This document shows positions 1-64,000 of a stretch of DNA of 64,000 nt, in pieces (within the stretch, counting starts at the first letter, position 1; each line of letters opens with the position of its first letter). Origin of the DNA: Acidobacterium capsulatum ATCC 51196 (GTDB taxonomy: Bacteria > Acidobacteriota > Terriglobia > Terriglobales > Acidobacteriaceae); the NCBI RefSeq assembly GCF_000022565.1, contig NC_012483.1:1240001-1304000 (forward strand), written 5' to 3'. A program made the translations under genes and the position numbers. The notes beneath the pieces were generated by a model. That model did not search any database. It saw only the letters and a list, made by a program, of their open reading frames with translations, and was not told the DNA's origin.

Positions 1-186
1 GGCCATCGCATGGAGAAGATGGGCAAGGCCTACGGACGGGAGCGCGCGCCACAGATCATGCGAGCCATCATGAATCTGAAGTTTGCGCTGAAGGTGCGCG
101 CCCGCAGCGGCAAGCTGAGCCCCGAACAGATAAGAAAAATTGCGGAGGCGATTGATGCCGCAGCTCGCGTCATCGACGAGGTTTGA
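1..186 (+). CDS. Hypothetical protein, 3' part only (5' end outside window)
   Basis: The reading frame is open from the first base of the window to a TGA at 184-186, giving 61 residues of a C-terminus. The visible part is basic and looks helical, with a segment GKAYGRERAPQIMRAI followed by KLSPEQIRKIAEAIDAAARV. I do not recognise a family. The next small gene starts inside its last codons, so the two are probably translated together. The true start lies to the left of the window. The call as a real gene rests on the overlap arrangement and the absence of stops, so confidence is moderate. Confidence 0.45.
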   Translation, partial: GHRMEKMGKAYGRERAPQIMRAIMNLKFALKVRARSGKLSPEQIRKIAEAIDAAARVIDEV

Positions 187-337
187 GGCGGCGAAGCCGG
201 TAGAGGCTTTGCAGGAAGAAGAGCGGGCGGCGCTGGAGCAGCGCTGCCGTCAACTGGAAGTGCTGGTGGGCGAACTGCTGTTGAAGAATGAGACGCTGCG
301 CATGCGGCTGGCTGAAGGCAGAGGAGAGGACGCATGA
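155..337 (+). CDS. Small coiled-coil hypothetical protein
   Basis: This frame encodes about 60 residues. From the ATG at 155 it overlaps the preceding partial gene by 32 bases; a TTG at 140 would lengthen it by five codons. Residues about 20-55 are rich in Glu, Leu, Arg and Gln with heptad-like leucine spacing (EERAALEQRCRQLEVLVGEL), which predicts a coiled coil. No family is recognised. Size and character recall small division-associated coiled-coil proteins such as ZapB, but there is no sequence evidence for that role. The following 114 bp before the convergent transpeptidase gene contain nothing I can call. Confidence 0.4.
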   Translation: MPQLASSTRFEAAKPVEALQEEERAALEQRCRQLEVLVGELLLKNETLRMRLAEGRGEDA

Positions 338-451
338 GCTTCACAGATCCGAAGCGGTAAGGAGCGACCCTCGGCGGCTAAAGCTGCGCTCATTGCGTGA
401 AGTTTGTGGACGAGCGAGAGCCCGTCTCCTTGAGCATGCGGAGCCACGAGG

Positions 452-1636
452 TCAGAGGCCGTCGCCAGAAGCGGTATGCGGGGCCTGGCGGCGGGCGGTG
501 AAGTAGTTGTTGTTCCAGAGGTCGCGGTAGAAGTAGCCGGTGAGTTTTGCGGCTTCGGGGCCGTAGGTCTGGCGACCGCCTTCGAGGAAGACGACGGTGA
601 CGATGCGACCGTAGGGGGAATCCGCATAGGAGGCGAACCAGCCGAAGCGGGTGCCACCGTTGGAGCAGGTTCCGGTTTTACCCATCACAGGAAAAGCGTT
701 GAAGCTGGCGCGGAGAGATCGGGCGGTGCCGTATTGCGTGACGGCATGCATGCCCACCTGAATCTCAGGGATGAGCGGACCGATGTTGAGCTCGCGCTTG
801 ATGCGGGGCTTGAAATCGGCCACCTGCGCGGGTGTGGTGGGGTGCTGGAGGTAGTAAAGCGTGCCGCCGTTCGCAATGGCGGAGACGAGCGCGCCGAGTT
901 GCAGCGGCGTCATGGAGACGCTTTCTCCAAAAGAGCACATGCGGCCGACGCCGCCCATGGATTCGGGCAGCGGATGATCGGGATATTTGCCGAGATGCTC
1001 GCCGGCGATGTGCCACCCGGCCAGTTCGCCGAGGCCGAACTCGGTGGCGTAGTAATGGACGCGTGCAAAGCCGAGGCGGCGACCCAGGGTTTCAAAATAG
1101 AGATTATTGGAGTGGGCCAGCGCTTCGGTCATGTTCACGAAATAGTGGCCGCCGAGGTTGACGGGCGTGTCTTTGGTGACGATGCCCTCTTCGAGCGCGG
1201 CCAGCGCAACGGAGAGCTTGATGGTGGAGCAGGGCTCGGCGCCGCTCGAAAGCGCGAGCTTCTGATTGACCATGGCGAGGATGCGGCCATTGGCGGGATT
1301 GATGACAACGACGGTGCCGTTCATGTTGCCGAGGGCGTCAATGGCGGCCCGGCGCACAACGGGATCTTCTCCGGCGGTGATGTCGCCCGCGGTCAGATCA
1401 GTGGTGGCGAATGAGTCCGCAGTGAAGCGCTCGTAGTAGCGATGGTGCACCACGCGATGGCGATAGGCCACGGTGGAGTGATGCACGAGCCTGCGGCGGC
1501 GGAGATGGCGCGTGTGCCGGTAGTGATGGATGGGATGTTTGGTGCGGTGGGTGGTGACGGTCGCCGCGTGCGGACTGAGAGGGAGCAGCGCAAATGCCAG
1601 CGTCACCAGAAGAGCAAAAAGACGATTCCCGCGCAT
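452..1636 (-). CDS. Stand-alone penicillin-binding transpeptidase domain protein
   Basis: It encodes a 394-residue exported protein with the three active-site motifs of penicillin-binding transpeptidases: STIK at 137-140 (nucleophile Ser), SNN at 176-178 and KTGT at 320-323. An N-terminal hydrophobic segment (about 5-25) acts as signal peptide or anchor. Residues about 29-66 are strikingly rich in His, Arg and Tyr. The usual N-terminal dimerisation domain of class B enzymes is missing, so the protein is little more than a transpeptidase domain, likely a peptidoglycan cross-linking or trimming enzyme in the periplasm. The ATG at 1636 is chosen because a GGTGGTGAGG stretch precedes it; a GTG at 1645 is the alternative. 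It lies downstream of ftsZ but is separated from it by about 280 bp with several inverted repeats, so it probably has its own promoter. Confidence 0.85.
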   Translation of the reverse strand: MRGNRLFALLVTLAFALLPLSPHAATVTTHRTKHPIHHYRHTRHLRRRRLVHHSTVAYRHRVVHHRYYERFTADSFATTDLTAGDITAGEDPVVRRAAIDALGNMNGTVVVINPANGRILAMVNQKLALSSGAEPCSTIKLSVALAALEEGIVTKDTPVNLGGHYFVNMTEALAHSNNLYFETLGRRLGFARVHYYATEFGLGELAGWHIAGEHLGKYPDHPLPESMGGVGRMCSFGESVSMTPLQLGALVSAIANGGTLYYLQHPTTPAQVADFKPRIKRELNIGPLIPEIQVGMHAVTQYGTARSLRASFNAFPVMGKTGTCSNGGTRFGWFASYADSPYGRIVTVVFLEGGRQTYGPEAAKLTGYFYRDLWNNNYFTARRQAPHTASGDGL

Positions 1637-1684
1637 CCTCACCACCAGAACAGAACGTCGATTCCTGCCGGACGCTACCCGCCG

Positions 1685-1748
1685 GGGAATCTAGCTTCTT
1701 TATATCTGAAGATTCCCGGATTGGGGATTGGCGAGGGGCGCCCCTCGC
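1685..1748. repeat. Two adjacent inverted repeats between ftsZ and the transpeptidase gene
   Basis: GGGAATC at 1685-1691 pairs with GATTCCC at 1711-1717, with CTTC/GAAG nested inside around a TTTATAT core. Immediately after it, 1731-1748 is a perfect 18-bp palindrome, GCGAGGGGC followed by its complement. The first could overlap a minus-strand promoter of the transpeptidase gene (TATAAA on the minus strand at 1704-1699). The palindrome could be a protein site or part of an interspersed repeat. Both are seen directly; function is inferred. Confidence 0.5.
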
Positions 1749-1753
1749 GAATG

Positions 1754-1784
1754 CCGATGACGCCCCGCTTGAGGGCGTCATCGG
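1754..1784 (-). terminator. Strong hairpin downstream of ftsZ, no U-tract
   Basis: CCGATGACGCCC at 1754-1765 pairs perfectly with GGGCGTCATCGG at 1773-1784 around a 7-base loop. The position, about 130 bp after the ftsZ stop codon, suits a transcript end for the dcw cluster. There is no U-run on the minus strand after the stem, so it may instead protect a 3' end or be part of a repeat element. Confidence 0.45.
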
Positions 1785-1825
1785 CTGCGGGAAGGTTTAC
1801 ATGAGAGATGAAATCTTGCGAACTG

Positions 1826-1897
1826 CAGGTCCTTCGACTCCGTTTGCCGCAAAAGACGGGGCAAACCTCGCCCAGGATGACAAACTCGACGGACCTG
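1826..1897. repeat. REP-like nested inverted repeat
   Basis: CAGGTCC at 1826-1832 is inverted as GGACCTG at 1891-1897, and GTTTGCC at 1842-1848 is inverted as GGCAAAC at 1860-1866. Between them are TTCGACTCCG and CCCAGGATGAC, words that I associate with interspersed intergenic repeats of Acidobacteriota. Only one copy is seen in this window, so the repeat nature is inferred. Confidence 0.45.
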
Positions 1898-1915
1898 AAT
1901 CCATGACTCAGAACA

Positions 1916-3388
1916 TTAGCGTCCGCTCTGGCGCATGAAGGCTGGAATTTCGAGATCATCGCGGTTCTCGAAGGAAAGCTCTTCAAAGCGGGCGGGGGAC
2001 GGAATGGGCGCCGGGTCGGGGAAGAATGCGTTCGGCTCGGGCGCGGGCGGCTGCTCCTGCTGCGGCTCCTGCCAGGCAGGTTCCGAAGCAGGCTGCGCCG
2101 TCACGGGAATGGCCTCATAGCGCGAGGAAGACTGAGGTGCCGGGAAACTCTCGACGGCCGGCTCGGCGATGGGAGCGGATTCGATGACCGGCTCGGTGGC
2201 TTCGACGGTATTTTCCGGCTGCCGGGTGGGCTGGCGGAAGACCGAGAAGACATCCTGCACGGTGACAGGAACAAGTTCCGGCGTGGAGGCTTGCTCTTCT
2301 TCCATCTCGCTGGCAAAGCGGGGGCGGCTGGGCTGCGCGTCCTCGGCAGGAGCCTCGGCCACGGGCACCTCGACGGGCACGGTGGAGAGCATGCGCTGGC
2401 GGCGCTCGGCGGACTCCTGACGGAAGCCGGTGGCGATGACGGTGATCTTGACCTCGTCGCCCATGTCCTCATTGAGCACGGCGCCGAAAATGATGTTGGC
2501 ATCTTCGTGGGCGGCGTTCTGAATGAGAGTGGAGGCCTCGTTGACCTCGCTGAGCTTGAGGGAGCTGGAGCCGGTGATGTTGATGAGGATGCCGCGCGCG
2601 CCGTCGATGGCGCCGTCTTCGAGCAACGGCGAGGCCATGGCGGCCTGGGCCGCCTCAATGGCGCGATTGGCTCCGCCACGCTGCGCTGTGCCCATGACGG
2701 CGTAGCCCATGCCGGCCATGGTGGTTTTTACGTCGGCGAAGTCGCGGTTGATGATGCCGGGGATGGTGATGATGTCAGAGATGCCCTGCACGCCCTGCCG
2801 CAGCACGTCGTCAGCGATGCGGAAGGACTCGAAGAAGCCTGTGTCCTTAGCGACGGCGAGCAGCTTTTCGTTGGGGATGACGATCATGGTATCGACGCTG
2901 TCGATGAGCTCCTGCATGCCGCGCTCGGCCTGCATCATGCGGCGCTTGCCCTCAAAGCCGAAGGGGCGCGTGATGACGGCGACGGTGAGCGCACCCATTT
3001 CGCTGGCGAGCGAGGCGATGACGGGGGCCGCTCCGGTGCCGGTGCCGCCGCCGAGACCGGCAGTGACAAAGACCATGTCCGCGCCTTCGAGAGCCTCGAT
3101 GATCTTCTCGGAGTCTTCAAGAGCGGCGCGGCGGCCGACGTCGGGATTGGCTCCCGCGCCGAGGCCGCTGGTGAGCTTGGTGCCGAGCTGCAGCTTCACG
3201 GGCGCGTGCGAGAGCTGCAGCGCCTGACGGTCGGTGTTGGCCGCGATGAATTCGACGCCCTCGACGCGGGCCGCGATCATGCGGTTGACGGCGTTGCCGC
3301 CGCCGCCACCGACACCGATCACCTTGATCTTTGCGCCGCGGGGAACCTCGTCCTGATACTGGATACGAATTTCTTCGGATGGATGCAT
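1916..3388 (-). CDS. ftsZ: Cell division GTPase FtsZ
   Basis: FtsZ is the tubulin-like GTPase that forms the division ring at midcell. The 490-residue product shows the nucleotide motif [13 protein letters not shown] near residue 25, the tubulin signature GGGTGTG at 113-119 and the T7 co-catalytic loop [11 protein letters not shown]. After about residue 330 comes a long Pro/Glu/Gln-rich linker that ends in [14 protein letters not shown], the conserved C-terminal peptide that binds FtsA. The ATG at 3388 has a GGAG six bases upstream; a TTG two codons earlier is less likely. The gene lies 18 bp after ftsA and closes the dcw cluster. Confidence 0.97.
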
Positions 3389-3406
3389 GGTCAACTCCGG
3401 GCCGGG

Positions 3407-4624
3407 CTATACGCTTCCGGCAAAAATGGCGCGCAGCTTGGCGCGCAGACCCTGGTCTTCCGCCGCTCGCACCATACGCGTGCGGTGGGTGTATAGAAGC
3501 AAGCCCACCAGCGCCGCATGTTCGGGCACAACGAGTTCGGCAGGCATTCGAGAAATAGGTACTGGCGTAGCGATGCGGGCGGGCACGCGTAGCAGACTCT
3601 CTGTGGTGTCGAGCATTCCGCCCAGCCGGGACGCACCGCCGGTGAGGACGCAACCGGCACCGAGCGCCTCAAGGACGCCGCCCTGGCGCAGATTGTCGCG
3701 CACCATCTGGAGGAGCTCTCTCGCGCGCGGCTCGAGGATTTCGCTGAGGTAACGCTGGCGCACCATGCGCGGCTCGTGACCGGGCATGCCGGTGAGCTGA
3801 ATCTCATTGACAGCCGGCACGGATGTGACGACGGCATGTCCGTACTGGCACTTGAGCCACTCGGCCTCGGGCGGCGTGACGTGCAGACCCGCAGCCAGAT
3901 CGTTGGTGAAGTGGTCGCCGCCAATGGGAATAACGCCGGTGTGCTGCACGGCGCCCTCAAAGAAGACGATGATTTCCGTAGAACCGGCACCAATGTCAAG
4001 CAGGCAGACGCCCAGTTCGCGCTCGTCTGCCGAAAGCGTGGATTCAGCCGCGGCGATGGCTTCAAATACAGTGTCTGTGACTTCAAGACTGGCGCGGTTG
4101 GCGCAGGTAACGAGACTCTGCACCGCGCTGGCCGAGGCCGCGACGAGATGCAGATTGACTTCGAGGCGATTGCCCACCATGCCGATGGGGTCGGCGATGC
4201 CGGGCTGCTCATCGAGGATAAACTGCTGTGGCAGGAGATGAAGGATTTCACGATCAGCAGGCAGGGAGACGGAGCGGGCGCGCTCGACGGCGGCGCGCAC
4301 GTCTTCGCGCGTGATTTCGCGCAGGCGTGTGCCCATGGTGATGCCGCTGCGGCTGTTGACGCCGCGCAGGTGCGGGCCCCCGATACCGATGACGAGGCTC
4401 TCAATGACGGCCTGGGCGCTCACCTCGGCCTGCGTGGCGGCCTGATTGATGGCAGCCGTTGCCTTTGAAAGATCAGAGATGATGCCACGACGCTGCCCGG
4501 CAGAGGGAGCCTCGGCGAAGGCGCGAAAACGTAGCGCTTCCTCATGCAGCTCGGCGACCATGACACGCACCTTGCTGCTGCCGGCGTCGAGTACGGTGAT
4601 GAGGTTAGAGTTCTTCTGGCTCAT
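3407..4624 (-). CDS. ftsA: Cell division protein FtsA
   Basis: FtsA is an actin-like ATPase that tethers FtsZ filaments to the inner membrane and recruits later divisome proteins. The 405-residue product begins with the phosphate-1 type loop [16 protein letters not shown] and contains the SHS2/1C region and a second phosphate motif, [15 protein letters not shown]. The C-terminus is short and the amphipathic membrane helix is not obvious, ending [12 protein letters not shown]. Its ATG overlaps the stop of ftsQ by four bases (ATGA), which implies translational coupling, and ftsZ follows directly. Confidence 0.95.
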
Positions 4625-5787
4625 CGTGCTCTCCGGGTGGCATGGTGAGTGGGATGCGCATGACGGATCACGCGGCGGACTTTATGGTGCGCGGCTTTTC
4701 TGCCGTGCGAGTGAGCCGCTGGGCTGGCGGGTTTCGCGTCGAGTTTTGCGGGGGGCGCGGGCGGCGTGGCCATGCGGAGCACCACCTGATCGTCATAGCG
4801 CAGATCGATGGAGGCGAGCCTGGGATAGAGCTGCTCCCACGTTTGAATGTGCGAGGCATAGTTGCGGTAGCGCGCGGCAAAGTTGGTGTAACCAAAATGC
4901 AGCAGCAGCTCATGGCCGCCGTAGTTGAAGGTGGCACGCACGTCCTCGGGATCGGCGAGGTCAATTTCGCTGACCTGATCGATGACGTGTTGGCTATCGC
5001 TGTTCAGAGCAGAGAGGAAATGAAGGTATAGCTGCATGCGCTGGGCGCGCATGGCGAGCGGAATCGCAGGATCAATGCCGGTGATGACCGGGAAATCGAA
5101 GTGATGCTTCGCCATCAGTTCGGGCGTCATGTCGAGGACGACACCCTCGGCGTCGATGAGGGAGATTCTGCTGCCGATGCGCAGGAAGGCGACCGGAGTG
5201 CGCTCAACGATGGAGACGCGCAACTGGTCAGGAAGAATCCGCATGACGGTGGCGTGCTTGACCCAGGGAATGCTCTCCAGTTGCGCGGCGCGTTCGCCGA
5301 GCGGAACGAAGAAGATATTGCGCCCGATATCAGAACCGAAGACCGAAAGCAGATCGGCGCGAGAGAGTTCACTGTTGCCCATGGTCTGAATGGAAGCGGC
5401 CGAGCTGATCTCAAAGCGCGGATCATGATCGAGGAAATGACGCACGGCGAGCACCACAAAGAGAATGAGACCGAGAGCCAGAAGGAACAGGGACGCCAGC
5501 AGGATTTTGCCCCAGCGATGCTTGGTCCATGAAGGCAACGGACCGCTGCGCACGGGCACCCTGCGGCGCACGCGCAGAAATGGCTCCTCTTCAAGGCCGG
5601 AATCTTCTGGCGAGGGAGGGAGCGGGCGCCGGGTGCGGGCTTGCGCACGAGGGCCGGGTTCCGCGGCGCGCAGGTTCGCAGCCGAAGGAACGGGCGGCAC
5701 CGCGTCTTCAAACTCGTCGAGAAAATCTTCCTCGACGAGGGTCAGGCCGCGCTGCGAGTCCGAGTTGTGTCGTGTTGTTTTCGCCAC
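4621..5787 (-). CDS. ftsQ: Cell division protein FtsQ
   Basis: FtsQ is the bitopic divisome scaffold that links early and late division proteins. The product has a charged cytoplasmic N-terminus, one membrane segment ([20 protein letters not shown]), and a POTRA-type domain starting near [20 protein letters not shown], followed by the FtsQ domain with [19 protein letters not shown]. The last 35 or so residues are unusually rich in His, Arg and Lys. I chose the GTG at 5787 (VAKTTRHN), giving 388 residues; an upstream TTG at 5871 would add 28 residues but reads like non-coding Arg-rich sequence. Neither has a strong ribosome site. The gene follows murC after about 180 bp, where murB and ddl often sit in other bacteria. 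Confidence 0.9.
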
Positions 5788-5966
5788 GGCCGAGCCAGGT
5801 CGTGAGAATCGCCTTCTCGCACTATATCGCGGGGAGCGCAGTGGAAGCCGCCGGATTTCAAGGGGAACCAAGAGAGGGAACAGCGGGCGAAACCGGCTGT
5901 GAACCGGATAAAAGCAGGAGAAAACGGGAATGGCGCGCGGACAGGGCTTCTGAAGGACCGTGTTTC

Positions 5967-7394
5967 TTACGCTGGAAGACGGCTTTGCAGACGCTCGACC
6001 AGCAGAGGGGCCAGTTGCGAGACGTTGCCTGCGCCGAGCGTCAGGATGAGATCGCCGGGTGCGGCGCGGTCAAGGATGGCGGTCACGGCCTCCTCAGTGG
6101 AAGCGGCATAGCGAACGCCGGGCTGCCCGATGCTCTGGACCAGAGCGGCTGAGGTGATGCCGGGGAGCGGCGCTTCGCTGGCCGCGTAGATGTCAAGCAT
6201 CTCGACCGTGGATGCATCGGCGAAGCTGGTCACGAACTCGTCGAGCAGGTCGCGGGTGCGCGAGTAGCGATGCGGCTGGAAGAGGACGTGGATATTCGCA
6301 TAGCCGCAATCGCGCGCGGCGCGCAGGGTGGCGCGTATCTCGGTGGGGTGATGGCCGTAGTCGTCGATGATGGTGATGCCATCGACGACGCCCTTGAGCT
6401 GGAAGCGCCGGTCCACGCCGCGGAAGGACTTGAGCCCCTGCACGATGGCCTGCTCTTTCAGATCAAGCTGTACGGCGATGGCCACCGCCGCGGCTGCGTT
6501 GAGCACATTGTGGATGCCGGGCACATGAAGATCAAAGGGACCGAGCACACTCTGGGCGGAAGCAATCTCAAAACGGGAGCGCACCTCGGGAGCGGGCGGC
6601 AGCATGCGCACGACGAAGTCCGCGCCAAGCGAGGTTCCGTAGGTGAAGACGCGGCGGCGCACACGGGGCAGAAGGGCGGCAAGCTGCGGGTTGTCGATGC
6701 AGGCGACATTCGCTCCGTAGAAAGGCACGCGGTTCATGAATTCGAGGAAGGCATCTTCGACGTCGGCCATGTCGCGGTAGCAGTCCATGTGCTCGCGGTC
6801 GAGATTGGTCACGACGGTGAGGATGGGCGAGAGCTTGAGGAATGAGCGGTCGCTCTCATCGGCCTCAGCGACAAGATAGTGCGAGTTGCCGAGCCGGGCG
6901 TTGGAGCCGAGAGCGTCGACGCGGCCACCGACGACGACGGTGGGATCAAGCTCACCAGCGGCAAGCACCGAGGCGATCATGGAAGTGGTGGTGGTTTTGC
7001 CGTGCATGCCGGCGACGGCAATGCCGTACTTGAGGCGCATGAGCTCGGCGAGCATCTCCGCGCGCTGGATGACGGGAATCTTGCGGGCGCGGGCCTCGCG
7101 GACTTCGGGATTTTCTTCATCAATGGCGGAGCTGACCACGACGACACCGGAGCCGATGACGTTGGCCGCCGCATGGCCCTCAAAGAGGACGACGCCGAGA
7201 GATTCCAGGCGCGCGGTGATGCTGGTGCGGCGCAGATCAGAGCCGGAGACCGCGTAGCCGAGGTTGAGGACGATTTCGGCAATGCCGCTCATGCCGATGC
7301 CGCCAATACCAATGAAGTGGACGCGCTGCGCCTTCGCGAACAAAGAATCTCTCTCCTCTGGCACTACTGTAACAATCGCCGTACTCTTCCGCAT
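5967..7394 (-). CDS. murC: UDP-N-acetylmuramate--L-alanine ligase MurC
   Basis: MurC adds L-alanine to UDP-MurNAc, the first amino acid of the peptidoglycan stem peptide, using ATP in the cytoplasm. The 475-residue product shows the N-terminal Rossmann motif [16 protein letters not shown], the ATP loop [11 protein letters not shown], the ligase signature [15 protein letters not shown] and the C-terminal [10 protein letters not shown] typical of MurC. It is the first dcw gene after the surface-protein insertion, and lies back to back with the plus-strand gene at 7590, so the 195 bp between them must hold its promoter. Confidence 0.96.
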
Positions 7395-7589
7395 CCCATG
7401 CTTGCGCTGCGCGTTTCCGGGTAGAAATTACGTGTCGCGCGAGCATATTTTTCCGGCTGCCATGTAAGTGAGAAGGCAGTCGTGGAAGGTGGATGACGTT
7501 TGATTCATGGAGGGCACCATCGCGAAACTTTCGCAGGATTTCGCGTGTCAGATGGCGTAGATGTTGGAGCGGACTTTTAAGGAGGTCCC

Positions 7590-7991
7590 ATGAAAAACGT
7601 ACTTCGCGCAGCTATTTTGACCGTGATGATGGGAGCCGCGACGATGGCGGCGCAGGCCCAGGTGAGAGTGTTCTTTGGCATTGGAACTCCGGGGCCGGTG
7701 GCGGTGCCGGCGTATGCTCCTCCGTGCCCAGGCGCGAACTACATCTGGGCTCCGGGCTACTACTACGGACAGGTGTGGGTACCGGGCCGCTGGATGGACA
7801 GGGACGACTATTACCGGCGCGGCTATTACGGATATGACCGGGACCATTATTATGCTCGCGGCGACTGGGATCACCGGGATTGGGACCATAGGGATTGGGA
7901 CCACAGAGACGGAGACCGCGGAGACTGGGGTCATGGCGATCGCGGACGCGGATGGGGCCATGACCACGGCCATGGCTGGGGGCGCCACTAA
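7590..7991 (+). CDS. Small secreted YXWGXW-type repeat protein
   Basis: The product has 133 residues. A signal peptide (MKNVLRAAILTVMMGAA...AQA, cleavage about residue 23) is followed by a region with ANYIWAPGYYYGQVWVPGRW, typical of the YXWGXW family of exported proteins of unknown role. The C-terminal third is a low-complexity tail of Asp, Trp, His, Arg and Gly with DWDHR in three exact tandem copies. A strong ribosome site, AAGGAGGT, precedes the ATG. The gene lies on the plus strand inside the otherwise minus-strand dcw cluster, and the next plus-strand gene is of the same general kind. Function is unknown; an envelope or metal-binding role is only a guess from composition. Confidence 0.8.
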   Translation: MKNVLRAAILTVMMGAATMAAQAQVRVFFGIGTPGPVAVPAYAPPCPGANYIWAPGYYYGQVWVPGRWMDRDDYYRRGYYGYDRDHYYARGDWDHRDWDHRDWDHRDGDRGDWGHGDRGRGWGHDHGHGWGRH

Positions 7992-8004
7992 CTAAAACTT
8001 TCAT

Positions 8005-8036
8005 GGGAGCGCATTTGGGTCTTCGGATGCGCTCCC
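8005..8036 (+). terminator. Hairpin after the YXWGXW gene, no U-tract
   Basis: GGGAGCGCAT at 8005-8014 pairs perfectly with ATGCGCTCCC at 8027-8036 around a 12-base loop. It starts 14 bases after the stop codon. No run of T follows, so it may attenuate or stabilise the transcript rather than act as a classical intrinsic terminator. Confidence 0.45.
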
Positions 8037-8175
8037 GGAGACCTCAATCCTCATGCGCAGGCTGCTGCCGATAAGATTTTCGCAACTTTTTTGGCGCTTT
8101 GAGGGTCATAACTGATAGCTGAAGACCCGCACGGTATCTGCCGAGGCAGCCATGCGGTGACAGTGGAGGTGCAGG

Positions 8176-9024
8176 ATGCGTACATGGCGTCCCCTTTGGC
8201 GATCATGGATGATCGCCGCTTTACTCGCGATCCCGCTGGGGATGGCGCGGCCCGCAAATGCCCAGATCTCGGTCGCGATCGGTATCGGGCCGGTGGTGGG
8301 TTATCCCGCGCCTGTGGCCGTGTATGGCCCTCCGAGCTGCGAGTGGGGCTATTACCCTTATTACCCTTATGCGTGCGTGCCCTATGGCTACTATGGGCCG
8401 GACTGGTTCTCTGACGGAGTTTTTATTGGCGCCGGGCCGTGGTTCCAGGGATGGTATGGACGGCCCTGGGGCTGGGGTTATAACCGCATTGGCTTTTATG
8501 GCTGGGGCGGTTGGTATGACCATGATGGATGGTATGACCGGGGCGGCTGGCGCGACGGAGACGCATGGCGCGACCGAGGCGGATGGCGCGGGGGCGAGGG
8601 ATGGCGTGGCCGTGGAGACCGAGGGTACTACGGTGGCGGATATGACCACCGAGGGTACGCAGGTGGACCTGCGCGGCTGCAGGGCGGCTATCACGGGATG
8701 AACGGATTCCAGCATGGAGTTCGTCCCGCTCCTTACGGCGGCCCGGTGAATGCCTATCGTGGCGGATACAACGGCTTCCATACGGTTGGACGGCCGGTTT
8801 ACGGTGGTCATCCGGTTCAGGGATTCCGAGGTAGCAACTTCGGGGGCGGATTCCATGGCCGTCCGGCCTTTGGCGGCGGGGGCTTCCATGGCGGACCGGC
8901 CTTTGGCGGCGGGTTTCATGGAGGTGGCGGGTTCCACGGTGGTGGAGGCTTTCATGGTGGCGGCTTCCATGGCGGTGGAGGCGGTTTTCACGGTGGAGGA
9001 TTCCACGGTGGCGGACATCACTGA
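8176..9024 (+). CDS. Secreted Gly/His/Tyr-rich repeat protein
   Basis: This gene encodes 282 residues with a signal peptide ending near ANAQ (about residue 29). The central part is rich in Trp, Tyr, Gly and Asp (for example GWGGWYDHDGWYDRGGW), and residues from about 230 to the end repeat GGGFHGG many times, ending GGHH. A good ribosome site, GGAGGT, lies five bases before the ATG. Such exported glycine-rich proteins are common in Acidobacteriota and lack a known activity; the periodic His suggests possible metal binding (inference). The opposite strand is also open through this region because of the repeats, but has no ribosome site or recognisable protein. An intrinsic terminator follows at 9044. 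Confidence 0.75.
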   Translation: MRTWRPLWRSWMIAALLAIPLGMARPANAQISVAIGIGPVVGYPAPVAVYGPPSCEWGYYPYYPYACVPYGYYGPDWFSDGVFIGAGPWFQGWYGRPWGWGYNRIGFYGWGGWYDHDGWYDRGGWRDGDAWRDRGGWRGGEGWRGRGDRGYYGGGYDHRGYAGGPARLQGGYHGMNGFQHGVRPAPYGGPVNAYRGGYNGFHTVGRPVYGGHPVQGFRGSNFGGGFHGRPAFGGGGFHGGPAFGGGFHGGGGFHGGGGFHGGGFHGGGGGFHGGGFHGGGHH

Positions 9025-9043
9025 TCATTAGGCTGAATGAAAT

Positions 9044-9074
9044 AGCCCCTGCATTTGCAGGGGCTTTTCTTTTG
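9044..9074 (+). terminator. Rho-independent terminator between convergent genes
   Basis: AGCCCCTGC at 9044-9052 and GCAGGGGCT at 9057-9065 form a perfect 9-bp stem with a four-base ATTT loop, followed by TTTTCTTTT. It ends the Gly-rich gene transcript. It lies between this gene and the convergent murG, and could partly serve murG too, although the U-run is weak in that direction. Confidence 0.9.
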
Positions 9075-9086
9075 TCTGGAATAACT

Positions 9087-10172
9087 TCAGCGGGCGATCT
9101 GGCGAATCATGCGCGTGATTTGTTCGGTGGCGTCGGGATGGGCCAGGGTGCGCGCCTTGTCTGACATTTGGGCAAGCTGAGCGGGGGCGGCGAGCAGGTG
9201 TGCGAGTTCCCTGCCGAGGCGGCCCGGCGTCAGGTCGGCCTCAAGAACCATGGCGGCGGCGCCGGCTTGCGCCATGACCTCGGCATTTTTACGCTGATGG
9301 TCGTCGGCGGCTTGCGGAAACGGCACCAGCAGTGCGGGCTTGCCAGCGGCGGCGAGTTCGGCAACGGTGCTGGCTCCGCTGCGCGCCAGGATCAGAGAAG
9401 CCTCGGCGAAACGCTGCGGCATGTCATCAAGAAACGGGGCGACGCGCCAGCGCGACTGGTCCGCGCCGCTGGCCTCATAGGCCTGCTCGGTGGCTTCGGC
9501 ATGGCGTGCTCCGGCCTGGTGCAGAATGGTCAGGCCAGGCACGGCGGCCAGCAGTTCGGCGGCAGCCTGAGGCATGTAGGTGTTGAAGACGCGCGCGCCC
9601 TGGCTGCCTCCAAAAACAAGCAGTTGCGGCGGCTGGTCCGCAGGACGAGGCGGAAGAACAAAGAACTGCTTGCGGACTGGGATGCCGGTGACCTGAGCAT
9701 GGCGAAAATACTGCGCGGCGGGCGCGAAGTTCACTGCCGCCGCGTGGACGCGCTTGCCAATGAGCCGGTTGGCGAGGCCGGGAATTGCATTGGGCTCGAA
9801 GGCCAGCGTGGGAATGCGCAGCAGTTGCGCGGCCAGCATGGCAGGACCGGAGGCGTAGCCGCCGACGCCGACCACTGCATTGGGGCGGTACTTCCGAAGC
9901 ATCCGCATGCAGCCCATGACGCTCAGAGGAAGATCGAGCAGGGTGCGTACGCGTGTGAGCAGCGAGACGTTGTTGAGCTGCCCGACTTTGATGAGCGAGA
10001 GCGGATAACCGGCCTGCGGCACGAGCTTTGATTCGAGCCCGCGTGGAGTGCCGATGAAGAGGATCTCAGCCTGGCTACCGGCGGCTTCGCACTCGGCGGT
10101 CAGTTGATCGGCAATGGCGAGGGCCGGGATGATGTGGCCTCCTGTGCCTCCGCCGGCGATGACGAGCTTCAT
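9087..10172 (-). CDS. murG: UDP-N-acetylglucosamine transferase MurG
   Basis: MurG transfers GlcNAc from UDP-GlcNAc to lipid I on the inner face of the membrane, making lipid II. The 361-residue product carries the N-terminal glycine loop IAGGGTGGHIIPALAIA, a second GGSQGA loop (LLVFGGSQGARVFN) and the donor-site region ILARSGASTVAELAAAGKPALLVPFP. Its ATG overlaps the ftsW stop by four bases. It is the last gene of the mraZ-side part of the cluster before the plus-strand insertion. Confidence 0.96.
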   Translation of the reverse strand: MKLVIAGGGTGGHIIPALAIADQLTAECEAAGSQAEILFIGTPRGLESKLVPQAGYPLSLIKVGQLNNVSLLTRVRTLLDLPLSVMGCMRMLRKYRPNAVVGVGGYASGPAMLAAQLLRIPTLAFEPNAIPGLANRLIGKRVHAAAVNFAPAAQYFRHAQVTGIPVRKQFFVLPPRPADQPPQLLVFGGSQGARVFNTYMPQAAAELLAAVPGLTILHQAGARHAEATEQAYEASGADQSRWRVAPFLDDMPQRFAEASLILARSGASTVAELAAAGKPALLVPFPQAADDHQRKNAEVMAQAGAAAMVLEADLTPGRLGRELAHLLAAPAQLAQMSDKARTLAHPDATEQITRMIRQIAR

Positions 10173-11260
10173 TCGATCTCCCGCGTGATGCTCAATAGAA
10201 CGCCCATACAGGCCAGCATGATGATGAGCGAGGTTCCTCCGTAAGAGATGAACGGCAGCGTGATGCCCTTGGTGGGAACCAGCGCCACGACCACGCTGAT
10301 GTTGAAGAATGCCTGGATCAGAATGCCGGCCGTGAGCCCGAAGGCCACGATGCGGGCGAAGGGGTCGCGCGAGAGAATGGCGGCGCGGAATCCGCGATAG
10401 GCGATGAAGACGAAGAGCGCTACGATGGCGATGGTCCCGATGAGGCCAAGCTCTTCGGCGATGTTAGCGAAGATGTAGTCGGTCTGTGGCTCGGGCAGAT
10501 AGAAGAGCTTCTGATGGCCTTCCATGTAGCCAACGCCGAAGAATCCTCCACTACCGACGGCGATGAGGGACTGGATGATGTGGAAGCCCTTGCCCAGCGG
10601 ATCAGACCACGGATTGAGAAACGCAAGCAGGCGCTCACGCCGCCAGGCCACGCGGAAGAGCATGAAATAGAGCACCGGCGTAGCGGCAATCGCCGCGAAA
10701 CCAAGCCACTTGGTCTGCATGCCCGCGAGATAAAGCAGCAGCGCCGTGACGACCACCAGTACCATGGCGGTGCCCAGGTCGGGCTCCTTCAAAATGAGCG
10801 CCGTAAAGATGAGACTGGGCAGCGCGGCGGGCAACAGGGTGTTGCGCAGATCATCGATGCTTTGCATGCGGTCTTGCAGGAACCACGCAAGAAAGAGTAC
10901 GACCACGGGCGTCGCCAGCGCGGATGGCTGGAAGGAGAAGACGCCGAAGCGTATCCAGCGATGGGTGTTGTGCGAGTCGCGCATGAAGAAGGCCGCGAGC
11001 AGGGCCAGGGTGGTGACGCAGACGGCGGGCAGCACGATGTTGGGGCGATTGAGACGCCGATAGTTGATCTGCATGAGCACGGTCATGGCGGCAAAACCGA
11101 TGACGGCTCCGATGGATTGACGAATCAGGAAGGTGTAGGGCGAGCCGTAACGGACTTTAGACAAGACAGCCGAGGCGCTGAAGACCATCAGCAGGCCGAC
11201 GACGACCAGAATCAACGTGGCGCAGAAAAGTGACTTGTCTACGCCGACGCGTTTTGCCAT
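10169..11260 (-). CDS. ftsW: Lipid II polymerase FtsW (SEDS family)
   Basis: FtsW is the septal SEDS glycosyltransferase that works with the class B enzyme FtsI. The 363-residue product is polytopic, with about ten predicted membrane segments, and shows EPDLGTAMVLV, the SEDS motif containing the catalytic Asp, and the C-terminal GGTSLIIMLACMGVLLSI. The start overlaps the end of murD by 22 bases and the stop overlaps murG, so the three genes form one tight block. Confidence 0.95.
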   Translation of the reverse strand: MAKRVGVDKSLFCATLILVVVGLLMVFSASAVLSKVRYGSPYTFLIRQSIGAVIGFAAMTVLMQINYRRLNRPNIVLPAVCVTTLALLAAFFMRDSHNTHRWIRFGVFSFQPSALATPVVVLFLAWFLQDRMQSIDDLRNTLLPAALPSLIFTALILKEPDLGTAMVLVVVTALLLYLAGMQTKWLGFAAIAATPVLYFMLFRVAWRRERLLAFLNPWSDPLGKGFHIIQSLIAVGSGGFFGVGYMEGHQKLFYLPEPQTDYIFANIAEELGLIGTIAIVALFVFIAYRGFRAAILSRDPFARIVAFGLTAGILIQAFFNISVVVALVPTKGITLPFISYGGTSLIIMLACMGVLLSITREIE

Positions 11261-12624
11261 GCTGCTGCTCCCCGATGGGCCAGAACGAGATCTTTGAAGA
11301 CCTGACCGCGCTGTTCGTAGTTTTCAAACTGGTCAAAGCTGGAACAAGCCGGGGCCAGCAACACGACGTCGCCAGGACTCGCCGCTCCGCCTGCGAGATT
11401 GACCGCGAGATCAAGCGTGCCGGCGGCGATGAGCGGCACCGCGCCGTCAAGATGGGTCATGATCTTCTCGGCCGCGGAGCCGATGGTGTAGACGGCCTTG
11501 ACGCGCCCGGCCATGAGCGGGCGCAGCGTGCGGTAATCCGAGTTTTTGTCCTTGCCGCCGAGAATGAGGTGAATGCCGCCGGGGAAGGCTTCAATGGCCT
11601 TTCTGGCTGCATCCACATTGGTCGCCTTGGAGTCGTTGTAGAAGCTGACGCCGCCAATTTCAGCGACGAATTCGAGGCGATGCTCGACGGCGCGGAAGTC
11701 GCGGACGGCGTCGCGGATGGCTTCGGCGCTGACTCCGGCGAGGCGTGCGGCGCAGACAGCGGCCAGCACGTTCTCGACGTTATGGGCACCCTTGAGGGGA
11801 ATCTCTGAGAGCGGCAGGATCGGCTCGGTGGCTGCGTCTTCAGCGGCGCGAAAGAGAATGTTGCCCTCGTGAACGAATGCGCCCTGGCGGATCACCCGAT
11901 TGCGGCTGAACCAGAAGATGCGCGAGCTGGCACGGGCGGCCGCGCGGGAGGCGGCGTCATCATCGGCGTTGAGGATGAGAGCGTCGTCGTGCGTCTGGGC
12001 GGCGAAGATACGCTCCTTGGCGGCGACGTAATTCTCAAAGCTGCCGTGGCGGTCGAGGTGATCGGGCGTGATGTTGAGGATGACGGCGATGCCGGGGCGG
12101 AAGCGCTCGGTGGTCTCCAACTGGAAGCTTGAGATTTCAAGCACCGACCATCCGTCGTCGCGCGAGTCGTCGACCAGCGCGATCACGGGAAGGCCGATGT
12201 TGCCGCCGACCTGCACGTGCTGGTGTGCCCTTTCGAGGATGGCTCCGCAGAGGCTGGTGGTAGTGGTTTTGCCGTTGGAGCCGGTGATGGCGAGCGTTTT
12301 GCCCTTGAGGAAGCGCGCGGCCAGCTCGACTTCGCCGATGATGGGCAGGCCAAACTTGCGCACCTGCACGAGCTCGGGCGTATCGAGCGGCACGCCGGGG
12401 CTGACGACGATCAGATCTTGCCGGCGAAAGGTGAGGAGGCCGTGGCCACCGGCCTCGACCGCAATGCCCTGCTCGATGAGCGCGGGAATGTCTTTGCTAA
12501 GCGCCTCGGCGCTGCGAATGTCAGAAACGGTGACCTGCGCGCCGCGGCGGCGCAGAAAAAGAGCAGCGGCTAATCCGGACTTGCCCAGACCGACAACGAG
12601 AACTTTCTTGCCTTTGAGTTCCAT
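11239..12624 (-). CDS. murD: UDP-N-acetylmuramoylalanine--D-glutamate ligase MurD
   Basis: MurD adds D-glutamate to UDP-MurNAc-L-Ala with ATP in the cytoplasm. The 461-residue product has the N-terminal motif KVLVVGLGKSGLAAALFL, the ATP loop ITGSNGKTTTTSL and the substrate motif KGAHNVENVLAAVCAA, then FYNDSKATNVDAA that is typical of MurD. Its 3' end overlaps ftsW by 22 bases. It follows mraY after 58 bp. Confidence 0.96.
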   Translation of the reverse strand: MELKGKKVLVVGLGKSGLAAALFLRRRGAQVTVSDIRSAEALSKDIPALIEQGIAVEAGGHGLLTFRRQDLIVVSPGVPLDTPELVQVRKFGLPIIGEVELAARFLKGKTLAITGSNGKTTTTSLCGAILERAHQHVQVGGNIGLPVIALVDDSRDDGWSVLEISSFQLETTERFRPGIAVILNITPDHLDRHGSFENYVAAKERIFAAQTHDDALILNADDDAASRAAARASSRIFWFSRNRVIRQGAFVHEGNILFRAAEDAATEPILPLSEIPLKGAHNVENVLAAVCAARLAGVSAEAIRDAVRDFRAVEHRLEFVAEIGGVSFYNDSKATNVDAARKAIEAFPGGIHLILGGKDKNSDYRTLRPLMAGRVKAVYTIGSAAEKIMTHLDGAVPLIAAGTLDLAVNLAGGAASPGDVVLLAPACSSFDQFENYEQRGQVFKDLVLAHRGAAAWQNASA

Positions 12625-12682
12625 GGTGATTCCTAAAGCCGGCGTACGGGCCCAGACACGATTTTCCCACGCACGGCTGGGG

Positions 12683-13816
12683 TTAGCGAAGTTTCAATGT
12701 CGTCAGTGCAAAGAGTGCAAATACCAGGGCGGCGATCCAGAAGCGCACGATCACCTTGGACTCGGACCAGCCGATCAGCTCGAAATGATGGTGCAGAGGC
12801 GCCATTTTGAAGATGCGCTTTTTGCGTAATTTGTAGCTGCCGACCTGCAAAATCACCGAGAGGGCCTCCAGGACGAAGATGCCGCCGATGAAGGGGAGCA
12901 GCAGCTCCTGCTTGATGACGACCGCCACCGTGGCGATGGCGCCGCCGAGCGCGAGTGAGCCAACGTCGCCCATGAAGATTTGCGCCGGATGAGCGTTGTA
13001 CCAGAGGAAGCCGATGGAGGCCCCGACCATGGCTCCGCAGAAGATAGTGACCTCGCCGACCATGGGCATGCGCTGCAACTCAAGGTAGTCGGCGAAGACG
13101 GCGTGGCCGCTGACGTAGGTGAGCACGGTGAGCGCTCCGGCGGCGATGATGGTGCAACCGATGGCGAGGCCGTCGAGGCCGTCGGTGAGATTCACCGCGT
13201 TGCTGGAACCCACGATGACGATAATCACGAAGATGACGAAGGGGATAAATGCGAAATACGCCAGATGCGGAACGTGCAACAGGGCTGGGATGCTGAAGCG
13301 GGGCCGCAGGGATTTGGCAAACGGCACCATGAGATCAGTGCTGTAGCTGCCCTGGCCCTGCAGGACGACCAGCGCCACGCCGATGGCCGCGGAAGCCAGA
13401 ATCTGATAGGTCATTTTGGCGCGCGCGGTGAGGCCCAGATTGCGGCGATGGACGACCTTGATGTAGTCGTCGGCAAAGCCGATCGCCCCAAATGCGAGCG
13501 TGGAGAGCATGACGATCCAGACGAAGGGATCGGACAAATCAGACCAGAGCAGCGTGGGCAACAGAATGGCGATACAGATGAGGACGCCGCCCATGGTTGG
13601 GGTGCCGGCTTTTTTCTGGTGCGCCTGCGGGCCCTCTTCGCGAATGTACTGGCCGATCTGAAACTCGCGCAGCTTCTCAATCACATACGGCCCGATGAGC
13701 AATGCAATCAGCAGCGCGGTGAGCGAGGCAAAAGCCGTGCGAAAGGTCAGGTACCGGAAGATACGGAAGGGTCGAAAGTACGGAAATAGCTTTTGATAGA
13801 GCAGCCAGTAGAGCAA
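12683..13816 (-). CDS. mraY: Phospho-N-acetylmuramoyl-pentapeptide transferase MraY
   Basis: MraY transfers phospho-MurNAc-pentapeptide to undecaprenyl phosphate, forming lipid I. The 377-residue polytopic product has the conserved GFADDYIKV, NLTDGLDGLA and the C-terminal APLHHHFELIGWSE with the catalytic-loop His cluster. The start is a TTG at 13816, with GGAGG just upstream, and the encoded N-terminus MLYWLLYQ matches the family. Upstream lies a 113-bp nested inverted repeat separating it from murF, which may affect read-through. Confidence 0.95.
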   Translation of the reverse strand: MLYWLLYQKLFPYFRPFRIFRYLTFRTAFASLTALLIALLIGPYVIEKLREFQIGQYIREEGPQAHQKKAGTPTMGGVLICIAILLPTLLWSDLSDPFVWIVMLSTLAFGAIGFADDYIKVVHRRNLGLTARAKMTYQILASAAIGVALVVLQGQGSYSTDLMVPFAKSLRPRFSIPALLHVPHLAYFAFIPFVIFVIIVIVGSSNAVNLTDGLDGLAIGCTIIAAGALTVLTYVSGHAVFADYLELQRMPMVGEVTIFCGAMVGASIGFLWYNAHPAQIFMGDVGSLALGGAIATVAVVIKQELLLPFIGGIFVLEALSVILQVGSYKLRKKRIFKMAPLHHHFELIGWSESKVIVRFWIAALVFALFALTTLKLR

Positions 13817-13858
13817 ACTTCCTCCGGCGAGGGAAAAGAGTGTCGCTCGTTATCTTAG

Positions 13859-13971
13859 AGCATTTTCACAGATACTGTGCTTCAACCGGCGTCCTCTTCG
13901 TGCAGCCAATCTTCGATGGATTGGCTGCGTAGAGGGTAGAGGCCGTAGCATACACCATCTGTGAAAATGCT
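13859..13971. repeat. Nested inverted repeat, MITE- or REP-like, between murF and mraY
   Basis: AGCATTTTCACAGAT at 13859-13873 is perfectly inverted as ATCTGTGAAAATGCT at 13957-13971; the match extends imperfectly inward. The centre holds a second perfect stem, GCAGCCAATC at 13902-13911 with GATTGGCTGC at 13919-13928 and a 7-base loop, with CCTCT/AGAGG pairing in between. No ORF lies inside. The layout suits a small non-autonomous mobile element or a regulatory RNA hairpin in the dcw transcript. No flanking target duplication was confirmed. Confidence 0.65.
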
Positions 13972-14028
13972 TTAACGCGGTTGTGTGACAGGTCGCGGCG
14001 GGTATTTGCACAGGGGGAACCGGCAACG

Positions 14029-15426
14029 CTACGCCAGCGTGCCGGAATCCTCTGCCTGCAACACATCGAGCGCACGCTCGAGGCGAACGCCGCGCGAGGC
14101 CTTGAGCAGCACGGCATCGCCCTCACGCAGGTTTGCCTTGAGCCAGATGCCCGCGTCTTCCGGCGTTTCGACGTAGACGGCATCGGCACCGGCGCGACGG
14201 GCGGCATCGACGATCTGCGAGGCTGCACCTCGGACGCCCACGACGATATCCACCTTGGCGGCTGCGGCAGCCTCGCCACAGGCGGCGTGCAGGGCCGGGG
14301 CTTCCGCGCCGAGCTCGAGCATTTCGCCAGCCACCAATATATGACGGTTGCCGGGCATGCCCATCAGCGTGGCAATCATCGCTTTCAGTGCCTCAGGGTT
14401 GGAGTTATAGCAGTCGTTGACAATGGAAGCGCCCCGCCACGGAATGATTTGCCCACGCTTCTCATCGGCTCGCAGCGATTCGAGGGCACGCGCGCCGATC
14501 TCGAGCGGAATTTCAGCCGCAAGGCCGACGGCCAGTGCCGCCAAGGCGTTCGAAACATTGTGCTCGCCCAGCAGATGCAGGTGCAGCGTGGCGCAGCGGC
14601 CCTCGGCGGATACGGTAAGACGTGTGCCCTCCGCACCGAGATTTTCCAGTTGCTCTACACGCAGATGGGCGCAGGGGCCGCGGCCAAAAAGGATGACGCG
14701 CCCGTGAAAGTCGCGGCCAAATTGCGAGACATAGGCATCATCGCAGTTCAGAAATGCGATGCCCTCGGCGGGCAATGCCTGCACCAGCTCATATTTGGCG
14801 CGGGCCACCCCGGCGATGCCATCAGTGAAGTTTTCGACATGCGCCTTGCCGACGTTGGTCACGACGCCCCAGTCGGGCATGGCGATGCGGGCAAGAGCCG
14901 TGATTTCACCGGCATGATTCATGCCCATCTCAATGACGGCGATTTCGTCTTCGGTGTCGAGACGCAGCAACTGCAGCGGCAGGCCAAAGTTGTTGTTGAG
15001 ATTGCCCTGCGACTTGAGGACGCGGTAGCCTGCGCCAAGCACAGCGGCAATGGCCTCTTTGGTGGTGGTTTTGCCGGCTGAGCCGGTGACGCCGACCACG
15101 CGCTTGCCCCAGTGGCGGCGCACGGCTGCGGCGAGCTGCTGCAGAGCCGCGAGCGGGTCGTCCACCAGAAGGAGCGATGCGTGATCGATCAGCGGCAACA
15201 GCTCTGCCGCGCGAGCACGCGAGACGACTGCGCCGACGGCCCCGCGATGGATGGCTGCCGCGACAAAGTCGTGCCCATCAAAGCGGTCGCCCTTGACGGC
15301 GAAGAAGAGATCGTCCGTCGCCAGCGTGCGCGAATCGATCGAGTAGCCGGTGGCCGGACGAGCGGGCTGCGAGGATCGCAATTCCGCAGAGCACCAGCGG
15401 GCAATCTGTTCGAGCGTCAGTTTCAT
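14029..15426 (-). CDS. murF: UDP-MurNAc-tripeptide--D-Ala-D-Ala ligase MurF
   Basis: MurF adds the D-Ala-D-Ala dipeptide, finishing the stem peptide. The 465-residue product has a MurF-type N-terminus, SIDSRTLATDDLFFAVKG, the ATP loop VTGSAGKTTTKEAIA, the EMGMNHAGEI motif and NDCYNSNPEALKAM, all characteristic of the enzyme. Its ATG overlaps the murE stop by four bases. The D-Ala-D-Ala ligase gene ddl that would supply its substrate is not in this window. Confidence 0.96.
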   Translation of the reverse strand: MKLTLEQIARWCSAELRSSQPARPATGYSIDSRTLATDDLFFAVKGDRFDGHDFVAAAIHRGAVGAVVSRARAAELLPLIDHASLLLVDDPLAALQQLAAAVRRHWGKRVVGVTGSAGKTTTKEAIAAVLGAGYRVLKSQGNLNNNFGLPLQLLRLDTEDEIAVIEMGMNHAGEITALARIAMPDWGVVTNVGKAHVENFTDGIAGVARAKYELVQALPAEGIAFLNCDDAYVSQFGRDFHGRVILFGRGPCAHLRVEQLENLGAEGTRLTVSAEGRCATLHLHLLGEHNVSNALAALAVGLAAEIPLEIGARALESLRADEKRGQIIPWRGASIVNDCYNSNPEALKAMIATLMGMPGNRHILVAGEMLELGAEAPALHAACGEAAAAAKVDIVVGVRGAASQIVDAARRAGADAVYVETPEDAGIWLKANLREGDAVLLKASRGVRLERALDVLQAEDSGTLA

Positions 15427-16931
15427 TGAGAGGCTCCGGCGAATCTCATCTCACGCAGCACGGCTGCGGCCACGGCAACATCGTCGAATGGAATCGTACC
15501 GTGCCGGAGCGTCTGTGTCTTCTCATGCCCTTTGCCGGCCAGCAATACGATATCGCCGGGCTGGGCAATCTCGAGGGCCATGCGAATGCCGCGCGCGCGG
15601 TCGGGCTCCAGCATGTACCAAGTGCGCGGCACGGTGAGGCCGGGCAGCACGTCGGCCAGAATGGCTTCGGGATCTTCGCTGCGCGGGTTGTCGGAGGTGA
15701 GCACCACCACGTCGCTGCCCTCCGCAGCAGCCTGCCCCATGAGCGGGCGCTTGGTGCGGTCACGGTCGCCGCCGCAGCCAAACAAGGTGATGACGCGCCC
15801 CTTATGCTTGTGGACCAGGTCGCGGGCCAGCGCAATCAGATTGCGAAGCGCATCATCGGTATGGGCGTAATCCACGACCACGGTGAAGGGCTGGCCCTCA
15901 TCGATGGTCTGAAAGCGGCCGGGCACACTGTGCAGGTGAGCCACGCTTTCGACCACCTGGTCAAAGGCGAGTCCCCGGGCGAGGGCCCCCGCGCTGGCGG
16001 CGAGCAGGTTGTAGACGTTGACGCGGCCGATCAGCCTTGTTGTGACCGGCGCGTGACCAAAGGGTGTGTGCCAGTGGAAGCGCATGCCACCGCCGCTCAA
16101 CTGCACGTCTTCGGCGCGAAATTCTCCCGTATTGAACCCATAGGAGTAGATTTCGCTGCCGTGCTCGCGCGCCGTGAGGGCCAGCTCTGCCCCGTGCGGA
16201 TCTTCAAGATTGAGAACAGAAACACGCGGCGGCTGGCCAAGGCTTGCGTCGAACAGCATCCGCTTAGCGGCGAAATACTGCTGCATGCTGCCGTGAAAGT
16301 CCAGATGGTCGCGGGTGAGATTGGTGAAGATGGCCACGTCATAAGGGATGCCGTAGACGCGCCCCTGCGCGAGCGCGTGCGAGGAGACTTCCATGACGGC
16401 TTCGGTGACACCGGCATCGACACCTTGACGAAAGAGTGCGAGCAGGTCGCGCGACTCCGGCGTGGTGTGCGGCGAGGGCAGCACCTGACCGGCCAGATGA
16501 TATTCGATGGTGCCGACCAATGCAGTTTTGCGCTGCGCATGCTGCAGCAGGCTTTCCAGGAGAAACGTGGTGGTGGTTTTGCCGTTGGTTCCAGTGACGC
16601 CGCTGACGGCCAGTTGGCGTTCCGGATGCCCGAAGAAGTTTGCCGCCACGAGCGCCATGGCCTGGCGACCATGCGGCACCTGCGCGATGGCGACATCGGT
16701 CCGCAGCGACCATGTGGCCATCGCTTCAGCAGAATCGGTGAGGATGGCGCCTGCGCCTTTTTCAATAGCGGCGCCGATATAACGATTGCCATCCACAGTT
16801 TCTCCGCGCATGGCAACGAAGAGCGCGCCGGGGGTTACGCGGCGCGAATCATACTCGACTCCGGTCAGTTCCGGGTCGGGCCCGGAGCGAGCGGTGGTGT
16901 CGACTCCGGCAAGGGCCTGACTGAATTGCAT
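15423..16931 (-). CDS. murE: UDP-MurNAc-L-Ala-D-Glu--meso-diaminopimelate ligase MurE
   Basis: MurE adds the third stem-peptide residue. The 502-residue product has the ATP loop GTNGKTTT at 114-121, the Lys that is carbamylated in the family (AAKRML, about K223), and DNPR at 414-417. The DNPR motif is the established marker for meso-diaminopimelate specificity, so the organism should have a DAP-type, Gram-negative-like peptidoglycan. It follows ftsI by 66 bp and overlaps murF. Confidence 0.96.
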   Translation of the reverse strand: MQFSQALAGVDTTARSGPDPELTGVEYDSRRVTPGALFVAMRGETVDGNRYIGAAIEKGAGAILTDSAEAMATWSLRTDVAIAQVPHGRQAMALVAANFFGHPERQLAVSGVTGTNGKTTTTFLLESLLQHAQRKTALVGTIEYHLAGQVLPSPHTTPESRDLLALFRQGVDAGVTEAVMEVSSHALAQGRVYGIPYDVAIFTNLTRDHLDFHGSMQQYFAAKRMLFDASLGQPPRVSVLNLEDPHGAELALTAREHGSEIYSYGFNTGEFRAEDVQLSGGGMRFHWHTPFGHAPVTTRLIGRVNVYNLLAASAGALARGLAFDQVVESVAHLHSVPGRFQTIDEGQPFTVVVDYAHTDDALRNLIALARDLVHKHKGRVITLFGCGGDRDRTKRPLMGQAAAEGSDVVVLTSDNPRSEDPEAILADVLPGLTVPRTWYMLEPDRARGIRMALEIAQPGDIVLLAGKGHEKTQTLRHGTIPFDDVAVAAAVLREMRFAGASQ

Positions 16932-16997
16932 GCGTTCAGAAGAACGAATTTACATGCGGTTGCGCAAGTGGAAATCGATTTGCCTGCATTTTTTGCG

Positions 16998-19322
16998 CTA
17001 CGGCTGAAAGCTGACAACAATTTGCGTGCCTTCAGGTACCCGAGTACCGGCGGCAGGCACCTGCTGGTGCGCCAGTCCTGAGCCGAGCACCTGCACGCCG
17101 AGTCCAGCAGCGCCCGCCTGTTCAATCACCTCGCGCACTGACTTGCCGAGGAATGAGGGCACGATGACCTTGTCGCGCGCATTGACCGTGATGCTGCCTG
17201 GCGCTCCGGCGGGCTGGGCGGATGGGGGAGGCTGCTGCGCCGCGGCAGGGGTTTCGGAAGCAAAGGGTGGAGCCGGATGCATGCTGCCATCCGAATCAGA
17301 GGACACGGGCACATCGGGCGGATTGGATTGCCCATCGACCGGCGCGCTGCCCGGAGGATTCTGCTGGCGGAGCGGATCGTCGGGCGGCAGATGATTGACC
17401 TCGTTGAAGAGCGAGTTCATATCGCCCAACTGCTGCTGCGGCTCTTCGACCGGGGCGCTCTTGATCTCCTGCGCGATCTGCTTTTTGGTCTTGAGGGGCT
17501 GGTCGTGCGGCACTCCGAGATATTCGAGGACTTCTTGCGCAAGCTGGCGAAAGACGGGAGCGCTGGCCAGGGTTCCGAAGTGGTACTTGTGCTCGGGCGA
17601 ATCCATAACAACCGCGATGGTGACGGCTGGATCATTGACCGGAGCATAACCCACGAACGAGGCGACGAACTTGGTTTTGGAGTAGGTATGGGTGCGCGGA
17701 TCGATTTTCTCTGCCGTGCCGGTTTTGCCGGCGGCGCTGTATCCATCCAACTGAGCCGGAATGCCGGTGCCATAGAGCACGACGCCTTCCATCATCTTGC
17801 GCATTTCGGCCGAAGCCATCTCAGAGATGACGCGGTGCGCGCCGGGAGGCAACGGGTCTGGCAGATTGTCGCCGGGATGAAAGGCGGCGGCGGCCAGGCC
17901 TGTCTTGGGGGTTTGCTGCGTCTGCTCGAGAACAATGTGCGGCGGCAGGTATACGCCGCCATTGGCGACGGTGGATGCCATGGTGACGAGTTGCAACGGG
18001 GTGACGCCAATCTCCTGCCCCATGGGGATGGAGCCGATCGTGGTCGGCTGCCAGCGGCTGGGAGGCTTGAGCAAGCCGCGGGTCTCGCCGGGCAGCGAAA
18101 TGCCGGTGCGCTGGCCGAAGCCGAAGGCGCGGATGTAGTTGTAGAAAGAGTCTTTGCCCATGCGCTCGGCAAGCTCAATGGCCGCCACGTCGCTGGATTG
18201 CCACAGCGCCTGGCTGGCGGTGAGCACATTGCCGCGCTGCGCCTCATAGCGGATGGCATCGTTGTCGTCATGGACGATGCGGCCCGAGACATTGATGTGG
18301 CCGCCAAGGGTGGGAATCATGGATTCGGGCGTGATGATGTTCTGCTGCAGAGCCGCGGAATAGACCACGAGCTTGAAGGTCGAGCCGGGCTCATAGACGT
18401 CGCTGACGGCCCAGTCTTCCAACTGCGCGGGGTTGTCAAAACGATAGTTATTCGGATTGAAGGTAGGGCGGTTGGCCAGCGCGAGAATCTGCCCGGTGTG
18501 CGGGTCCTGCACGACGATGGTGCCGTGCTCGGCGTGGGTGCGCTCCATATTTTCATCGAGCGCCTTCTCGGCCATGTACTGGATGTTGGCGTCAATGGTC
18601 AGGACGAGATTCTCGCCCGGCTTGGGGTCGCGCTCCTGGCTGCCCAGCACATGGCGGCGCGCGTCAAGGGCCGTGAGCATGCGACCGGGGACACCCCGCA
18701 GTTCCTTATTGAACTCGTATTCGAGGCCACCGAGCCCCTGTTCATCGGAGCCGACATAGCCGAGCACCTGCGCGGCCAGGGCCTGATCGGGGTAATAGCG
18801 CTTGAATTCGCGGACGAAATAGACGCCCTTGAGATGCAGAGCCTTGACGCGCTGATAAACACTGGGATCCAGCCGGCGGGCCACCCAGGCGAAGTCCCGC
18901 GACGCATTCATCCGCGCCTGAATAGCTTTGGCCGTGGTGTAGCGATCATCTGGATTGGTGTGGACGATCTTTGCCAGAAGATCGGCGTCGGCCGCCTTAT
19001 CGGTGACGTCGTAAGGCACCGCGTAGGCAGACTCGGCGTAGACGGAGACGGCCAGCGGGTGCAGATCGCGGTCGTAGAGGATGCCACGGCGCGGCGCGAC
19101 CTCGAAGGTGCGCTCCTGCTCACCCTTGGCCTCCTGCACGAACTTGTGGTGATCGACGACCTGGAGCCAGAAGAGGCGCGCACCGATGATGGCGGCCCAA
19201 GCCGCAAAAAGGGCAAGAGCGACAACAATACGTATGCGCCGCATCGGCGTAGCGAGCGGCGCAGAGCGTGTGTTCTTTTGTGTGGCGGCGGAACGGGTTC
19301 GTGGAGCAACCGGTGTGCTCAT
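16998..19322 (-). CDS. ftsI: Septal peptidoglycan transpeptidase FtsI (class B PBP) with C-terminal PASTA domain
   Basis: This is the division-specific class B transpeptidase, partner of FtsW. The 774-residue product has one membrane anchor (about 30-52), the dimerisation domain and the transpeptidase domain with STFK at 314-317, SSD at 376-378 in the place of the usual SxN, and KTGT at 533-536. A Pro/Ser-rich linker (about 640-715) leads to one PASTA domain at about 718-773, ending VPEGTQIVVSFQP. PASTA domains are less usual in FtsI of proteobacteria. It lies between ftsL and murE as expected. Confidence 0.93.
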   Translation of the reverse strand: MSTPVAPRTRSAATQKNTRSAPLATPMRRIRIVVALALFAAWAAIIGARLFWLQVVDHHKFVQEAKGEQERTFEVAPRRGILYDRDLHPLAVSVYAESAYAVPYDVTDKAADADLLAKIVHTNPDDRYTTAKAIQARMNASRDFAWVARRLDPSVYQRVKALHLKGVYFVREFKRYYPDQALAAQVLGYVGSDEQGLGGLEYEFNKELRGVPGRMLTALDARRHVLGSQERDPKPGENLVLTIDANIQYMAEKALDENMERTHAEHGTIVVQDPHTGQILALANRPTFNPNNYRFDNPAQLEDWAVSDVYEPGSTFKLVVYSAALQQNIITPESMIPTLGGHINVSGRIVHDDNDAIRYEAQRGNVLTASQALWQSSDVAAIELAERMGKDSFYNYIRAFGFGQRTGISLPGETRGLLKPPSRWQPTTIGSIPMGQEIGVTPLQLVTMASTVANGGVYLPPHIVLEQTQQTPKTGLAAAAFHPGDNLPDPLPPGAHRVISEMASAEMRKMMEGVVLYGTGIPAQLDGYSAAGKTGTAEKIDPRTHTYSKTKFVASFVGYAPVNDPAVTIAVVMDSPEHKYHFGTLASAPVFRQLAQEVLEYLGVPHDQPLKTKKQIAQEIKSAPVEEPQQQLGDMNSLFNEVNHLPPDDPLRQQNPPGSAPVDGQSNPPDVPVSSDSDGSMHPAPPFASETPAAAQQPPPSAQPAGAPGSITVNARDKVIVPSFLGKSVREVIEQAGAAGLGVQVLGSGLAHQQVPAAGTRVPEGTQIVVSFQP

Positions 19323-19390
19323 GACAGGAGGAACGGCCTCCTCACCCAGCGCGCCTTGCAGTACAACTCAGTCAACAGCAGCCTCGCTGC

Positions 19391-19921
19391 CTAGTGTATG
19401 ACCGGCGGGGTGGCCTCGGCCAGCACCGGAGCATTGGGATTGCCGGTAAGCATCGTGCTGCCATCCGGGTAAACGACCTGGCCAGGCTGAGGCGCCTGCA
19501 GACCCAGGCTGTTGGCCAACTGGTCGATGCGGGCCGGGCTGTTCAACTGCGCCTCGGTCAACTGCAGTCCGCGATTTACCTCTTGCAACTGACGCAACTG
19601 CTGCTTTTCCGCCTCGATGTGATAGCCGTACTCAATGGCGCTGAAGTGCTGCCATCCGTAGATCAGAAGCAGGCCCAGGAAAAGAGCCATGGCCGCGGCG
19701 AAGGAGCGCATTTCGCGCGCACGCTGCGGATCAGCGGCCTTGACCAGGCGGCTGTTGTCAATCTTCTTGGTGAAGAGAACTTCAGGCGTGGGGCCGCGGC
19801 GCGCACGCTGCTGCGCGGCGAGCAGGGACAGATTGCGCTCCCGGAAGCGGTCCGCGCTGCGATCCTGATCGCGGCGTCCGGTTTCGATTCCAAATTGTCC
19901 GGTGATGACTTGCGTCGCCAT
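19391..19921 (-). CDS. ftsL: Cell division protein FtsL-like
   Basis: The 176-residue product has a basic cytoplasmic N-terminus of about 85 residues, one membrane segment (AAAMALFLGLLLIYGW) and a short periplasmic coiled coil (EAEKQQLRQLQEVNRGLQL), followed by a Pro-rich tail. This topology, the size and the position between rsmH and ftsI identify FtsL, which joins FtsB and FtsQ in the divisome. Sequence similarity of FtsL is weak in general, so the call rests mainly on context and topology. The 163 bp between rsmH and this gene hold an 8-bp inverted repeat (CCTTTCCT at 19953, AGGAAAGG at 19986) and no gene. Confidence 0.8.
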   Translation of the reverse strand: MATQVITGQFGIETGRRDQDRSADRFRERNLSLLAAQQRARRGPTPEVLFTKKIDNSRLVKAADPQRAREMRSFAAAMALFLGLLLIYGWQHFSAIEYGYHIEAEKQQLRQLQEVNRGLQLTEAQLNSPARIDQLANSLGLQAPQPGQVVYPDGSTMLTGNPNAPVLAEATPPVIH

Positions 19922-20084
19922 GCTAGTTCTCCTGAATCCCTTGCCTGCTTTGCCTTTCCTTTACGACCGGGCCGGGGCCGCTATGAGGAAAGGATGTGTA
20001 CTGCGGGTCGTTACTGCGTATGTTTCGTTCAAGCTTTTGCCGTTTACTGCGGTGGGACGACCCCGGGCCCGATGCTGCGAAAAT

Positions 20085-20978
20085 CTACTTCTTTTCCGCG
20101 GCGCGCAGCTTGGCGCTGCGTGCGCGGGGATTGCGATCCGTTTCCTCTTCGCCAGCGGTGAGCGGCTTGCGCGTGAGCACCTCGTAGATGCCCTGCTGCC
20201 CGCCCTCGCGCAACGCGTCTTTCGCAATGCGGTCTTCGAGAGAGTGGAAGCTGATGACCACCAACCGCCCACCCTTGCGCAACAGCTTTGGCGCGACCTT
20301 GAGCAGCGCCTCGATTTGCCCCAGTTCCTGATTCACATAAATCCGGAGGGCTTGAAAGGTTCTTGTCGCCGGATGAATCCGCTCGGATTTCATCGCCGGG
20401 GCCGCGGCCGATACAACCCGCGCTAGCTGCGCAGTGGTACTGACCGGCCGCGCCCTGACAATGGCTCTGGCGATTCTCCGCGACCTCCTTTCCTCTCCGA
20501 ATTCGTAAATCAGGTCGGCGAGCTCTTTTTCGCCGAACTGGTTTACCACCTGTGCGGCAGTCAGTCCCACTCGCGGATTCATCCGCATGTCGAGAGGGCC
20601 GTCTGCCTGAAAACTGAATCCTCTGTGTGCTTCGTCAAACTGCAGCGAGCTCACTCCAAAGTCGGCCAGCAGGCCATCGAGGCTGCCTGGTTCAATCAGG
20701 TCTTCTGCCTCGCTGAACTCAGTGCTGTGCAGAATGACCTTCGGCATTTCGCTGCCCAGCTCCGCGCGCAACGCGTCGAGCCTGGACTTGGCCAGCTCCA
20801 TCGCTTCAGGGTCGCGGTCAAACGCAATCAGCGTGCCGCCGGGCCCCAGCAATCGGGCAATGGCCGAAGAGTGACCTGCAAGTCCCAGGGTGGCGTCTGC
20901 ATACGTGCCGCCCCGGCGCACATTCAGGTATCGGATCGCATCCTGTAAAAGAACCGGCACATGACGCTCACGCTCCAT
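20085..20978 (-). CDS. rsmH: 16S rRNA (cytosine1402-N4)-methyltransferase RsmH (MraW)
   Basis: RsmH methylates C1402 in the decoding centre of 16S rRNA, using S-adenosylmethionine. The 297-residue product opens with RERHVPVLLQDAIRYLNV, then the SAM-binding region YADATLGLAGHSSAIARLL and FDRDPEAM, and later DGLLADFGVSSLQFD and VISFHSLEDRIAKD, which are family signatures. It follows mraZ by 26 bp, the usual order at the head of dcw clusters. Confidence 0.96.
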   Translation of the reverse strand: MERERHVPVLLQDAIRYLNVRRGGTYADATLGLAGHSSAIARLLGPGGTLIAFDRDPEAMELAKSRLDALRAELGSEMPKVILHSTEFSEAEDLIEPGSLDGLLADFGVSSLQFDEAHRGFSFQADGPLDMRMNPRVGLTAAQVVNQFGEKELADLIYEFGEERRSRRIARAIVRARPVSTTAQLARVVSAAAPAMKSERIHPATRTFQALRIYVNQELGQIEALLKVAPKLLRKGGRLVVISFHSLEDRIAKDALREGGQQGIYEVLTRKPLTAGEEETDRNPRARSAKLRAAEKK

Positions 20979-21004
20979 GTGCTCCCCCTTGGGGGTCTTT
21001 GCCG

Positions 21005-21445
21005 TTACAAACCAAATTCAGCCAGCGCCTGCTCATCTTCCGCCGTCATGGGATTGAGCTCCATGTTCTGCTTGAAGGCCTCGTGGTTCGCGACCTCGAG
21101 GTAAGACTGCATGCCGAAGACGACCACATCGCCTGTGACCTGAGCCGACTCGCGCAGAATCTGGGGCAACAGCACCCGGCCCTGCGCGTCCATTTCCACC
21201 ATCTGGCCGTAGTAATTGACCCGGTCCAGAAACTTCTTCTTGGCAGGATTCATGTTCGGGATCTGGGCAAGCTTCTGCTCAACCTTTTCCCACTCCTGCA
21301 GCGGATAAATCTCGGCGACCTTTCCATCCTTGCTGGTGATGAAGAACTGGGAGCCGTACTGCTCGTCGATCCGGCGCTTGAAATCCGCCGGCAGCTTGAG
21401 CCGCCCCTTTTCATCAACCCGGGTTGGGTGGTTGCCGCGAAACAT
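21005..21445 (-). CDS. mraZ: Transcriptional regulator MraZ
   Basis: MraZ is a DNA-binding protein of the AbrB-like swapped-hairpin fold that represses its own dcw promoter in the bacteria where it has been studied. The 146-residue product has the two family half-motifs, VDEKGRLKLPADF (about 10-22) and MDAQGRVLLPQIL (about 90-102). It is the first gene of the cluster. About 105 bp upstream lie GTGG motifs with 10-bp spacing that overlap a good promoter, so autoregulation is likely here as well. Confidence 0.95.
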   Translation of the reverse strand: MFRGNHPTRVDEKGRLKLPADFKRRIDEQYGSQFFITSKDGKVAEIYPLQEWEKVEQKLAQIPNMNPAKKKFLDRVNYYGQMVEMDAQGRVLLPQILRESAQVTGDVVVFGMQSYLEVANHEAFKQNMELNPMTAEDEQALAEFGL

Positions 21446-21552
21446 CGTTGATCACCCTGGTCCTTTGGGGCTGATTTCGCCGTTCGGACCTCAAATTTAC
21501 CTGCTACCCTGTTGCTTCTATCGTCAGCGGCCAGAAAATCATAAGTAACACT

Positions 21553-21588
21553 CCACTTCTGACCACTTTTGTCCACATCCTACCCCAC
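21553..21588 (-). promoter_or_regulatory. Putative MraZ operator: GTGG repeats
   Basis: On the minus strand the word GTGG occurs four times, at 21588-21585, 21576-21573, 21566-21563 and 21556-21553. The last three have exact 10-bp spacing and share a wider form, RAWGTGGWCA-like. Known MraZ boxes are short G-rich direct repeats with 10-bp period (TGGGN plus 5-nt spacers in Escherichia coli, AAAGTG-type in mollicutes). The repeats cover the -10 box and the expected start of transcription. Confidence 0.75.
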
Positions 21589-21604
21589 CCCGGGTATGTG
21601 TCAA
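21577..21604 (-). promoter_or_regulatory. Sigma70-type promoter of the dcw cluster
   Basis: Reading the minus strand, TTGACA (21604-21599) is followed by a 16-bp spacer and TAGGAT (21582-21577). The predicted start near 21570 leaves an mraZ leader of about 125 nt. The rest of the 330-bp gap, 21605-21775, is AT-richer and shows no gene or hairpin I can call. Confidence 0.75.
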
Positions 21605-21775
21605 AGCCAAAAAATCAATGGTTTATGAGGAAAAACGGCAAAAGGCGAAGGGGTGGCGAAGAGAAGATTAGAGAAATCTACGAATGTGGGGTACCACTAT
21701 GGATTACCCAACCTGTTGTGGTTAATCAATTTGATTCCGGCAGGGCGATTAGGGCTTGCAATGCCGAGAAACCAC

Positions 21776-22315
21776 CTACAGACCGGCCTCTTTTTCTGTG
21801 CGACGCAGCATGCGCCGTCTGGCCTGCTCCTGCACAACCCACAACAGATAAAGCACCATGAGGACATTGGCCAGCGCGAGGCCAACTTTGAACCAGGTCA
21901 CTCTCCGGATCAGCTCATAGATCTCCCAGGGGAGAAATGCGGCGGAAATGATGAGGGTGACATACTCAGCCCAGACTTTCTCCAGAACAAGTCCTGTACC
22001 CTCAATGAGATCAAGCGCGGCATAGGCAAAGATCGCGGCGCTGATGAGGCGGAGCTGGTGGGGGCCGATGAGCGCGGTTTTGGTAAGCAGGAGGCCGACA
22101 AAGTGGCTTTCCGGATCAAAATGCAGGTCGAGAACGACCCAGTGGGTCACCATATCCACCAGGTCTTTGTGCAGGAGCCGCAGTGCGCCAAAACCGAGCA
22201 GGATGCAAAGAAAGCCTTTGAGGAGTTTCAATGCTCCAATGATCACCAGCCATTGATGGTGCTCTGCGTGTGCTCTGGGGGTTCCGTGATCTGCCTGCTT
22301 CCCCGCGCGATGCAT
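21776..22315 (-). CDS. DUF2127 family membrane protein
   Basis: The 179-residue product matches the DUF2127 pattern: an opening KLLKGFLCILLGFGALRLLHKD, the segment LHFDPESHFVGLLL, then PHQLRLISAAIFAYAALDLIEGTGL, and a last part WAEYVTLIISAAFLPWEIYELIRR followed by a fourth membrane segment. Four transmembrane helices are predicted. Function of the family is unknown. It lies between the dcw promoter and a divergent SRPBCC gene and probably has its own promoter in the 257-bp gap upstream. Confidence 0.8.
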   Translation of the reverse strand: MHRAGKQADHGTPRAHAEHHQWLVIIGALKLLKGFLCILLGFGALRLLHKDLVDMVTHWVVLDLHFDPESHFVGLLLTKTALIGPHQLRLISAAIFAYAALDLIEGTGLVLEKVWAEYVTLIISAAFLPWEIYELIRRVTWFKVGLALANVLMVLYLLWVVQEQARRRMLRRTEKEAGL

Positions 22316-22572
22316 AAAGAGTCCGATGCGACTTTCTCCTGCCCCAAGGTTCTCAGAATAGCGGAGATGGACCAGGTTGCAAGTGGCGGGTAACGATTTA
22401 TGTCCTGAGGGTCTCTATCCATTTATTTATGTAGGCGACAGTTGAATAGGGGATACTGGCATTCGCATGCAGACCAGCGCCTGTACCGTATATGTTTTGC
22501 TGCGATCAACACCAGCGGCGAGGACTTTCGCTGCTCACCCCAATCGATCTGGAACTTCCGTAAGGTAAGCAT

Positions 22573-23145
22573 ATGCGCCATCACTATCGCAGCAGCCAAT
22601 GGCTTCCCTACCCCGTGGAACTGGTCTTCGCATTCTTTGCGAATCCTCAGAATCTGCCTCCGCTCATGCCGCGCTGGCAGAAGGTCAGGATCGAGGAGCT
22701 GCGTCTGACGCCGCCTCCGCCGCGTCCGGAGCAGGAAGAGCGGCTGAAGCTGCGCAGTGTGGCGGCCGGAGAAGGTACGGAGATGGTGATCAGCTTCCGG
22801 CCCGTTCCCTTTTGCCCTGTCCGGCTGCCCTGGGATGCACGCATCACGGAGTTTGTGTGGAACGAGCATTTCTGCGACGAGCAGGGGCGGCGCGGTCCCT
22901 TCCGCTCCTGGAAGCACTGCCACTGGGTGGAGGAGGAGGAACGCGACGGAAAGACAGGTACAAGAGTCACGGACGATCTGACTTTTTCCATGCGGATGGG
23001 AGTGCTGGGCGAGATTGGGTACTGGATCGCCGCGAAGGAACAGATTGCGTCGCTGTTCGATTACCGGCAGAAGACGGTCGCAGAGATTCTTGCGCGCTTT
23101 CCGTTGAAAACCGGCGATGGACAAGGGCCGGCGACGGCGCGGTAA
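22573..23145 (+). CDS. SRPBCC-fold ligand-binding protein
   Basis: The 190-residue product starts like polyketide cyclase/START-like proteins, HYRSSQWLPYPVELVFAFFANPQNLPPLMPRW, and carries the later pattern GTRVTDDLTFSMRMGVLG followed by a C-terminal helix, FDYRQKTVAEILARF. These fit the SRPBCC helix-grip fold. The ligand is not known. A Pro-rich loop (LTPPPPRPEQE) interrupts the N-terminal strands. The gene is transcribed away from the DUF2127 gene and ends 155 bp before the TPR gene. Confidence 0.75.
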   Translation: MRHHYRSSQWLPYPVELVFAFFANPQNLPPLMPRWQKVRIEELRLTPPPPRPEQEERLKLRSVAAGEGTEMVISFRPVPFCPVRLPWDARITEFVWNEHFCDEQGRRGPFRSWKHCHWVEEEERDGKTGTRVTDDLTFSMRMGVLGEIGYWIAAKEQIASLFDYRQKTVAEILARFPLKTGDGQGPATAR

Positions 23146-23149
23146 CAGG

Positions 23150-23171
23150 AGCCTGTCTACAGCCTGTCTAC
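23150..23171 (+). repeat. Perfect 11-bp tandem duplication
   Basis: AGCCTGTCTAC occurs twice in direct tandem just after the SRPBCC stop codon. It is probably a replication slippage product; a role as a regulator site is not excluded. Confidence 0.6.
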
Positions 23172-23300
23172 GGCCCGCATGCGAACAGGGGTACAATCTT
23201 GGGTAACGAAGGCACTTCGGCCAGGCGCACCCAGAGCACGCGGCCAGCCGGTTGTACTCCAGTAAGGCCCAGGGAAAGGTCCAGGTTACAAACCCCTCGC

Positions 23301-25427
23301 ATGCGTCGTTCTTTTCTTCGTAACGCCCCGCTTTTACTCATTGCCAGCCTTGCGCTTTCGTCTGCCGGTTGGGCGCAAAAATCCAATGCACCTCAGACAT
23401 CGAAAGCAAAAGCATCGCCCGCACAGATGAGCGGCAAGAGCGCAGTGGATGGTTCGAAGAGCGCCAATGTGGCGGATGCTTACTACCATTACATGCTGGC
23501 GCATGAGTATGAAGAGATGTCGTCGGTGTACGGGCGGCCGGAGTATGCGGAAAAGGCCTCGCAGCAGTACCACCAGGCCTTGGCGGAGGACCCGGACTCA
23601 AAGTATCTGAAGAGCCATCTTGCGGAGCTTTACTTCCAGACGGGCCGCATCAAGGACGCCATTGTCGCCGCACAGGAAGAAGTGAAATCGAATCCTGATG
23701 ATCTGGAAGCGCACAAGCTGCTGGCCCAAATTTACCTGCAGTCCATCAGCAATGATCAGCAGGACAATCAGATGGCGCAGCAGATGCTGAATCTGGCCAT
23801 CGGAGAATATCAGAAGATCACCGCGCTCGAGCCGGGCAAGATTCCGGATCACATCATGCTGGGCCGCCTGTATGCGGCGAATCATCAGATGGATAAGGCC
23901 GAAGCAGAGTTTCAGAAGGCCTACCAGATTGATCCCTCGTCTGAGGAAACGATTCTGAGCGTAGCCCGCTTCTACAGCGAGCAGGGAGACAACGCCAAAG
24001 CCATTGCCACGCTGAAGAGCGTTACAGCGGCCGACCAGACGCCACGCATCGAATACGCTCTGGGCCTCAGCTACGACCAGTTGAAAGAACCAACCAAAGC
24101 CATTGCCGCGTATCAGCGGGCGCTGCAGCTTGATCCTGATAACCCTGAGATTGAAAAGCCACTGGCCAAAGATCTGTTCGCGGCCCACCAGTTTGATCAG
24201 GCCCTGCAGGTGTATCAGGACCTGGTATCGTCAGAGCCGAACAATGGCAAGGCCTACCTGCGCATCTCAGACATTGAGCGCCACGATGGGCGTTTTCAGC
24301 AGGCCTATGACAATTTGATGAAGGCAAAGGCAATCACGCCGGACTCGGTAGAGATTGCTTACGACCAGGGGCTGCTGGCGGATGCGCTGGGCCACTTTGA
24401 AGAAGCTGAAGGAATCTTCAAGAAGCTGGTTGCGATCTCCGATCACCCGAGCAATATCTACTCGCCCGACGAGAAGAGCGACCGCTATCTGTTTCTTGAC
24501 CGGCTGGCCAGCGTGTATCGCGAGCAGAACAAGGTGGATCAGGCGATCGCGGTCTATGAAAAGATGGCCCTGCTGGGCCATGACTATGCCGAGCGCGCCT
24601 ATCAATCAGAAGTAGACACCTACGGATCAGCCCATCAGTACGCCAAAGCTGAAGGGGCCGCGCAGGAAGCGGTGCAGAAGATGCCGAACGACCAGGCAAT
24701 GAAGCTGCTGCTGGCGGGCGAAATGGCGGACAACGGCAAGGTGCAGGATGCGCTGAAGCTGGAGAAGTCTCTTCTGACGGGCAAGCCGGATGACCGGGCT
24801 GTTTACCTTTCAATGGCGCAGATTGAGACCCGTCTTAATCATTGGAAGCAAGCCTCAAACGACCTGAAAAAGGCGGAGAAGCTCGCAAAAACCAATGACG
24901 ATAAAGTCTACGTCGACTTTCTGCGCGGAGTGCTCGAAGAACGCGAAGGACACATGGACAATGCGGAGGCGGAGTTCCGCAAGGTGCTCTCGATTGATCC
25001 GACCAACTCCATCACGCTGAATTATCTGGGCTACATGATGGCCGACCGCAGCGAAAATCTGCCGCAGGCGCTCGCCATGATTCAGAAGGCAGTGAAGCTG
25101 GATCCTTTGAACTATGCCTACCTCGATTCGCTGGGCTGGGCCTATTTCAAGATGGGCAACTTCGCCGAAGCAGAGAAAAACCTGCGGCAGGCTTGCGAAC
25201 GCGACTCCACTGACCCGACGGTGCATGACCATCTGGGCCAGCTTTATGAAAAGACCGGCCATCTGAAAAAGGCCGCCGAGCAGTGGGAGTTGTCGCTGAC
25301 GGAATTTGCTCATACGCTGCCTGCCGACGCCGAACCGGGCGAGTTGAGCAAAGTGCAAAAGCGGCTTGACCGGGTGAGAGTGCGACTGGCGAAGGAAACG
25401 CCCTCTCCTACAGTGACTCCTCAGTGA
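23301..25427 (+). CDS. Exported tetratricopeptide repeat protein
   Basis: The product has 708 residues, with a signal peptide (MRRSFLRNAPLLLIASLALS... up to GWAQ, about residue 26). Most of the rest is TPR-like helical pairs, for example YHQALAEDPDSKYLKSHLAEL, EFQKAYQIDPSSEETILSVA and AYQRALQLDPDNPEIEKPLA, with the typical small residues and Pro at the repeat ends; more than ten repeats are likely. It probably scaffolds protein contacts in the periplasm or at the outer membrane. The ATG at 23301 is chosen because the signal peptide starts there; the frame is open further upstream but that part overlaps the SRPBCC gene. Its stop overlaps the start of the next gene by four bases. It is not clearly a tad TadD protein. 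Confidence 0.85.
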   Translation: MRRSFLRNAPLLLIASLALSSAGWAQKSNAPQTSKAKASPAQMSGKSAVDGSKSANVADAYYHYMLAHEYEEMSSVYGRPEYAEKASQQYHQALAEDPDSKYLKSHLAELYFQTGRIKDAIVAAQEEVKSNPDDLEAHKLLAQIYLQSISNDQQDNQMAQQMLNLAIGEYQKITALEPGKIPDHIMLGRLYAANHQMDKAEAEFQKAYQIDPSSEETILSVARFYSEQGDNAKAIATLKSVTAADQTPRIEYALGLSYDQLKEPTKAIAAYQRALQLDPDNPEIEKPLAKDLFAAHQFDQALQVYQDLVSSEPNNGKAYLRISDIERHDGRFQQAYDNLMKAKAITPDSVEIAYDQGLLADALGHFEEAEGIFKKLVAISDHPSNIYSPDEKSDRYLFLDRLASVYREQNKVDQAIAVYEKMALLGHDYAERAYQSEVDTYGSAHQYAKAEGAAQEAVQKMPNDQAMKLLLAGEMADNGKVQDALKLEKSLLTGKPDDRAVYLSMAQIETRLNHWKQASNDLKKAEKLAKTNDDKVYVDFLRGVLEEREGHMDNAEAEFRKVLSIDPTNSITLNYLGYMMADRSENLPQALAMIQKAVKLDPLNYAYLDSLGWAYFKMGNFAEAEKNLRQACERDSTDPTVHDHLGQLYEKTGHLKKAAEQWELSLTEFAHTLPADAEPGELSKVQKRLDRVRVRLAKETPSPTVTPQ

Positions 25428-26569
25428 AACTGCTGCCGGATGCCTGCGCAGTGCCCGACAGCGGGCCTTTGACAGCGCGCCGCGTCGAGGAATCAGCACA
25501 CGCTTACCGGACTCCTTTTGAGCGGGACCGTGCGCGCATCATCCACTCGCGCTCTTTTCGTCGTCTTGCTGGCAAGACGCAGGTCTTCACCGAGCGCTTC
25601 TCTGATCACTTCCGCAGCCGCCTGACCCATACTCTCGAAGTGGCGCAGATTGCCCGCAGCCTGGCGCGCGCGCTGGGGCTGAATGAAGCACTCACCGAAG
25701 CGCTGGCGCTGGTGCATGATATTGGGCATCCTCCCTTTGGGCACGCAGGCGAGCGAGCGCTGGACGAGGCGATGCGAGCGTATGGGCTGCGCTTTGACCA
25801 CAATCTGCACGCGCTGCGCATTGTGGACTACTTTGAGGTGCGCTACCTTCGCTTTCGCGGACTGAACCTGACGCTGGGCGTGCGCGAAGGCATCGTGAAG
25901 CACTCGCGCGATTATGCGCTTGAAGAGCATCCGGAGTTGAACGAGTTTTTTCTGGACCAGCGGCCACCGCTGGAAGCGCAGCTCATTGATTTGGCGGATG
26001 AGATTGCTTACCTCACGGCAGATATGGACGATGGCATGGAAGCCGGCATCCTCACGCTGGGTGGCGTGCGTGCCGAAGTATCGCTTTTTGAGCGCTACTA
26101 TGCCCCCCTGGAACGTGCCTATCCGGATGCACTGGCGAAGCTGAAATTCAACGAAGCAGTGAAGAGCATGTTGAATGCCCTGGTGACTGATCTGGCCGAG
26201 ACCACTGCCGCCCACGTCGAGACGCATGACCTGCGCACGCTGGATGCGATTCGCCACTGGCCCGAGCGTATTGGCACATTCAGCCCGGAAATGGAAGCAC
26301 TGCGGCTCGAAGCCAAGCGCTTTCTCTACCAAAATCTCTACCTGAGTGAAGATCTGGCAGGGTCTCATGATGAGGCCACCGAGGTTGTGCACCAGCTCTT
26401 CCACTACTGGATAAGCCACCCGGACGCATTGCCCGCCAGCTATACGGCGCAAATTGAAGAACAAGGTGCGCCACGCGTCATTGCGGACTACATCGCGGGC
26501 ATGACGGATTCGTTCATTCTGCAATTACACCGGGAGCTGTTTCCGGGGGCAATGCAGCCTCGGACCTAG
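25424..26569 (+). CDS. dgt: dGTPase-like HD-domain triphosphohydrolase
   Basis: The 381-residue product matches the deoxyguanosinetriphosphate triphosphohydrolase-like family, which cleaves dNTPs to deoxynucleoside and triphosphate. The HD metal site is visible as RLTHTLEVAQIARSL (H69), then LVHDIGHPPFGHAGE (H98-D99), and a later Asp in LIDLADEIAYLTADMDDG. The N-terminal RTPFERDRARIIHSRSFRRL is also typical. The start is a GTG at 25424 that overlaps the stop of the TPR gene, so the two are translationally coupled, an unexplained pairing of a cytoplasmic with an exported protein. Confidence 0.9.
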   Translation: MKLLPDACAVPDSGPLTARRVEESAHAYRTPFERDRARIIHSRSFRRLAGKTQVFTERFSDHFRSRLTHTLEVAQIARSLARALGLNEALTEALALVHDIGHPPFGHAGERALDEAMRAYGLRFDHNLHALRIVDYFEVRYLRFRGLNLTLGVREGIVKHSRDYALEEHPELNEFFLDQRPPLEAQLIDLADEIAYLTADMDDGMEAGILTLGGVRAEVSLFERYYAPLERAYPDALAKLKFNEAVKSMLNALVTDLAETTAAHVETHDLRTLDAIRHWPERIGTFSPEMEALRLEAKRFLYQNLYLSEDLAGSHDEATEVVHQLFHYWISHPDALPASYTAQIEEQGAPRVIADYIAGMTDSFILQLHRELFPGAMQPRT

Positions 26570-26676
26570 CCCGTTCGTAACAGGTAATAACACTCTTTGG
26601 TCATACCCTCCCGCTGACTCTAGGACTAGGCTGATGCTTTGCAGGGTGAACGACAACCCTGCTGCCTTGGTTCCTC

Positions 26677-27288
26677 ATGCATCTGCCTTCCCCTGGACGC
26701 GAGCAGCGGTTACTGCCCGGGGCACAGCCTCGCAGGGCGGGTGCGCTATGTCGCGACACTCAGGGGCAAAGCTTGCTGGAGACAGCCGTCATGATGGTCG
26801 TGATGACGCTGCTCATTATCTATTCGGTCGATTACGGTTACTTTTTCATTGTGGCCGCCAACCTGACCTCAGCCGCGCGCAATGCCGCGGAATTCTCGAT
26901 TCAGGGCTATCAGTCTCCGGGACAACAGAGTCTGCCTTTGGCCGGGCCGCCAAGTACGGCTGATACGGTAGCGGCGCTGGCTCTCGCCGATCTGGGCGGG
27001 CTGGCCAAATCGACAACGGTCACGACGATTACGGTGTGCTCAAAGCAATTGGGCACCAGCAACAACTACACCAAATGTGCCACCTATAACTACACCGGCG
27101 GCAGCACGCCCTATAGCACCACCACTACGACGGCGACGGAAGCCGATCCGGAAGCGCCCACCTTCTACCTGAATCGTGTGGATGTGACGTATAAGGTGCA
27201 GCCTCCGATTCCCATCTCGCTGTTTGGAGCAAACCTGGTGCCCAGCAGCAGCTTTCATCGAGCGGTCGTGATGCGAGCGGAGGACTGA
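26677..27288 (+). CDS. TadE-like pseudopilin
   Basis: The 203-residue product has a class III prepilin-like leader: a basic N-terminus, then G followed by QSLLETAVMMVVMTLLIIYSVDYGYFF. The Glu at +5 after the Gly is the key residue for processing by the prepilin peptidase. The rest is an extracellular domain rich in Thr, Ser and Tyr. TadE-family pseudopilins help assemble Flp pili. The gene opens the tad locus; a small hairpin (GCAGGGT at 26641, ACCCTGC at 26656) lies just upstream of its ATG. A second TadE-like gene follows after 2 bp. Confidence 0.8.
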   Translation: MHLPSPGREQRLLPGAQPRRAGALCRDTQGQSLLETAVMMVVMTLLIIYSVDYGYFFIVAANLTSAARNAAEFSIQGYQSPGQQSLPLAGPPSTADTVAALALADLGGLAKSTTVTTITVCSKQLGTSNNYTKCATYNYTGGSTPYSTTTTTATEADPEAPTFYLNRVDVTYKVQPPIPISLFGANLVPSSSFHRAVVMRAED

Positions 27289-27290
27289 TC

Positions 27291-27740
27291 ATGTTGCGCC
27301 GCCTGCGATCCCTGCTTCGCCGCACGCATGGCTCGGCCACGCTGGAGACGGCGCTGGCCTTGATTGTGGGGATCCCTTTTTGCCTGTACGCCTTTGAGAC
27401 GTGCATGCTCACCTACACCGAAGGCGTGATTGCGGATGCGACGCGGCTCGGCGTGCGCTATGCCATTGTGCATGGAACCGACAGCAGCAATTGCAGTGGA
27501 CCCAGCAAGGGCTGCGGCGACAGCACGGGAACAAATGTACAGAATGTGGTTACAAATAACGCTGTCATCAGCCTGCACAACATGACGGGGCTGGTGGTGA
27601 CGGTCACTTATCCGGACGGAACATCCACCCCCGGCTCGCATGTGAAGGTGGAGTCCAGCTATGAGTATGTGCCCTACTTCAGCATGCCGGGAATCGCTCA
27701 GACCCTGCAGGCGGAATCGGAGGGGGTTGTTGTCTACTGA
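27291..27740 (+). CDS. TadE-like pseudopilin, second copy
   Basis: This 149-residue protein repeats the pattern of its neighbour: a basic start, G followed by SATLETALALIVGIPFCLYAFET, again with Glu at +5, then DATRLGVRYAIVHG, the usual TadE continuation. The extracellular part is short and holds two Cys. It is a likely substrate of the prepilin peptidase at 30045. Its 3' end overlaps the start of the TadG-like gene. Confidence 0.8.
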   Translation: MLRRLRSLLRRTHGSATLETALALIVGIPFCLYAFETCMLTYTEGVIADATRLGVRYAIVHGTDSSNCSGPSKGCGDSTGTNVQNVVTNNAVISLHNMTGLVVTVTYPDGTSTPGSHVKVESSYEYVPYFSMPGIAQTLQAESEGVVVY

Positions 27741-29499
27741 CTTGCGCAGCAAAGTGCGAAACGCGCGGGCGGAGTCAGGCCAGGCAGCGATTGTGCTGCT
27801 TGCCTTTTTCTCTGTGCTGCTGCTCACCGCCGCAGGGTTGGCTGTGGATGTGAGCAATCTCTGGTTTCATCGGCAATCTGCGCAAGCAGCAGCGGACGCC
27901 GCCTGCCAGGCAGGCGCGCTGGACCTGCTGGACTCTTCTGCCGGAGGAACTCCCAGCTCGGGATTCACGCCGGGCACTGCCGGCACCTGCACTTCTACTT
28001 CCTCGGCCAGCATCTGCAAGTATGCCGCCTTCAATGGATTCAATAGCGCTGGTCCCAGTTCACCCTCTGCTACGAATACCAGTGCATGGAACAGTGTCAG
28101 TTATAGTTTTCCCAGCAGTATTGCCGGCATCACCACGCCTCCCACTTCGATGACCAGCACACCGTACCTGCAGGTCACTGTCACAGAGAGCGTTGGGACC
28201 TTCCTAATTCAACTAGTGCATGGCTTTCACTACTCGCAGGTGAAGGCCACATCGATCTGCGGACTGGCGGAAGTCATGGAACCGGCTCCCGTTCTGGTGC
28301 TGGATCCCACTGCTTCGGGCGCGTTCTATTATTCCGGCGGAGCCAGCCTGAACATCATCGGCGGACCATCACGCGCATTGCAGGTGGACTCGAACAGCAG
28401 CAGCGCAGTTGTGTGTGCTCCTTCAGGCGTGATCAACACAAGTCTCGGCGGCCCCAAGTATACGGGCTCTGACGTGGGCATCACGGGCGACGAACCGCTC
28501 AACACCAATGGCTGCCAGAACAGCGGCGGCTATGTCGGCTTCAACCCCGGCACCACCGGAAGTTGGAATCCCAATGTGCTGCCTGTGGGAGATCCTTATT
28601 CCGGCGTTGCGGCACCGACGAGCGTCATGTCGATTACGCCCGCGACCTACACCGCAACCAAGAACAGCAACTATGCGGCAGGCACTTATTACCGCTGGGT
28701 GGGCTACCATGTGGATGGCTGCCCTGACCCCAATGCGCCAGCTTACGACAACGGCATACCGACCAACTGCGCAGAGTTCGCGCCGGGCTACTACCCTAAC
28801 GGCATCACTCTGCCGAACAACTACTCAACAGTCATTTTTCTGCCGGGCATCTATTACATCAATGGATCGCTGAACGTTACCAACAACGATGTTCGCGTTG
28901 GTCTTCCCTGCTGGAGCAGCTATACCTCGGGATACTCTGCAGCGGCATGCAGCCCGGTTTCGTCTGCGGAAGGATGGGATTACAGCCAGGGCCAGGGAGT
29001 GATGTTCTACTTCTCTTCGGGCACCTATACGGCCTCAGGCGGCAGCGGAGACAGTGGTCTCGATACGGTTCCTGCGACCATGCTGACCTGCGATGGATCA
29101 TCACCACCATCCGAACTCAACATGCCATCCTCTCTGAATGATGACGACCTGCTGTGGGCACCCTGCACGCAGAACGGCACCTACTATGACAGCGGCGGAG
29201 ACACGACTGACTCTGCCGGCAATCCGGGCGTGCGCGGGATTCTCATCTTTCAGGCGCATGGCGACACAGCCTCGCCGAACTTCTCAGGCAGCGCGGGCCT
29301 GTCTTTTGCCGGATCGCTCTACTTTCACTCCAGCAGCTATGGAGATGTGCTGAAACTCAGCGGCGGCACCAGCACCGGGACCTTCATTGTGGGCGACATT
29401 GTGACGGACCAGATCAGCCTGACCGGTAGCGGAGCCATCAATCTTGCCTTGCCCTCCACTCCCTCCATACCCACGCTGAAAGTCGCCGCATTTCAATAA
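27730..29499 (+). CDS. TadG-like Flp pilus assembly protein with long beta-rich tail
   Basis: The N-terminus, SGQAAIVLLAFFSVLLLTAAGLAVDVSNLWFHRQSAQAAADAA, is the TadG-type membrane segment. The remaining 500 residues are rich in Gly, Ser, Thr, Tyr and Asn, with short repeated strand-like units (for example SGSAGLSFAGSLYFHSSS), and suggest an extracellular beta-helix. No von Willebrand A domain, seen in many TadG proteins, is visible. I chose the TTG at 27730, which follows GGAGGGGG and overlaps the previous gene by 11 bases, giving 589 residues; the exact start is uncertain. Confidence 0.75.
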   Translation: MSTDLRSKVRNARAESGQAAIVLLAFFSVLLLTAAGLAVDVSNLWFHRQSAQAAADAACQAGALDLLDSSAGGTPSSGFTPGTAGTCTSTSSASICKYAAFNGFNSAGPSSPSATNTSAWNSVSYSFPSSIAGITTPPTSMTSTPYLQVTVTESVGTFLIQLVHGFHYSQVKATSICGLAEVMEPAPVLVLDPTASGAFYYSGGASLNIIGGPSRALQVDSNSSSAVVCAPSGVINTSLGGPKYTGSDVGITGDEPLNTNGCQNSGGYVGFNPGTTGSWNPNVLPVGDPYSGVAAPTSVMSITPATYTATKNSNYAAGTYYRWVGYHVDGCPDPNAPAYDNGIPTNCAEFAPGYYPNGITLPNNYSTVIFLPGIYYINGSLNVTNNDVRVGLPCWSSYTSGYSAAACSPVSSAEGWDYSQGQGVMFYFSSGTYTASGGSGDSGLDTVPATMLTCDGSSPPSELNMPSSLNDDDLLWAPCTQNGTYYDSGGDTTDSAGNPGVRGILIFQAHGDTASPNFSGSAGLSFAGSLYFHSSSYGDVLKLSGGTSTGTFIVGDIVTDQISLTGSGAINLALPSTPSIPTLKVAAFQ

Positions 29500-29585
29500 A
29501 CTTCGGGACTTTTATGGTTTTCCTGGGGATTATGCGTGTAGAGCTGGATGATTCCTTAGATGCCCGCTTCATCGTTACAAATATT

Positions 29586-29656
29586 TACCAAAAGTAACCG
29601 CACACTTGTGTTACCTGAGTACCACCAAAGTGCCAGCATGGAATGGGTACCAAAAG
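29586..29656 (+). promoter_or_regulatory. Flp pilin upstream region with direct repeats
   Basis: TACCAAAAG occurs at 29586-29594 and again at 29648-29656, and a dyad GTAA...CACA...TGTG...TTAC covers 29594-29614. The 241-bp gap between the TadG-like gene and the pilin gene must carry the pilin promoter, but I see no convincing sigma70 boxes. The role of the repeats is inferred. Confidence 0.35.
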
Positions 29657-29740
29657 AGCGCTTTGAGGTTACTATTCTACCCAGGAGGCCGGACCGGTAA
29701 GGAAGTACGAGCCGGGTTTCGAGCCCTGGAGGAGAGACAC

Positions 29741-29926
29741 ATGAAGCACTATCGCACCGTTCTGAATAATCTGCTGCAGGATGAATCCGGTCAGGATCTG
29801 ATCGAATACGCTCTCGTCGCCGCACTCATCGGCCTGGCCGCCGTTGCCGCCATGAGCGGAGTGGCCAACGGAATCAAGAACGCCTTTAACAGTGTCAACA
29901 ATCAGCTCACAACCGCCACCAGCTAA
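29741..29926 (+). CDS. flp: Flp family type IVb pilin
   Basis: The 61-residue product is the major pilin. Its leader ends in DESG, and the mature part would begin QDLIEYALVAALIGLAAVAAM, with the invariant Glu5-Tyr6 of Flp pilins and the hydrophobic helix. A strong ribosome site, GGAGGAGA, precedes the ATG. The mature pilin is about 45 residues and ends NNQLTTATS. It is flanked by a 241-bp upstream region and a strong hairpin, which suggests it is expressed more strongly than the assembly genes. Confidence 0.93.
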   Translation: MKHYRTVLNNLLQDESGQDLIEYALVAALIGLAAVAAMSGVANGIKNAFNSVNNQLTTATS

Positions 29927-29946
29927 GCCGATGAAACTTTCCTGGG

Positions 29947-29974
29947 TGGGCACCGCGCCCGATGACGGTGCCCA
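29947..29974 (+). terminator. Hairpin between pilin and assembly genes (attenuator)
   Basis: TGGGCACCG at 29947-29955 pairs perfectly with CGGTGCCCA at 29966-29974 around a 10-base loop, 20 bases after the pilin stop codon. Only a weak T-run (TTCCTG) follows, so partial read-through into the downstream tad genes is plausible. Confidence 0.6.
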
Positions 29975-30044
29975 TTCCTGAATCTCTATAACCCGCACGG
30001 CAGCCACACTCCCCTCAAAATATCGAGCTGCCTGCGATTGCCAG

Positions 30045-30620
30045 ATGTACCTGGTTTTGACTGCTTTGGTGACTCCCATGAATGCTTCCCACCCTGCGCT
30101 GATCTATGTAATTGCAGCCTCCGCAGTTGCCCTTGCAGGCGCCGTCCACGATGCGCGCACCCGGCGGATTCCGAACAAGCTAACGGGGCCGGCGCTGCTG
30201 GCGGGGCTGCTGCTGCACTTTGCTTTTGACGGTTGGCGCGGAATGGGAATGGCAGCCCTGGCGGCGTTGCTGGCGTTTGTAGTCTTTCTGGTTTTCTTTC
30301 TTGCAGGCGGCATGGGCGCCGGCGATGTCAAGCTGATGACGGCTGTAGCCTGTGTGGCTGGGAATCACTTTGTGATCGAACTACTCGTCACCACGGCTAT
30401 CGCCGGCGGTGTGATGGCCCTTGGATTGGCACTGGCACGTGGCCGTTTCAAGCAGACCCTGGGCAATGTCGCGATGCTCATGTCGCACCATCGCCATGCG
30501 GGATTGCAACCACATCCTGAGCTGAATGTCAGAAATCAGCAGAGCCTGCGTCTGCCTTATGGACTGGCGATTGCTGCCGGATGCATTTTTACCCTGGCAT
30601 CGACCTATGTACGAGGTTAA
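30045..30620 (+). CDS. tadV: Prepilin peptidase TadV/CpaA (A24 family)
   Basis: This membrane aspartic peptidase cleaves Flp prepilin and TadE-type pseudopilins. The two catalytic Asp motifs are visible: VHDARTRRIPNKL near the N-terminus and GAGDVKLMTAV after the third membrane segment. Length is 191 residues from the ATG at 30045, or 180 from the ATG at 30078, which has a slightly better ribosome site (GGTGA) and is equally possible. The gene is the first of the assembly block and is followed by cpaB after 3 bp. Confidence 0.9.
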   Translation: MYLVLTALVTPMNASHPALIYVIAASAVALAGAVHDARTRRIPNKLTGPALLAGLLLHFAFDGWRGMGMAALAALLAFVVFLVFFLAGGMGAGDVKLMTAVACVAGNHFVIELLVTTAIAGGVMALGLALARGRFKQTLGNVAMLMSHHRHAGLQPHPELNVRNQQSLRLPYGLAIAAGCIFTLASTYVRG

Positions 30621-30623
30621 GCG

Positions 30624-31439
30624 ATGAAGAGCCGTCAACTAACCGCGCTGCTCGCCGCATTGGTCATCTCAGGCGGATTCACGTTGCTGCTCGGCAGAAA
30701 ACTGACTCACTCGGCGCATCGCGCCGCACCGCAAAAACAATATATGGCTGCGGCACGACCCATCGCAGTCGGTGAGGTGATTCAGGCCGCGGATGTAAAG
30801 ACGATTCTCTGGCCTGCGAATCTACCGTTGCAGGGTGGCATGGCTACGACCAAGGATGTCATAGGCCGCGCTGCCATTTTTCCTGTAACAGTGGGGCAAC
30901 CCATCCTCAGTACCGATCTGGCGGCTCCCGGCTCCAGCCTCGGCATCACGACGCGCATTCCCAATGGCATGCGTGCTATCGCGCTGCATACGGACGATGT
31001 GATTGCAGTGGGCGGTTTCATCTTTCCAGGCTCGCATGTGGATGTGCTGGTGACCTACCGGAATCCGGGAAGTCCGCAGCCGATTACCGCAACCGTACTG
31101 CAGAACGCACTGGTTCTGGCGACGGGGCATCAGACGCAGCCTGATCCGCAAGGCAAGCCAACCACCGTGAACATTGTGACTCTGCTGCTTTCCCCAGAGG
31201 ATGCAGAACGTGCCGTGCTGGCGAGCACACAGGGCACCATTCACTTTGTGCTGCGCAACGGCGCAGATCAGCAGAAGGGCATGCCTCCGCCGGCAGACCT
31301 GGCAGAGTTGGATGGCTACTCACCGCAACCGCGACACACTGTGGCATCTGGCGGGCACCGGCGGCAGGCGGTTTCAAAGCCAAAGCCATATGTGGTGCAA
31401 ACCATACTCGGAAGCAAGATTGAGGACAGTACGTTCTGA
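30624..31439 (+). CDS. cpaB: Flp pilus assembly protein CpaB/RcpC
   Basis: The 271-residue product has an N-terminal membrane segment (LTALLAALVISGGFTLLLG), then a SAF domain starting near MAAARPIAVGEVIQAADVKT and the CpaB/RcpC middle region ending SHVDVLVTYRNPG. It is periplasmic and thought to modulate the secretin channel. The C-terminus is Pro- and Gly-rich. It lies immediately before the secretin gene. Confidence 0.9.
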   Translation: MKSRQLTALLAALVISGGFTLLLGRKLTHSAHRAAPQKQYMAAARPIAVGEVIQAADVKTILWPANLPLQGGMATTKDVIGRAAIFPVTVGQPILSTDLAAPGSSLGITTRIPNGMRAIALHTDDVIAVGGFIFPGSHVDVLVTYRNPGSPQPITATVLQNALVLATGHQTQPDPQGKPTTVNIVTLLLSPEDAERAVLASTQGTIHFVLRNGADQQKGMPPPADLAELDGYSPQPRHTVASGGHRRQAVSKPKPYVVQTILGSKIEDSTF

Positions 31440-31441
31440 CC

Positions 31442-32884
31442 ATGAACATCACTGCTCCAACTCGGAGGAACCTACTGCATCGAGCGATGACCGTGGCGCT
31501 GATCGCAGTGCTGCCGCTTGCCGGTGCGCGCCCTGTCAATGCCGCGGCAGCAGCAGAAACGGCACAGGGGCCGGTCGATTTTGTGCAACTCAACAACAGC
31601 AATTTCATGTTGCATCTGCTGGTAGGCCGCTCCATGTTTCTGGACACTGCGACGCCGCTGAAGCGCGTCTATGTGAGCGATCCTGCCGTGTTGAATTCCT
31701 TTACGGCAAGTCCGCATCAGGTACTCATCACGGCCAAGGCGCCCGGGATCAGCAGCCTTGTGGTATGGGATGAAAGCGGCCGCAGCAATGTTTATACCGT
31801 GTCGTCTGACATTGACGTGAGCGGCTTGCAGGCCGCGATCAATGCAGCTTTTCCGCACGATATGATTCACGCTTCGGCGTTACAGGATCGAGTGACGCTG
31901 ACCGGCGAGGTTGCCACCGAGAGCGAAGCGGCGGCCGCAGAGAAACTTGCGCAAGGCTATGCCAAGACGGTGGAGAACTCGATCGATCTAGCGCCACAAC
32001 GCGTGCAACAGGTGCAACTGAAGGTGCGATTTGCTGAAGTGGATCGGACGCGCGCGCAACAACTTGGCTTCAACTTTATCAGCGCAGGCCGCAACGCCGC
32101 GGTGACCGGCACGCAGCAGTTCCCTTCGTTCAGCAACTACACATTGGGAGGAAATTCCACAGCGAATCCTATTACGGTGTCCAATCCGCTCGATCTGCTG
32201 CTGTACAGCTCTGACCTGAATCTGGGCGCTACTATCCAGGCTCTGGAAAATGACCAGGTACTGCAAATTCTGGCAGAGCCTACGATTACATCCATCAGTG
32301 GCGTCGAAGCCAGCTTTCTTTCCGGAGGTCAGTTTCCATTTCCCGTGGTGCAGGGCGGCACGACGGGCTTTACTTCGGTTACGGTTCAGTTCCGCCCTTA
32401 TGGGGTAAAGCTCGACTTCACACCGTATGTAAATCCCGATGGAACGATCCGGCTGAAGGTCGCACCCGAGGTAAGTGCGCTGGACTACACGAATGAAGTG
32501 CAGATTTCCGGCTACAGCATTCCTGCGATAGATACCCGGCGCGCGAAGACCGAAGTCGTTCTGAAAAATGGACAGAGTTTTGCGATCTCAGGGTTGCTTG
32601 ACCATCGCCTGACCAATGATTACGAGCGCATGCCTGGTATCTCGAGAATTCCGATTCTTGGCCAGCTCTTCCGGTCTTACCAGAAGCAGGCATCGACCAC
32701 GGACCTGATCGTGATTGTCACGCCGACCATCGTTGATCCGCTGCATGAGCCTACTGTTGCACCGAAGCTGCCCGCACTGGCCAAGCCTTATCTCGACAAC
32801 AAGCTTTTTGATCAGCGACTCAAAAAGCACCCACGCCACAAGAAGCAAAAGGGGAACCCTCCTCCGATGCCAGTGGAGCCATGA
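31442..32884 (+). CDS. cpaC: Flp pilus secretin CpaC/RcpA
   Basis: This is the outer membrane channel of the Tad apparatus. The 480-residue product has a signal peptide (ending near ARPVNAAA), an N-terminal pilus-associated domain, a BON-like segment (VTLTGEVATESEAAAAEKLA), and the C-terminal secretin domain with VEASFLSGGQFPFPV, FTPYVNPDGTIRLKV and the last strand region STTDLIVIVTPTIVDP. It overlaps the next gene by four bases. Confidence 0.93.
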   Translation: MNITAPTRRNLLHRAMTVALIAVLPLAGARPVNAAAAAETAQGPVDFVQLNNSNFMLHLLVGRSMFLDTATPLKRVYVSDPAVLNSFTASPHQVLITAKAPGISSLVVWDESGRSNVYTVSSDIDVSGLQAAINAAFPHDMIHASALQDRVTLTGEVATESEAAAAEKLAQGYAKTVENSIDLAPQRVQQVQLKVRFAEVDRTRAQQLGFNFISAGRNAAVTGTQQFPSFSNYTLGGNSTANPITVSNPLDLLLYSSDLNLGATIQALENDQVLQILAEPTITSISGVEASFLSGGQFPFPVVQGGTTGFTSVTVQFRPYGVKLDFTPYVNPDGTIRLKVAPEVSALDYTNEVQISGYSIPAIDTRRAKTEVVLKNGQSFAISGLLDHRLTNDYERMPGISRIPILGQLFRSYQKQASTTDLIVIVTPTIVDPLHEPTVAPKLPALAKPYLDNKLFDQRLKKHPRHKKQKGNPPPMPVEP

Positions 32885-34113
32885 ATATGACGATCCCAGG
32901 AACAGATACCGTCGTGGCCCTCTTCACGGTGTGCGCTGATGCTGCGCTCAATGAACTTGCCGCGCAGGTTCCACAGCAATTTCAAACGGTGCAATTTGCA
33001 GGAGAATTTCAGCAGTACATTTCCGCGAGCCAGCGGCCGCACTTTCCGCAAAGTATGCGCAGTGCCCCGTGCTGTGTTGCGCTCATAGATTTTGACCGTG
33101 ATGTGGAAGCGGCGCTGGAAACAGCGGAGACACTGCACACCATGGCTTCACCTCGCGTCACTTGCGTAGGCGTCTCGACAAATCTGGACACAGAGATCCT
33201 GCTGCGCGCCATGCGTGCCGGATGCAACGAGTTTCTTCAGAAGCCCCTCGACTCTACACACTTGGTAGAGACCCTCGAGCGAATTCAAGGACGAATTTTC
33301 TCGAAGATGGAATCGACAGCCGCGCGCGGCCGAGTGCTCTCAGTTTTTGGCGCCAAAGGCGGCGTAGGAACCACCACGCTTGCCGTGCACCTGGCCTCTT
33401 ACCTCGTCAGACGCTGCAGCAAGAAGACGCTCTTAATTGACCACTACCATCAGCTCGGGCACGTGTGCCTTCACCTGGGACTGAAGGAGAGCAACTATCA
33501 TTTTGACGACCTGATCCGCAATGTAGACCGGCTCGACTCAGATTTACTTCAGGGCTTTCTGCTGCGACATGCGAGCGGCCTCTCTGTCATTTGCTCCCCT
33601 GACACATGCACGGCTCGTTCCCGCGCAAGCTATGAAGATCTGGAACGCATCTTCGACTTTTTGCGCCGCGAATATGACTACATCATCCTCGACTCCTCGT
33701 TGCAGTACGAGGAGACCGCAGCGGCGATGATTCGCCTTTCAGACAGCGTCTATCTTGTATCCACGCCTGACGTAGCCGCGTTGCGCGATCTTTCGCGCCA
33801 CATCGAGAACCTGAGCCTTTCAGAGATGAACTCCTCCCGGCTGCGCATTGTGATCAATCGCGCTTCTTCTCACGATGCCATCGATGCCGAACAGATTGAG
33901 AAAGTGGTCCGCTTCCCTGTTTCCATCAGCGTTCCTAACAGCTACGCAGAGCTGCTAAAAGCGATCAATGCCGGAGAGCCGATCTCAGCACAGCGCCGGT
34001 CAGATTTTTCAACCAGCATTAGCAAGTGGGCCGATCAGGTGACCTCGGATTCTGGCGAAACCCACACTATGAACAGCGCGGGCGGGAAGAAGAAATTCGC
34101 CTTCTGGAAATAG
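32881..34113 (+). CDS. tadZ: Pilus localisation ATPase-like protein TadZ/CpaE
   Basis: TadZ sets the polar site for Tad assembly. The 410-residue product has an N-terminal receiver-like domain (about 60-140, with GCNEFLQKPLD near 114-124) and a MinD/ParA-type domain with the deviant Walker A motif KGGVGTTT at 159-166 and the later YDYIILDSSLQYEE. The ATG at 32881 overlaps the secretin stop; a second ATG two codons on is possible. TadA follows after 27 bp. Confidence 0.9.
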   Translation: MNMTIPGTDTVVALFTVCADAALNELAAQVPQQFQTVQFAGEFQQYISASQRPHFPQSMRSAPCCVALIDFDRDVEAALETAETLHTMASPRVTCVGVSTNLDTEILLRAMRAGCNEFLQKPLDSTHLVETLERIQGRIFSKMESTAARGRVLSVFGAKGGVGTTTLAVHLASYLVRRCSKKTLLIDHYHQLGHVCLHLGLKESNYHFDDLIRNVDRLDSDLLQGFLLRHASGLSVICSPDTCTARSRASYEDLERIFDFLRREYDYIILDSSLQYEETAAAMIRLSDSVYLVSTPDVAALRDLSRHIENLSLSEMNSSRLRIVINRASSHDAIDAEQIEKVVRFPVSISVPNSYAELLKAINAGEPISAQRRSDFSTSISKWADQVTSDSGETHTMNSAGGKKKFAFWK

Positions 34114-34140
34114 CCATGAGAGCAAACAGAGGAGTACAAC

Positions 34141-35499
34141 ATGGCCGCTGACCCAATTTTAAGATTGAATGCGATCACTCGTCCGACAGCGGTGGAGCCG
34201 AAATCAACAGCAGCTCCCCTGCCGCTGAACCGCTACCACGAGCTCAAGTCGGCCGTGCATCACGAGCTCATCAAACGAGTTGACCTGGAAAAGCTGGGCG
34301 TACTGCAGGGCCAGCGCAATGGTCAGGGGCAACTGCTCACCCTGATTCAACAACTGATTGGCGAACAGGGCGTTCCACTCAGCGCTATCGATCGTGACCG
34401 GCTTGCGCAGGAAGTACTGGATGAGGTTTTTGGCCTTGGTCCACTTGAGCCTTTGTTGCAGGACCCCACCGTCAACGACATTCTGGTCAATACGCACAAG
34501 GTTGTGTACGTTGAGCGCAAAGGTGTGCTGGAGCGCACGAACGTCGTCTTCAAAGACGAAACACACCTGATGCACATCATCGACAAGATCGTCTCTGCCG
34601 TGGGCCGTCGTGTGGACGAGTCTTCTCCCATGGTCGATGCTCGTCTGCTCGATGGATCACGCGTCAACATCGTGATTCCGCCGCTGGCAATCGATGGTCC
34701 GAGCATCTCGATCCGCCGATTTCCAAGCTCTCCGCTGACAGCCGACGATCTGGTACGCTTCCGCGCCTTGACGCCAGCCATGCTGGAACTGCTGAAGGGT
34801 GCGGTGCGCGCTCGCCTCAACATTGTGGTGGCCGGCGGTACGGGTGCTGGCAAAACGACCCTACTCAATGTGCTCTCTGGGTTTATCTCAGAGAGAGAGC
34901 GCATTGTTACGATTGAAGACTCCGCCGAATTGCAACTGAAGCAGGATCATGTGGTGCGGCTGGAATGCCGTCCTCCGAATGTGGAGGGCAAAGGAGCTAT
35001 TCGCCAGCGGGAACTAGTGATCAACGCACTGCGTATGCGCCCTGATCGCGTGGTGCTCGGTGAAATTCGCGGGGAAGAAGCCCTGGACATGCTGCAGGCC
35101 ATGAACACAGGCCACGATGGCTCCATCACCACCCTGCATGCGAACACTCCTCGCGACGCCATCTCGCGCCTGGAGACGATGTGCATGATGGGCAACGTCA
35201 CTTTGCCGGAAAAAGCAATCCGCAATCAGATTGCTTCAGCCGTGCACATTCTGATTCAAGCGCACCGCCTGAGCGATGGTAGCCGCCGCATCACGCATAT
35301 CAGCGAGATTACCGGAACCAGCGGCGATGTGGTCAGCATGCAGGATATCTTTCTCTTCGAAAAAATGGGGCTTGGCCCCAATGGGAAAGTGAAGGGCCGC
35401 TTTTACTCAACCGGAATTGTGCCGAAGTTTGCAGAGAAATTGAAGGCTGCCGGCATTCCATTCAATCTCAATATGCTTGATCAACCGGTGGAGGTGTAG
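34141..35499 (+). CDS. tadA: Secretion ATPase TadA/CpaF
   Basis: TadA is the hexameric ATPase that powers pilus polymerisation at the inner membrane. The 452-residue product shows Walker [10 protein letters not shown] at 232-240, an Asp box, [11 protein letters not shown], and the Walker B region [11 protein letters not shown] at 307-317, then [13 protein letters not shown] with the His box. Length is usual for CpaF. It ends 2 bp before tadB, and the run TadZ-TadA-TadB-TadC is the usual order. Confidence 0.95.
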
Positions 35500-35501
35500 C
35501 G

Positions 35502-36473
35502 ATGTTGCTGATCCTTATCTTCCTCATCATGCTGCTGATCAGCTTTGCGATGATTGCGGTGCTGTCCCGCCCATCCAAACAGGAAAAAAAGGTCTATCAA
35601 CGGCTCGATGCACTGACATCGCGCGGCTCCGTGCAGGAAAACAAAGCTGGTACTCCAGAGACGCTGCTCAAGCAGCCTCTTGGAGCAGGCAGTGTGGCAC
35701 GGGTGGATGCATTCCTGGACCGCTTCGATTTCTATCCGCGGCTGGAGAAGATAATCCTGCAGGCCCACCGCAACACAACTCCGGGACGTGTCCTTTTGCA
35801 GACTGGAGGATTTTGTATTGGAGGATTCATTGCAGCTCGTTTGCTCTATCCGCAACTGATCGTAGAGATCGGCGCTCCAGTTATTGGCCTGGTATTTCCG
35901 TTCGTCGCGTTAAATTTTCAACGTGCTCAACGATTGAAGAAGTTCAACGCCGCGCTGCCTGACTCTATCGACTTACTCGGACGAGCTCTGCGCGCCGGAC
36001 ATTCCGTTGCATCCGCTATTGAGGTGGTTTCAGAGCAGGGCCAGGAGCCTGTTGCCTCGGAATTTGGCGAAGTCTTTCGCGCACAGAATTTTGGACTTCC
36101 CTTTCGGGACGCCATGCTGCAACTGGCAGAACGAGTGCCATCAAGCGATTTGCGTTTCCTGGTGACAGCCATGATGGTGCAAAAGGAGACGGGCGGCAAT
36201 CTCACGGAGATTCTTGATCGCACGACCTACGTCATTCGCGAGCGGCTCCGCATTCAAGGTGAGGTGAAAACAAAAACGGCGCAAGGTCGGCTCACGGGCG
36301 TGATTCTGGCATTGCTGCCCATCATTCTTGGAATTCTCATCAATGTGATCAACCCCGATTATGCGAAGCCACTCTTCACTGATCCGCTTGGGAAGAAGAT
36401 GCTGTATGCGGGCGCGGGACTAATCTCTGTTGGAGCATTCTTTATCAACAAGATCGTAAAGATCGAAGTGTAA
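35502..36473 (+). CDS. tadB: Inner membrane platform protein TadB
   Basis: The 323-residue product has two N-terminal membrane segments and a cytoplasmic type II secretion F domain (LPDSIDLLGRALRAGHSVASAIEVV ... MVQKETGGNLTEILDRT), followed by two C-terminal membrane helices. It forms the inner membrane platform together with TadC. It lies between tadA and tadC with 2 and 5 bp spacing. Confidence 0.93.
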   Translation: MLLILIFLIMLLISFAMIAVLSRPSKQEKKVYQRLDALTSRGSVQENKAGTPETLLKQPLGAGSVARVDAFLDRFDFYPRLEKIILQAHRNTTPGRVLLQTGGFCIGGFIAARLLYPQLIVEIGAPVIGLVFPFVALNFQRAQRLKKFNAALPDSIDLLGRALRAGHSVASAIEVVSEQGQEPVASEFGEVFRAQNFGLPFRDAMLQLAERVPSSDLRFLVTAMMVQKETGGNLTEILDRTTYVIRERLRIQGEVKTKTAQGRLTGVILALLPIILGILINVINPDYAKPLFTDPLGKKMLYAGAGLISVGAFFINKIVKIEV

Positions 36474-36478
36474 CTGCC

Positions 36479-37378
36479 ATGACTACGCTTTTTTATCTCG
36501 CTCTTGCCATCATGCTCTTCAGCGTTAGCGCGCTATTGGTGAACCTTCTTCTGGCTGCTCCCGAGCGTACGGCAGCGCGGCGCATTGCAGAAGTAACGCA
36601 GCACGAAGTTGTACGCGGTCCATCCCCCACCAAGGTTCTTGGCAAGAGCATGCTGCATGCCATGAAGGGACTGCGTGTGACGCTGGGGATGGTGGAAAAC
36701 CAGAAATTGCGCGACCGCTTCATGGCCGCCGGAATGCGCAAGCCGGAGCATATGGAACTCTATCTGGGCGCGCGTCTGCTGGCTCCTCTCTTGGGCGTGC
36801 TGATAGGGACGTTCTTCCCAAGCAATACATTTCTGTGGGCCGTCGCACTTGCAGGTGCCGGATATCTTGGTCCGGACTTCTGGCTGGAGCGCAAAGTGAA
36901 GGGACGCCGTCACAGAATCAGCCGCAGCATGCCCGACGCTATCGATCTGCTTGTGATCTGCGTCGATGCCGGGCTTGGACTCGACCAGGCGATGTTGCGT
37001 GTCGGACAGGAACTAGCCGTCAGCCATCCTGAGATCAATGAAGAGTTTCTACAGATCAACCGGGAGCAGCGAGCAGGACGGCCTCGTGTCGATGCATGGA
37101 AGGGTTTTGCTGAGCGCACAAGATTGCCTGAGATTCAGAACTTCGTCAGCATGCTTGTGCAGACAGAACGATTTGGCACGCCAATCACGCGCGCGCTGAA
37201 CACCTTCTCAGACAGCATGCGCCTCAAGCGCAAGCAGATTGCAGAAGAGAAAGCGGCAAAGACAACCGTAAAAATGCTCTTCCCACTGGTTCTTTTTATC
37301 TTCCCCTGCATTTTTATTGTTCTGCTAGGCCCCGCGTTTATCACCATTTCCAAAGGGCTGTTTCATATGACTCAATAG
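36479..37378 (+). CDS. tadC: Inner membrane platform protein TadC
   Basis: The 299-residue product resembles TadB in layout, with the F domain segment MPDAIDLLVICVDAGLGLDQAM and the later TERFGTPITRALNTFSDSMR, and the end VLFIFPCIFIVLLGPAFITI. It completes the platform pair. The 139 bp after it before the next ATG hold a TTGACA-like word but no obvious terminator. Confidence 0.93.
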   Translation: MTTLFYLALAIMLFSVSALLVNLLLAAPERTAARRIAEVTQHEVVRGPSPTKVLGKSMLHAMKGLRVTLGMVENQKLRDRFMAAGMRKPEHMELYLGARLLAPLLGVLIGTFFPSNTFLWAVALAGAGYLGPDFWLERKVKGRRHRISRSMPDAIDLLVICVDAGLGLDQAMLRVGQELAVSHPEINEEFLQINREQRAGRPRVDAWKGFAERTRLPEIQNFVSMLVQTERFGTPITRALNTFSDSMRLKRKQIAEEKAAKTTVKMLFPLVLFIFPCIFIVLLGPAFITISKGLFHMTQ

Positions 37379-37517
37379 GAGCAAGAGAGGTGCTGTGAAA
37401 CAGCCACAAAAGAGAGATTAGAACAGTTTGCTGTAAAGGATGTATCGCCCCGAATGCTATCGCCGCCTGAAGCAGCGATTTTGACAACAAACCATTACTC
37501 AAGAGGAGAGAGAAACC

Positions 37518-37613
37518 ATGATCAGCACTACTTTGATTCGCATCATCGCAGGTATCGGAATCGTTGTTGTAGCCGCTATTCTCGTTATGCGCCGCAAGAA
37601 CAAGGCAGCCTAA
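37518..37613 (+). CDS. 31-residue single-pass membrane peptide
   Basis: The ATG at 37518 is preceded by AAGAGGAGAGA, a very good ribosome site. The peptide is one hydrophobic helix (LIRIIAGIGIVVVAAILVM) followed by a basic tail, RRKNKAA. This topology predicts an inner membrane peptide with its tail in the cytoplasm. It does not match a family I know. It lies after tadC and only 6 bp before the DUF192 gene, so the two are probably coupled. The gene would be missed by common length cut-offs. Confidence 0.65.
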   Translation: MISTTLIRIIAGIGIVVVAAILVMRRKNKAA

Positions 37614-37619
37614 CCACAG

Positions 37620-37979
37620 ATGAAGCAGGTACGCATCTTCAACAAGAGCAAGGCTACCGTGGCCGGCGAACGAATCGCGGTAGCCAACTCTTTTCTAACC
37701 CGGTTGATCGGCCTGATGGGCCGTACGTCCTTGGCTCCGGGCGAAGGCATGTTGATCACGCCCTCCTCAGGAGTACATACGTGCTGGATGCGCATGAAGA
37801 TCGACGTGGTCGCCCTCGACAGGATGAAGCGTGTACTGCGAGTGGGACATGAAGTAAAGCCTTGGCGACTGTGCGGGCTCACACTGCGCACGGCGCACGT
37901 GCTCGAACTGCCCCCTGGACAGATTCGAGCCTGTGGCATAGAGGTAGGCGACGAGCTCGAAATCGACCAACAGAATTAG
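37620..37979 (+). CDS. DUF192 family protein
   Basis: The 119-residue product matches DUF192: an early NSFLTRLIGLMGRTSLAPGEGMLI, then VHTCWMRMKIDVVALD, which resembles the family core (H-x-F/C-W-M-x-x-x-x-x-P/V-I-D), and the end VLELPPGQIRACGIEVGDEL. The function of the family is not established. It lacks a signal peptide here. Its ATG has a weak ribosome site, six bases after the stop of the 31-residue peptide gene, in line with coupling. A terminator-like hairpin follows. Confidence 0.8.
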   Translation: MKQVRIFNKSKATVAGERIAVANSFLTRLIGLMGRTSLAPGEGMLITPSSGVHTCWMRMKIDVVALDRMKRVLRVGHEVKPWRLCGLTLRTAHVLELPPGQIRACGIEVGDELEIDQQN

Positions 37980-37995
37980 TTGTCTCAAAAAGAAC

Positions 37996-38042
37996 ACGGC
38001 TCGCGCTTCCTGCCAGGGAGACGCTGAGCCGTAGTCTGTTTA
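37996..38042. terminator. Bidirectional terminator between DUF192 and M14 genes
   Basis: ACGGCTC at 37996-38002 pairs with GAGCCGT at 38026-38032, and the inner part continues imperfectly (GCGCTTCC with GGGAGACGC). On the plus strand GTTTAATTA follows; on the minus strand the stem is followed by GTTCTTTTTG. It lies between convergent stop codons. Confidence 0.7.
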
Positions 38043-38068
38043 ATTACTGCCTTAGTCAGCCAGATGGT

Positions 38069-41047
38069 CTATTGAGCCACCTGATTGAGCCTGTCGAAGT
38101 TGAGAATGGCATTGAACACCAACGGATATGTGCCGATGGTTTCTCCGCGATAAACCGGATTGATAGCGAACAGAAGCGTATTACCGCTTCCATAATGTGC
38201 ATCTACTACGACCGGCCGGTTGGCGATATTACCTGCGCGGACCAGCAGTCCAGAGAGCAGTAGTCCATTGGCTGGGCCAAGGCGCACCAGCACCTGCGGA
38301 CGATCTGCCACCGGAATCACCCACGGGTTGTTCCGCGTCTGCTCAATATTGAGTGGGGTTGCCTGCCACGGCTCGGGGGACGGCAGCACCACTTGCGGAG
38401 CAGGCGGACGAGCTTCCGGCGTGTCGACCGCATTCGGACCACCTCGTCCCGTGGGGCGCTTATAGTCCTGCTGGGTAGGCACATATTGCCGCACCATCTC
38501 ATTGCTAATCGCAAAGGTCATGCCCGATTCGCTATAGACGCCAAAGTTGCCACGGTAGCCGGCAAGGACTGGACCGGCGCTCATCGGAGTTGCATTCAAC
38601 ACCGAGCCGACGACGCGAGTGCCGCTGGTCTGATTCATAAATACTCCAGGCGCCATACCTTCATCGATGGCGAACCGAGCCGTACTCTCTGACGTAATCA
38701 GCAGGCCGCCCTGACTCACAAAGCTCTTCAAATGCTGGAGTCCATCGAGACCCAATTCGGGGCGCATGTCGGCGGTAGAATCGATGCGGCCAAGATTGGG
38801 AGTGATGGGCGACTTCTCCCACGGGATGGGGTTGCCCCACATCGGCATGCCATCGATGATCTGCTCATCGCTCACATAACTGACGGGTGCGAAGATGATC
38901 ACATCATATTTACTGCGCAGGTCCTGCTCTTTTGCAACTGTTTGAGTGCTGATGTAAGCGTAGGGTACATGGAGTTTGTCGAATGCGAGACGCCACCAGC
39001 CTTCGGTCTGCGTGGTAAGCCACGTGTGCATGAAGGCAATCCGTGGCAAGGGAGCTACGTGCATCTTCACGTTTGGCATGGTTGCGAGCGTGATGCCCTG
39101 TAAATCCGCGACGTGCAGTGCGTCACGTAGCTTTGTCTCATCAGCATCTTGAATGAGGAGCGAGCCTGCATGAAAGCTGTGCCCTGCCGCATTGAAGCTC
39201 GCATCCGCAATCGAGACCTTGGCGTCTTTCATGGCATAGCGCAGGCCGAGCAGAGAGATCTCGCCCTTTTGATCCACGGCTACAATGCCACCACCCGTCA
39301 GCGTCTGGTCAGCTTGCTTCTGCTCCAGCGCAGCCACAGACGGCACTGGTGTCATGGGCGCCTTTAGGATCCCATCATCGGTGACGCGCAGTGTATGTAC
39401 TCCAAAGAGGTCGGGGAAAGACCATCCTGTATCGTCATAGGGATGCTTCTGCGGATCATCAGGCGCCCAGTACTGACGGTCGAGCAACGCGTCGGCAATC
39501 CGCGAGTAAGGCTGATCCATGCGGATGACATAGCTTCCAGCAGGGATGGTCGTGGTCACGGCCGGAGCGTTCGGCTGATTCTGAATATCCGGCTTCTGCG
39601 TGATGGTGAATGGCTGGCTCAGGCGTTGTATCTCGACATGCTGCAGCTTCATCACCTGCAACAGAGCGACGCGGCGGCTCGACGCACCATCAGGGTAGAT
39701 GACGTAAGCGGCGGGTCCTGCCAGACTGGGTTTCTCGACAGAGCGCTTCGACTTCAGGTAGTAGTTCTGCAACCACTCTGAGCCGTGGTGCGAGAAGTAA
39801 GACAGCGTGCTCAGCAGCGCGGTCTCTTCATAGTTATTGTTGTCGCGCTGCGACCACATGGTCTCTGGCAACGGCGGATTGGGCTTGTACCAGGTACGCT
39901 CATACTCATCAGGATCGAGAATGCGCTTTTCAGTATCAGCGCCGCCATTGCCAAAGGTTTCATACAAACGGCTGATGCCGTTGTGCATTGCCGCCAGAAA
40001 CATCAGGTAGCCGGGACTCCAAGTGTCAAAGTCGCCATGCGTAAAGACACCCGGCATGCCAAGCTGCGTCATCGTTTGCACGTTGTTCCAGCCAAGCTGC
40101 TGCCACTCGCCAGTCAAGATCGGATCGATCCATGCATTGTAGGGGCCGTCGCCCACCGTGTTGTCGTAGAGGAACGGCACTGACTCGTGCAGATCATGCA
40201 GCACCTGGGCATGCCAATCGAGATAGGTGTTCAGCACGTTGCGCGTCAGATCGAGCGACATGCCCATGGCATCGCGGTTGTTGTCATGCGCAACGTAGTG
40301 GCCCCAGTACAGCAGGTGCGGCCACTGCTCGTTTGGATGCGCCCGATGCCAGCGGTATATGTCCACCATGCGGTCGCGGCCATCCACCTCGACCACCGGG
40401 GTGATGAGGACAATCATGTGCGACCGAATGTACTGAATGTAAGGCGAATTATCGACCGCAAGCCGGTAAGCCAATTCCATCAGCGCTGTAGGCGCGCCGG
40501 TTTCAATGGAGTGGATGGTACCGGTGATGTAGTAGACCGGGTAGGACTGCTTTTCCAATTGCGCTGCGACTCTGTCATCCATGTGAATGGTGCGCGGATC
40601 GGCCAGCTTTGCAAGCCGAGCATTGTTAGCCTGCTGCTGGTCAAGCAAGGGCTGATCCGCAATCGCGACGGCGATCATCTCGCGGCCTTCTTCTGTGTGG
40701 CCGATGGTGTAAACACGCACGCGCGGGGTGCTCTTGGCCAGCAGACGGAAGTACTTGTAGACGGTCTCCGCATAGGGCAGCGTGTTGGGCGCCCCGCTCA
40801 CATCGCCCAGCACAGCTTCAGGCGTGGGAACTGTCTTCGACGCCGGCAGATAGTCGGTCAGCGGAGAGTTGAAGTACGGCTCAGTGGTGTACTGCTTGAT
40901 GTGTTGGGTGTATTGATGATCGATCGGCTGCTGCGGATCGCGCGCGAAGTAGTTCAGCGTATCGCTGCTCTGAGCAAAAAGGAAAGAGGAGCATGCCATC
41001 AAAATGGCTGCAGTCACAAGAGAGCGGAACCGGGGCATATCGGGCAT
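38069..41047 (-). CDS. Exported M14-family zinc carboxypeptidase-like protein
   Basis: The product has 992 residues and a signal peptide ending near FLFAQ (about 26). The M14 domain spans about 80-400: the zinc motif HSIE (H179, E182) in YITGTIHSIETGAP, then NNRD at 256-259 and a candidate third zinc ligand in LHDLHES (about 284-287). After it comes a region of about 300 residues with no clear match and a segment (about 650-850) that resembles a class I glutamine amidotransferase-like fold without an evident nucleophile. It is probably periplasmic or secreted, and degrades peptides. It is transcribed after guaA, 117 bp downstream, across a strong hairpin. Confidence 0.85.
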   Translation of the reverse strand: MPDMPRFRSLVTAAILMACSSFLFAQSSDTLNYFARDPQQPIDHQYTQHIKQYTTEPYFNSPLTDYLPASKTVPTPEAVLGDVSGAPNTLPYAETVYKYFRLLAKSTPRVRVYTIGHTEEGREMIAVAIADQPLLDQQQANNARLAKLADPRTIHMDDRVAAQLEKQSYPVYYITGTIHSIETGAPTALMELAYRLAVDNSPYIQYIRSHMIVLITPVVEVDGRDRMVDIYRWHRAHPNEQWPHLLYWGHYVAHDNNRDAMGMSLDLTRNVLNTYLDWHAQVLHDLHESVPFLYDNTVGDGPYNAWIDPILTGEWQQLGWNNVQTMTQLGMPGVFTHGDFDTWSPGYLMFLAAMHNGISRLYETFGNGGADTEKRILDPDEYERTWYKPNPPLPETMWSQRDNNNYEETALLSTLSYFSHHGSEWLQNYYLKSKRSVEKPSLAGPAAYVIYPDGASSRRVALLQVMKLQHVEIQRLSQPFTITQKPDIQNQPNAPAVTTTIPAGSYVIRMDQPYSRIADALLDRQYWAPDDPQKHPYDDTGWSFPDLFGVHTLRVTDDGILKAPMTPVPSVAALEQKQADQTLTGGGIVAVDQKGEISLLGLRYAMKDAKVSIADASFNAAGHSFHAGSLLIQDADETKLRDALHVADLQGITLATMPNVKMHVAPLPRIAFMHTWLTTQTEGWWRLAFDKLHVPYAYISTQTVAKEQDLRSKYDVIIFAPVSYVSDEQIIDGMPMWGNPIPWEKSPITPNLGRIDSTADMRPELGLDGLQHLKSFVSQGGLLITSESTARFAIDEGMAPGVFMNQTSGTRVVGSVLNATPMSAGPVLAGYRGNFGVYSESGMTFAISNEMVRQYVPTQQDYKRPTGRGGPNAVDTPEARPPAPQVVLPSPEPWQATPLNIEQTRNNPWVIPVADRPQVLVRLGPANGLLLSGLLVRAGNIANRPVVVDAHYGSGNTLLFAINPVYRGETIGTYPLVFNAILNFDRLNQVAQ

Positions 41048-41122
41048 CCTTGCAGAGGGAAAATGGGGATGCCGAAGGATATCAAAGAGCAGCTAAAGAG
41101 CAACCTTGTATTCGTGATGTTT

Positions 41123-41155
41123 GCCTGCATGCCATTGAAATGATGGCATGCAGGC
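41123..41155 (-). terminator. Strong hairpin downstream of guaA, no U-tract
   Basis: GCCTGCATGCCAT at 41123-41135 pairs perfectly with ATGGCATGCAGGC at 41143-41155 around a 7-base loop. It starts 10 bp after the guaA stop codon in the direction of transcription. On the minus strand the following sequence is AAACATC, so it lacks the U-run. Confidence 0.5.
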
Positions 41156-41164
41156 GGTCAGAGA

Positions 41165-42715
41165 CTACTCCCACTCGATGGTGCCGGGCGGCTTTGACGT
41201 GATGTCATACACGACGCGGTTGATGCCACGTACTTCATTCACGATGCGGCTGGAGATTTTCTTGAGCACATCGTAGGGCAGCGGCACCCAGTCAGCTGTC
41301 ATGCCGTCATCTGAGTGGACGGCACGAATGGCACACGTGTAGGCATAGGTGCGCTGGTCGCCCATGACGCCCACGCTTTTGACCGGCAGCAGCACGGCAA
41401 AGGATTGCCATATCTGCTGATACAAACCGGCCTTCTTGATCTCGTCCACCACGATGTCATCGGCTTCCTGCAGCAGGGCGACACGCTCAGGCGTAATTTC
41501 ACCGAGAATGCGCACAGCCAGACCAGGCCCCGGAAAGGGCTGGCGCTGCAGAATGTCCTGCGGCATGCCCAGATCGGCTCCGATGCGACGGACTTCATCT
41601 TTGAAAAGATCGCGCAGCGGCTCAATCAACTTGAGCTTCATATCCTCAGGCAGGCCACCGACGTTGTGATGGCTCTTGATGGTCTGCGAAGGACCTTTGA
41701 CGGATGAAGACTCAATCACGTCAGGATAGAGCGTGCCCTGCACCAGCCAGTCCACGCCGCCGGTCTGCTGCGCAATGCGGTGCGCCTCATCGTCAAAAAC
41801 CGCGATGAACTCGTTGCCGATGATCTTGCGCTTCGCCTCCGGATCGGTGACGCCGGCCAGCTTATCGAGGAAGCGCTTGCTTGCATCCACGGCTACCAGG
41901 TTCAGGCCGAGCTTGCCGCGCAAGTTTTGCTGCACCTTCTCAAATTCATTCAGGCGCAACACCCCGTTGTCGACGAACACGCAGGTCAGCTGGTCGCCAA
42001 TGGCGCGATGCACCAGCACTGCGGCCACCGATGAATCTACTCCGCCTGAGAGCGCGCAGATGGCCTGGCCATCGCCAACTTTTTCGCGAATGGCGGCCAC
42101 CGTGCTCTGAATGAAGAGCTCCGGCGTCCATTCCGGCTTCGCATCGCAGATGTTGAAGACAAAGTTGCGCAGCAGATCAGTGCCGTGCGCCGTGTGCTTG
42201 ACCTCAGGATGAAACTGCACGGCCCAAATGCGGCGCTCGGGGTTGGCAATGCCGGCGACAGCATTTGCCGTCTTCGCGGTGCGATGAAATCCGGGCGGCA
42301 GTTCGAGCGCCTCGTCGCCGTGCGACATCCACACGTTCACCGAAGGAGGAACATTCGTGAAAAGCGCGTTGCCTGCGTCTTCTACCATGACCTCGGCATG
42401 ACCGTATTCGCGCTTCTCTGCCGAGCGAACTTTGCCGCCAAGATGATGCGTGATGAATTGCAAGCCATAGCAGATGCCGAGCACCGGCAGGCCCAGCTCG
42501 AGCACGCGCGGATCGGCCGGCGGCGCATCGGCGTCGTAGACCGAGCAGGGACCACCTGACAGAATGATGCCGAGTGGACGCTGTGCCTGCACTTCTTCGA
42601 GCGAGGCCGTGCATGGCAGCACGACAGAAAAGACGTTCTGCTCACGAATACGGCGCGCGATGAGCTGCGTGTACTGAGAGCCAAAATCAAGGATGACGAT
42701 CGAGGAGGTTTCCAC
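41165..42715 (-). CDS. guaA: GMP synthase (glutamine-hydrolysing)
   Basis: GuaA converts XMP to GMP with ATP and glutamine. The 516-residue product has the class I amidotransferase domain with nucleophile C82 in GICYG and the His/Glu pair in the segment [14 protein letters not shown], then the ATP pyrophosphatase loop [11 protein letters not shown] and a dimerisation domain that ends in [18 protein letters not shown], the universal GuaA C-terminus. It lies 28 bp after the membrane protein gene that follows leuS, so it may be read from the leuS promoter. Confidence 0.97.
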
Positions 42716-42743
42716 GTATCTAGTTTACGTGGTTCGGGCAAGC

Positions 42744-43622
42744 TCAGGCAGCCGGGGCTGACTTCCAAAGCTGAAGAAATATCCCCTGCCGGACCATGCC
42801 GAGGAAGGCCGAGGCCACCAGGTAGAGGACGGTCACCATCGTCCACCATAGGTACAGCCCAAGCCCGGCGAGCCCCAAGGGAACGGGCAACCCGCTGAGC
42901 GCTATGGAGAGCAGAGCCAGCATGAGCCGGATCAGGCTGATTCCCAGATTGGCCTGCGCCAGACGGGCGCTCCATGGCCTCGGACGCAGACTCTGCACCA
43001 GGCTCGCGGCAAAGCTGCGGCCCTCCAGCAAAAGCAGCAGCGGAGCGGCATAAAAGACCCAGCTCCACACCGTCCAAAGCGCGCAAAAAGCGAGCAAAAA
43101 GAGAAGAACCCAGCCGAAATAGGCCGTCAAATCCGGGGCTTGGCCACCATGAGACGTGGAAAACGCCGCCCACTGAATGCTGCGCCACCAGAGGGTGAGC
43201 GTAACGGCTAGGGCCCCCAGCCGCAAGGCCTGCATGGCTACCAGATGCCATGGTTTGCGAGGCAGTTCCGGCGCGTACCGGTGAAGCACCGCCATGCGGC
43301 CAAAACCAAACGCCAATGCCCAGCCCGCCCCGAGCAGCGGCAACAACCACATGGCGACGGCACTGACGGCCGGTTGCAGCACCTGCATCATACCGGCCAG
43401 AATGAAGGCGCTTTGATTCACATGTGTGAAGGAGAATTTCCGTAAGCCGGCGGCCAGCAGGGCAGGCCTGGCTTGCTGGTAAATCCGCCAACACTCGTAA
43501 GCAGTGAGCAGCAGAGCCGGAACACCGTATCCCCACCGCCAGGCCAGCTCGCGAGCCAGCAGGCCCGGCCGGAGCCAGCACGCCCTCATCCGTTGCGCGA
43601 GAGAAGGCGTGGGCTCCGGCAT
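42744..43622 (-). CDS. Polytopic membrane protein of unknown function
   Basis: The 292-residue product has about six hydrophobic segments, for example FILAGMMQVLQPAVSAVAMW, YFGWVLLFLLAFCALWTVWS and LALLSIALSGLPVPLGLAGL. It is rich in Leu, Ala and Trp. I recognise no family; it could be a Yip1-like or DUF-type inner membrane protein. The ATG lies 3 bp after the leuS stop codon, so the two share a transcript. No catalytic motif is visible. Confidence 0.7.
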   Translation of the reverse strand: MPEPTPSLAQRMRACWLRPGLLARELAWRWGYGVPALLLTAYECWRIYQQARPALLAAGLRKFSFTHVNQSAFILAGMMQVLQPAVSAVAMWLLPLLGAGWALAFGFGRMAVLHRYAPELPRKPWHLVAMQALRLGALAVTLTLWWRSIQWAAFSTSHGGQAPDLTAYFGWVLLFLLAFCALWTVWSWVFYAAPLLLLLEGRSFAASLVQSLRPRPWSARLAQANLGISLIRLMLALLSIALSGLPVPLGLAGLGLYLWWTMVTVLYLVASAFLGMVRQGIFLQLWKSAPAA

Positions 43623-43625
43623 GGC

Positions 43626-46289
43626 TTACCGAACCACGAGATTCACCAGTTTGGCAGGCACCACGATGACCTTGACCACCTGCTTGCCCTCGATCGCAGC
43701 GGCAACCTTTTCATCGGCCATGGCCGTGTCGCGCAGCGTATCCTGCGTAGCCTCGGCGGCCACGCGAATCACCGAACGCAGCTTGCCGTTGATCTGCACG
43801 GGAATCTCTATCTCATCTTCGCGGGCCAGCGCCTCTTCAAACTTCGGCCATGGAGCGCGCAGCAGATTATCCTGCTCGCCGAGTTGGTCCCATAGCTCAA
43901 AGGCCAGATACGGCGCGAACGGAGCCAGCAGCAGCACCAGGTTTCGCAGCAGCTCGCGCAGCACCGCATCTGACACTTCTCCGTTCTGAATGGCAGCTTC
44001 TGCGGCGGTCGCGGTGTTCACCAGCTCCATGATGGCGGCGATGCAGGTGTTGAAGTGCCAGCGGCCACCAAAGTCCTCAGTGATTTTACGAATCGTCTGA
44101 TGCAGCTTGCGCAGCAGTGCCTGTTCGGTCGCGGAGTTTGCTTCCGCCCCGCCGCTGGCCTGCTTTGCGCGTTCGGCATGACGCATGGCCAGCCGGTAGA
44201 CGCGTGACAGGAAGCGGCTCACTCCGGCGACGCCATCTTCCTGCCAGTCCAGATCGCGGTCGGGCGGCGCGGCAAACAGCGCGTACATGCGCGTGGCATC
44301 CGCTCCATAGCGCGCAATCATGTCTTCGGGCGAAACCACATTGCCCTTGGACTTCGACATCTTCGCGCCGTTCTTGATGACCATGCCCTGCGTGAAAAGC
44401 CGAGTGGCAGGCTCGTCGTTTTTGACAATACCGAGATCGCGCATCACCTTCGTCCAGAAGCGCGAGTAGATCAGATGCAGAATGGCATGCTCGACGCCGC
44501 CAATGTACTGGTCAATCGGAAACCAATATGCCACCGTGTCAGTGTCAAATGGAGCCTTGTCATTGCGAGCGCTGGTGTAGCGGTAGAAATACCAGGACGA
44601 ATCGACAAAGGTGTCCATGGTATCGGTCTCGCGCCGCGCCTTGCCGCCGCACTTCGGGCAAGTGGTGTTCACAAAGCCGGGGTCGCGGCCCAGAGGCGAT
44701 CCGCCCTGCTGCGTGATCTCGATCTGGGGCGGCAGCAGTACCGGCAACTGATCGTCCGGCACCGGCACAATGCCGTCCTTCTCGCAATGGATCATCGGGA
44801 TGGGCGTGCCCCAGTAGCGCTGACGGCTGACGCCCCAATCCTTGAGCCGGAAGGTGACCTGCGCCTGGCCGAAGCTGTTCTCCTGGGCGTAGGCGGCCAT
44901 CTTCTGCTGCGCTTCCTGGCAGCCGAGCGTGTTGAAGTCGCCAGAGTTGATGAGGATGCTCTCCTCTGAGGTGAACGGCAGCAACGGCTCTTCCGGCTCG
45001 CCGTCGGGCGTCGGCTCATCCGTGCGGCGCGGCAGCACGACCACGCGCATCTCCAGCCCATACTTGTGCGCAAACTCAAAGTCGCGCTCATCATGCGCGG
45101 GCACAGACATGATGGCGCCGGTACCGTAGTCGGCCAGAATGTAGTTGCCCACCCAGATAGGCAGGCGCTCGCCATTGAACGGGTTGATGGCGTAATGCCC
45201 TGTAAAGACACCATGCTTTTCAATGGCGCCTACGTCACCGGCTTCCCGCGCCTTGCGCTGCTGCTCGAGCAGTTCGTCCACTTCGCGAGCCAGTTTCTCG
45301 TCAGCCGCGCTAAACTCTTTGACCAGCACGTGCTCCGGAGCCAGTTGCAGACTGGTCGCGCCGTAAATCGTATCAATACGGGTGGTAAATACCCGGATAC
45401 TTTGGCCGCTCGCTTTTACCGTTTCTCCGGCAGGCAAAATCGCGGTTCCGCCGCGGCGCTGCTGCTCGTCCTCTGAAATCGAGGCGGCGTCTTCCACGGC
45501 AAATTCGACTTCCGCGCCTTCGCTGCGGCCGATCCAGTTGCGCTGCATGGTGCGCACCTTTTCCGGCCAGCCTTCGAGCTGGTTCAGGTCGTCCAGCAGC
45601 TCCTGCGCGTAGTTGGTGATGCGTAAGAACCATTGCTCCAGGTCACGCTGCTCCACAATCTGGTCTTCATGCCGCCAGCAGCAGCCATTCACCACCTGCT
45701 CATTGGCCAGCACGGTGGCGCATTGCGGGCACCAGTTCACCTTGCTCTGCTTGCGGTAGGCCAGCCCCTTCTCATACATGCGCAGGAAGAACCACTGGTT
45801 CCAGCGGTAGTACTCGGGCAGGCAGGTGGTCACCTCATTGCGCCAGTCATAGCTCAACCCCAGGCGATCCATCTGCTTGTGCATATGGGCAATGTTGGAG
45901 AGCGTCCACTCGCGCGGCGGTGTGTTGTTTTTGAGCGCGGCATTCTCTGCCGGCAGGCCGAAGGCGTCCCAGCCCATGGGGTGCAGCACGTTGTAGCCCT
46001 GCATCCACATGTAACGCGCCAGCGCATCGCCAATGGAGTAGTTGCGCACGTGCCCCATGTGGAGCTGTCCCGAAGGATACGGCAGCATCTCGAGCACGTA
46101 ATACTTCGGTTTGCCGCTTTCGGGCGGCTCAGTTGCGTAGAGATCCGGCTGCGCGGCCCAGCGCTCTTGCCAGCGCGGCTCAATCTCTGCCGGGTTGTAC
46201 CGGAGTTCTTGTGCCGCGTCAGGGGTCATGGACGGAGAGGACTCAGCCCCAGCCGCAGAGGCGGCCTTTGGTGTCATGTCGGTTGCCAT
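43626..46289 (-). CDS. leuS: Leucyl-tRNA synthetase
   Basis: LeuRS charges tRNA-Leu. The 887-residue product shows the class I HIGH-type motif HMGH at about 77-80 in YPSGQLHMGHVRNY, the editing domain, with GTGAIMSVPAHDERDFEFA as its signature, and KMSKS in GAKMSKSKGNVVSPED. The first 30 residues are an Ala/Ser/Pro-rich extension not needed in the family. I chose the ATG at 46289, which has AAGG six bases upstream; a GTG two codons earlier is less likely. A membrane protein gene follows after 3 bp. Confidence 0.96.
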   Translation of the reverse strand: MATDMTPKAASAAGAESSPSMTPDAAQELRYNPAEIEPRWQERWAAQPDLYATEPPESGKPKYYVLEMLPYPSGQLHMGHVRNYSIGDALARYMWMQGYNVLHPMGWDAFGLPAENAALKNNTPPREWTLSNIAHMHKQMDRLGLSYDWRNEVTTCLPEYYRWNQWFFLRMYEKGLAYRKQSKVNWCPQCATVLANEQVVNGCCWRHEDQIVEQRDLEQWFLRITNYAQELLDDLNQLEGWPEKVRTMQRNWIGRSEGAEVEFAVEDAASISEDEQQRRGGTAILPAGETVKASGQSIRVFTTRIDTIYGATSLQLAPEHVLVKEFSAADEKLAREVDELLEQQRKAREAGDVGAIEKHGVFTGHYAINPFNGERLPIWVGNYILADYGTGAIMSVPAHDERDFEFAHKYGLEMRVVVLPRRTDEPTPDGEPEEPLLPFTSEESILINSGDFNTLGCQEAQQKMAAYAQENSFGQAQVTFRLKDWGVSRQRYWGTPIPMIHCEKDGIVPVPDDQLPVLLPPQIEITQQGGSPLGRDPGFVNTTCPKCGGKARRETDTMDTFVDSSWYFYRYTSARNDKAPFDTDTVAYWFPIDQYIGGVEHAILHLIYSRFWTKVMRDLGIVKNDEPATRLFTQGMVIKNGAKMSKSKGNVVSPEDMIARYGADATRMYALFAAPPDRDLDWQEDGVAGVSRFLSRVYRLAMRHAERAKQASGGAEANSATEQALLRKLHQTIRKITEDFGGRWHFNTCIAAIMELVNTATAAEAAIQNGEVSDAVLRELLRNLVLLLAPFAPYLAFELWDQLGEQDNLLRAPWPKFEEALAREDEIEIPVQINGKLRSVIRVAAEATQDTLRDTAMADEKVAAAIEGKQVVKVIVVPAKLVNLVVR

Positions 46290-46310
46290 ATTCACCTTCG
46301 ATTGTAACTG

Positions 46311-46335
46311 GGGAGCCGCCCGGCATGCGGCTCCC
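46311..46335 (-). terminator. Hairpin between nfo and leuS, no U-tract
   Basis: GGGAGCCGC at 46311-46319 pairs perfectly with GCGGCTCCC at 46327-46335 around a 7-base loop. It lies downstream of the nfo stop and just upstream of leuS, so it may end the nfo transcript or sit in the leuS leader. Confidence 0.45.
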
Positions 46336-46355
46336 GGCGATGGTCCGTCGCGCGG

Positions 46356-47216
46356 CTATTGGCGGCTCAACTGCTGCAATAGATGCAGATTCCGGGCGTC
46401 ATCGTCCTCTTCATCCACCGGAGTTTCCGCAATAAACGCGCAGTGGGCAAAGCGGGCATCCTGCAACAGCCGCCGAAAAGGCCTGGCACCGATGGTGCCC
46501 TCGCCAATATGCTCATGGCGGTCGAGCTTAGACCCGCGAGCGGCCTTGGCGTCATTCACGTGCCAGACGCGCACGGTTTCAAGCCCAACGGTATCGGCAA
46601 TCTGCTGCACGGTCGCTTCGTATCCGTCATCGCCGACCAGGTCGTAGCCAGCCACGTGGCAGTGGCAGGTATCGAGGCATGCCCCGACTGGAACCACGCT
46701 GCGCAGCCGCTCGATCAGCTCGGCTACCTGCTCAAAGCTGCCGCCCAGCGAAAACTCCGCCCCGGCAGTGTTCTCAATGAGCACCTGAAAGTCTCGGCCG
46801 GTGAAGTCGATGCCCTCGGTCGCCGAGGCGATGGATTCGGCCGCCAGTTGCAGCCCCTGCTCGCGTGTCAGCCCCTTCCACGAGCCCGGATGCAGCACCA
46901 GCCCCCGCGCGCCGAGCGCCAGTGCGCGCTCTACCTCGCCGCGAAAGGCTGTCACAGACTTGGCCCGCACCTCCTCAGACTGGCTGCAAAGGTTCACGAG
47001 ATAACTCACGTGAATCACCAGCGGATTGCAGTCATACTCCCGGCACAACACCTGCATTCGCTCGCAGTCGGCCGGGTTGATTTTGGGCGCGCGCCACATG
47101 CGCGGACTCGCCGAGAATATCTGGAATGTGTTCGCGCCAATCTCATGCGCGCGCTCGGCGGCTTTATAAACTCCGCCAGAAGTGGAAAGATGGATACCGA
47201 TTCTACGCAATTTCAT
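46356..47216 (-). CDS. nfo: Endonuclease IV
   Basis: Endonuclease IV cleaves DNA at abasic sites in base excision repair and uses three zinc ions. The 286-residue product starts MKLRRIGIHLSTSGGVYKA and shows ENTAGAEFSLGGSFEQV, CLDTCHCHVAGYDL and HVNDAKAARGSKLDRHEHIGEG, the AP endonuclease family 2 signatures with its zinc ligands. The ATG at 47216 is set by this conserved N-terminus; the frame stays open upstream but overlaps nagA. It is divergent from nagA with only 28 bp between. Confidence 0.95.
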   Translation of the reverse strand: MKLRRIGIHLSTSGGVYKAAERAHEIGANTFQIFSASPRMWRAPKINPADCERMQVLCREYDCNPLVIHVSYLVNLCSQSEEVRAKSVTAFRGEVERALALGARGLVLHPGSWKGLTREQGLQLAAESIASATEGIDFTGRDFQVLIENTAGAEFSLGGSFEQVAELIERLRSVVPVGACLDTCHCHVAGYDLVGDDGYEATVQQIADTVGLETVRVWHVNDAKAARGSKLDRHEHIGEGTIGARPFRRLLQDARFAHCAFIAETPVDEEDDDARNLHLLQQLSRQ

Positions 47217-47244
47217 GCTTCTACCAGTGTAGATTCGGAGTGTG

Positions 47245-48414
47245 ATGCGAACGATCCTTACTGCCGCGCGGCTTGTGACCCCTTTGGACGAGCTACCGAA
47301 CCCGGTCGTGGTTCTGGAAGACGGCCACATTGTCAGCATCGCCTCACGCTCTGAAGCAAGCCTGCCCGAAGGCGAAGTTCTTGACTTTCCGGGAGCCACA
47401 CTGGCTCCAGCCTATTTTGACGTTCACATTCACGGCAGCGCCGGCCACGACATCATGGAGGCCACACCGGAAGCCCTTGCGACCATTGGCCGATTTCTGG
47501 CAGGGCATGGCGTGGGTGCCTACCTGGCCACCACGGTCACGGCAGAGGTGGAACCTACCCTGCACTCCCTCTCAGGACTGGCCCGGCTGCTCAGCGGCCC
47601 GACGAGTGATGCCCAGCCTGGCGCGCGGCCGGTGGGCATTCATCTCGAAGGCCCGTTCCTCTCGCCGCACAAGCGCGGAGCGCACCCCGAGCGGCTGCTG
47701 CAGCGCCCCTCTGTCGCGCTGCTGGATCGCATGTGGCAGGCCGCCGAAGGCCACGTGCGGCTGCTGACCATTGCTCCAGAACTGCCGGGCGCGGACGAGG
47801 TCATTGCCCGAGCGGTGGAACTGGGCATTCGCGTCAGCATGGGCCACAGCAACGCCACGCTGGCCGAAGCGCAGCGCGGCGTCCAGGCCGGAGCCGTCTC
47901 CGCTACGCACACCTTCAACGCGATGCGGCGCTTTGACCATCGCGAACCCGGCATTGTGGGCGAAGTGCTCACGAACCGCTCACTCCATGCGGAGCTGATC
48001 TGCGATGGACTGCACGTCGATCCTGTTGCCGTACGCATCTTCTGGCAGATGAAAGGCCGCGAGCGCGGGATTCTCATCACCGACGCCATGGCTGCGGCCG
48101 GCATGCCGGATGGGCCGTACAAGCTGGGCGAACTGGATGTTCGGGTAGAAAACGGCACCGCACTGATTGAAGAAAATACGCTAGCGGGCAGCACGCTTAC
48201 ACTCGACCGGGGCGTGCGCAACTTTTCCAGCTTTACCGGCGAAGATCTTGCGCAGATTGTGCCGCTCGCCACCAGCAACCCGGCCACCATGATTGGGCTG
48301 GGAGACCAACTCGGCGAATTGGCCCCTGGCCGCCGGGCCGATATCACCGTGCTCTCCCCTTCAGGCGAAATCCAGCAGACCATCCTGGGCGGCGTGCCGC
48401 AAATCAGGAACTGA
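47245..48414 (+). CDS. nagA: N-acetylglucosamine-6-phosphate deacetylase
   Basis: NagA removes the acetyl group of GlcNAc-6-phosphate in amino sugar recycling or catabolism. The 389-residue product belongs to the amidohydrolase fold: FDVHIHGSAGHD, the Glu metal ligand in GIHLEGPFLSPHKRGAH, RVSMGHSNATLAEA, SATHTFNAMRRFDHREPG and the catalytic Asp in ILITDAMAAAGMPDG. The ATG at 47245 follows GGAG at a spacing of 4 bp; a GTG directly before it is the alternative. No nagB lies next to it. Confidence 0.94.
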   Translation: MRTILTAARLVTPLDELPNPVVVLEDGHIVSIASRSEASLPEGEVLDFPGATLAPAYFDVHIHGSAGHDIMEATPEALATIGRFLAGHGVGAYLATTVTAEVEPTLHSLSGLARLLSGPTSDAQPGARPVGIHLEGPFLSPHKRGAHPERLLQRPSVALLDRMWQAAEGHVRLLTIAPELPGADEVIARAVELGIRVSMGHSNATLAEAQRGVQAGAVSATHTFNAMRRFDHREPGIVGEVLTNRSLHAELICDGLHVDPVAVRIFWQMKGRERGILITDAMAAAGMPDGPYKLGELDVRVENGTALIEENTLAGSTLTLDRGVRNFSSFTGEDLAQIVPLATSNPATMIGLGDQLGELAPGRRADITVLSPSGEIQQTILGGVPQIRN

Positions 48415-48501
48415 TCTGGCAAACCGGCGGGTAGACAGAGAATGCTACCGAGGGCTTTCTCCGCTCAAAAGGTGATTCGCTGGTGTGATTACGGCGATGA
48501 A

Positions 48502-48693
48502 TCAACTCTCCAGTTCGGCCCGAATGGTGTAGGCCTCGCCATCCCAGCGAACATCGAGCACGTTAGGTTTGCAGCAGACTTGGCAATCTTCTACATACGA
48601 CTGGCGGCTGCCGCCGGTGGGGTCCACCTGCGTCTCATTCCATTCACCACAACCGGCACACTGAAAACCCGCCGAATAAATCCTGTCCATCAT
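48502..48693 (-). CDS. CPXCG-motif cysteine-rich protein
   Basis: The 63-residue product has two Cys pairs, CAGC at 12-15 and CQVCC near residue 37, separated by VDPTGGSRQSYVED, and continues VLDVRWDGEAYTIRAE. This is the CPXCG small protein family, a probable zinc-ribbon of unknown role. The start at 48693 has GAGGG five bases upstream; the frame is open 14 codons further. It is convergent with nagA. Confidence 0.8.
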   Translation of the reverse strand: MMDRIYSAGFQCAGCGEWNETQVDPTGGSRQSYVEDCQVCCKPNVLDVRWDGEAYTIRAELES

Positions 48694-48731
48694 TGCTGCC
48701 CTCAGGAATGAAGCCAGTGTAGTAGCCCGGC

Positions 48732-50201
48732 TCATCGCCGAACAAATACAGCCGCCTGTTTATCTTCATAGACGAGCTTCCACTCCTGATCCAACCGCAG
48801 CAACTGTGTCAGAGCATCCTTTACAGGAGCGATGACCAGGCGCGCGGTTTTCAGATTCGCATCATCCTGCCATCCGGGCTGACCACCCCAGGTTTGGGAG
48901 GAGCGGTTCATGCGCTGGATGCCGTAAAACGCAGCGCGCCCGTCAATGCTCACCGGCATGCGCAGATGCCAAATCAGAAAACCACCCCATCCATAATCGT
49001 TAAATAGCGGCCCGGAATAGCCTTTCTCTTTCACGAACTCCACGGCCTGCAACGGTAAATCCTTCGCCATCTTTTTGTGCAGGCTCTCATTGCTCACATG
49101 CATCAGCCAGCCGCCTGCGGCCATCACCGCAATCGTGGCGGCCAGCACTGCCGTGACCGCCTGCCAGCGCCGCCAACGGGGTGCCCGTACCGCATCGCCA
49201 CGCCCGGGCAACTGTGAGGCCAGAATCAGCAACGCGACGCTTGCCAGAAACCACACGTCTCTCTGGGAACGGAATGAAATCACCAATCCCATGGCCAGCA
49301 GTAGCGACAGCCACAGATCTGGCATGCGTTTTCGCGCCAGCGCCGCCGCGCTGCCCACGGCCAGAGCCAGAATCGTATAGTCCTCCCAATGGCGGAAGGG
49401 CATCGCCAGCAGTTCCTGAATCTTGTTGATCACGCCGGGCTCAGAAGCCAGCTTGTAGGCGATGTGATAGATATTCCAGCCATATGGATTGGCCATCGCC
49501 GCCACGATGCATCCGCCCAGAATGGCAAACAGGCGGCTGGCAGGCCCCCCCGGAGCCTGCGGACACGGCCAGAAGCGCCGCAACAGGGGCTCGCATGCCG
49601 TGGCCGCCAGCACCACAAGGCCATCAATGAACTGAATATGCAGATTGGCCCACAGTGCATACAGCGGCAGCAGCCACAGAAGCTTGCGCCACTGCCCGCT
49701 GCGCCGCGCGCGATCCAGCAGATCAAGCTGGATCACAAAGAAGAGAATCGACGGCAGCCACGAGCGTGGCTGATAAAGCCGGTCAATACTGAGGACACCC
49801 GCCGCCGTGAGCAGGATGGCGATAGTGAAATCGCTCTGCAGGCGCGCTACCATCCGGTACATGGCCACCGTAATGGCCAGCATAAAGCCGATGAGATAGG
49901 CCATCAGTCCGAGAAATCCAAAACTGCGATAAAGCCCCAGCGTCAGTAGCTCAAAAAGCCAGCTATAGGCATGCCATGGCCTGGCCGGTGTAATCCGCGA
50001 GAAAAAGTCGATGTGCGGAAAAGCATGATGATGCGCGATCCACTGTCCGGCGCGCATCTGCCACCAGATATCCAGATCAGAGCCTGGCGAGGTACGCAGG
50101 CAAGTCAAGCCTATGGCTGAAAACAGGGCAGCAAGCAGCACTACGCGTGCCACCTGCTCAGAGCGGGACATTGTCGAAGGGGGAGTTTCTGTCAGATGCA
50201 T
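48732..50201 (-). CDS. Polytopic membrane protein, GT-C-like
   Basis: The 489-residue product has ten or more membrane segments. The N-terminal loop GSDLDIWWQMRAGQWIAHH, followed by FPHIDFFSRITPARPW, recalls the acidic first periplasmic loop of GT-C glycosyltransferases and of large uncharacterised membrane protein families of this layout. The C-terminal 110 residues are soluble and hold GPLFNDYGWGGFLIWHL and SIDGRAAFYG. The donor and acceptor are unknown. The ATG at 50201 is chosen because the upstream frame overlaps the promoter region of the divergent mutarotase gene. Confidence 0.75.
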   Translation of the reverse strand: MHLTETPPSTMSRSEQVARVVLLAALFSAIGLTCLRTSPGSDLDIWWQMRAGQWIAHHHAFPHIDFFSRITPARPWHAYSWLFELLTLGLYRSFGFLGLMAYLIGFMLAITVAMYRMVARLQSDFTIAILLTAAGVLSIDRLYQPRSWLPSILFFVIQLDLLDRARRSGQWRKLLWLLPLYALWANLHIQFIDGLVVLAATACEPLLRRFWPCPQAPGGPASRLFAILGGCIVAAMANPYGWNIYHIAYKLASEPGVINKIQELLAMPFRHWEDYTILALAVGSAAALARKRMPDLWLSLLLAMGLVISFRSQRDVWFLASVALLILASQLPGRGDAVRAPRWRRWQAVTAVLAATIAVMAAGGWLMHVSNESLHKKMAKDLPLQAVEFVKEKGYSGPLFNDYGWGGFLIWHLRMPVSIDGRAAFYGIQRMNRSSQTWGGQPGWQDDANLKTARLVIAPVKDALTQLLRLDQEWKLVYEDKQAAVFVRR

Positions 50202-50303
50202 GGCAATTCGGCTCCCGTCCATCCAAACATAGCTGCGCCTTTCCGCCAATCCCCCACCGGGGCGAGCGCGACAGCTGAGTAGGGAAAAGAGCATACTGCC
50301 CCT

Positions 50304-51212
50304 ATGGAAGCTCTCTCCGCTGAAGCATTGCAGGCCCGCCACGGACTGCCTGGCCTGGCAGAAATTGTCCCTGGCCAGGGCGGTCTCACAAAAATCCGCA
50401 TCACCGCACCTGCCGCTCATGGGGAGATTTATCTCCACGGCGCGCATGTCACTTCCTGGCAGCCTGCAGGCTCAGAAGAGGTCCTCTTCCTCAGCCAGCA
50501 TTCGCGCTGGCAGCCGGATCAGGCCATCCGCGGCGGCATTCCTATCTGCTTTCCATGGTTTCGGGCGAAGGACGATAACCCGGCCGCGCCCAAGCATGGC
50601 TTTGTGCGCACCACGTCCTGGCAACTGGACAGCATTCAGCCCTCAGGCGAAGGCGTGACGGTCGCTCTCAGCACCGCGCCAAATGCCGAGTCTCAGCGGT
50701 GGTGGCCGCATCCCTTCCGCCTGCGCTATGAGGCAACATTCGGTCCGGAGCTGAAGCTCGCCCTCACTTTCACCAATGAAGCTTCCATGCCCGTTACCAT
50801 TGCCGAAGCGCTGCACACGTATCACGCAGTTGGCGATGTGACGCAGGTACGCGTGGCCGGCCTCGATGGCGCGCATTATCTCGACAACATGGACGGCAAC
50901 CGCGAAAAGCGGCAGCAGGGCGATCTGCAATTCAGCGGAGAAACAGACAATGCTTACCTCCACACCACTACACCTCTGACAATTCACGACCCCATGCTGC
51001 ACCGCCGAATAGAAATCGAGAAGACCGGATCCAACTCTACCGTGACCTGGAACCCATGGGAGAAAAGCGCGCGCGCCATGAGCGACCTTGGAGATGAGGA
51101 ATGGCGCCGCTTTGCTGCCGTGGAAGCCAGCAACGTACTCACCTGCGCTGTCACGGTACCTCCCGGGGAGAGCCATCTGCTCGGAGCCGTGATCCGAGTT
51201 GCTGCGGAATAG
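50304..51212 (+). CDS. D-hexose-6-phosphate mutarotase (YeaD-like)
   Basis: The 302-residue product belongs to the aldose 1-epimerase fold and matches glucose-6-phosphate 1-epimerases: AHGEIYLHGAHVTSWQPAG, RGGIPICFPWF, then PKHGFVRTTSWQL with the catalytic His, and ALHTYHAVGDVTQVRVAGL. It interconverts the anomers of hexose phosphates in the cytoplasm. It lies upstream of the KDG kinase and aldolase genes, separated by 91 bp, and may be part of a sugar-use block. Confidence 0.88.
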   Translation: MEALSAEALQARHGLPGLAEIVPGQGGLTKIRITAPAAHGEIYLHGAHVTSWQPAGSEEVLFLSQHSRWQPDQAIRGGIPICFPWFRAKDDNPAAPKHGFVRTTSWQLDSIQPSGEGVTVALSTAPNAESQRWWPHPFRLRYEATFGPELKLALTFTNEASMPVTIAEALHTYHAVGDVTQVRVAGLDGAHYLDNMDGNREKRQQGDLQFSGETDNAYLHTTTPLTIHDPMLHRRIEIEKTGSNSTVTWNPWEKSARAMSDLGDEEWRRFAAVEASNVLTCAVTVPPGESHLLGAVIRVAAE

Positions 51213-51303
51213 CCCGCGGCTTGTGCCGCGTGACTGAAACCTTACGCGCTGCGCCGTCTTGCGATGCTATGGTGACATCTGAGTTGAAGTCTTTGAGGAA
51301 CCA

Positions 51304-52401
51304 ATGAGCCTACTGCCGCCATTCCACCGCACTCATTATGCCTGGGATTGCCTTGCCCTCGGCGAAATCATGCTGCGCTTTGATCCCGGCGAAGGCCGCA
51401 TTCACACCACACGCCAATTTGCCGTGTGGGAAGGCGGCGGCGAATATAACGTGGCTCGCGGCCTGCGCCGATGCTTTGGGCTGCGCACGGCCGTTGCCAC
51501 GGCTTTCGCAGATAACCCGGTAGGCCGCCTTGTCGAGGACCTCGTGCTGCAAGGCGGAGTGGACACCTCTCTGATTCGCTGGGTGCCCTATGACGGCGTA
51601 GGCCGCGCCGCACGCAATGGGCTTTACTTTCTGGAGCGTGGCTTCGGCCATCGTCCCGGTGTGGCCTGCTTTGACCGCGGCCATACGGCCATTGCACAGG
51701 TCAAGCCCGGCGACTTTGACTGGACGGCCATCTTCGCCCAGGGTGTCCGCTGGTTCCACACAGGTGGCATCTTTGCGGGGCTCTCGGCGAGCAGTCCCCA
51801 GGTCGCGCTTGAGGCCATTCGAGCCGCACGCTCTGCGGGAACCATTGTCTCTTTTGACTTGAACTATCGTGACTCGCTCTGGCGCGAGTTTGGTGGCAAT
51901 CCTGAAGCGACACGCGTCAACCAGCAATTGGTTCGTGAAGTGGATGTGCTCATCGGCGGCGAAGAAGATTTCCGCGAGCGACTGGGCATTCCCATCACCG
52001 TGTCGCCCACCAAAAGCTCTGGCCCTATGCCACTCGAAGGCTGGGATCACCTGCTGCGCGAAGTGGCCGCGGCCTATCCCAACCTGAAGGTGATCGCAGC
52101 CACGCGCCGTACGGTCACGAGTTCGATGCACAACACATGGGGCGGCGTGGCGCACAGCCAGGGCCAGACAATCGAGGTTCCCTTGCGACCGATCGAGATT
52201 CTCGACCGCGTGGGCGGCGGCGATTCCTTTGCCTCGGGATTCATCTACGGATTACTGCAAAACCAGTCCATCGAGTGGGCGCTGCGTTGCGGCGTGGCTC
52301 ACGGCATGCTCACCATGACCACCCCCGGCGATGCCAGCATGGTGACGCTCGCGGAAGTCGAGCACACCATGGCCGATGGCTCCATACGAATGAGAAGATA
52401 G
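51304..52401 (+). CDS. kdgK: 2-keto-3-deoxygluconate kinase (PfkB family)
   Basis: The 365-residue product is a PfkB (ribokinase) family kinase. Visible features are ALGEIMLRFDPGEGRIHTT at the N-terminus, GGGEYNVARGLRRCFG for sugar binding, and the C-terminal signature ILDRVGGGDSFASGFIYGLL, in which the Asp of GGD is the catalytic base. KDG kinase is inferred from the next gene, KDPG aldolase, which begins 5 bp downstream, and from mannonate dehydratase nearby. At 365 residues it is longer than usual (about 310), with an insert near residues 220-250. Confidence 0.85.
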   Translation: MSLLPPFHRTHYAWDCLALGEIMLRFDPGEGRIHTTRQFAVWEGGGEYNVARGLRRCFGLRTAVATAFADNPVGRLVEDLVLQGGVDTSLIRWVPYDGVGRAARNGLYFLERGFGHRPGVACFDRGHTAIAQVKPGDFDWTAIFAQGVRWFHTGGIFAGLSASSPQVALEAIRAARSAGTIVSFDLNYRDSLWREFGGNPEATRVNQQLVREVDVLIGGEEDFRERLGIPITVSPTKSSGPMPLEGWDHLLREVAAAYPNLKVIAATRRTVTSSMHNTWGGVAHSQGQTIEVPLRPIEILDRVGGGDSFASGFIYGLLQNQSIEWALRCGVAHGMLTMTTPGDASMVTLAEVEHTMADGSIRMRR

Positions 52402-52406
52402 TTGCG

Positions 52407-53063
52407 ATGGCCAACGAAATCGAACAGAGACTCGAAGCAGCCGGGCTGATTCCCGTACTGCGCGCAAAATCCACAACAGAAGCCCATGCCCTTGTGGAGG
52501 CCATGATGGCGGGCGGCGTCGAAGTCATGGAGGTCACCATGACTGTGCCCGGCGCAATTGATCTGCTCAAGGACCTGCGCAAGACCTACGGAGACCGCCT
52601 GCTGCTCGGCTCAGGCACCGTGACCACCGCAGCCGAGGCCGTCGCCACGATCGAGGCTGGTGCGGAGTTTGTCATCAGCCCCAGCCTGCATCTCGATGTG
52701 GTGGAAACCACCTTGCGTGCGGGCAAGGTCTCCATTCCCGGTGGACTCACGCCGACTGAAGTGGTCACGGCGTGGCGAGCGGGTGCGGCTTATGTCAAGG
52801 TGTTTCCCTGCTCTGCCGTGGGCGGCGCCAGCTACCTGCGAGCCTTGAAAGCCCCCCTGCCGGAGATTCGCCTCATTCCCACCGGCGGCGTCACCATCGC
52901 AACGGCGGCAGACTTTCTGCATGCCGGAGCCTCCGCGCTCGGCGTCGGCTCTGATTTGGTCAATCCCAAGGCGATTGCGGAAGGCCGCGCCGCAGACATC
53001 ACGCATATCGCACGCCAGTACCGTGAGGTGATTGCCCGGGTGCGCAGCGGCTCCCAGGCATAA
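52407..53063 (+). CDS. eda: KDPG/KHG aldolase
   Basis: This enzyme splits 2-keto-3-deoxy-6-phosphogluconate into pyruvate and glyceraldehyde-3-phosphate. The 218-residue product has AGLIPVLRAKSTTEA, the acid/base Glu (E42 in VEVMEVTMTVPGA), GSGTVTTAAEA and the Schiff-base Lys (K131) in AAYVKVFPCSAVGG, then PTGGVTIATAADFLHAGA. It directly follows the KDG kinase gene in one operon. The stop is 13 bp from the convergent mannonate dehydratase stop. Confidence 0.93.
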   Translation: MANEIEQRLEAAGLIPVLRAKSTTEAHALVEAMMAGGVEVMEVTMTVPGAIDLLKDLRKTYGDRLLLGSGTVTTAAEAVATIEAGAEFVISPSLHLDVVETTLRAGKVSIPGGLTPTEVVTAWRAGAAYVKVFPCSAVGGASYLRALKAPLPEIRLIPTGGVTIATAADFLHAGASALGVGSDLVNPKAIAEGRAADITHIARQYREVIARVRSGSQA

Positions 53064-53076
53064 GCCATCACCACGG

Positions 53077-54285
53077 TTACCAATCGAAGAGTGTGCCGTC
53101 GAGTTTCCGGTTGACCGGCAGATAAGCGCGCTCATAGGGATACTTCGCGGCGAGTTTCTCATCCAGATCCACGCCAAGGCCAGGCGCATCGCCCGGGTAC
53201 ATGTACCCGGCCTCGAACCGGTAGTGATGAGGAAAGACCGCCTCGGTCTCCTCGTTGTGCGGCATGTGCTCCTGAATGCCAAAGTTGTGAATCGCCATAC
53301 CGAAGTGCAAGGCGCCGGCCATCGTTACGGGAGAAAGATCCGTTGCACCGTGGCAGCCCGTGCGCACATGGTAGAGCGCGGCAAAATCGGCGATGCGCTT
53401 CAGGTGCGTAAATCCACCGGCATGCACCAGTGTAGTGCGTACGTAGTCGATCCACTGGTTCTCGATCAATTCCTTCACATCCCAGATCGTATTCAGCACC
53501 TCGCCCGTCGCCAGCGGCGTGGTCGTGTGCTCGCGGATCACGCGAAAGCCCTCCTGCAGTTCCGCGGGTGTCGGGTCTTCGAGCCAGAAGAGATGAAATG
53601 GTTCCAGATCTTTGCCCAGCCGCCCAGCCTCAATCGGAGTGAGCCGGTGATGGCAATCATGCAGCAGATGTACATCATCTCCGAACTGCTCGCGCACCTT
53701 CGCAAATAACTGCGGTACATGACGCAGGTATTTTTCCGTAGACCAGCGGCTCTCTGAGGGCAGGCCACGCTCGGCCGGTTCATAGGGCTGATGCCCTTTG
53801 GGAACACCATAGGTCGAGTCGAGACCGGGAATTCCGCTCTGTGCGCGCACGGCAAGATAGCCCATATCGATGTGCCGGCCCACATCATCCACGGCCTCTT
53901 CAATGTCCGCGCCATGAGCGTGCGCATATACCATCACGCCTTCGCGGCTCTTGCCGCCTAGCAGGTTATACACCGGCGTATTCAGTGCCTTGCCCTTGAT
54001 ATCCCACAGGGCCATATCCACGGCGGCAATGGCAGACATCGTCACCGGCCCCCGCCGCCAGTACGCGCCGCGATAGAGGTATTGCCAGATATCTTCTGTC
54101 GCAAACGGGTCACGCCCGATCAGGCAAGGAATCACATGGTCGCTCAGATAACTGGCCACTGCCAGTTCCCTGCCATTCAGCGTGGCATCCCCTAAGCCAT
54201 AAATCCCTTCGTCGGTTTCAATCTTCAGCGTGACAAAATTCCGTCCTGGCGAGCACACATTTACATAAGCGTGTTTGATCTTCAT
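53077..54285 (-). CDS. manD: D-mannonate dehydratase, enolase superfamily (ManD)
   Basis: ManD dehydrates D-mannonate to 2-keto-3-deoxygluconate. The 402-residue length equals the family. Metal ligands D210, E236 and E262 and the residues R147, Y159 and H212 all fall at the same positions as in characterised ManD enzymes, in [18 protein letters not shown] and [10 protein letters not shown]312 is also present. The product feeds the KDG kinase and KDPG aldolase on the other strand. It is downstream of a ROK regulator gene by 24 bp, so these two are co-transcribed. Confidence 0.92.
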
Positions 54286-54309
54286 GAATTTATCCGTCGT
54301 TTGCAGATT

Positions 54310-55518
54310 TCAGGTTCGCGGCTTCGGCTTCGTTTTGACTTTTCCGTTCCGGTCAATGGCCGAGGCGCGCCGTTGCAACAGCATGGCTGCTGCTCCTCGC
54401 AGGCGTGCTGCATCGCTGTCAAACGTTGGCTCAATGCGCGGCATGGTGCCGCCCAGCCATTGCGCCTCCATTTCCTTGCGAAGCGCTGGAGCCACTAGAT
54501 TCCATGCAGATGTAACCTCACCCGCAATCAGCACCAGTTCCGGAGAAAGCGAGGCGATTACCAGCCGCAGTCCTCGCCCGATCTGACGTGCCTGCTCGGT
54601 CAATGCCCCAACCGCATGAGGGTTTTTCTCTGCCCCAAGCGCCAGCAAATCTTGATAGGCAATGCGGCGAGAAGCTCCCGAAGACTCCTGATAGTGGCGC
54701 AACGCTGCTTTGCAGGAAGCAAATGTTTCCCAGCATCCACGCTGTCCGCATCCGCACCTGGGTCCTCGCGGGTCTAACGAAATATGTCCAAACTCACCCG
54801 CCATCCCGTTCTGGCCGGTCACCAATTGCCCGTTCGCTAAAATACCGCCGCCGATGCCCTCTGACACGGTAATCAGCACAGCATTCTGCACTCCCTGCAT
54901 CCGGCCAAACCAGAGTTCAGAAGTAAGACAGGCATTTGCCGCGTTCTCCATCTCTACGGGCATCCGCAGCCCTTTGGCCAGAGCCTGCCTCAAATCAAAG
55001 TCGGGCCAATGCAGGTTTGGAGCAAAGATGAGCCTCTGCGTCTGGCTGTCCACGCGCCCTGGCAAGCTGACACCCACCCCACGAAAGGACTTCTCAGGGT
55101 GCGCTTGCCGCAAACGTCGCATGCATTCGAGAATAGCGGTCGCGACCTTTGCGGGATCGTGGCTTAACGACAGCTCGGCATGCGAAAGCACACGGCCATT
55201 CAAATCGATCACGGCGATGGCCGCCTTCCTCGGATGCAGATCGGCCGTCAACACCACAACATCCTCGTTGAGCACCAGCATCGTCGGGCGGCGGCCCCGT
55301 GGCAGACGCGCTACCGCGCCTTCACGAATCCACAGTTCCTCAATCAACTGCTCGATGATCTGTGAAACCGTGCTGCGCTGCAGCCCGGAAACGCGCGCCA
55401 GATCGGCTCGCGAAATCGGCTGCCGCGCGCGAATAATCTCCAGAAGGATGTCACGATTGATTCGCCGCGCTGTTTCGCTCGATGCCAGCTCAGCACGTGT
55501 CAAATCTATGCGGCGCAT
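54310..55518 (-). CDS. ROK-family transcriptional regulator
   Basis: The 402-residue product has an N-terminal winged helix-turn-helix (about 35-65, PISRADLARVSGLQRSTVS QII) and a ROK sugar-binding domain with VISVSEGIGGGIL-like loop (ITVSEGIGGGILANGQLVTG) and the zinc signature CGCGQRGCWE. Such proteins repress sugar genes and are released by a sugar or sugar phosphate. It lies between the SDR gene and manD, and probably controls the mannonate pathway here. The ATG is followed by LTRAELASSETARRIN, usual in the family. Confidence 0.9.
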   Translation of the reverse strand: MRRIDLTRAELASSETARRINRDILLEIIRARQPISRADLARVSGLQRSTVSQIIEQLIEELWIREGAVARLPRGRRPTMLVLNEDVVVLTADLHPRKAAIAVIDLNGRVLSHAELSLSHDPAKVATAILECMRRLRQAHPEKSFRGVGVSLPGRVDSQTQRLIFAPNLHWPDFDLRQALAKGLRMPVEMENAANACLTSELWFGRMQGVQNAVLITVSEGIGGGILANGQLVTGQNGMAGEFGHISLDPRGPRCGCGQRGCWETFASCKAALRHYQESSGASRRIAYQDLLALGAEKNPHAVGALTEQARQIGRGLRLVIASLSPELVLIAGEVTSAWNLVAPALRKEMEAQWLGGTMPRIEPTFDSDAARLRGAAAMLLQRRASAIDRNGKVKTKPKPRT

Positions 55519-55611
55519 ATCGTTCTCAGCTCCTCATCCTCAACTGCGGCCATGCCATAGGCTGCACCGCACTGGAGTCACTCTATAACGCCAGTACCGC
55601 GCCACACCAAT

Positions 55612-56388
55612 TTATTGATTGACACCGCTCGCCAGAAATCCTCCATCCACCGCCAGCACCTGGCCTTGAACATAAGCGGCTGCGTCCGAGGCCAGAAACA
55701 CAGCAGCCCCCACCAGTTCATTCAATTGCCCAAAGCGCTGCATGGGGGTGCGCGTCTGCAGTTCCTGCCCACGTCCGGTGCCATTGAGGATCTTCGCATT
55801 CAATTCTGTTGGAAAGATACCCGGCGAGATTGCATTCACGCCCACCCCTCTGGCGGACCACTCCACTGCGAGCGAGCGTGTGAGGGAAGCCACCGCTGAC
55901 TTACTGGCGCCATATGCCGCAACCTCATAAAACGCTACAAAAGACGCCAATGAAGCAATATTAATGATGCGCCCATAACCGCGCTCAAGCATGGTGCGCC
56001 CAAAGATCTGGCAGGCACGCAGCGTACCATTCAGATTCGTATCAAGGATGGTTTCCCATTCCTCTTCCGCGACTTCCAGGGTCGGCGTCTTCTTCGTCAT
56101 ACCGGCAGAGTTCACCAGAATGTCTACCTTGCCGAATTCCTCCATTACCCGGTCATGCAGATGTTGCAGAGATGCGCGGTCACGCACATCTGACGTGCAC
56201 ACCATCGAGCGGCGTCCCAAAGCACGAATCGCGCTCGCCGCTTCTTCCACTTCATTCGCGCGCCGTGCGCTGGGCACGACATCCGCACCCGCTTCCGCCA
56301 GTCCAACAGCAATAGCACGACCGATGCCAGAAGAACCACCCACCACCACCGCGCACTTCCCGGTCAAGTCAAATATCGATTGGGCCAC
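55612..56388 (-). CDS. SDR oxidoreductase, possible fructuronate reductase or gluconate 5-dehydrogenase type
   Basis: The 258-residue product is a classical short-chain dehydrogenase: GGSSGIG at 17-23, NSAG at 93-96, S146, and YxxxK at Y159-K163. Its closest look is to gluconate 5-dehydrogenase and KduD-like enzymes. Because it precedes a ROK regulator and manD on the same strand, it may reduce fructuronate to mannonate, the reaction that would supply ManD (inference). The start is a GTG at 56388. A 93-bp gap separates it from the ROK gene. Confidence 0.8.
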   Translation of the reverse strand: MAQSIFDLTGKCAVVVGGSSGIGRAIAVGLAEAGADVVPSARRANEVEEAASAIRALGRRSMVCTSDVRDRASLQHLHDRVMEEFGKVDILVNSAGMTKKTPTLEVAEEEWETILDTNLNGTLRACQIFGRTMLERGYGRIINIASLASFVAFYEVAAYGASKSAVASLTRSLAVEWSARGVGVNAISPGIFPTELNAKILNGTGRGQELQTRTPMQRFGQLNELVGAAVFLASDAAAYVQGQVLAVDGGFLASGVNQ

Positions 56389-56490
56389 CCTCTATTCACT
56401 CCTGTTTCAGTCTTCGCGCCATGCAAATCTGAATTTGTTGTCCTTCCAAATAAAATACTCCACGGCCGCAGGTGGCGGCGCATGTGGACA

Positions 56491-56523
56491 TAAAAATGCC
56501 GGCTGCTACACTCTGCAGCCGGC
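56491..56523 (-). terminator. Rho-independent terminator of the efflux operon
   Basis: GCCGGCTGC at 56498-56506 pairs perfectly with GCAGCCGGC at 56515-56523 around an 8-base loop, and on the minus strand the stem is followed by ATTTTTA. It lies about 57 bp after the adaptor stop codon. Confidence 0.88.
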
Positions 56524-56579
56524 TCCTACAAAAACTGGCGGAATGCGAACGCGGCCCTGTCCGCTACCGCTTTCAGGCG

Positions 56580-57779
56580 CTACATAACCAGATGCGCATC
56601 CACAGGCACGCCCGTGTGCAGGTCATCAGTAACTTGGCGTGCAATCACGTCCCCCTGCTGCAGACTGCCAAACACCTCCGTCATGCCATCCGCCGTTCCG
56701 CCGGTCTTCACGATCACCTGTTCAACTTGCCCGTGGCGAATGCGCATCACAAAACTCTGATCCATATTGCGGCCAATTGCCGCGGAGGGGACCACCAACA
56801 CAGGCTGCGTGCGAGAGACACGCCATTGCACATCTGGAAACATGCCCGAATAGAGCTCCGCCTTCGGATTGGCCACGTCCAACTCCACAGGCATGGTGCG
56901 CGTCGAAACATCCACCGAGTCTGCCAGTCGCGCGATCGTTCCGTGAAAGACGCGCCCCGGAAAAGCTGGAACGGTGAAGTCCACCACCGCGCCCTTCTGC
57001 ACGCCGGCAACATAAATTTCGGGCACGGCCACCACAAGCCGCAGATGGGCCACCTGCTCGATTCGTAGCATAGACGGTTGCGAACCCGACCCTCCGGCCG
57101 GACCCACGAGCGCTCCCGGATGCACGTTGCGCTTCGTCACCACGCCGTCAAAAGGGGCAGTAATGCGCAGATAGCTTTCCATTTCCGTAGCCGAGCGTAG
57201 ATTGGCGCGCGCCGCCTCTGTTGTGTTGCGCAGCGCGATCACGCGCGCCTGGTCTGCCTCGGCGGTCTTTTGGGCCGTATCCAACTCTTGGTCGGAGATC
57301 ACGCCGGGGGTGCGTGCTGCATCTTTGAGACGCTCATACGTGCTCTTGTCCGCAGCCAGCTTGGCTTCGCCCGCAATGCGCTGATTTTCAGCGCTCAACA
57401 TTTTCGCCTGCGCCTCGGCCTTTTGCGCCACAATCTCCGGTGCCGAAAGCACGGCAATCAATTGCCCCCTATGAACAACCGAGCCGCGATCCACGCTGAT
57501 GGATTTCACAAATCCGCTCACGCGAGGAAATACGCGCACCTCCTCATAAGGTTGCAGTTCCCCGGGCAAGTGAATCATCAAATCCAGCTTGCGCGCGCTC
57601 ACCTTCACCGCCTCCACGAGCACCGGCGCATCGCTTTGCACCGTCGTCGCAGACGCTCTGCCCTGGGAACTGCATCCTGCAAACAGCGTTGCGGAAGCTA
57701 CTCCGGAGGCCAACATAACAACAGCCATAGTGGTGACTTTCTTCGATTGCATCTTCCCAATCCAACCTTTATGTTGCAT
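56580..57779 (-). CDS. RND efflux periplasmic adaptor lipoprotein
   Basis: The 399-residue product is a membrane fusion protein that joins the RND pump to the outer membrane channel. A lipobox (TLFAGC) is visible about 40 residues in, then the barrel-sandwich halves ([22 protein letters not shown], and [22 protein letters not shown]), an alpha-hairpin between them and the beta-barrel domain. The start at 57779 has AAGGAG eight bases upstream; a second ATG at 57752 gives a more usual lipoprotein signal. It lies 19 bp after the pump gene and closes the operon. Confidence 0.9.
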
Positions 57780-57798
57780 ACAAATCTCTCCTTCTGCT

Positions 57799-60700
57799 TT
57801 ACAGCAGGGCATACGGACTGTGCTCATCCGTCACGTCAAGCGAAGCCGAATGTTTTGAGGCCCTCTCCTGCACCGCTGAGAAGATAGCGGGCAGTAAAAA
57901 GAGCGTAGCCAGCGTGGAAGCTGCAAGGCCTCCAATCACGGCGCGTCCGAGCGGCGCGGTTTGATGGCCGCCCTCGCTCAGCGCTAAGGCCATTGGAACC
58001 ATGCCTGCGATCATCGCAATGCTGGTCATCAGGATTGGACGCAATCTCGTCATACCGCCGTGAATGGCAGCGTCGGCTGCTGTTACACCGTCGCCCTTGC
58101 GATGGCTCTCGGCAAATGTAACTAACAGAATGGAATTTGCTACTGAAACACCCAGTGCCATGATGGCTCCCATGAACGACTGCAGATTCAGCGTCGTACC
58201 GGTAATAAGCAGCATGATGACCACGCCACACACCACGGCAGGCGCTGTGGAAACAGCTACCAGCGCCAACCGCAGCGATTGGAAATTCGCCGCCAGCATC
58301 AGAAAAATCGCCACCACTGCGAGCAGCAGCCCAAAGCCAAGAGACTTCAGCGTCTCGCGCATCGGCACAACCTGTCCTCGCACATGCACTTCCACACCGC
58401 GTGGTGGAGGGCCAGCCCTGCGAATTGCCTCATCTACCTGATTCGCCGCTCGCCCCAGATCTTCGCCCTGCACGTTGGCCGTGAGCGAAACCACGCGTTG
58501 CATGTCGTAGCGATCCAACTCGCCGGCAACCTGCCCATAAGAGAGATGCGCCACATCGCCCAGATTCGGATGATTCGACGGCCCTCCGCTCACCAGCGGA
58601 ATGCTCGCGAGATCATCCATAGTTTGCATCTGGTTCTGGGGCACCTCGACCTGCACCTGATAGCCAATGCCGGTCACCGGGTCCTGCCAGAAGTTGCGCG
58701 AAACGAACCGGCTGGACCAGGTCGCCGTCTCAACGGATTTTGCCACCTGGTCCACTGTGAGCCCAAGCTGTCCCGCGCGCACACGATCAATGTCCACATT
58801 CATGCTGGGGTAATCGAGTGGCTGCCCATAATGCAGATCACGCAGGTGGGGCAGCTTGGCCATCTCCGCGCGTACCTTCTCTGCATATGCATGATCCGCC
58901 TGCAGGTTAAAGCCCTGAATCGCGACCTCGATAGGCGTTGGCGAACCGAAGTCCATGATCTGATCCACAATGTCGCTGGACTCAAAGGTGAAGGCGGTAT
59001 CAGGCAATTCCTGCGCCAGCACTGTTCGCAATTGCTCTTCCAGCCTCGGGATGCGAATGTGCGCGCCGGGCCGAAGCTGCACGCGCAGGACCGCTTCCTG
59101 CGGGCCGCTGGTCCACGAATAAACCAGGTTCACCGGATAACTCGGGGCATACGTTCCCACATAACCGATGCTGATCTCTACGTTGTTCGGACCAGCCAGA
59201 CGTTTGATTTCATCCAGCACTTTCAACGTCTTCTGCTCGGTCACTTCGATGCGCGTGCCGGAGGGCGCGCGCAGGCGCAATTGAAATTGATCTTCCGGCA
59301 CGTGCGGAAATATCTCGCGCCCGAGTTGCGGTCCCAGCAACAAAAGAATAGCTGCCGCTCCCCCCAGATAGGCCACGATCACGAGCGTGCGCCGGCGTAG
59401 CATCTGCGCGATCCAACCCGCATACCGGTCACGGAAATGATCAAAGCGGCTATGCCCGGTGCTCTCCGCCTCATCCCGATGCATCTTGCGATTGAGCCAG
59501 ATATAAAGCACCGGAACAAAGGTGCTTGAGAGCAGGAATGACGCGATCATCGCAAAGCCTACGGCAAGCGAAAGCGGCACAAAGAGCGCCTGCGTCACAC
59601 CCACCATAAGGAACGATGGGACAAAGACTGCAAGAATCGCAAGCATCGCCAGCATGCGAGGCACGAGCGTCTGACGCGTGCCATCCAGCACAGCTTGCGG
59701 CACACTATCGGTCACCTGCAGGTTGCGATGGATGTTCTCAATCGTCACCATCGCCTCGTCCACCAGAATGCCCACGGCCAATGCGAGGCCGCTCAGCGTC
59801 ATGATGTTAATGGTCTGATGTGCGAGCCAAAGGCACGTCACCGCAGCCACCATGGCAAACGGGATGGACGCAACCACGATGAATGAACTGCGCCACTCGC
59901 GCAAAAAGAGAAAGACCATCAGGCCGGTCAGGAATGCGCCAATGGCTCCTTCCCACAAGAGCGAAGCGAGGGATTTACGCACCTTGCCTGACTGATCGAG
60001 CTCGTAGCTCACCTGCACATCGGGCGGCAGCACGCTGGCAAAGCGATTCAGGCTTGATTTCACTTCATGCACCACAGTCAAGGTGGAGGCATCCGCACGC
60101 TTCGTCACGGGCAGATACACGGTACGGTGCCCATTGACCAGCGCATAGCCAAGCGTGATGTCACTGCCATCTTCGACCGTGCCAATGTCGTGCATGAACA
60201 CCGTGGGGCCTGCGCCGGTGCGCACCGGCAGATTCGCTAGATCCTCAATGTTTGAAACCACGGCATTGGAGGGCGTGATGCGGTCCAGGTTTCCCGTTCG
60301 CACATCACCGGCGGGAGCAATCACATTCCCCGACAACAGCGCCTTCACTACCTCGCCAGTGGACATGCGGTAACTTGCCAGCTTGTTGCGGTCTACATGA
60401 ATCACAATGGTGCGCGAGCTGCCGCCAAATGTCGCCGGCGACGACACGCCGGGCAGCGTCGTGAAGAGTGGGCGCACGCGATTGAGCGCAAGATCCTGCA
60501 ACTCATCCACGCTGCGAGTCTTGCTTGAAAACACCAGGTACCCGACCGGTACGCTGCCCGCGTCAAAGCGCAGCACAAACGGCGGAACTGTTCCCTGCGG
60601 CATATAAGCGCGAGCACGCTCGATATAGGAGACGGTCTGCGCCAGCGCCTGATTCATATCCGTGCCAGGAATGAACGTCAGCTTCAGGAGCGCAAAGTTC

Positions 60701-60957
60701 TCCACCGACTTTGACTCCACACTTTGCAATCCAGCTACGTAGAGAAAATTCGATTCGTAATAGTAAGTGAGATATCCCTCCATCTGTGACGGGCTCATAC
60801 CGCCATAGGGTTGAGCCACATAAATCACGGGCATGTTCAGGTTCGGAAAGATATCCATCGGCATGCGCATCAGCGAAAGGATGGAGCATAGCGCCAACCC
60901 AATCACTGCAATCAGCACTGTGATGGGACGCCGCAAAGCTGCATGAATCAGCCACAT
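57799..60957 (-). CDS. RND-family efflux transporter
   Basis: The 1052-residue product is a proton-driven inner membrane pump of the AcrB/MexB (HAE) type, with 12 membrane segments and two large periplasmic loops. The N-terminus is RRPITVLIAVIGLALCS and TM4 reads GLALAVGILVDEAMVTIEN, so the usual Asp-Asp pair is D400-E401. In TM10 the position of the conserved Lys is Ala (A940 in GVSVANSILLV). Proton coupling may thus differ from AcrB. It lies between the outer membrane factor gene (3 bp gap) and the adaptor gene. The substrate is unknown. Confidence 0.92.
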   Translation of the reverse strand: MWLIHAALRRPITVLIAVIGLALCSILSLMRMPMDIFPNLNMPVIYVAQPYGGMSPSQMEGYLTYYYESNFLYVAGLQSVESKSVENFALLKLTFIPGTDMNQALAQTVSYIERARAYMPQGTVPPFVLRFDAGSVPVGYLVFSSKTRSVDELQDLALNRVRPLFTTLPGVSSPATFGGSSRTIVIHVDRNKLASYRMSTGEVVKALLSGNVIAPAGDVRTGNLDRITPSNAVVSNIEDLANLPVRTGAGPTVFMHDIGTVEDGSDITLGYALVNGHRTVYLPVTKRADASTLTVVHEVKSSLNRFASVLPPDVQVSYELDQSGKVRKSLASLLWEGAIGAFLTGLMVFLFLREWRSSFIVVASIPFAMVAAVTCLWLAHQTINIMTLSGLALAVGILVDEAMVTIENIHRNLQVTDSVPQAVLDGTRQTLVPRMLAMLAILAVFVPSFLMVGVTQALFVPLSLAVGFAMIASFLLSSTFVPVLYIWLNRKMHRDEAESTGHSRFDHFRDRYAGWIAQMLRRRTLVIVAYLGGAAAILLLLGPQLGREIFPHVPEDQFQLRLRAPSGTRIEVTEQKTLKVLDEIKRLAGPNNVEISIGYVGTYAPSYPVNLVYSWTSGPQEAVLRVQLRPGAHIRIPRLEEQLRTVLAQELPDTAFTFESSDIVDQIMDFGSPTPIEVAIQGFNLQADHAYAEKVRAEMAKLPHLRDLHYGQPLDYPSMNVDIDRVRAGQLGLTVDQVAKSVETATWSSRFVSRNFWQDPVTGIGYQVQVEVPQNQMQTMDDLASIPLVSGGPSNHPNLGDVAHLSYGQVAGELDRYDMQRVVSLTANVQGEDLGRAANQVDEAIRRAGPPPRGVEVHVRGQVVPMRETLKSLGFGLLLAVVAIFLMLAANFQSLRLALVAVSTAPAVVCGVVIMLLITGTTLNLQSFMGAIMALGVSVANSILLVTFAESHRKGDGVTAADAAIHGGMTRLRPILMTSIAMIAGMVPMALALSEGGHQTAPLGRAVIGGLAASTLATLFLLPAIFSAVQERASKHSASLDVTDEHSPYALL

Positions 60958-60960
60958 AAA

Positions 60961-62415
60961 TCAGTGCCCTCCCTGCGGCATAGCATCCACAGTGTTCAGA
61001 AATGAGTGGATACTGCCGTTCGCAGCCGACAGATCAGCCAGTGCCCGCCAGATGCTCAGCCGCCCCAGAGAGTCATCCGTCTCCGCCTGCGCCAGCAGAC
61101 TTTGCGCCTCAGCTACATCGACAATTGTGCCCAGCCCAGCATGAAAGCGTGCCACTGCCTGCGATTCGCTTTGCCGCGCCGCAGCCAGCTCCGTGGGCGT
61201 GTTTTCGGCGACCCGTCGCGCGCCTTCCAGTTGAGCCAGAGCCATCTGCTGCTGGCTCGTCAGGCTCTGCATGGTCTGCGCATACACCGCTTCTTCGCGG
61301 CGGCGATTCGCCAACTCAACCTTCTTGCGCGCATGGATCGAGAAGATACTCGTCAAATCCATCGACGCGGTGAGCCCGGCTTCCCAGTTATGAACATCCC
61401 AGCCTAGCCCCGCTGGAAAAGGCCGGATCGCTCCGGTTGAAGTCTCCGCACTACCGCGTGCCGAAATCAGCCCTTCCGTAGTGAAGTGCGGGAAGTAGGC
61501 GTGATTCAGCACACGAATACGGGCCTTCTCTTCGAGTACCCGGTCCTGCTGTGCCACGGCAGCGGGATGATCGGTAAGCGGCAACGTCTCGCCCGCCTGC
61601 GCCGGCGGCACGGTCAGAAACGGCCCCGGAACAATCTCTATGCTGGCGCCCGCCAGCCCGAGAAGCTGCGCCAGCGCGATCCGTCCAAGCTGGCTGCTCT
61701 CCTGTGCCTGAATCAGGCGCGTGCGCGCCGCGGCCAATTCCGCATCCGCGCGTGAAGCATCGGCGCCGGGGCGAAGATGCGCATCCACCAGTGCATGCAC
61801 TGACTTGTTAAAGACCCGGCGGCGATTCACATCCGCCTGGCTTGCATACACGCGCTGCTCCTGAGCCAGTACCGCCAGCGAGGCATCCGCCACCGCCGAC
61901 GCCACTCCCAGTTGCGTCAATGTCACCTGCGCCTGCGTACGATTTGCCGTTGCCTCGGCCGAGAGCACCTGCGCGTGCCGGTATCCAAATGTGAATGGCT
62001 CCCACGAGAGCAGAACGCCTGCGCCTGATGTCCAAAAGGGACGATTCGCATGCGGCGTCACGCTGCCCTGCGTACCTGTCAAGATATTGGGGCTCTGCGG
62101 CAGCAGAACACCCAGCACACTTTCGCGGCTACCCCTATCCATCTGCCAGACGCCATCCATCTGCGGCAGATACTTCGTCTGCGCCAGCCCCACGCCTGCC
62201 TGGGCTGCGTTGTACTGCTCCAGCGCTGCGCGCACTGCAGGGTAGTTTGCCAACGCATAATCCACTGCCTGCTGCACGGTAAACTGCCGCACCTGCGGCG
62301 GCGGCACCGAAGCAACCACGGGCTGCTGCGCCCCGGCCTGCGAGCCGGCGATCAAGAGCGCACTCACGCAAAGTCCACCGCACCACTTCCACAACCTGCT
62401 CATTTGCTTGTCCAT
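60961..62415 (-). CDS. Outer membrane efflux factor (TolC-like)
   Basis: The 484-residue product has a signal peptide (ending near SQAGAQ) and two outer membrane efflux protein repeats, with VQQAVDYALANYPAVRAALEQYN at the start and the second repeat near TMQSLTSQQQMALAQLEGARR. It forms the trimeric outer membrane exit duct for the RND pump. The ATG at 62415 is chosen for the signal peptide; one more ATG follows four codons later. It is the first of the three tripartite pump genes, 3 bp before the pump gene. Confidence 0.9.
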   Translation of the reverse strand: MDKQMSRLWKWCGGLCVSALLIAGSQAGAQQPVVASVPPPQVRQFTVQQAVDYALANYPAVRAALEQYNAAQAGVGLAQTKYLPQMDGVWQMDRGSRESVLGVLLPQSPNILTGTQGSVTPHANRPFWTSGAGVLLSWEPFTFGYRHAQVLSAEATANRTQAQVTLTQLGVASAVADASLAVLAQEQRVYASQADVNRRRVFNKSVHALVDAHLRPGADASRADAELAAARTRLIQAQESSQLGRIALAQLLGLAGASIEIVPGPFLTVPPAQAGETLPLTDHPAAVAQQDRVLEEKARIRVLNHAYFPHFTTEGLISARGSAETSTGAIRPFPAGLGWDVHNWEAGLTASMDLTSIFSIHARKKVELANRRREEAVYAQTMQSLTSQQQMALAQLEGARRVAENTPTELAAARQSESQAVARFHAGLGTIVDVAEAQSLLAQAETDDSLGRLSIWRALADLSAANGSIHSFLNTVDAMPQGGH

Positions 62416-62531
62416 TGGCTGAGTTATTGCAATTTCCTCTTTTGCGGTTTCGTCCGCATACACGTTGGCCTGCCGCGCACGATGAGCCTCATCTGCGTGC
62501 ACAGCCAAGGTGAAACTTCACGCATTTCTCA

Positions 62532-62592
62532 GCAGAACTCTTTGTTCTGCGGATACACGCCTGCCTGCAACTGAAAAGCAGACGGTGTCTGC
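62532..62592. promoter_or_regulatory. Two inverted repeats upstream of the efflux operon
   Basis: GCAGAAC at 62532-62538 is inverted as GTTCTGC at 62544-62550 with a 5-base centre, and GCAGAC at 62578-62583 as GTCTGC at 62587-62592 with a 3-base centre. They share the half-site GCAGA and lie 117-177 bp upstream of the outer membrane factor ATG. They could be operator sites for a repressor encoded elsewhere. Confidence 0.45.
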
Positions 62593-62622
62593 TCACAGGC
62601 AGCAAAGCAACTTAAAGGGAAA

Positions 62623-63048
62623 TTACAGAACGGGAGGATCGCGCCCGGAAGAGGCAAAGATGGCGGCGGAAGAGTACTGCTCCTGCAGGCCTGACAGGCG
62701 TGCAACCGTCAACGGCAACACATCACCACGCAGGCTATTCGCTTCCAGACCAAAACGGCGGTGCTGGTGCTGCGCGACCGCGCCGTCTTCGTCATCGCCC
62801 AGCCGGTGCAGATTAAACCGGATGCGCTGCTTCTTCAGCAGCGAACTGTGCGGGTGCCGGACTCTCTGATGAAGGACATGCAGGATGGAAACACTTTGCT
62901 CCGCAACCAGTTCGGGCTGCTCATCCGCAAGCATGGAAGCGGGCTCGGAACACGACTTACCCGCCGCAGCCGAAAGCTGCGAAGGATTGGCGGCCGCAGC
63001 CCAGCCCTGCATGCAGAGCAACAGCACGGGCAGGCACATCCACCACAA
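62623..63048 (-). CDS. Hypothetical small exported protein
   Basis: The frame encodes 141 residues from a TTG at 63048, or 138 from an ATG at 63039. The N-terminus (WWMCLPVLLLCMQGWAAAA) is a convincing signal peptide, and the codons just upstream (RIRTRLL) would make a good basic n-region, so the true start may be a further non-ATG codon. The mature part has His-rich stretches (HVLHQRVRHPHSS, AQHQHRR) and no known domain. It is upstream of the efflux operon, 207 bp away, and downstream of an inverted repeat at 63083. Reality of the gene is likely but not certain. Confidence 0.45.
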   Translation of the reverse strand: MWWMCLPVLLLCMQGWAAAANPSQLSAAAGKSCSEPASMLADEQPELVAEQSVSILHVLHQRVRHPHSSLLKKQRIRFNLHRLGDDEDGAVAQHQHRRFGLEANSLRGDVLPLTVARLSGLQEQYSSAAIFASSGRDPPVL

Positions 63049-63082
63049 AAGTCGGGTTCGAATCCGCAGAGGGTTACCCCGA

Positions 63083-63104
63083 GATAAAGTGACCTTACTT
63101 TATC
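63083..63104. promoter_or_regulatory. Inverted repeat, likely operator
   Basis: GATAAAGT at 63083-63090 and ACTTTATC at 63097-63104 form a perfect 8-bp dyad with a 6-bp centre. AT-rich composition and the lack of a U-run argue against a terminator. It lies about 35-55 bp upstream of the small exported protein gene, where a repressor site would be expected. Confidence 0.5.
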
Positions 63105-63191
63105 GCAAATCCCGCCCTGTTGCTGAATTATTTCCGCCGGCTGGCTTACGTCTTTCGTGGGAAGATCTAAATTTTGACCGCGCCACATTTC

Positions 63192-64000
63192 TTACTGCAT
63201 CTTCAAACGGCGCTCTCTGCGCTGAGATCTTAAGTGATAACGATTCGCCCGCGGACGATAGCGCCGATGAAGCTGATTGCCCGGTATGGCCGGACTGGTT
63301 TCCGCCGGGGCGGGAGCAGACGGGGGAGCCAGCTTCGGGAAGGTATGCGGAATCAGGAAGCTGAGGCCGCTTTCAATATCCGGCCCAGATTCAAGAAGAA
63401 CTCGCTGTTTGAATAACTTGCCATCATATCGAACAATGACGGACTGATTTCCGGCGGGGAGACTCCGGAACAGAAATCGTCCCTGAGAGTCCGTATGCAC
63501 GGTCCGGTGAAGACCGGGAATGCTCACTTCTGCCCCCGCCAGCGGCGCCTTCTTGCCTGTGCTGCCATCAAAAAACTCCACCTGCCCAGAAGCGCTCCGC
63601 TCTGCCGGAAGCCGGAAAACGACGTGCCCCGGATTGCGAGCAGTCACGTGTACCTTTTGATCCTGCAGGCTGCTCAGCGGATAGCCCGGGGGGAAGGTCG
63701 ACGCCTCCGGATGAATAGTGTAGACACCGTCCGGAAGTCCATCCACCGTGAATGTGCCATCGCCTGCCGTATCGATTTGTCTGGAGATATGCGCACCCGT
63801 GATTCGCAACGTGACCTCCAGGCCTTGTCCGGCATCATTGATCACCTTGCCAAAGATGCGCCCCTGAGCAATATCCACGCCGAAATCCGCGGTTCCTCCC
63901 GTCATGACTGACCGGGGATTGCTGCTGGTATAGAAAAATACCTGCTTGTTGCGGTAATCCACCTCAACGCGGTGCATACCATAGGGCACCCCGCGAAACA
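63192..64000 (-). CDS. C-terminal part of a large protein with carboxypeptidase-regulatory-like domains (5' end outside window)
   Basis: The frame is open from the right edge of the window to a TAA at 63194-63192. The visible part begins FRGVPYGMHRVEVDY, which recalls the end of an usher-type or TonB-receptor-like barrel segment, and then holds two Ig-like beta-sandwich units of the carboxypeptidase-regulatory type: GRIFGKVINDAGQGLEVTLRI ... GDGTFTVDGLPDGVYTI, and PLAGAEVSIPGLHRTVHTD ... GRFLFRSLPAGNQSVIVRY. The last 25 residues are very basic (RRYRPRANRYHLRSQRRERR). The protein is probably in the outer membrane or secreted; its class cannot be settled without the N-terminus. Confidence 0.65.
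   Translation of the reverse strand, partial: FRGVPYGMHRVEVDYRNKQVFFYTSSNPRSVMTGGTADFGVDIAQGRIFGKVINDAGQGLEVTLRITGAHISRQIDTAGDGTFTVDGLPDGVYTIHPEASTFPPGYPLSSLQDQKVHVTARNPGHVVFRLPAERSASGQVEFFDGSTGKKAPLAGAEVSIPGLHRTVHTDSQGRFLFRSLPAGNQSVIVRYDGKLFKQRVLLESGPDIESGLSFLIPHTFPKLAPPSAPAPAETSPAIPGNQLHRRYRPRANRYHLRSQRRERRLKMQ

Follow-up and report, generated by a model that had tools for sequence, protein, structure and literature searches.

Tad pili are widespread; their extension and retraction are driven by one and the same ATPase acting through the platform proteins TadB and TadC, and how this is achieved is still being worked out. Single-pass proteins of about 30–50 amino acids that bind a larger membrane complex are familiar from other settings, AcrZ, CydX and KdpF being examples. 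In an in situ model of the Caulobacter machine, the base of the density at the inner membrane is assigned to CpaG and CpaH (TadB and TadC in the alternative nomenclature), and the part of that report available to us names no such small subunit (PMC13170226). The accessible part of another report describes an uncharacterised DUF192 gene towards the 3' end of the Tad operon of Bulleidia (PMC12786226). Here we describe a short ORF at the tadC end of a tad cluster, the product of which we regard, with moderate confidence and on comparative grounds, as a conserved micro-subunit that spans the membrane once and belongs to the Tad (Flp/type IVc) pilus machine, most likely at the TadB/TadC platform. 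What we rate as new would be a hitherto unrecognised micro-component in a Tad system, the Tad machine itself being known; a search of the open-licence literature by titles and abstract openings returned no description of such a peptide.

The window (the whole stretch of 64,000 nucleotides analysed here) comes from the genome of Acidobacterium capsulatum ATCC 51196, a single 4.13 Mb contig, and contains the tad cluster detailed in table 1. The cluster also encodes a TadE-like protein (PF07811), a second TadE-like protein without a Pfam match and a TadG-like protein (PF13400). The peptide ORF begins after a gap of 139 nt from the end of tadC (37378), and its product consists of a hydrophobic stretch followed by RRKNKAA. 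The initial annotation had pointed to a tiny ORF with a ribosome site, a hydrophobic helix and this basic tail, ending 6 bp before a DUF192 gene, and both the ORF with its signals and the gap between its stop and the DUF192 ATG (37614-37619) were found as described. Small single-helix peptides of this kind are easily overlooked by gene finders. An overlapping ORF (37454-37852) is without a Pfam match, and a convergent 992-codon ORF on the minus strand (38069-41047) adjoins the end of the tad cluster.

Table 1. Features of the tad cluster in the window and profile matches located away from tad clusters.
Feature	Position	Strand	Basis or remark
Flp major pilin, distinct from the peptide	29741..29926	+	PF04964, 35.4 bits, above cut-off
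Prepilin peptidase (putative)	30045-30620		Named from position and sequence, no profile match
CpaB (putative)	30624-31439		Named from position and sequence, no profile match
cpaC/rcpA secretin	31442..32884	+	PF00263, E 3.7e-44
CpaE (putative)	32881-34113		Named from position and sequence, no profile match
cpaF/tadA motor ATPase	34141..35499	+	PF00437, E 5.6e-59
tadB, second platform protein	35502..36473	+	PF00482, E 7.8e-20
tadC, inner-membrane platform protein (T2SSF domain)	36479..37378	+	PF00482, E 1.5e-18
Shine-Dalgarno AGGAG	37504..37508	+	9 nt 5' of the peptide ATG; read from sequence
Membrane micropeptide ORF, 31 codons	37518..37613	+	Product MISTTLIRIIAGIGIVVVAAILVMRRKNKAA; single-pass (predicted)
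DUF192 (UPF0127) protein, 119 aa	37620..37979	+	PF02643, E 8.1e-22
Non-tad matches	L316:3251-3337, L332:3452-3538, L334:3194-3268, L335:3334-3420; also L325, L328		Acidic DDF/DEF/NDF tail

That so short an ORF might be open by chance was ruled out with a profile that omitted the window's own sequence and gave the peptide ORF 42.5 bits (E 3e-12), as against 5.5 bits (E 1.1) for the second best of the 1675 frames of the window and a top score of 13.2 bits over 20 triplet shuffles of the window; the ORF is therefore more than a chance reading frame. A profile of six peptides, the window sequence included, recovered the ORF from its own genome with E 3.2e-16, and with a wider profile (A3) it was the only credible match in the genome (E 1.1e-11, the runner-up at 0.17). 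The initial annotation had envisaged that the ORF might lack conservation in relatives that keep tadC and DUF192 adjacent; it is conserved there, and the first relatives turned up precisely between these two genes, as in the window. Among the 100 peptides collected, 92 are 30–33 amino acids long and 98 have an ATG or GTG start, and a GGAG-containing Shine-Dalgarno site lies 5' of 90 of the 100 related ORFs. The pN value is lower than pS in all 63 close pairs (pooled ratio 0.198) and in all 19 non-overlapping pairs, all of which were pre-selected at an amino-acid identity of at least 75%, a selection that itself favours low pN. Sequence comparison establishes the ORF as real, conserved in its coding and linked to tadC, and we infer that it is translated and that the product enters the membrane in a defined topology.

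To assess the linkage to tadC, 299 genomes were drawn from the class, and a tadC match is present in 165; loci were examined for 110 of these 165, chosen from the better-scoring matches listed, and one (L143), whose contig ends before the tadC stop, was left out. In 88 of the resulting 109 loci the peptide is encoded no more than 1 kb downstream of tadC, a count that holds for the better-scoring matches listed and for a profile refined on matches from those very loci; the related ORFs near tadC have 29–37 codons. In three loci the peptide lies approximately 5 kb downstream of tadC, towards the distal end of the cluster; another 18 are without a profile match for it. A scan of contigs of named genomes for tadC relatives, mostly from Acidobacteriaceae or other Acidobacteriota, found the peptide in 48 of the 80 loci kept, the carriers including Granulicella aggregans M8UP14 (L241), Silvibacterium bohemicum S15 (L266) and Occallatibacter savannae AB23 (L270). 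Within the window's family, and counting matches at E≤1e-3, the peptide was detected in 30 of the 41 tadC-positive and none of the 33 tadC-negative genomes listed (Fisher p 7e-12), 13 of the 33 being called negative from their presence in the peptide listing and absence among the tadC positives listed. Both other genomes of the genus have a second tad locus with its own copy of the peptide. Outside the class and within the same phylum, seven genomes match at E 1.1e-5 or better and 13 more weakly (best E 5e-4 to 0.008); six of the seven encode the peptide directly 3' of tadC and the seventh about 1 kb downstream of cpaF. The link to the pilus proposed in the initial annotation was thus upheld, the peptide being encoded inside the tad cluster and tracking tad genes across genomes, if not universally so.

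Loci without a profile match are of several kinds. At the equivalent place in six of the 18 (L159, L161, L163, L164, L167 and L179) there is a diverged small hydrophobic ORF, the start of which overlaps the tadC stop in L167. Elsewhere the peptide lies in the same genome at another place: the genome of L052 has it further down (L218), where the ORF is flanked by two flp pilin genes and then followed by DUF192 (L218:2118-2962), that of L075 has a copy elsewhere in the same cluster (L220) and that of L071 has one on a contig with tadG (L219). A screen of 16 loci lacking the peptide for diverged small ORFs, with fixed limits on length, hydrophobicity and Shine-Dalgarno site, found none, 11 of the 41 tadC-positive genomes of the window's family have no peptide match at E≤1e-3, and four Gemmatimonadota tad loci are without the peptide. 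As several tad loci do without it, the peptide is no universal requirement of Tad machines. It is nevertheless, judging by its sequence and position, a real and conserved companion of tadC across many Acidobacteriota.

The AlphaFold model of the peptide is one helix spanning residues 2–30 (mean pLDDT 92.6). Net charge is higher on the C-side than on the N-side of the helix in all 100 peptides and, by the positive-inside rule, the more positive C-side therefore suggests an N-out/C-in orientation, predicted to be the reverse of that of the Flp prepilin. No family in Pfam or NCBIfam claims the peptide, the matches being weak, scattered and mostly to anchor-type helices, and a solved relative was rejected, since the three matches among PDB chains are at chance level (best E 0.75). 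The LPXTG model TIGR01167 gives the window peptide 15.4 bits, under its curated cut-off of 15.9, and LPXTG/CTERM models searched against 55 family members yield only scattered weak matches. Such anchor segments likewise combine one helix with an Arg cluster and match single members weakly, but the peptide is a stand-alone ORF with no sorting motif or cargo domain, and a fragment of a sorting signal was rejected on the missing motif and the sub-cut-off score.

The features just described bear on several other explanations of the peptide. That it is a minimal pilin or pseudopilin, entering the filament or priming its tip, is suggested by its small size, its single helix, the occasional tandem copies and the proximity to flp genes in L218; the Flp/Tad major pilin (PF04964, Flp_Fap) is also small, tad-encoded, built around one hydrophobic helix and sometimes multicopy. 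Prepilins are, however, characterised by a Gly-leader peptidase site, then a Glu/Tyr motif, and by an N-in orientation. Both the site and the motif are absent from the peptide sequences, and the basic cluster follows the helix rather than preceding it, so that the predicted orientation is opposite to that of a prepilin. The peptide has no Flp_Fap match either, and the locus has a flp gene of its own, which is the sole PF04964 match in the genome up to E 10 (window 29774-29905). Identity with the Flp pilin was rejected on the strength of this true flp gene and the opposite topology, and we consider a pilin-like role in general improbable. The initial annotation suggested a functional pair with the DUF192 gene; read as anchoring or regulation of the cytoplasmic DUF192 protein by the peptide, such a pair is in our view quite unlikely, and it was not borne out by the wider sampling. 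The two genes are adjacent on the same strand in the window, 6 bp apart, and the Bulleidia operon likewise carries an uncharacterised DUF192/UPF0127 gene at its 3' end, according to the accessible part of that report (PMC12786226). With DUF192 scored within 1 kb, and with DUF192 alone meaning that there is no profile-detected peptide near tadC, the 109 loci comprise 69 with both, 18 with the peptide alone, 17 with DUF192 alone, four with neither and one undetermined, so that the two do not consistently co-occur. In both congeners (L228, L229) the peptide has kept its place behind tadC, and no DUF192 was found there. L108-L110 have the two genes at a distance of about 5 kb. In two Gemmatimonadota loci (L298, L309) the peptide is missing and 9 nt separate DUF192 from tadC, so that the tadC–DUF192 neighbourhood is wider than the peptide. 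The tight arrangement in the window is also unusual: across loci, the spacing between the peptide and the DUF192 domain match can be anything from 0 to 386 nt, and among the 69 spacings to the start of that match only L121 is closer. As the peptide and DUF192, which has no membrane helix, occur independently, each seems to track tad separately and the 6 bp spacing to be a local matter; by this pattern of occurrence, DUF192 is a neighbour of the peptide and not its obligate partner.

The same short gap would permit coupled translation in the window, and the ORF could then be a cis-acting leader that sets the translation of the downstream gene, but its amino-acid sequence is under purifying selection, the peptide is present where no DUF192 follows, and the spacing to the DUF192 domain match varies as given above. 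Moreover, the fold of the region is no better than that of shuffles (z +1.79), no promoter-like site was found in it, and the one terminator-like site is on the minus strand and within shuffle expectation; a leader or attenuator was rejected on these grounds and appears very improbable. Type I toxins are of comparable length, with a hydrophobic helix, a basic tail and tandem copies, all of which the peptide resembles. The strong Shine-Dalgarno sites, the persistent place after tadC and the absence of the peptide from the tadC-negative genomes listed for the window's family speak against a small membrane toxin, to which we give hardly any credence. A broader reading, unlikely in our opinion, takes the peptide as belonging to a general family of Acidobacteriota membrane micropeptides for which tad is one of several contexts and whose function is not pilus-specific. 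It is prompted by 20 further loci matching the peptide profile: ten have tadC beside the peptide and one (L318) has DUF192 beside it, three (L320, L323, L333) have no tad gene on the available stretch, two of them lying on contigs shorter than 3.4 kb, and six (L316, L325, L328, L332, L334, L335) have no tad cluster around the peptide, the only trace of tad being a weak cpaE match, found close to the end of L316, and another where L332 begins. Tad loci are therefore not the sole setting of the family or its look-alikes, and an enolase gene is found near four of these six loci. On the other hand, the non-tad members have a distinct acidic tail of the DDF/DEF type, and most of the examined loci of the class as well as further genomes outside it are tad-linked. 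A longer subfamily (L317, L319, L321, L322, L324, L326, L327, L329, L330), which is extended at the N-terminus by a hydrophobic segment and has a conserved tail of the KEDWS/KDDWS type, follows a more distant tadC.

Returning to the Tad machine, we think it probable that the peptide serves as a minor component of the apparatus that builds the pilus, with the TadB/TadC platform as its putative binding partner. TadB and TadC (CpaG/CpaH, PF00482) are likewise inner-membrane proteins and are encoded beside the peptide, but they are polytopic, about 300 amino acids long and bear no sequence relation to it. Encoded at the tadC end of the operon, the peptide would insert into the membrane so that its N-terminus faces the periplasm and its Arg/Lys tail the cytoplasm, and would most likely pack against the bundle of platform helices. 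Such packing might stabilise the platform or tune its contact with the CpaF motor, near which the basic tail would sit, and an action on pilus extension or retraction can be hypothesized. AcrZ, CydX and KdpF offer a parallel in being similar in size and single-pass, and they belong to different complexes. Tandem copies within 1 kb occur in seven loci (two copies in five, three in two) and suggest an effect of dosage or the formation of hetero-oligomers. A bolder and rather doubtful extension of this proposal would be that an unrecognised micro-subunit of the Tad motor platform, present in much of the phylum and with two or three paralogues in some loci, sets how the one bifunctional CpaF motor assembles or switches; other Tad machines would lack it or use unannotated analogues. 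If a role in the platform is true, the Tad machine has an extra part that is missing from the family libraries searched and easy to delete or tag. The case also shows that comparative genomics alone is enough to check whether a small ORF next to a machine gene is conserved.

Two minor observations were made along the way. Three tandem copies of the peptide follow tadC in L115, L049 and L274, the copy number differing among relatives. A metagenome-assembled genome recorded as Rhodanobacteraceae (L247) carries an Acidobacteria-like tadC together with the peptide and DUF192, probably on a mis-binned contig.
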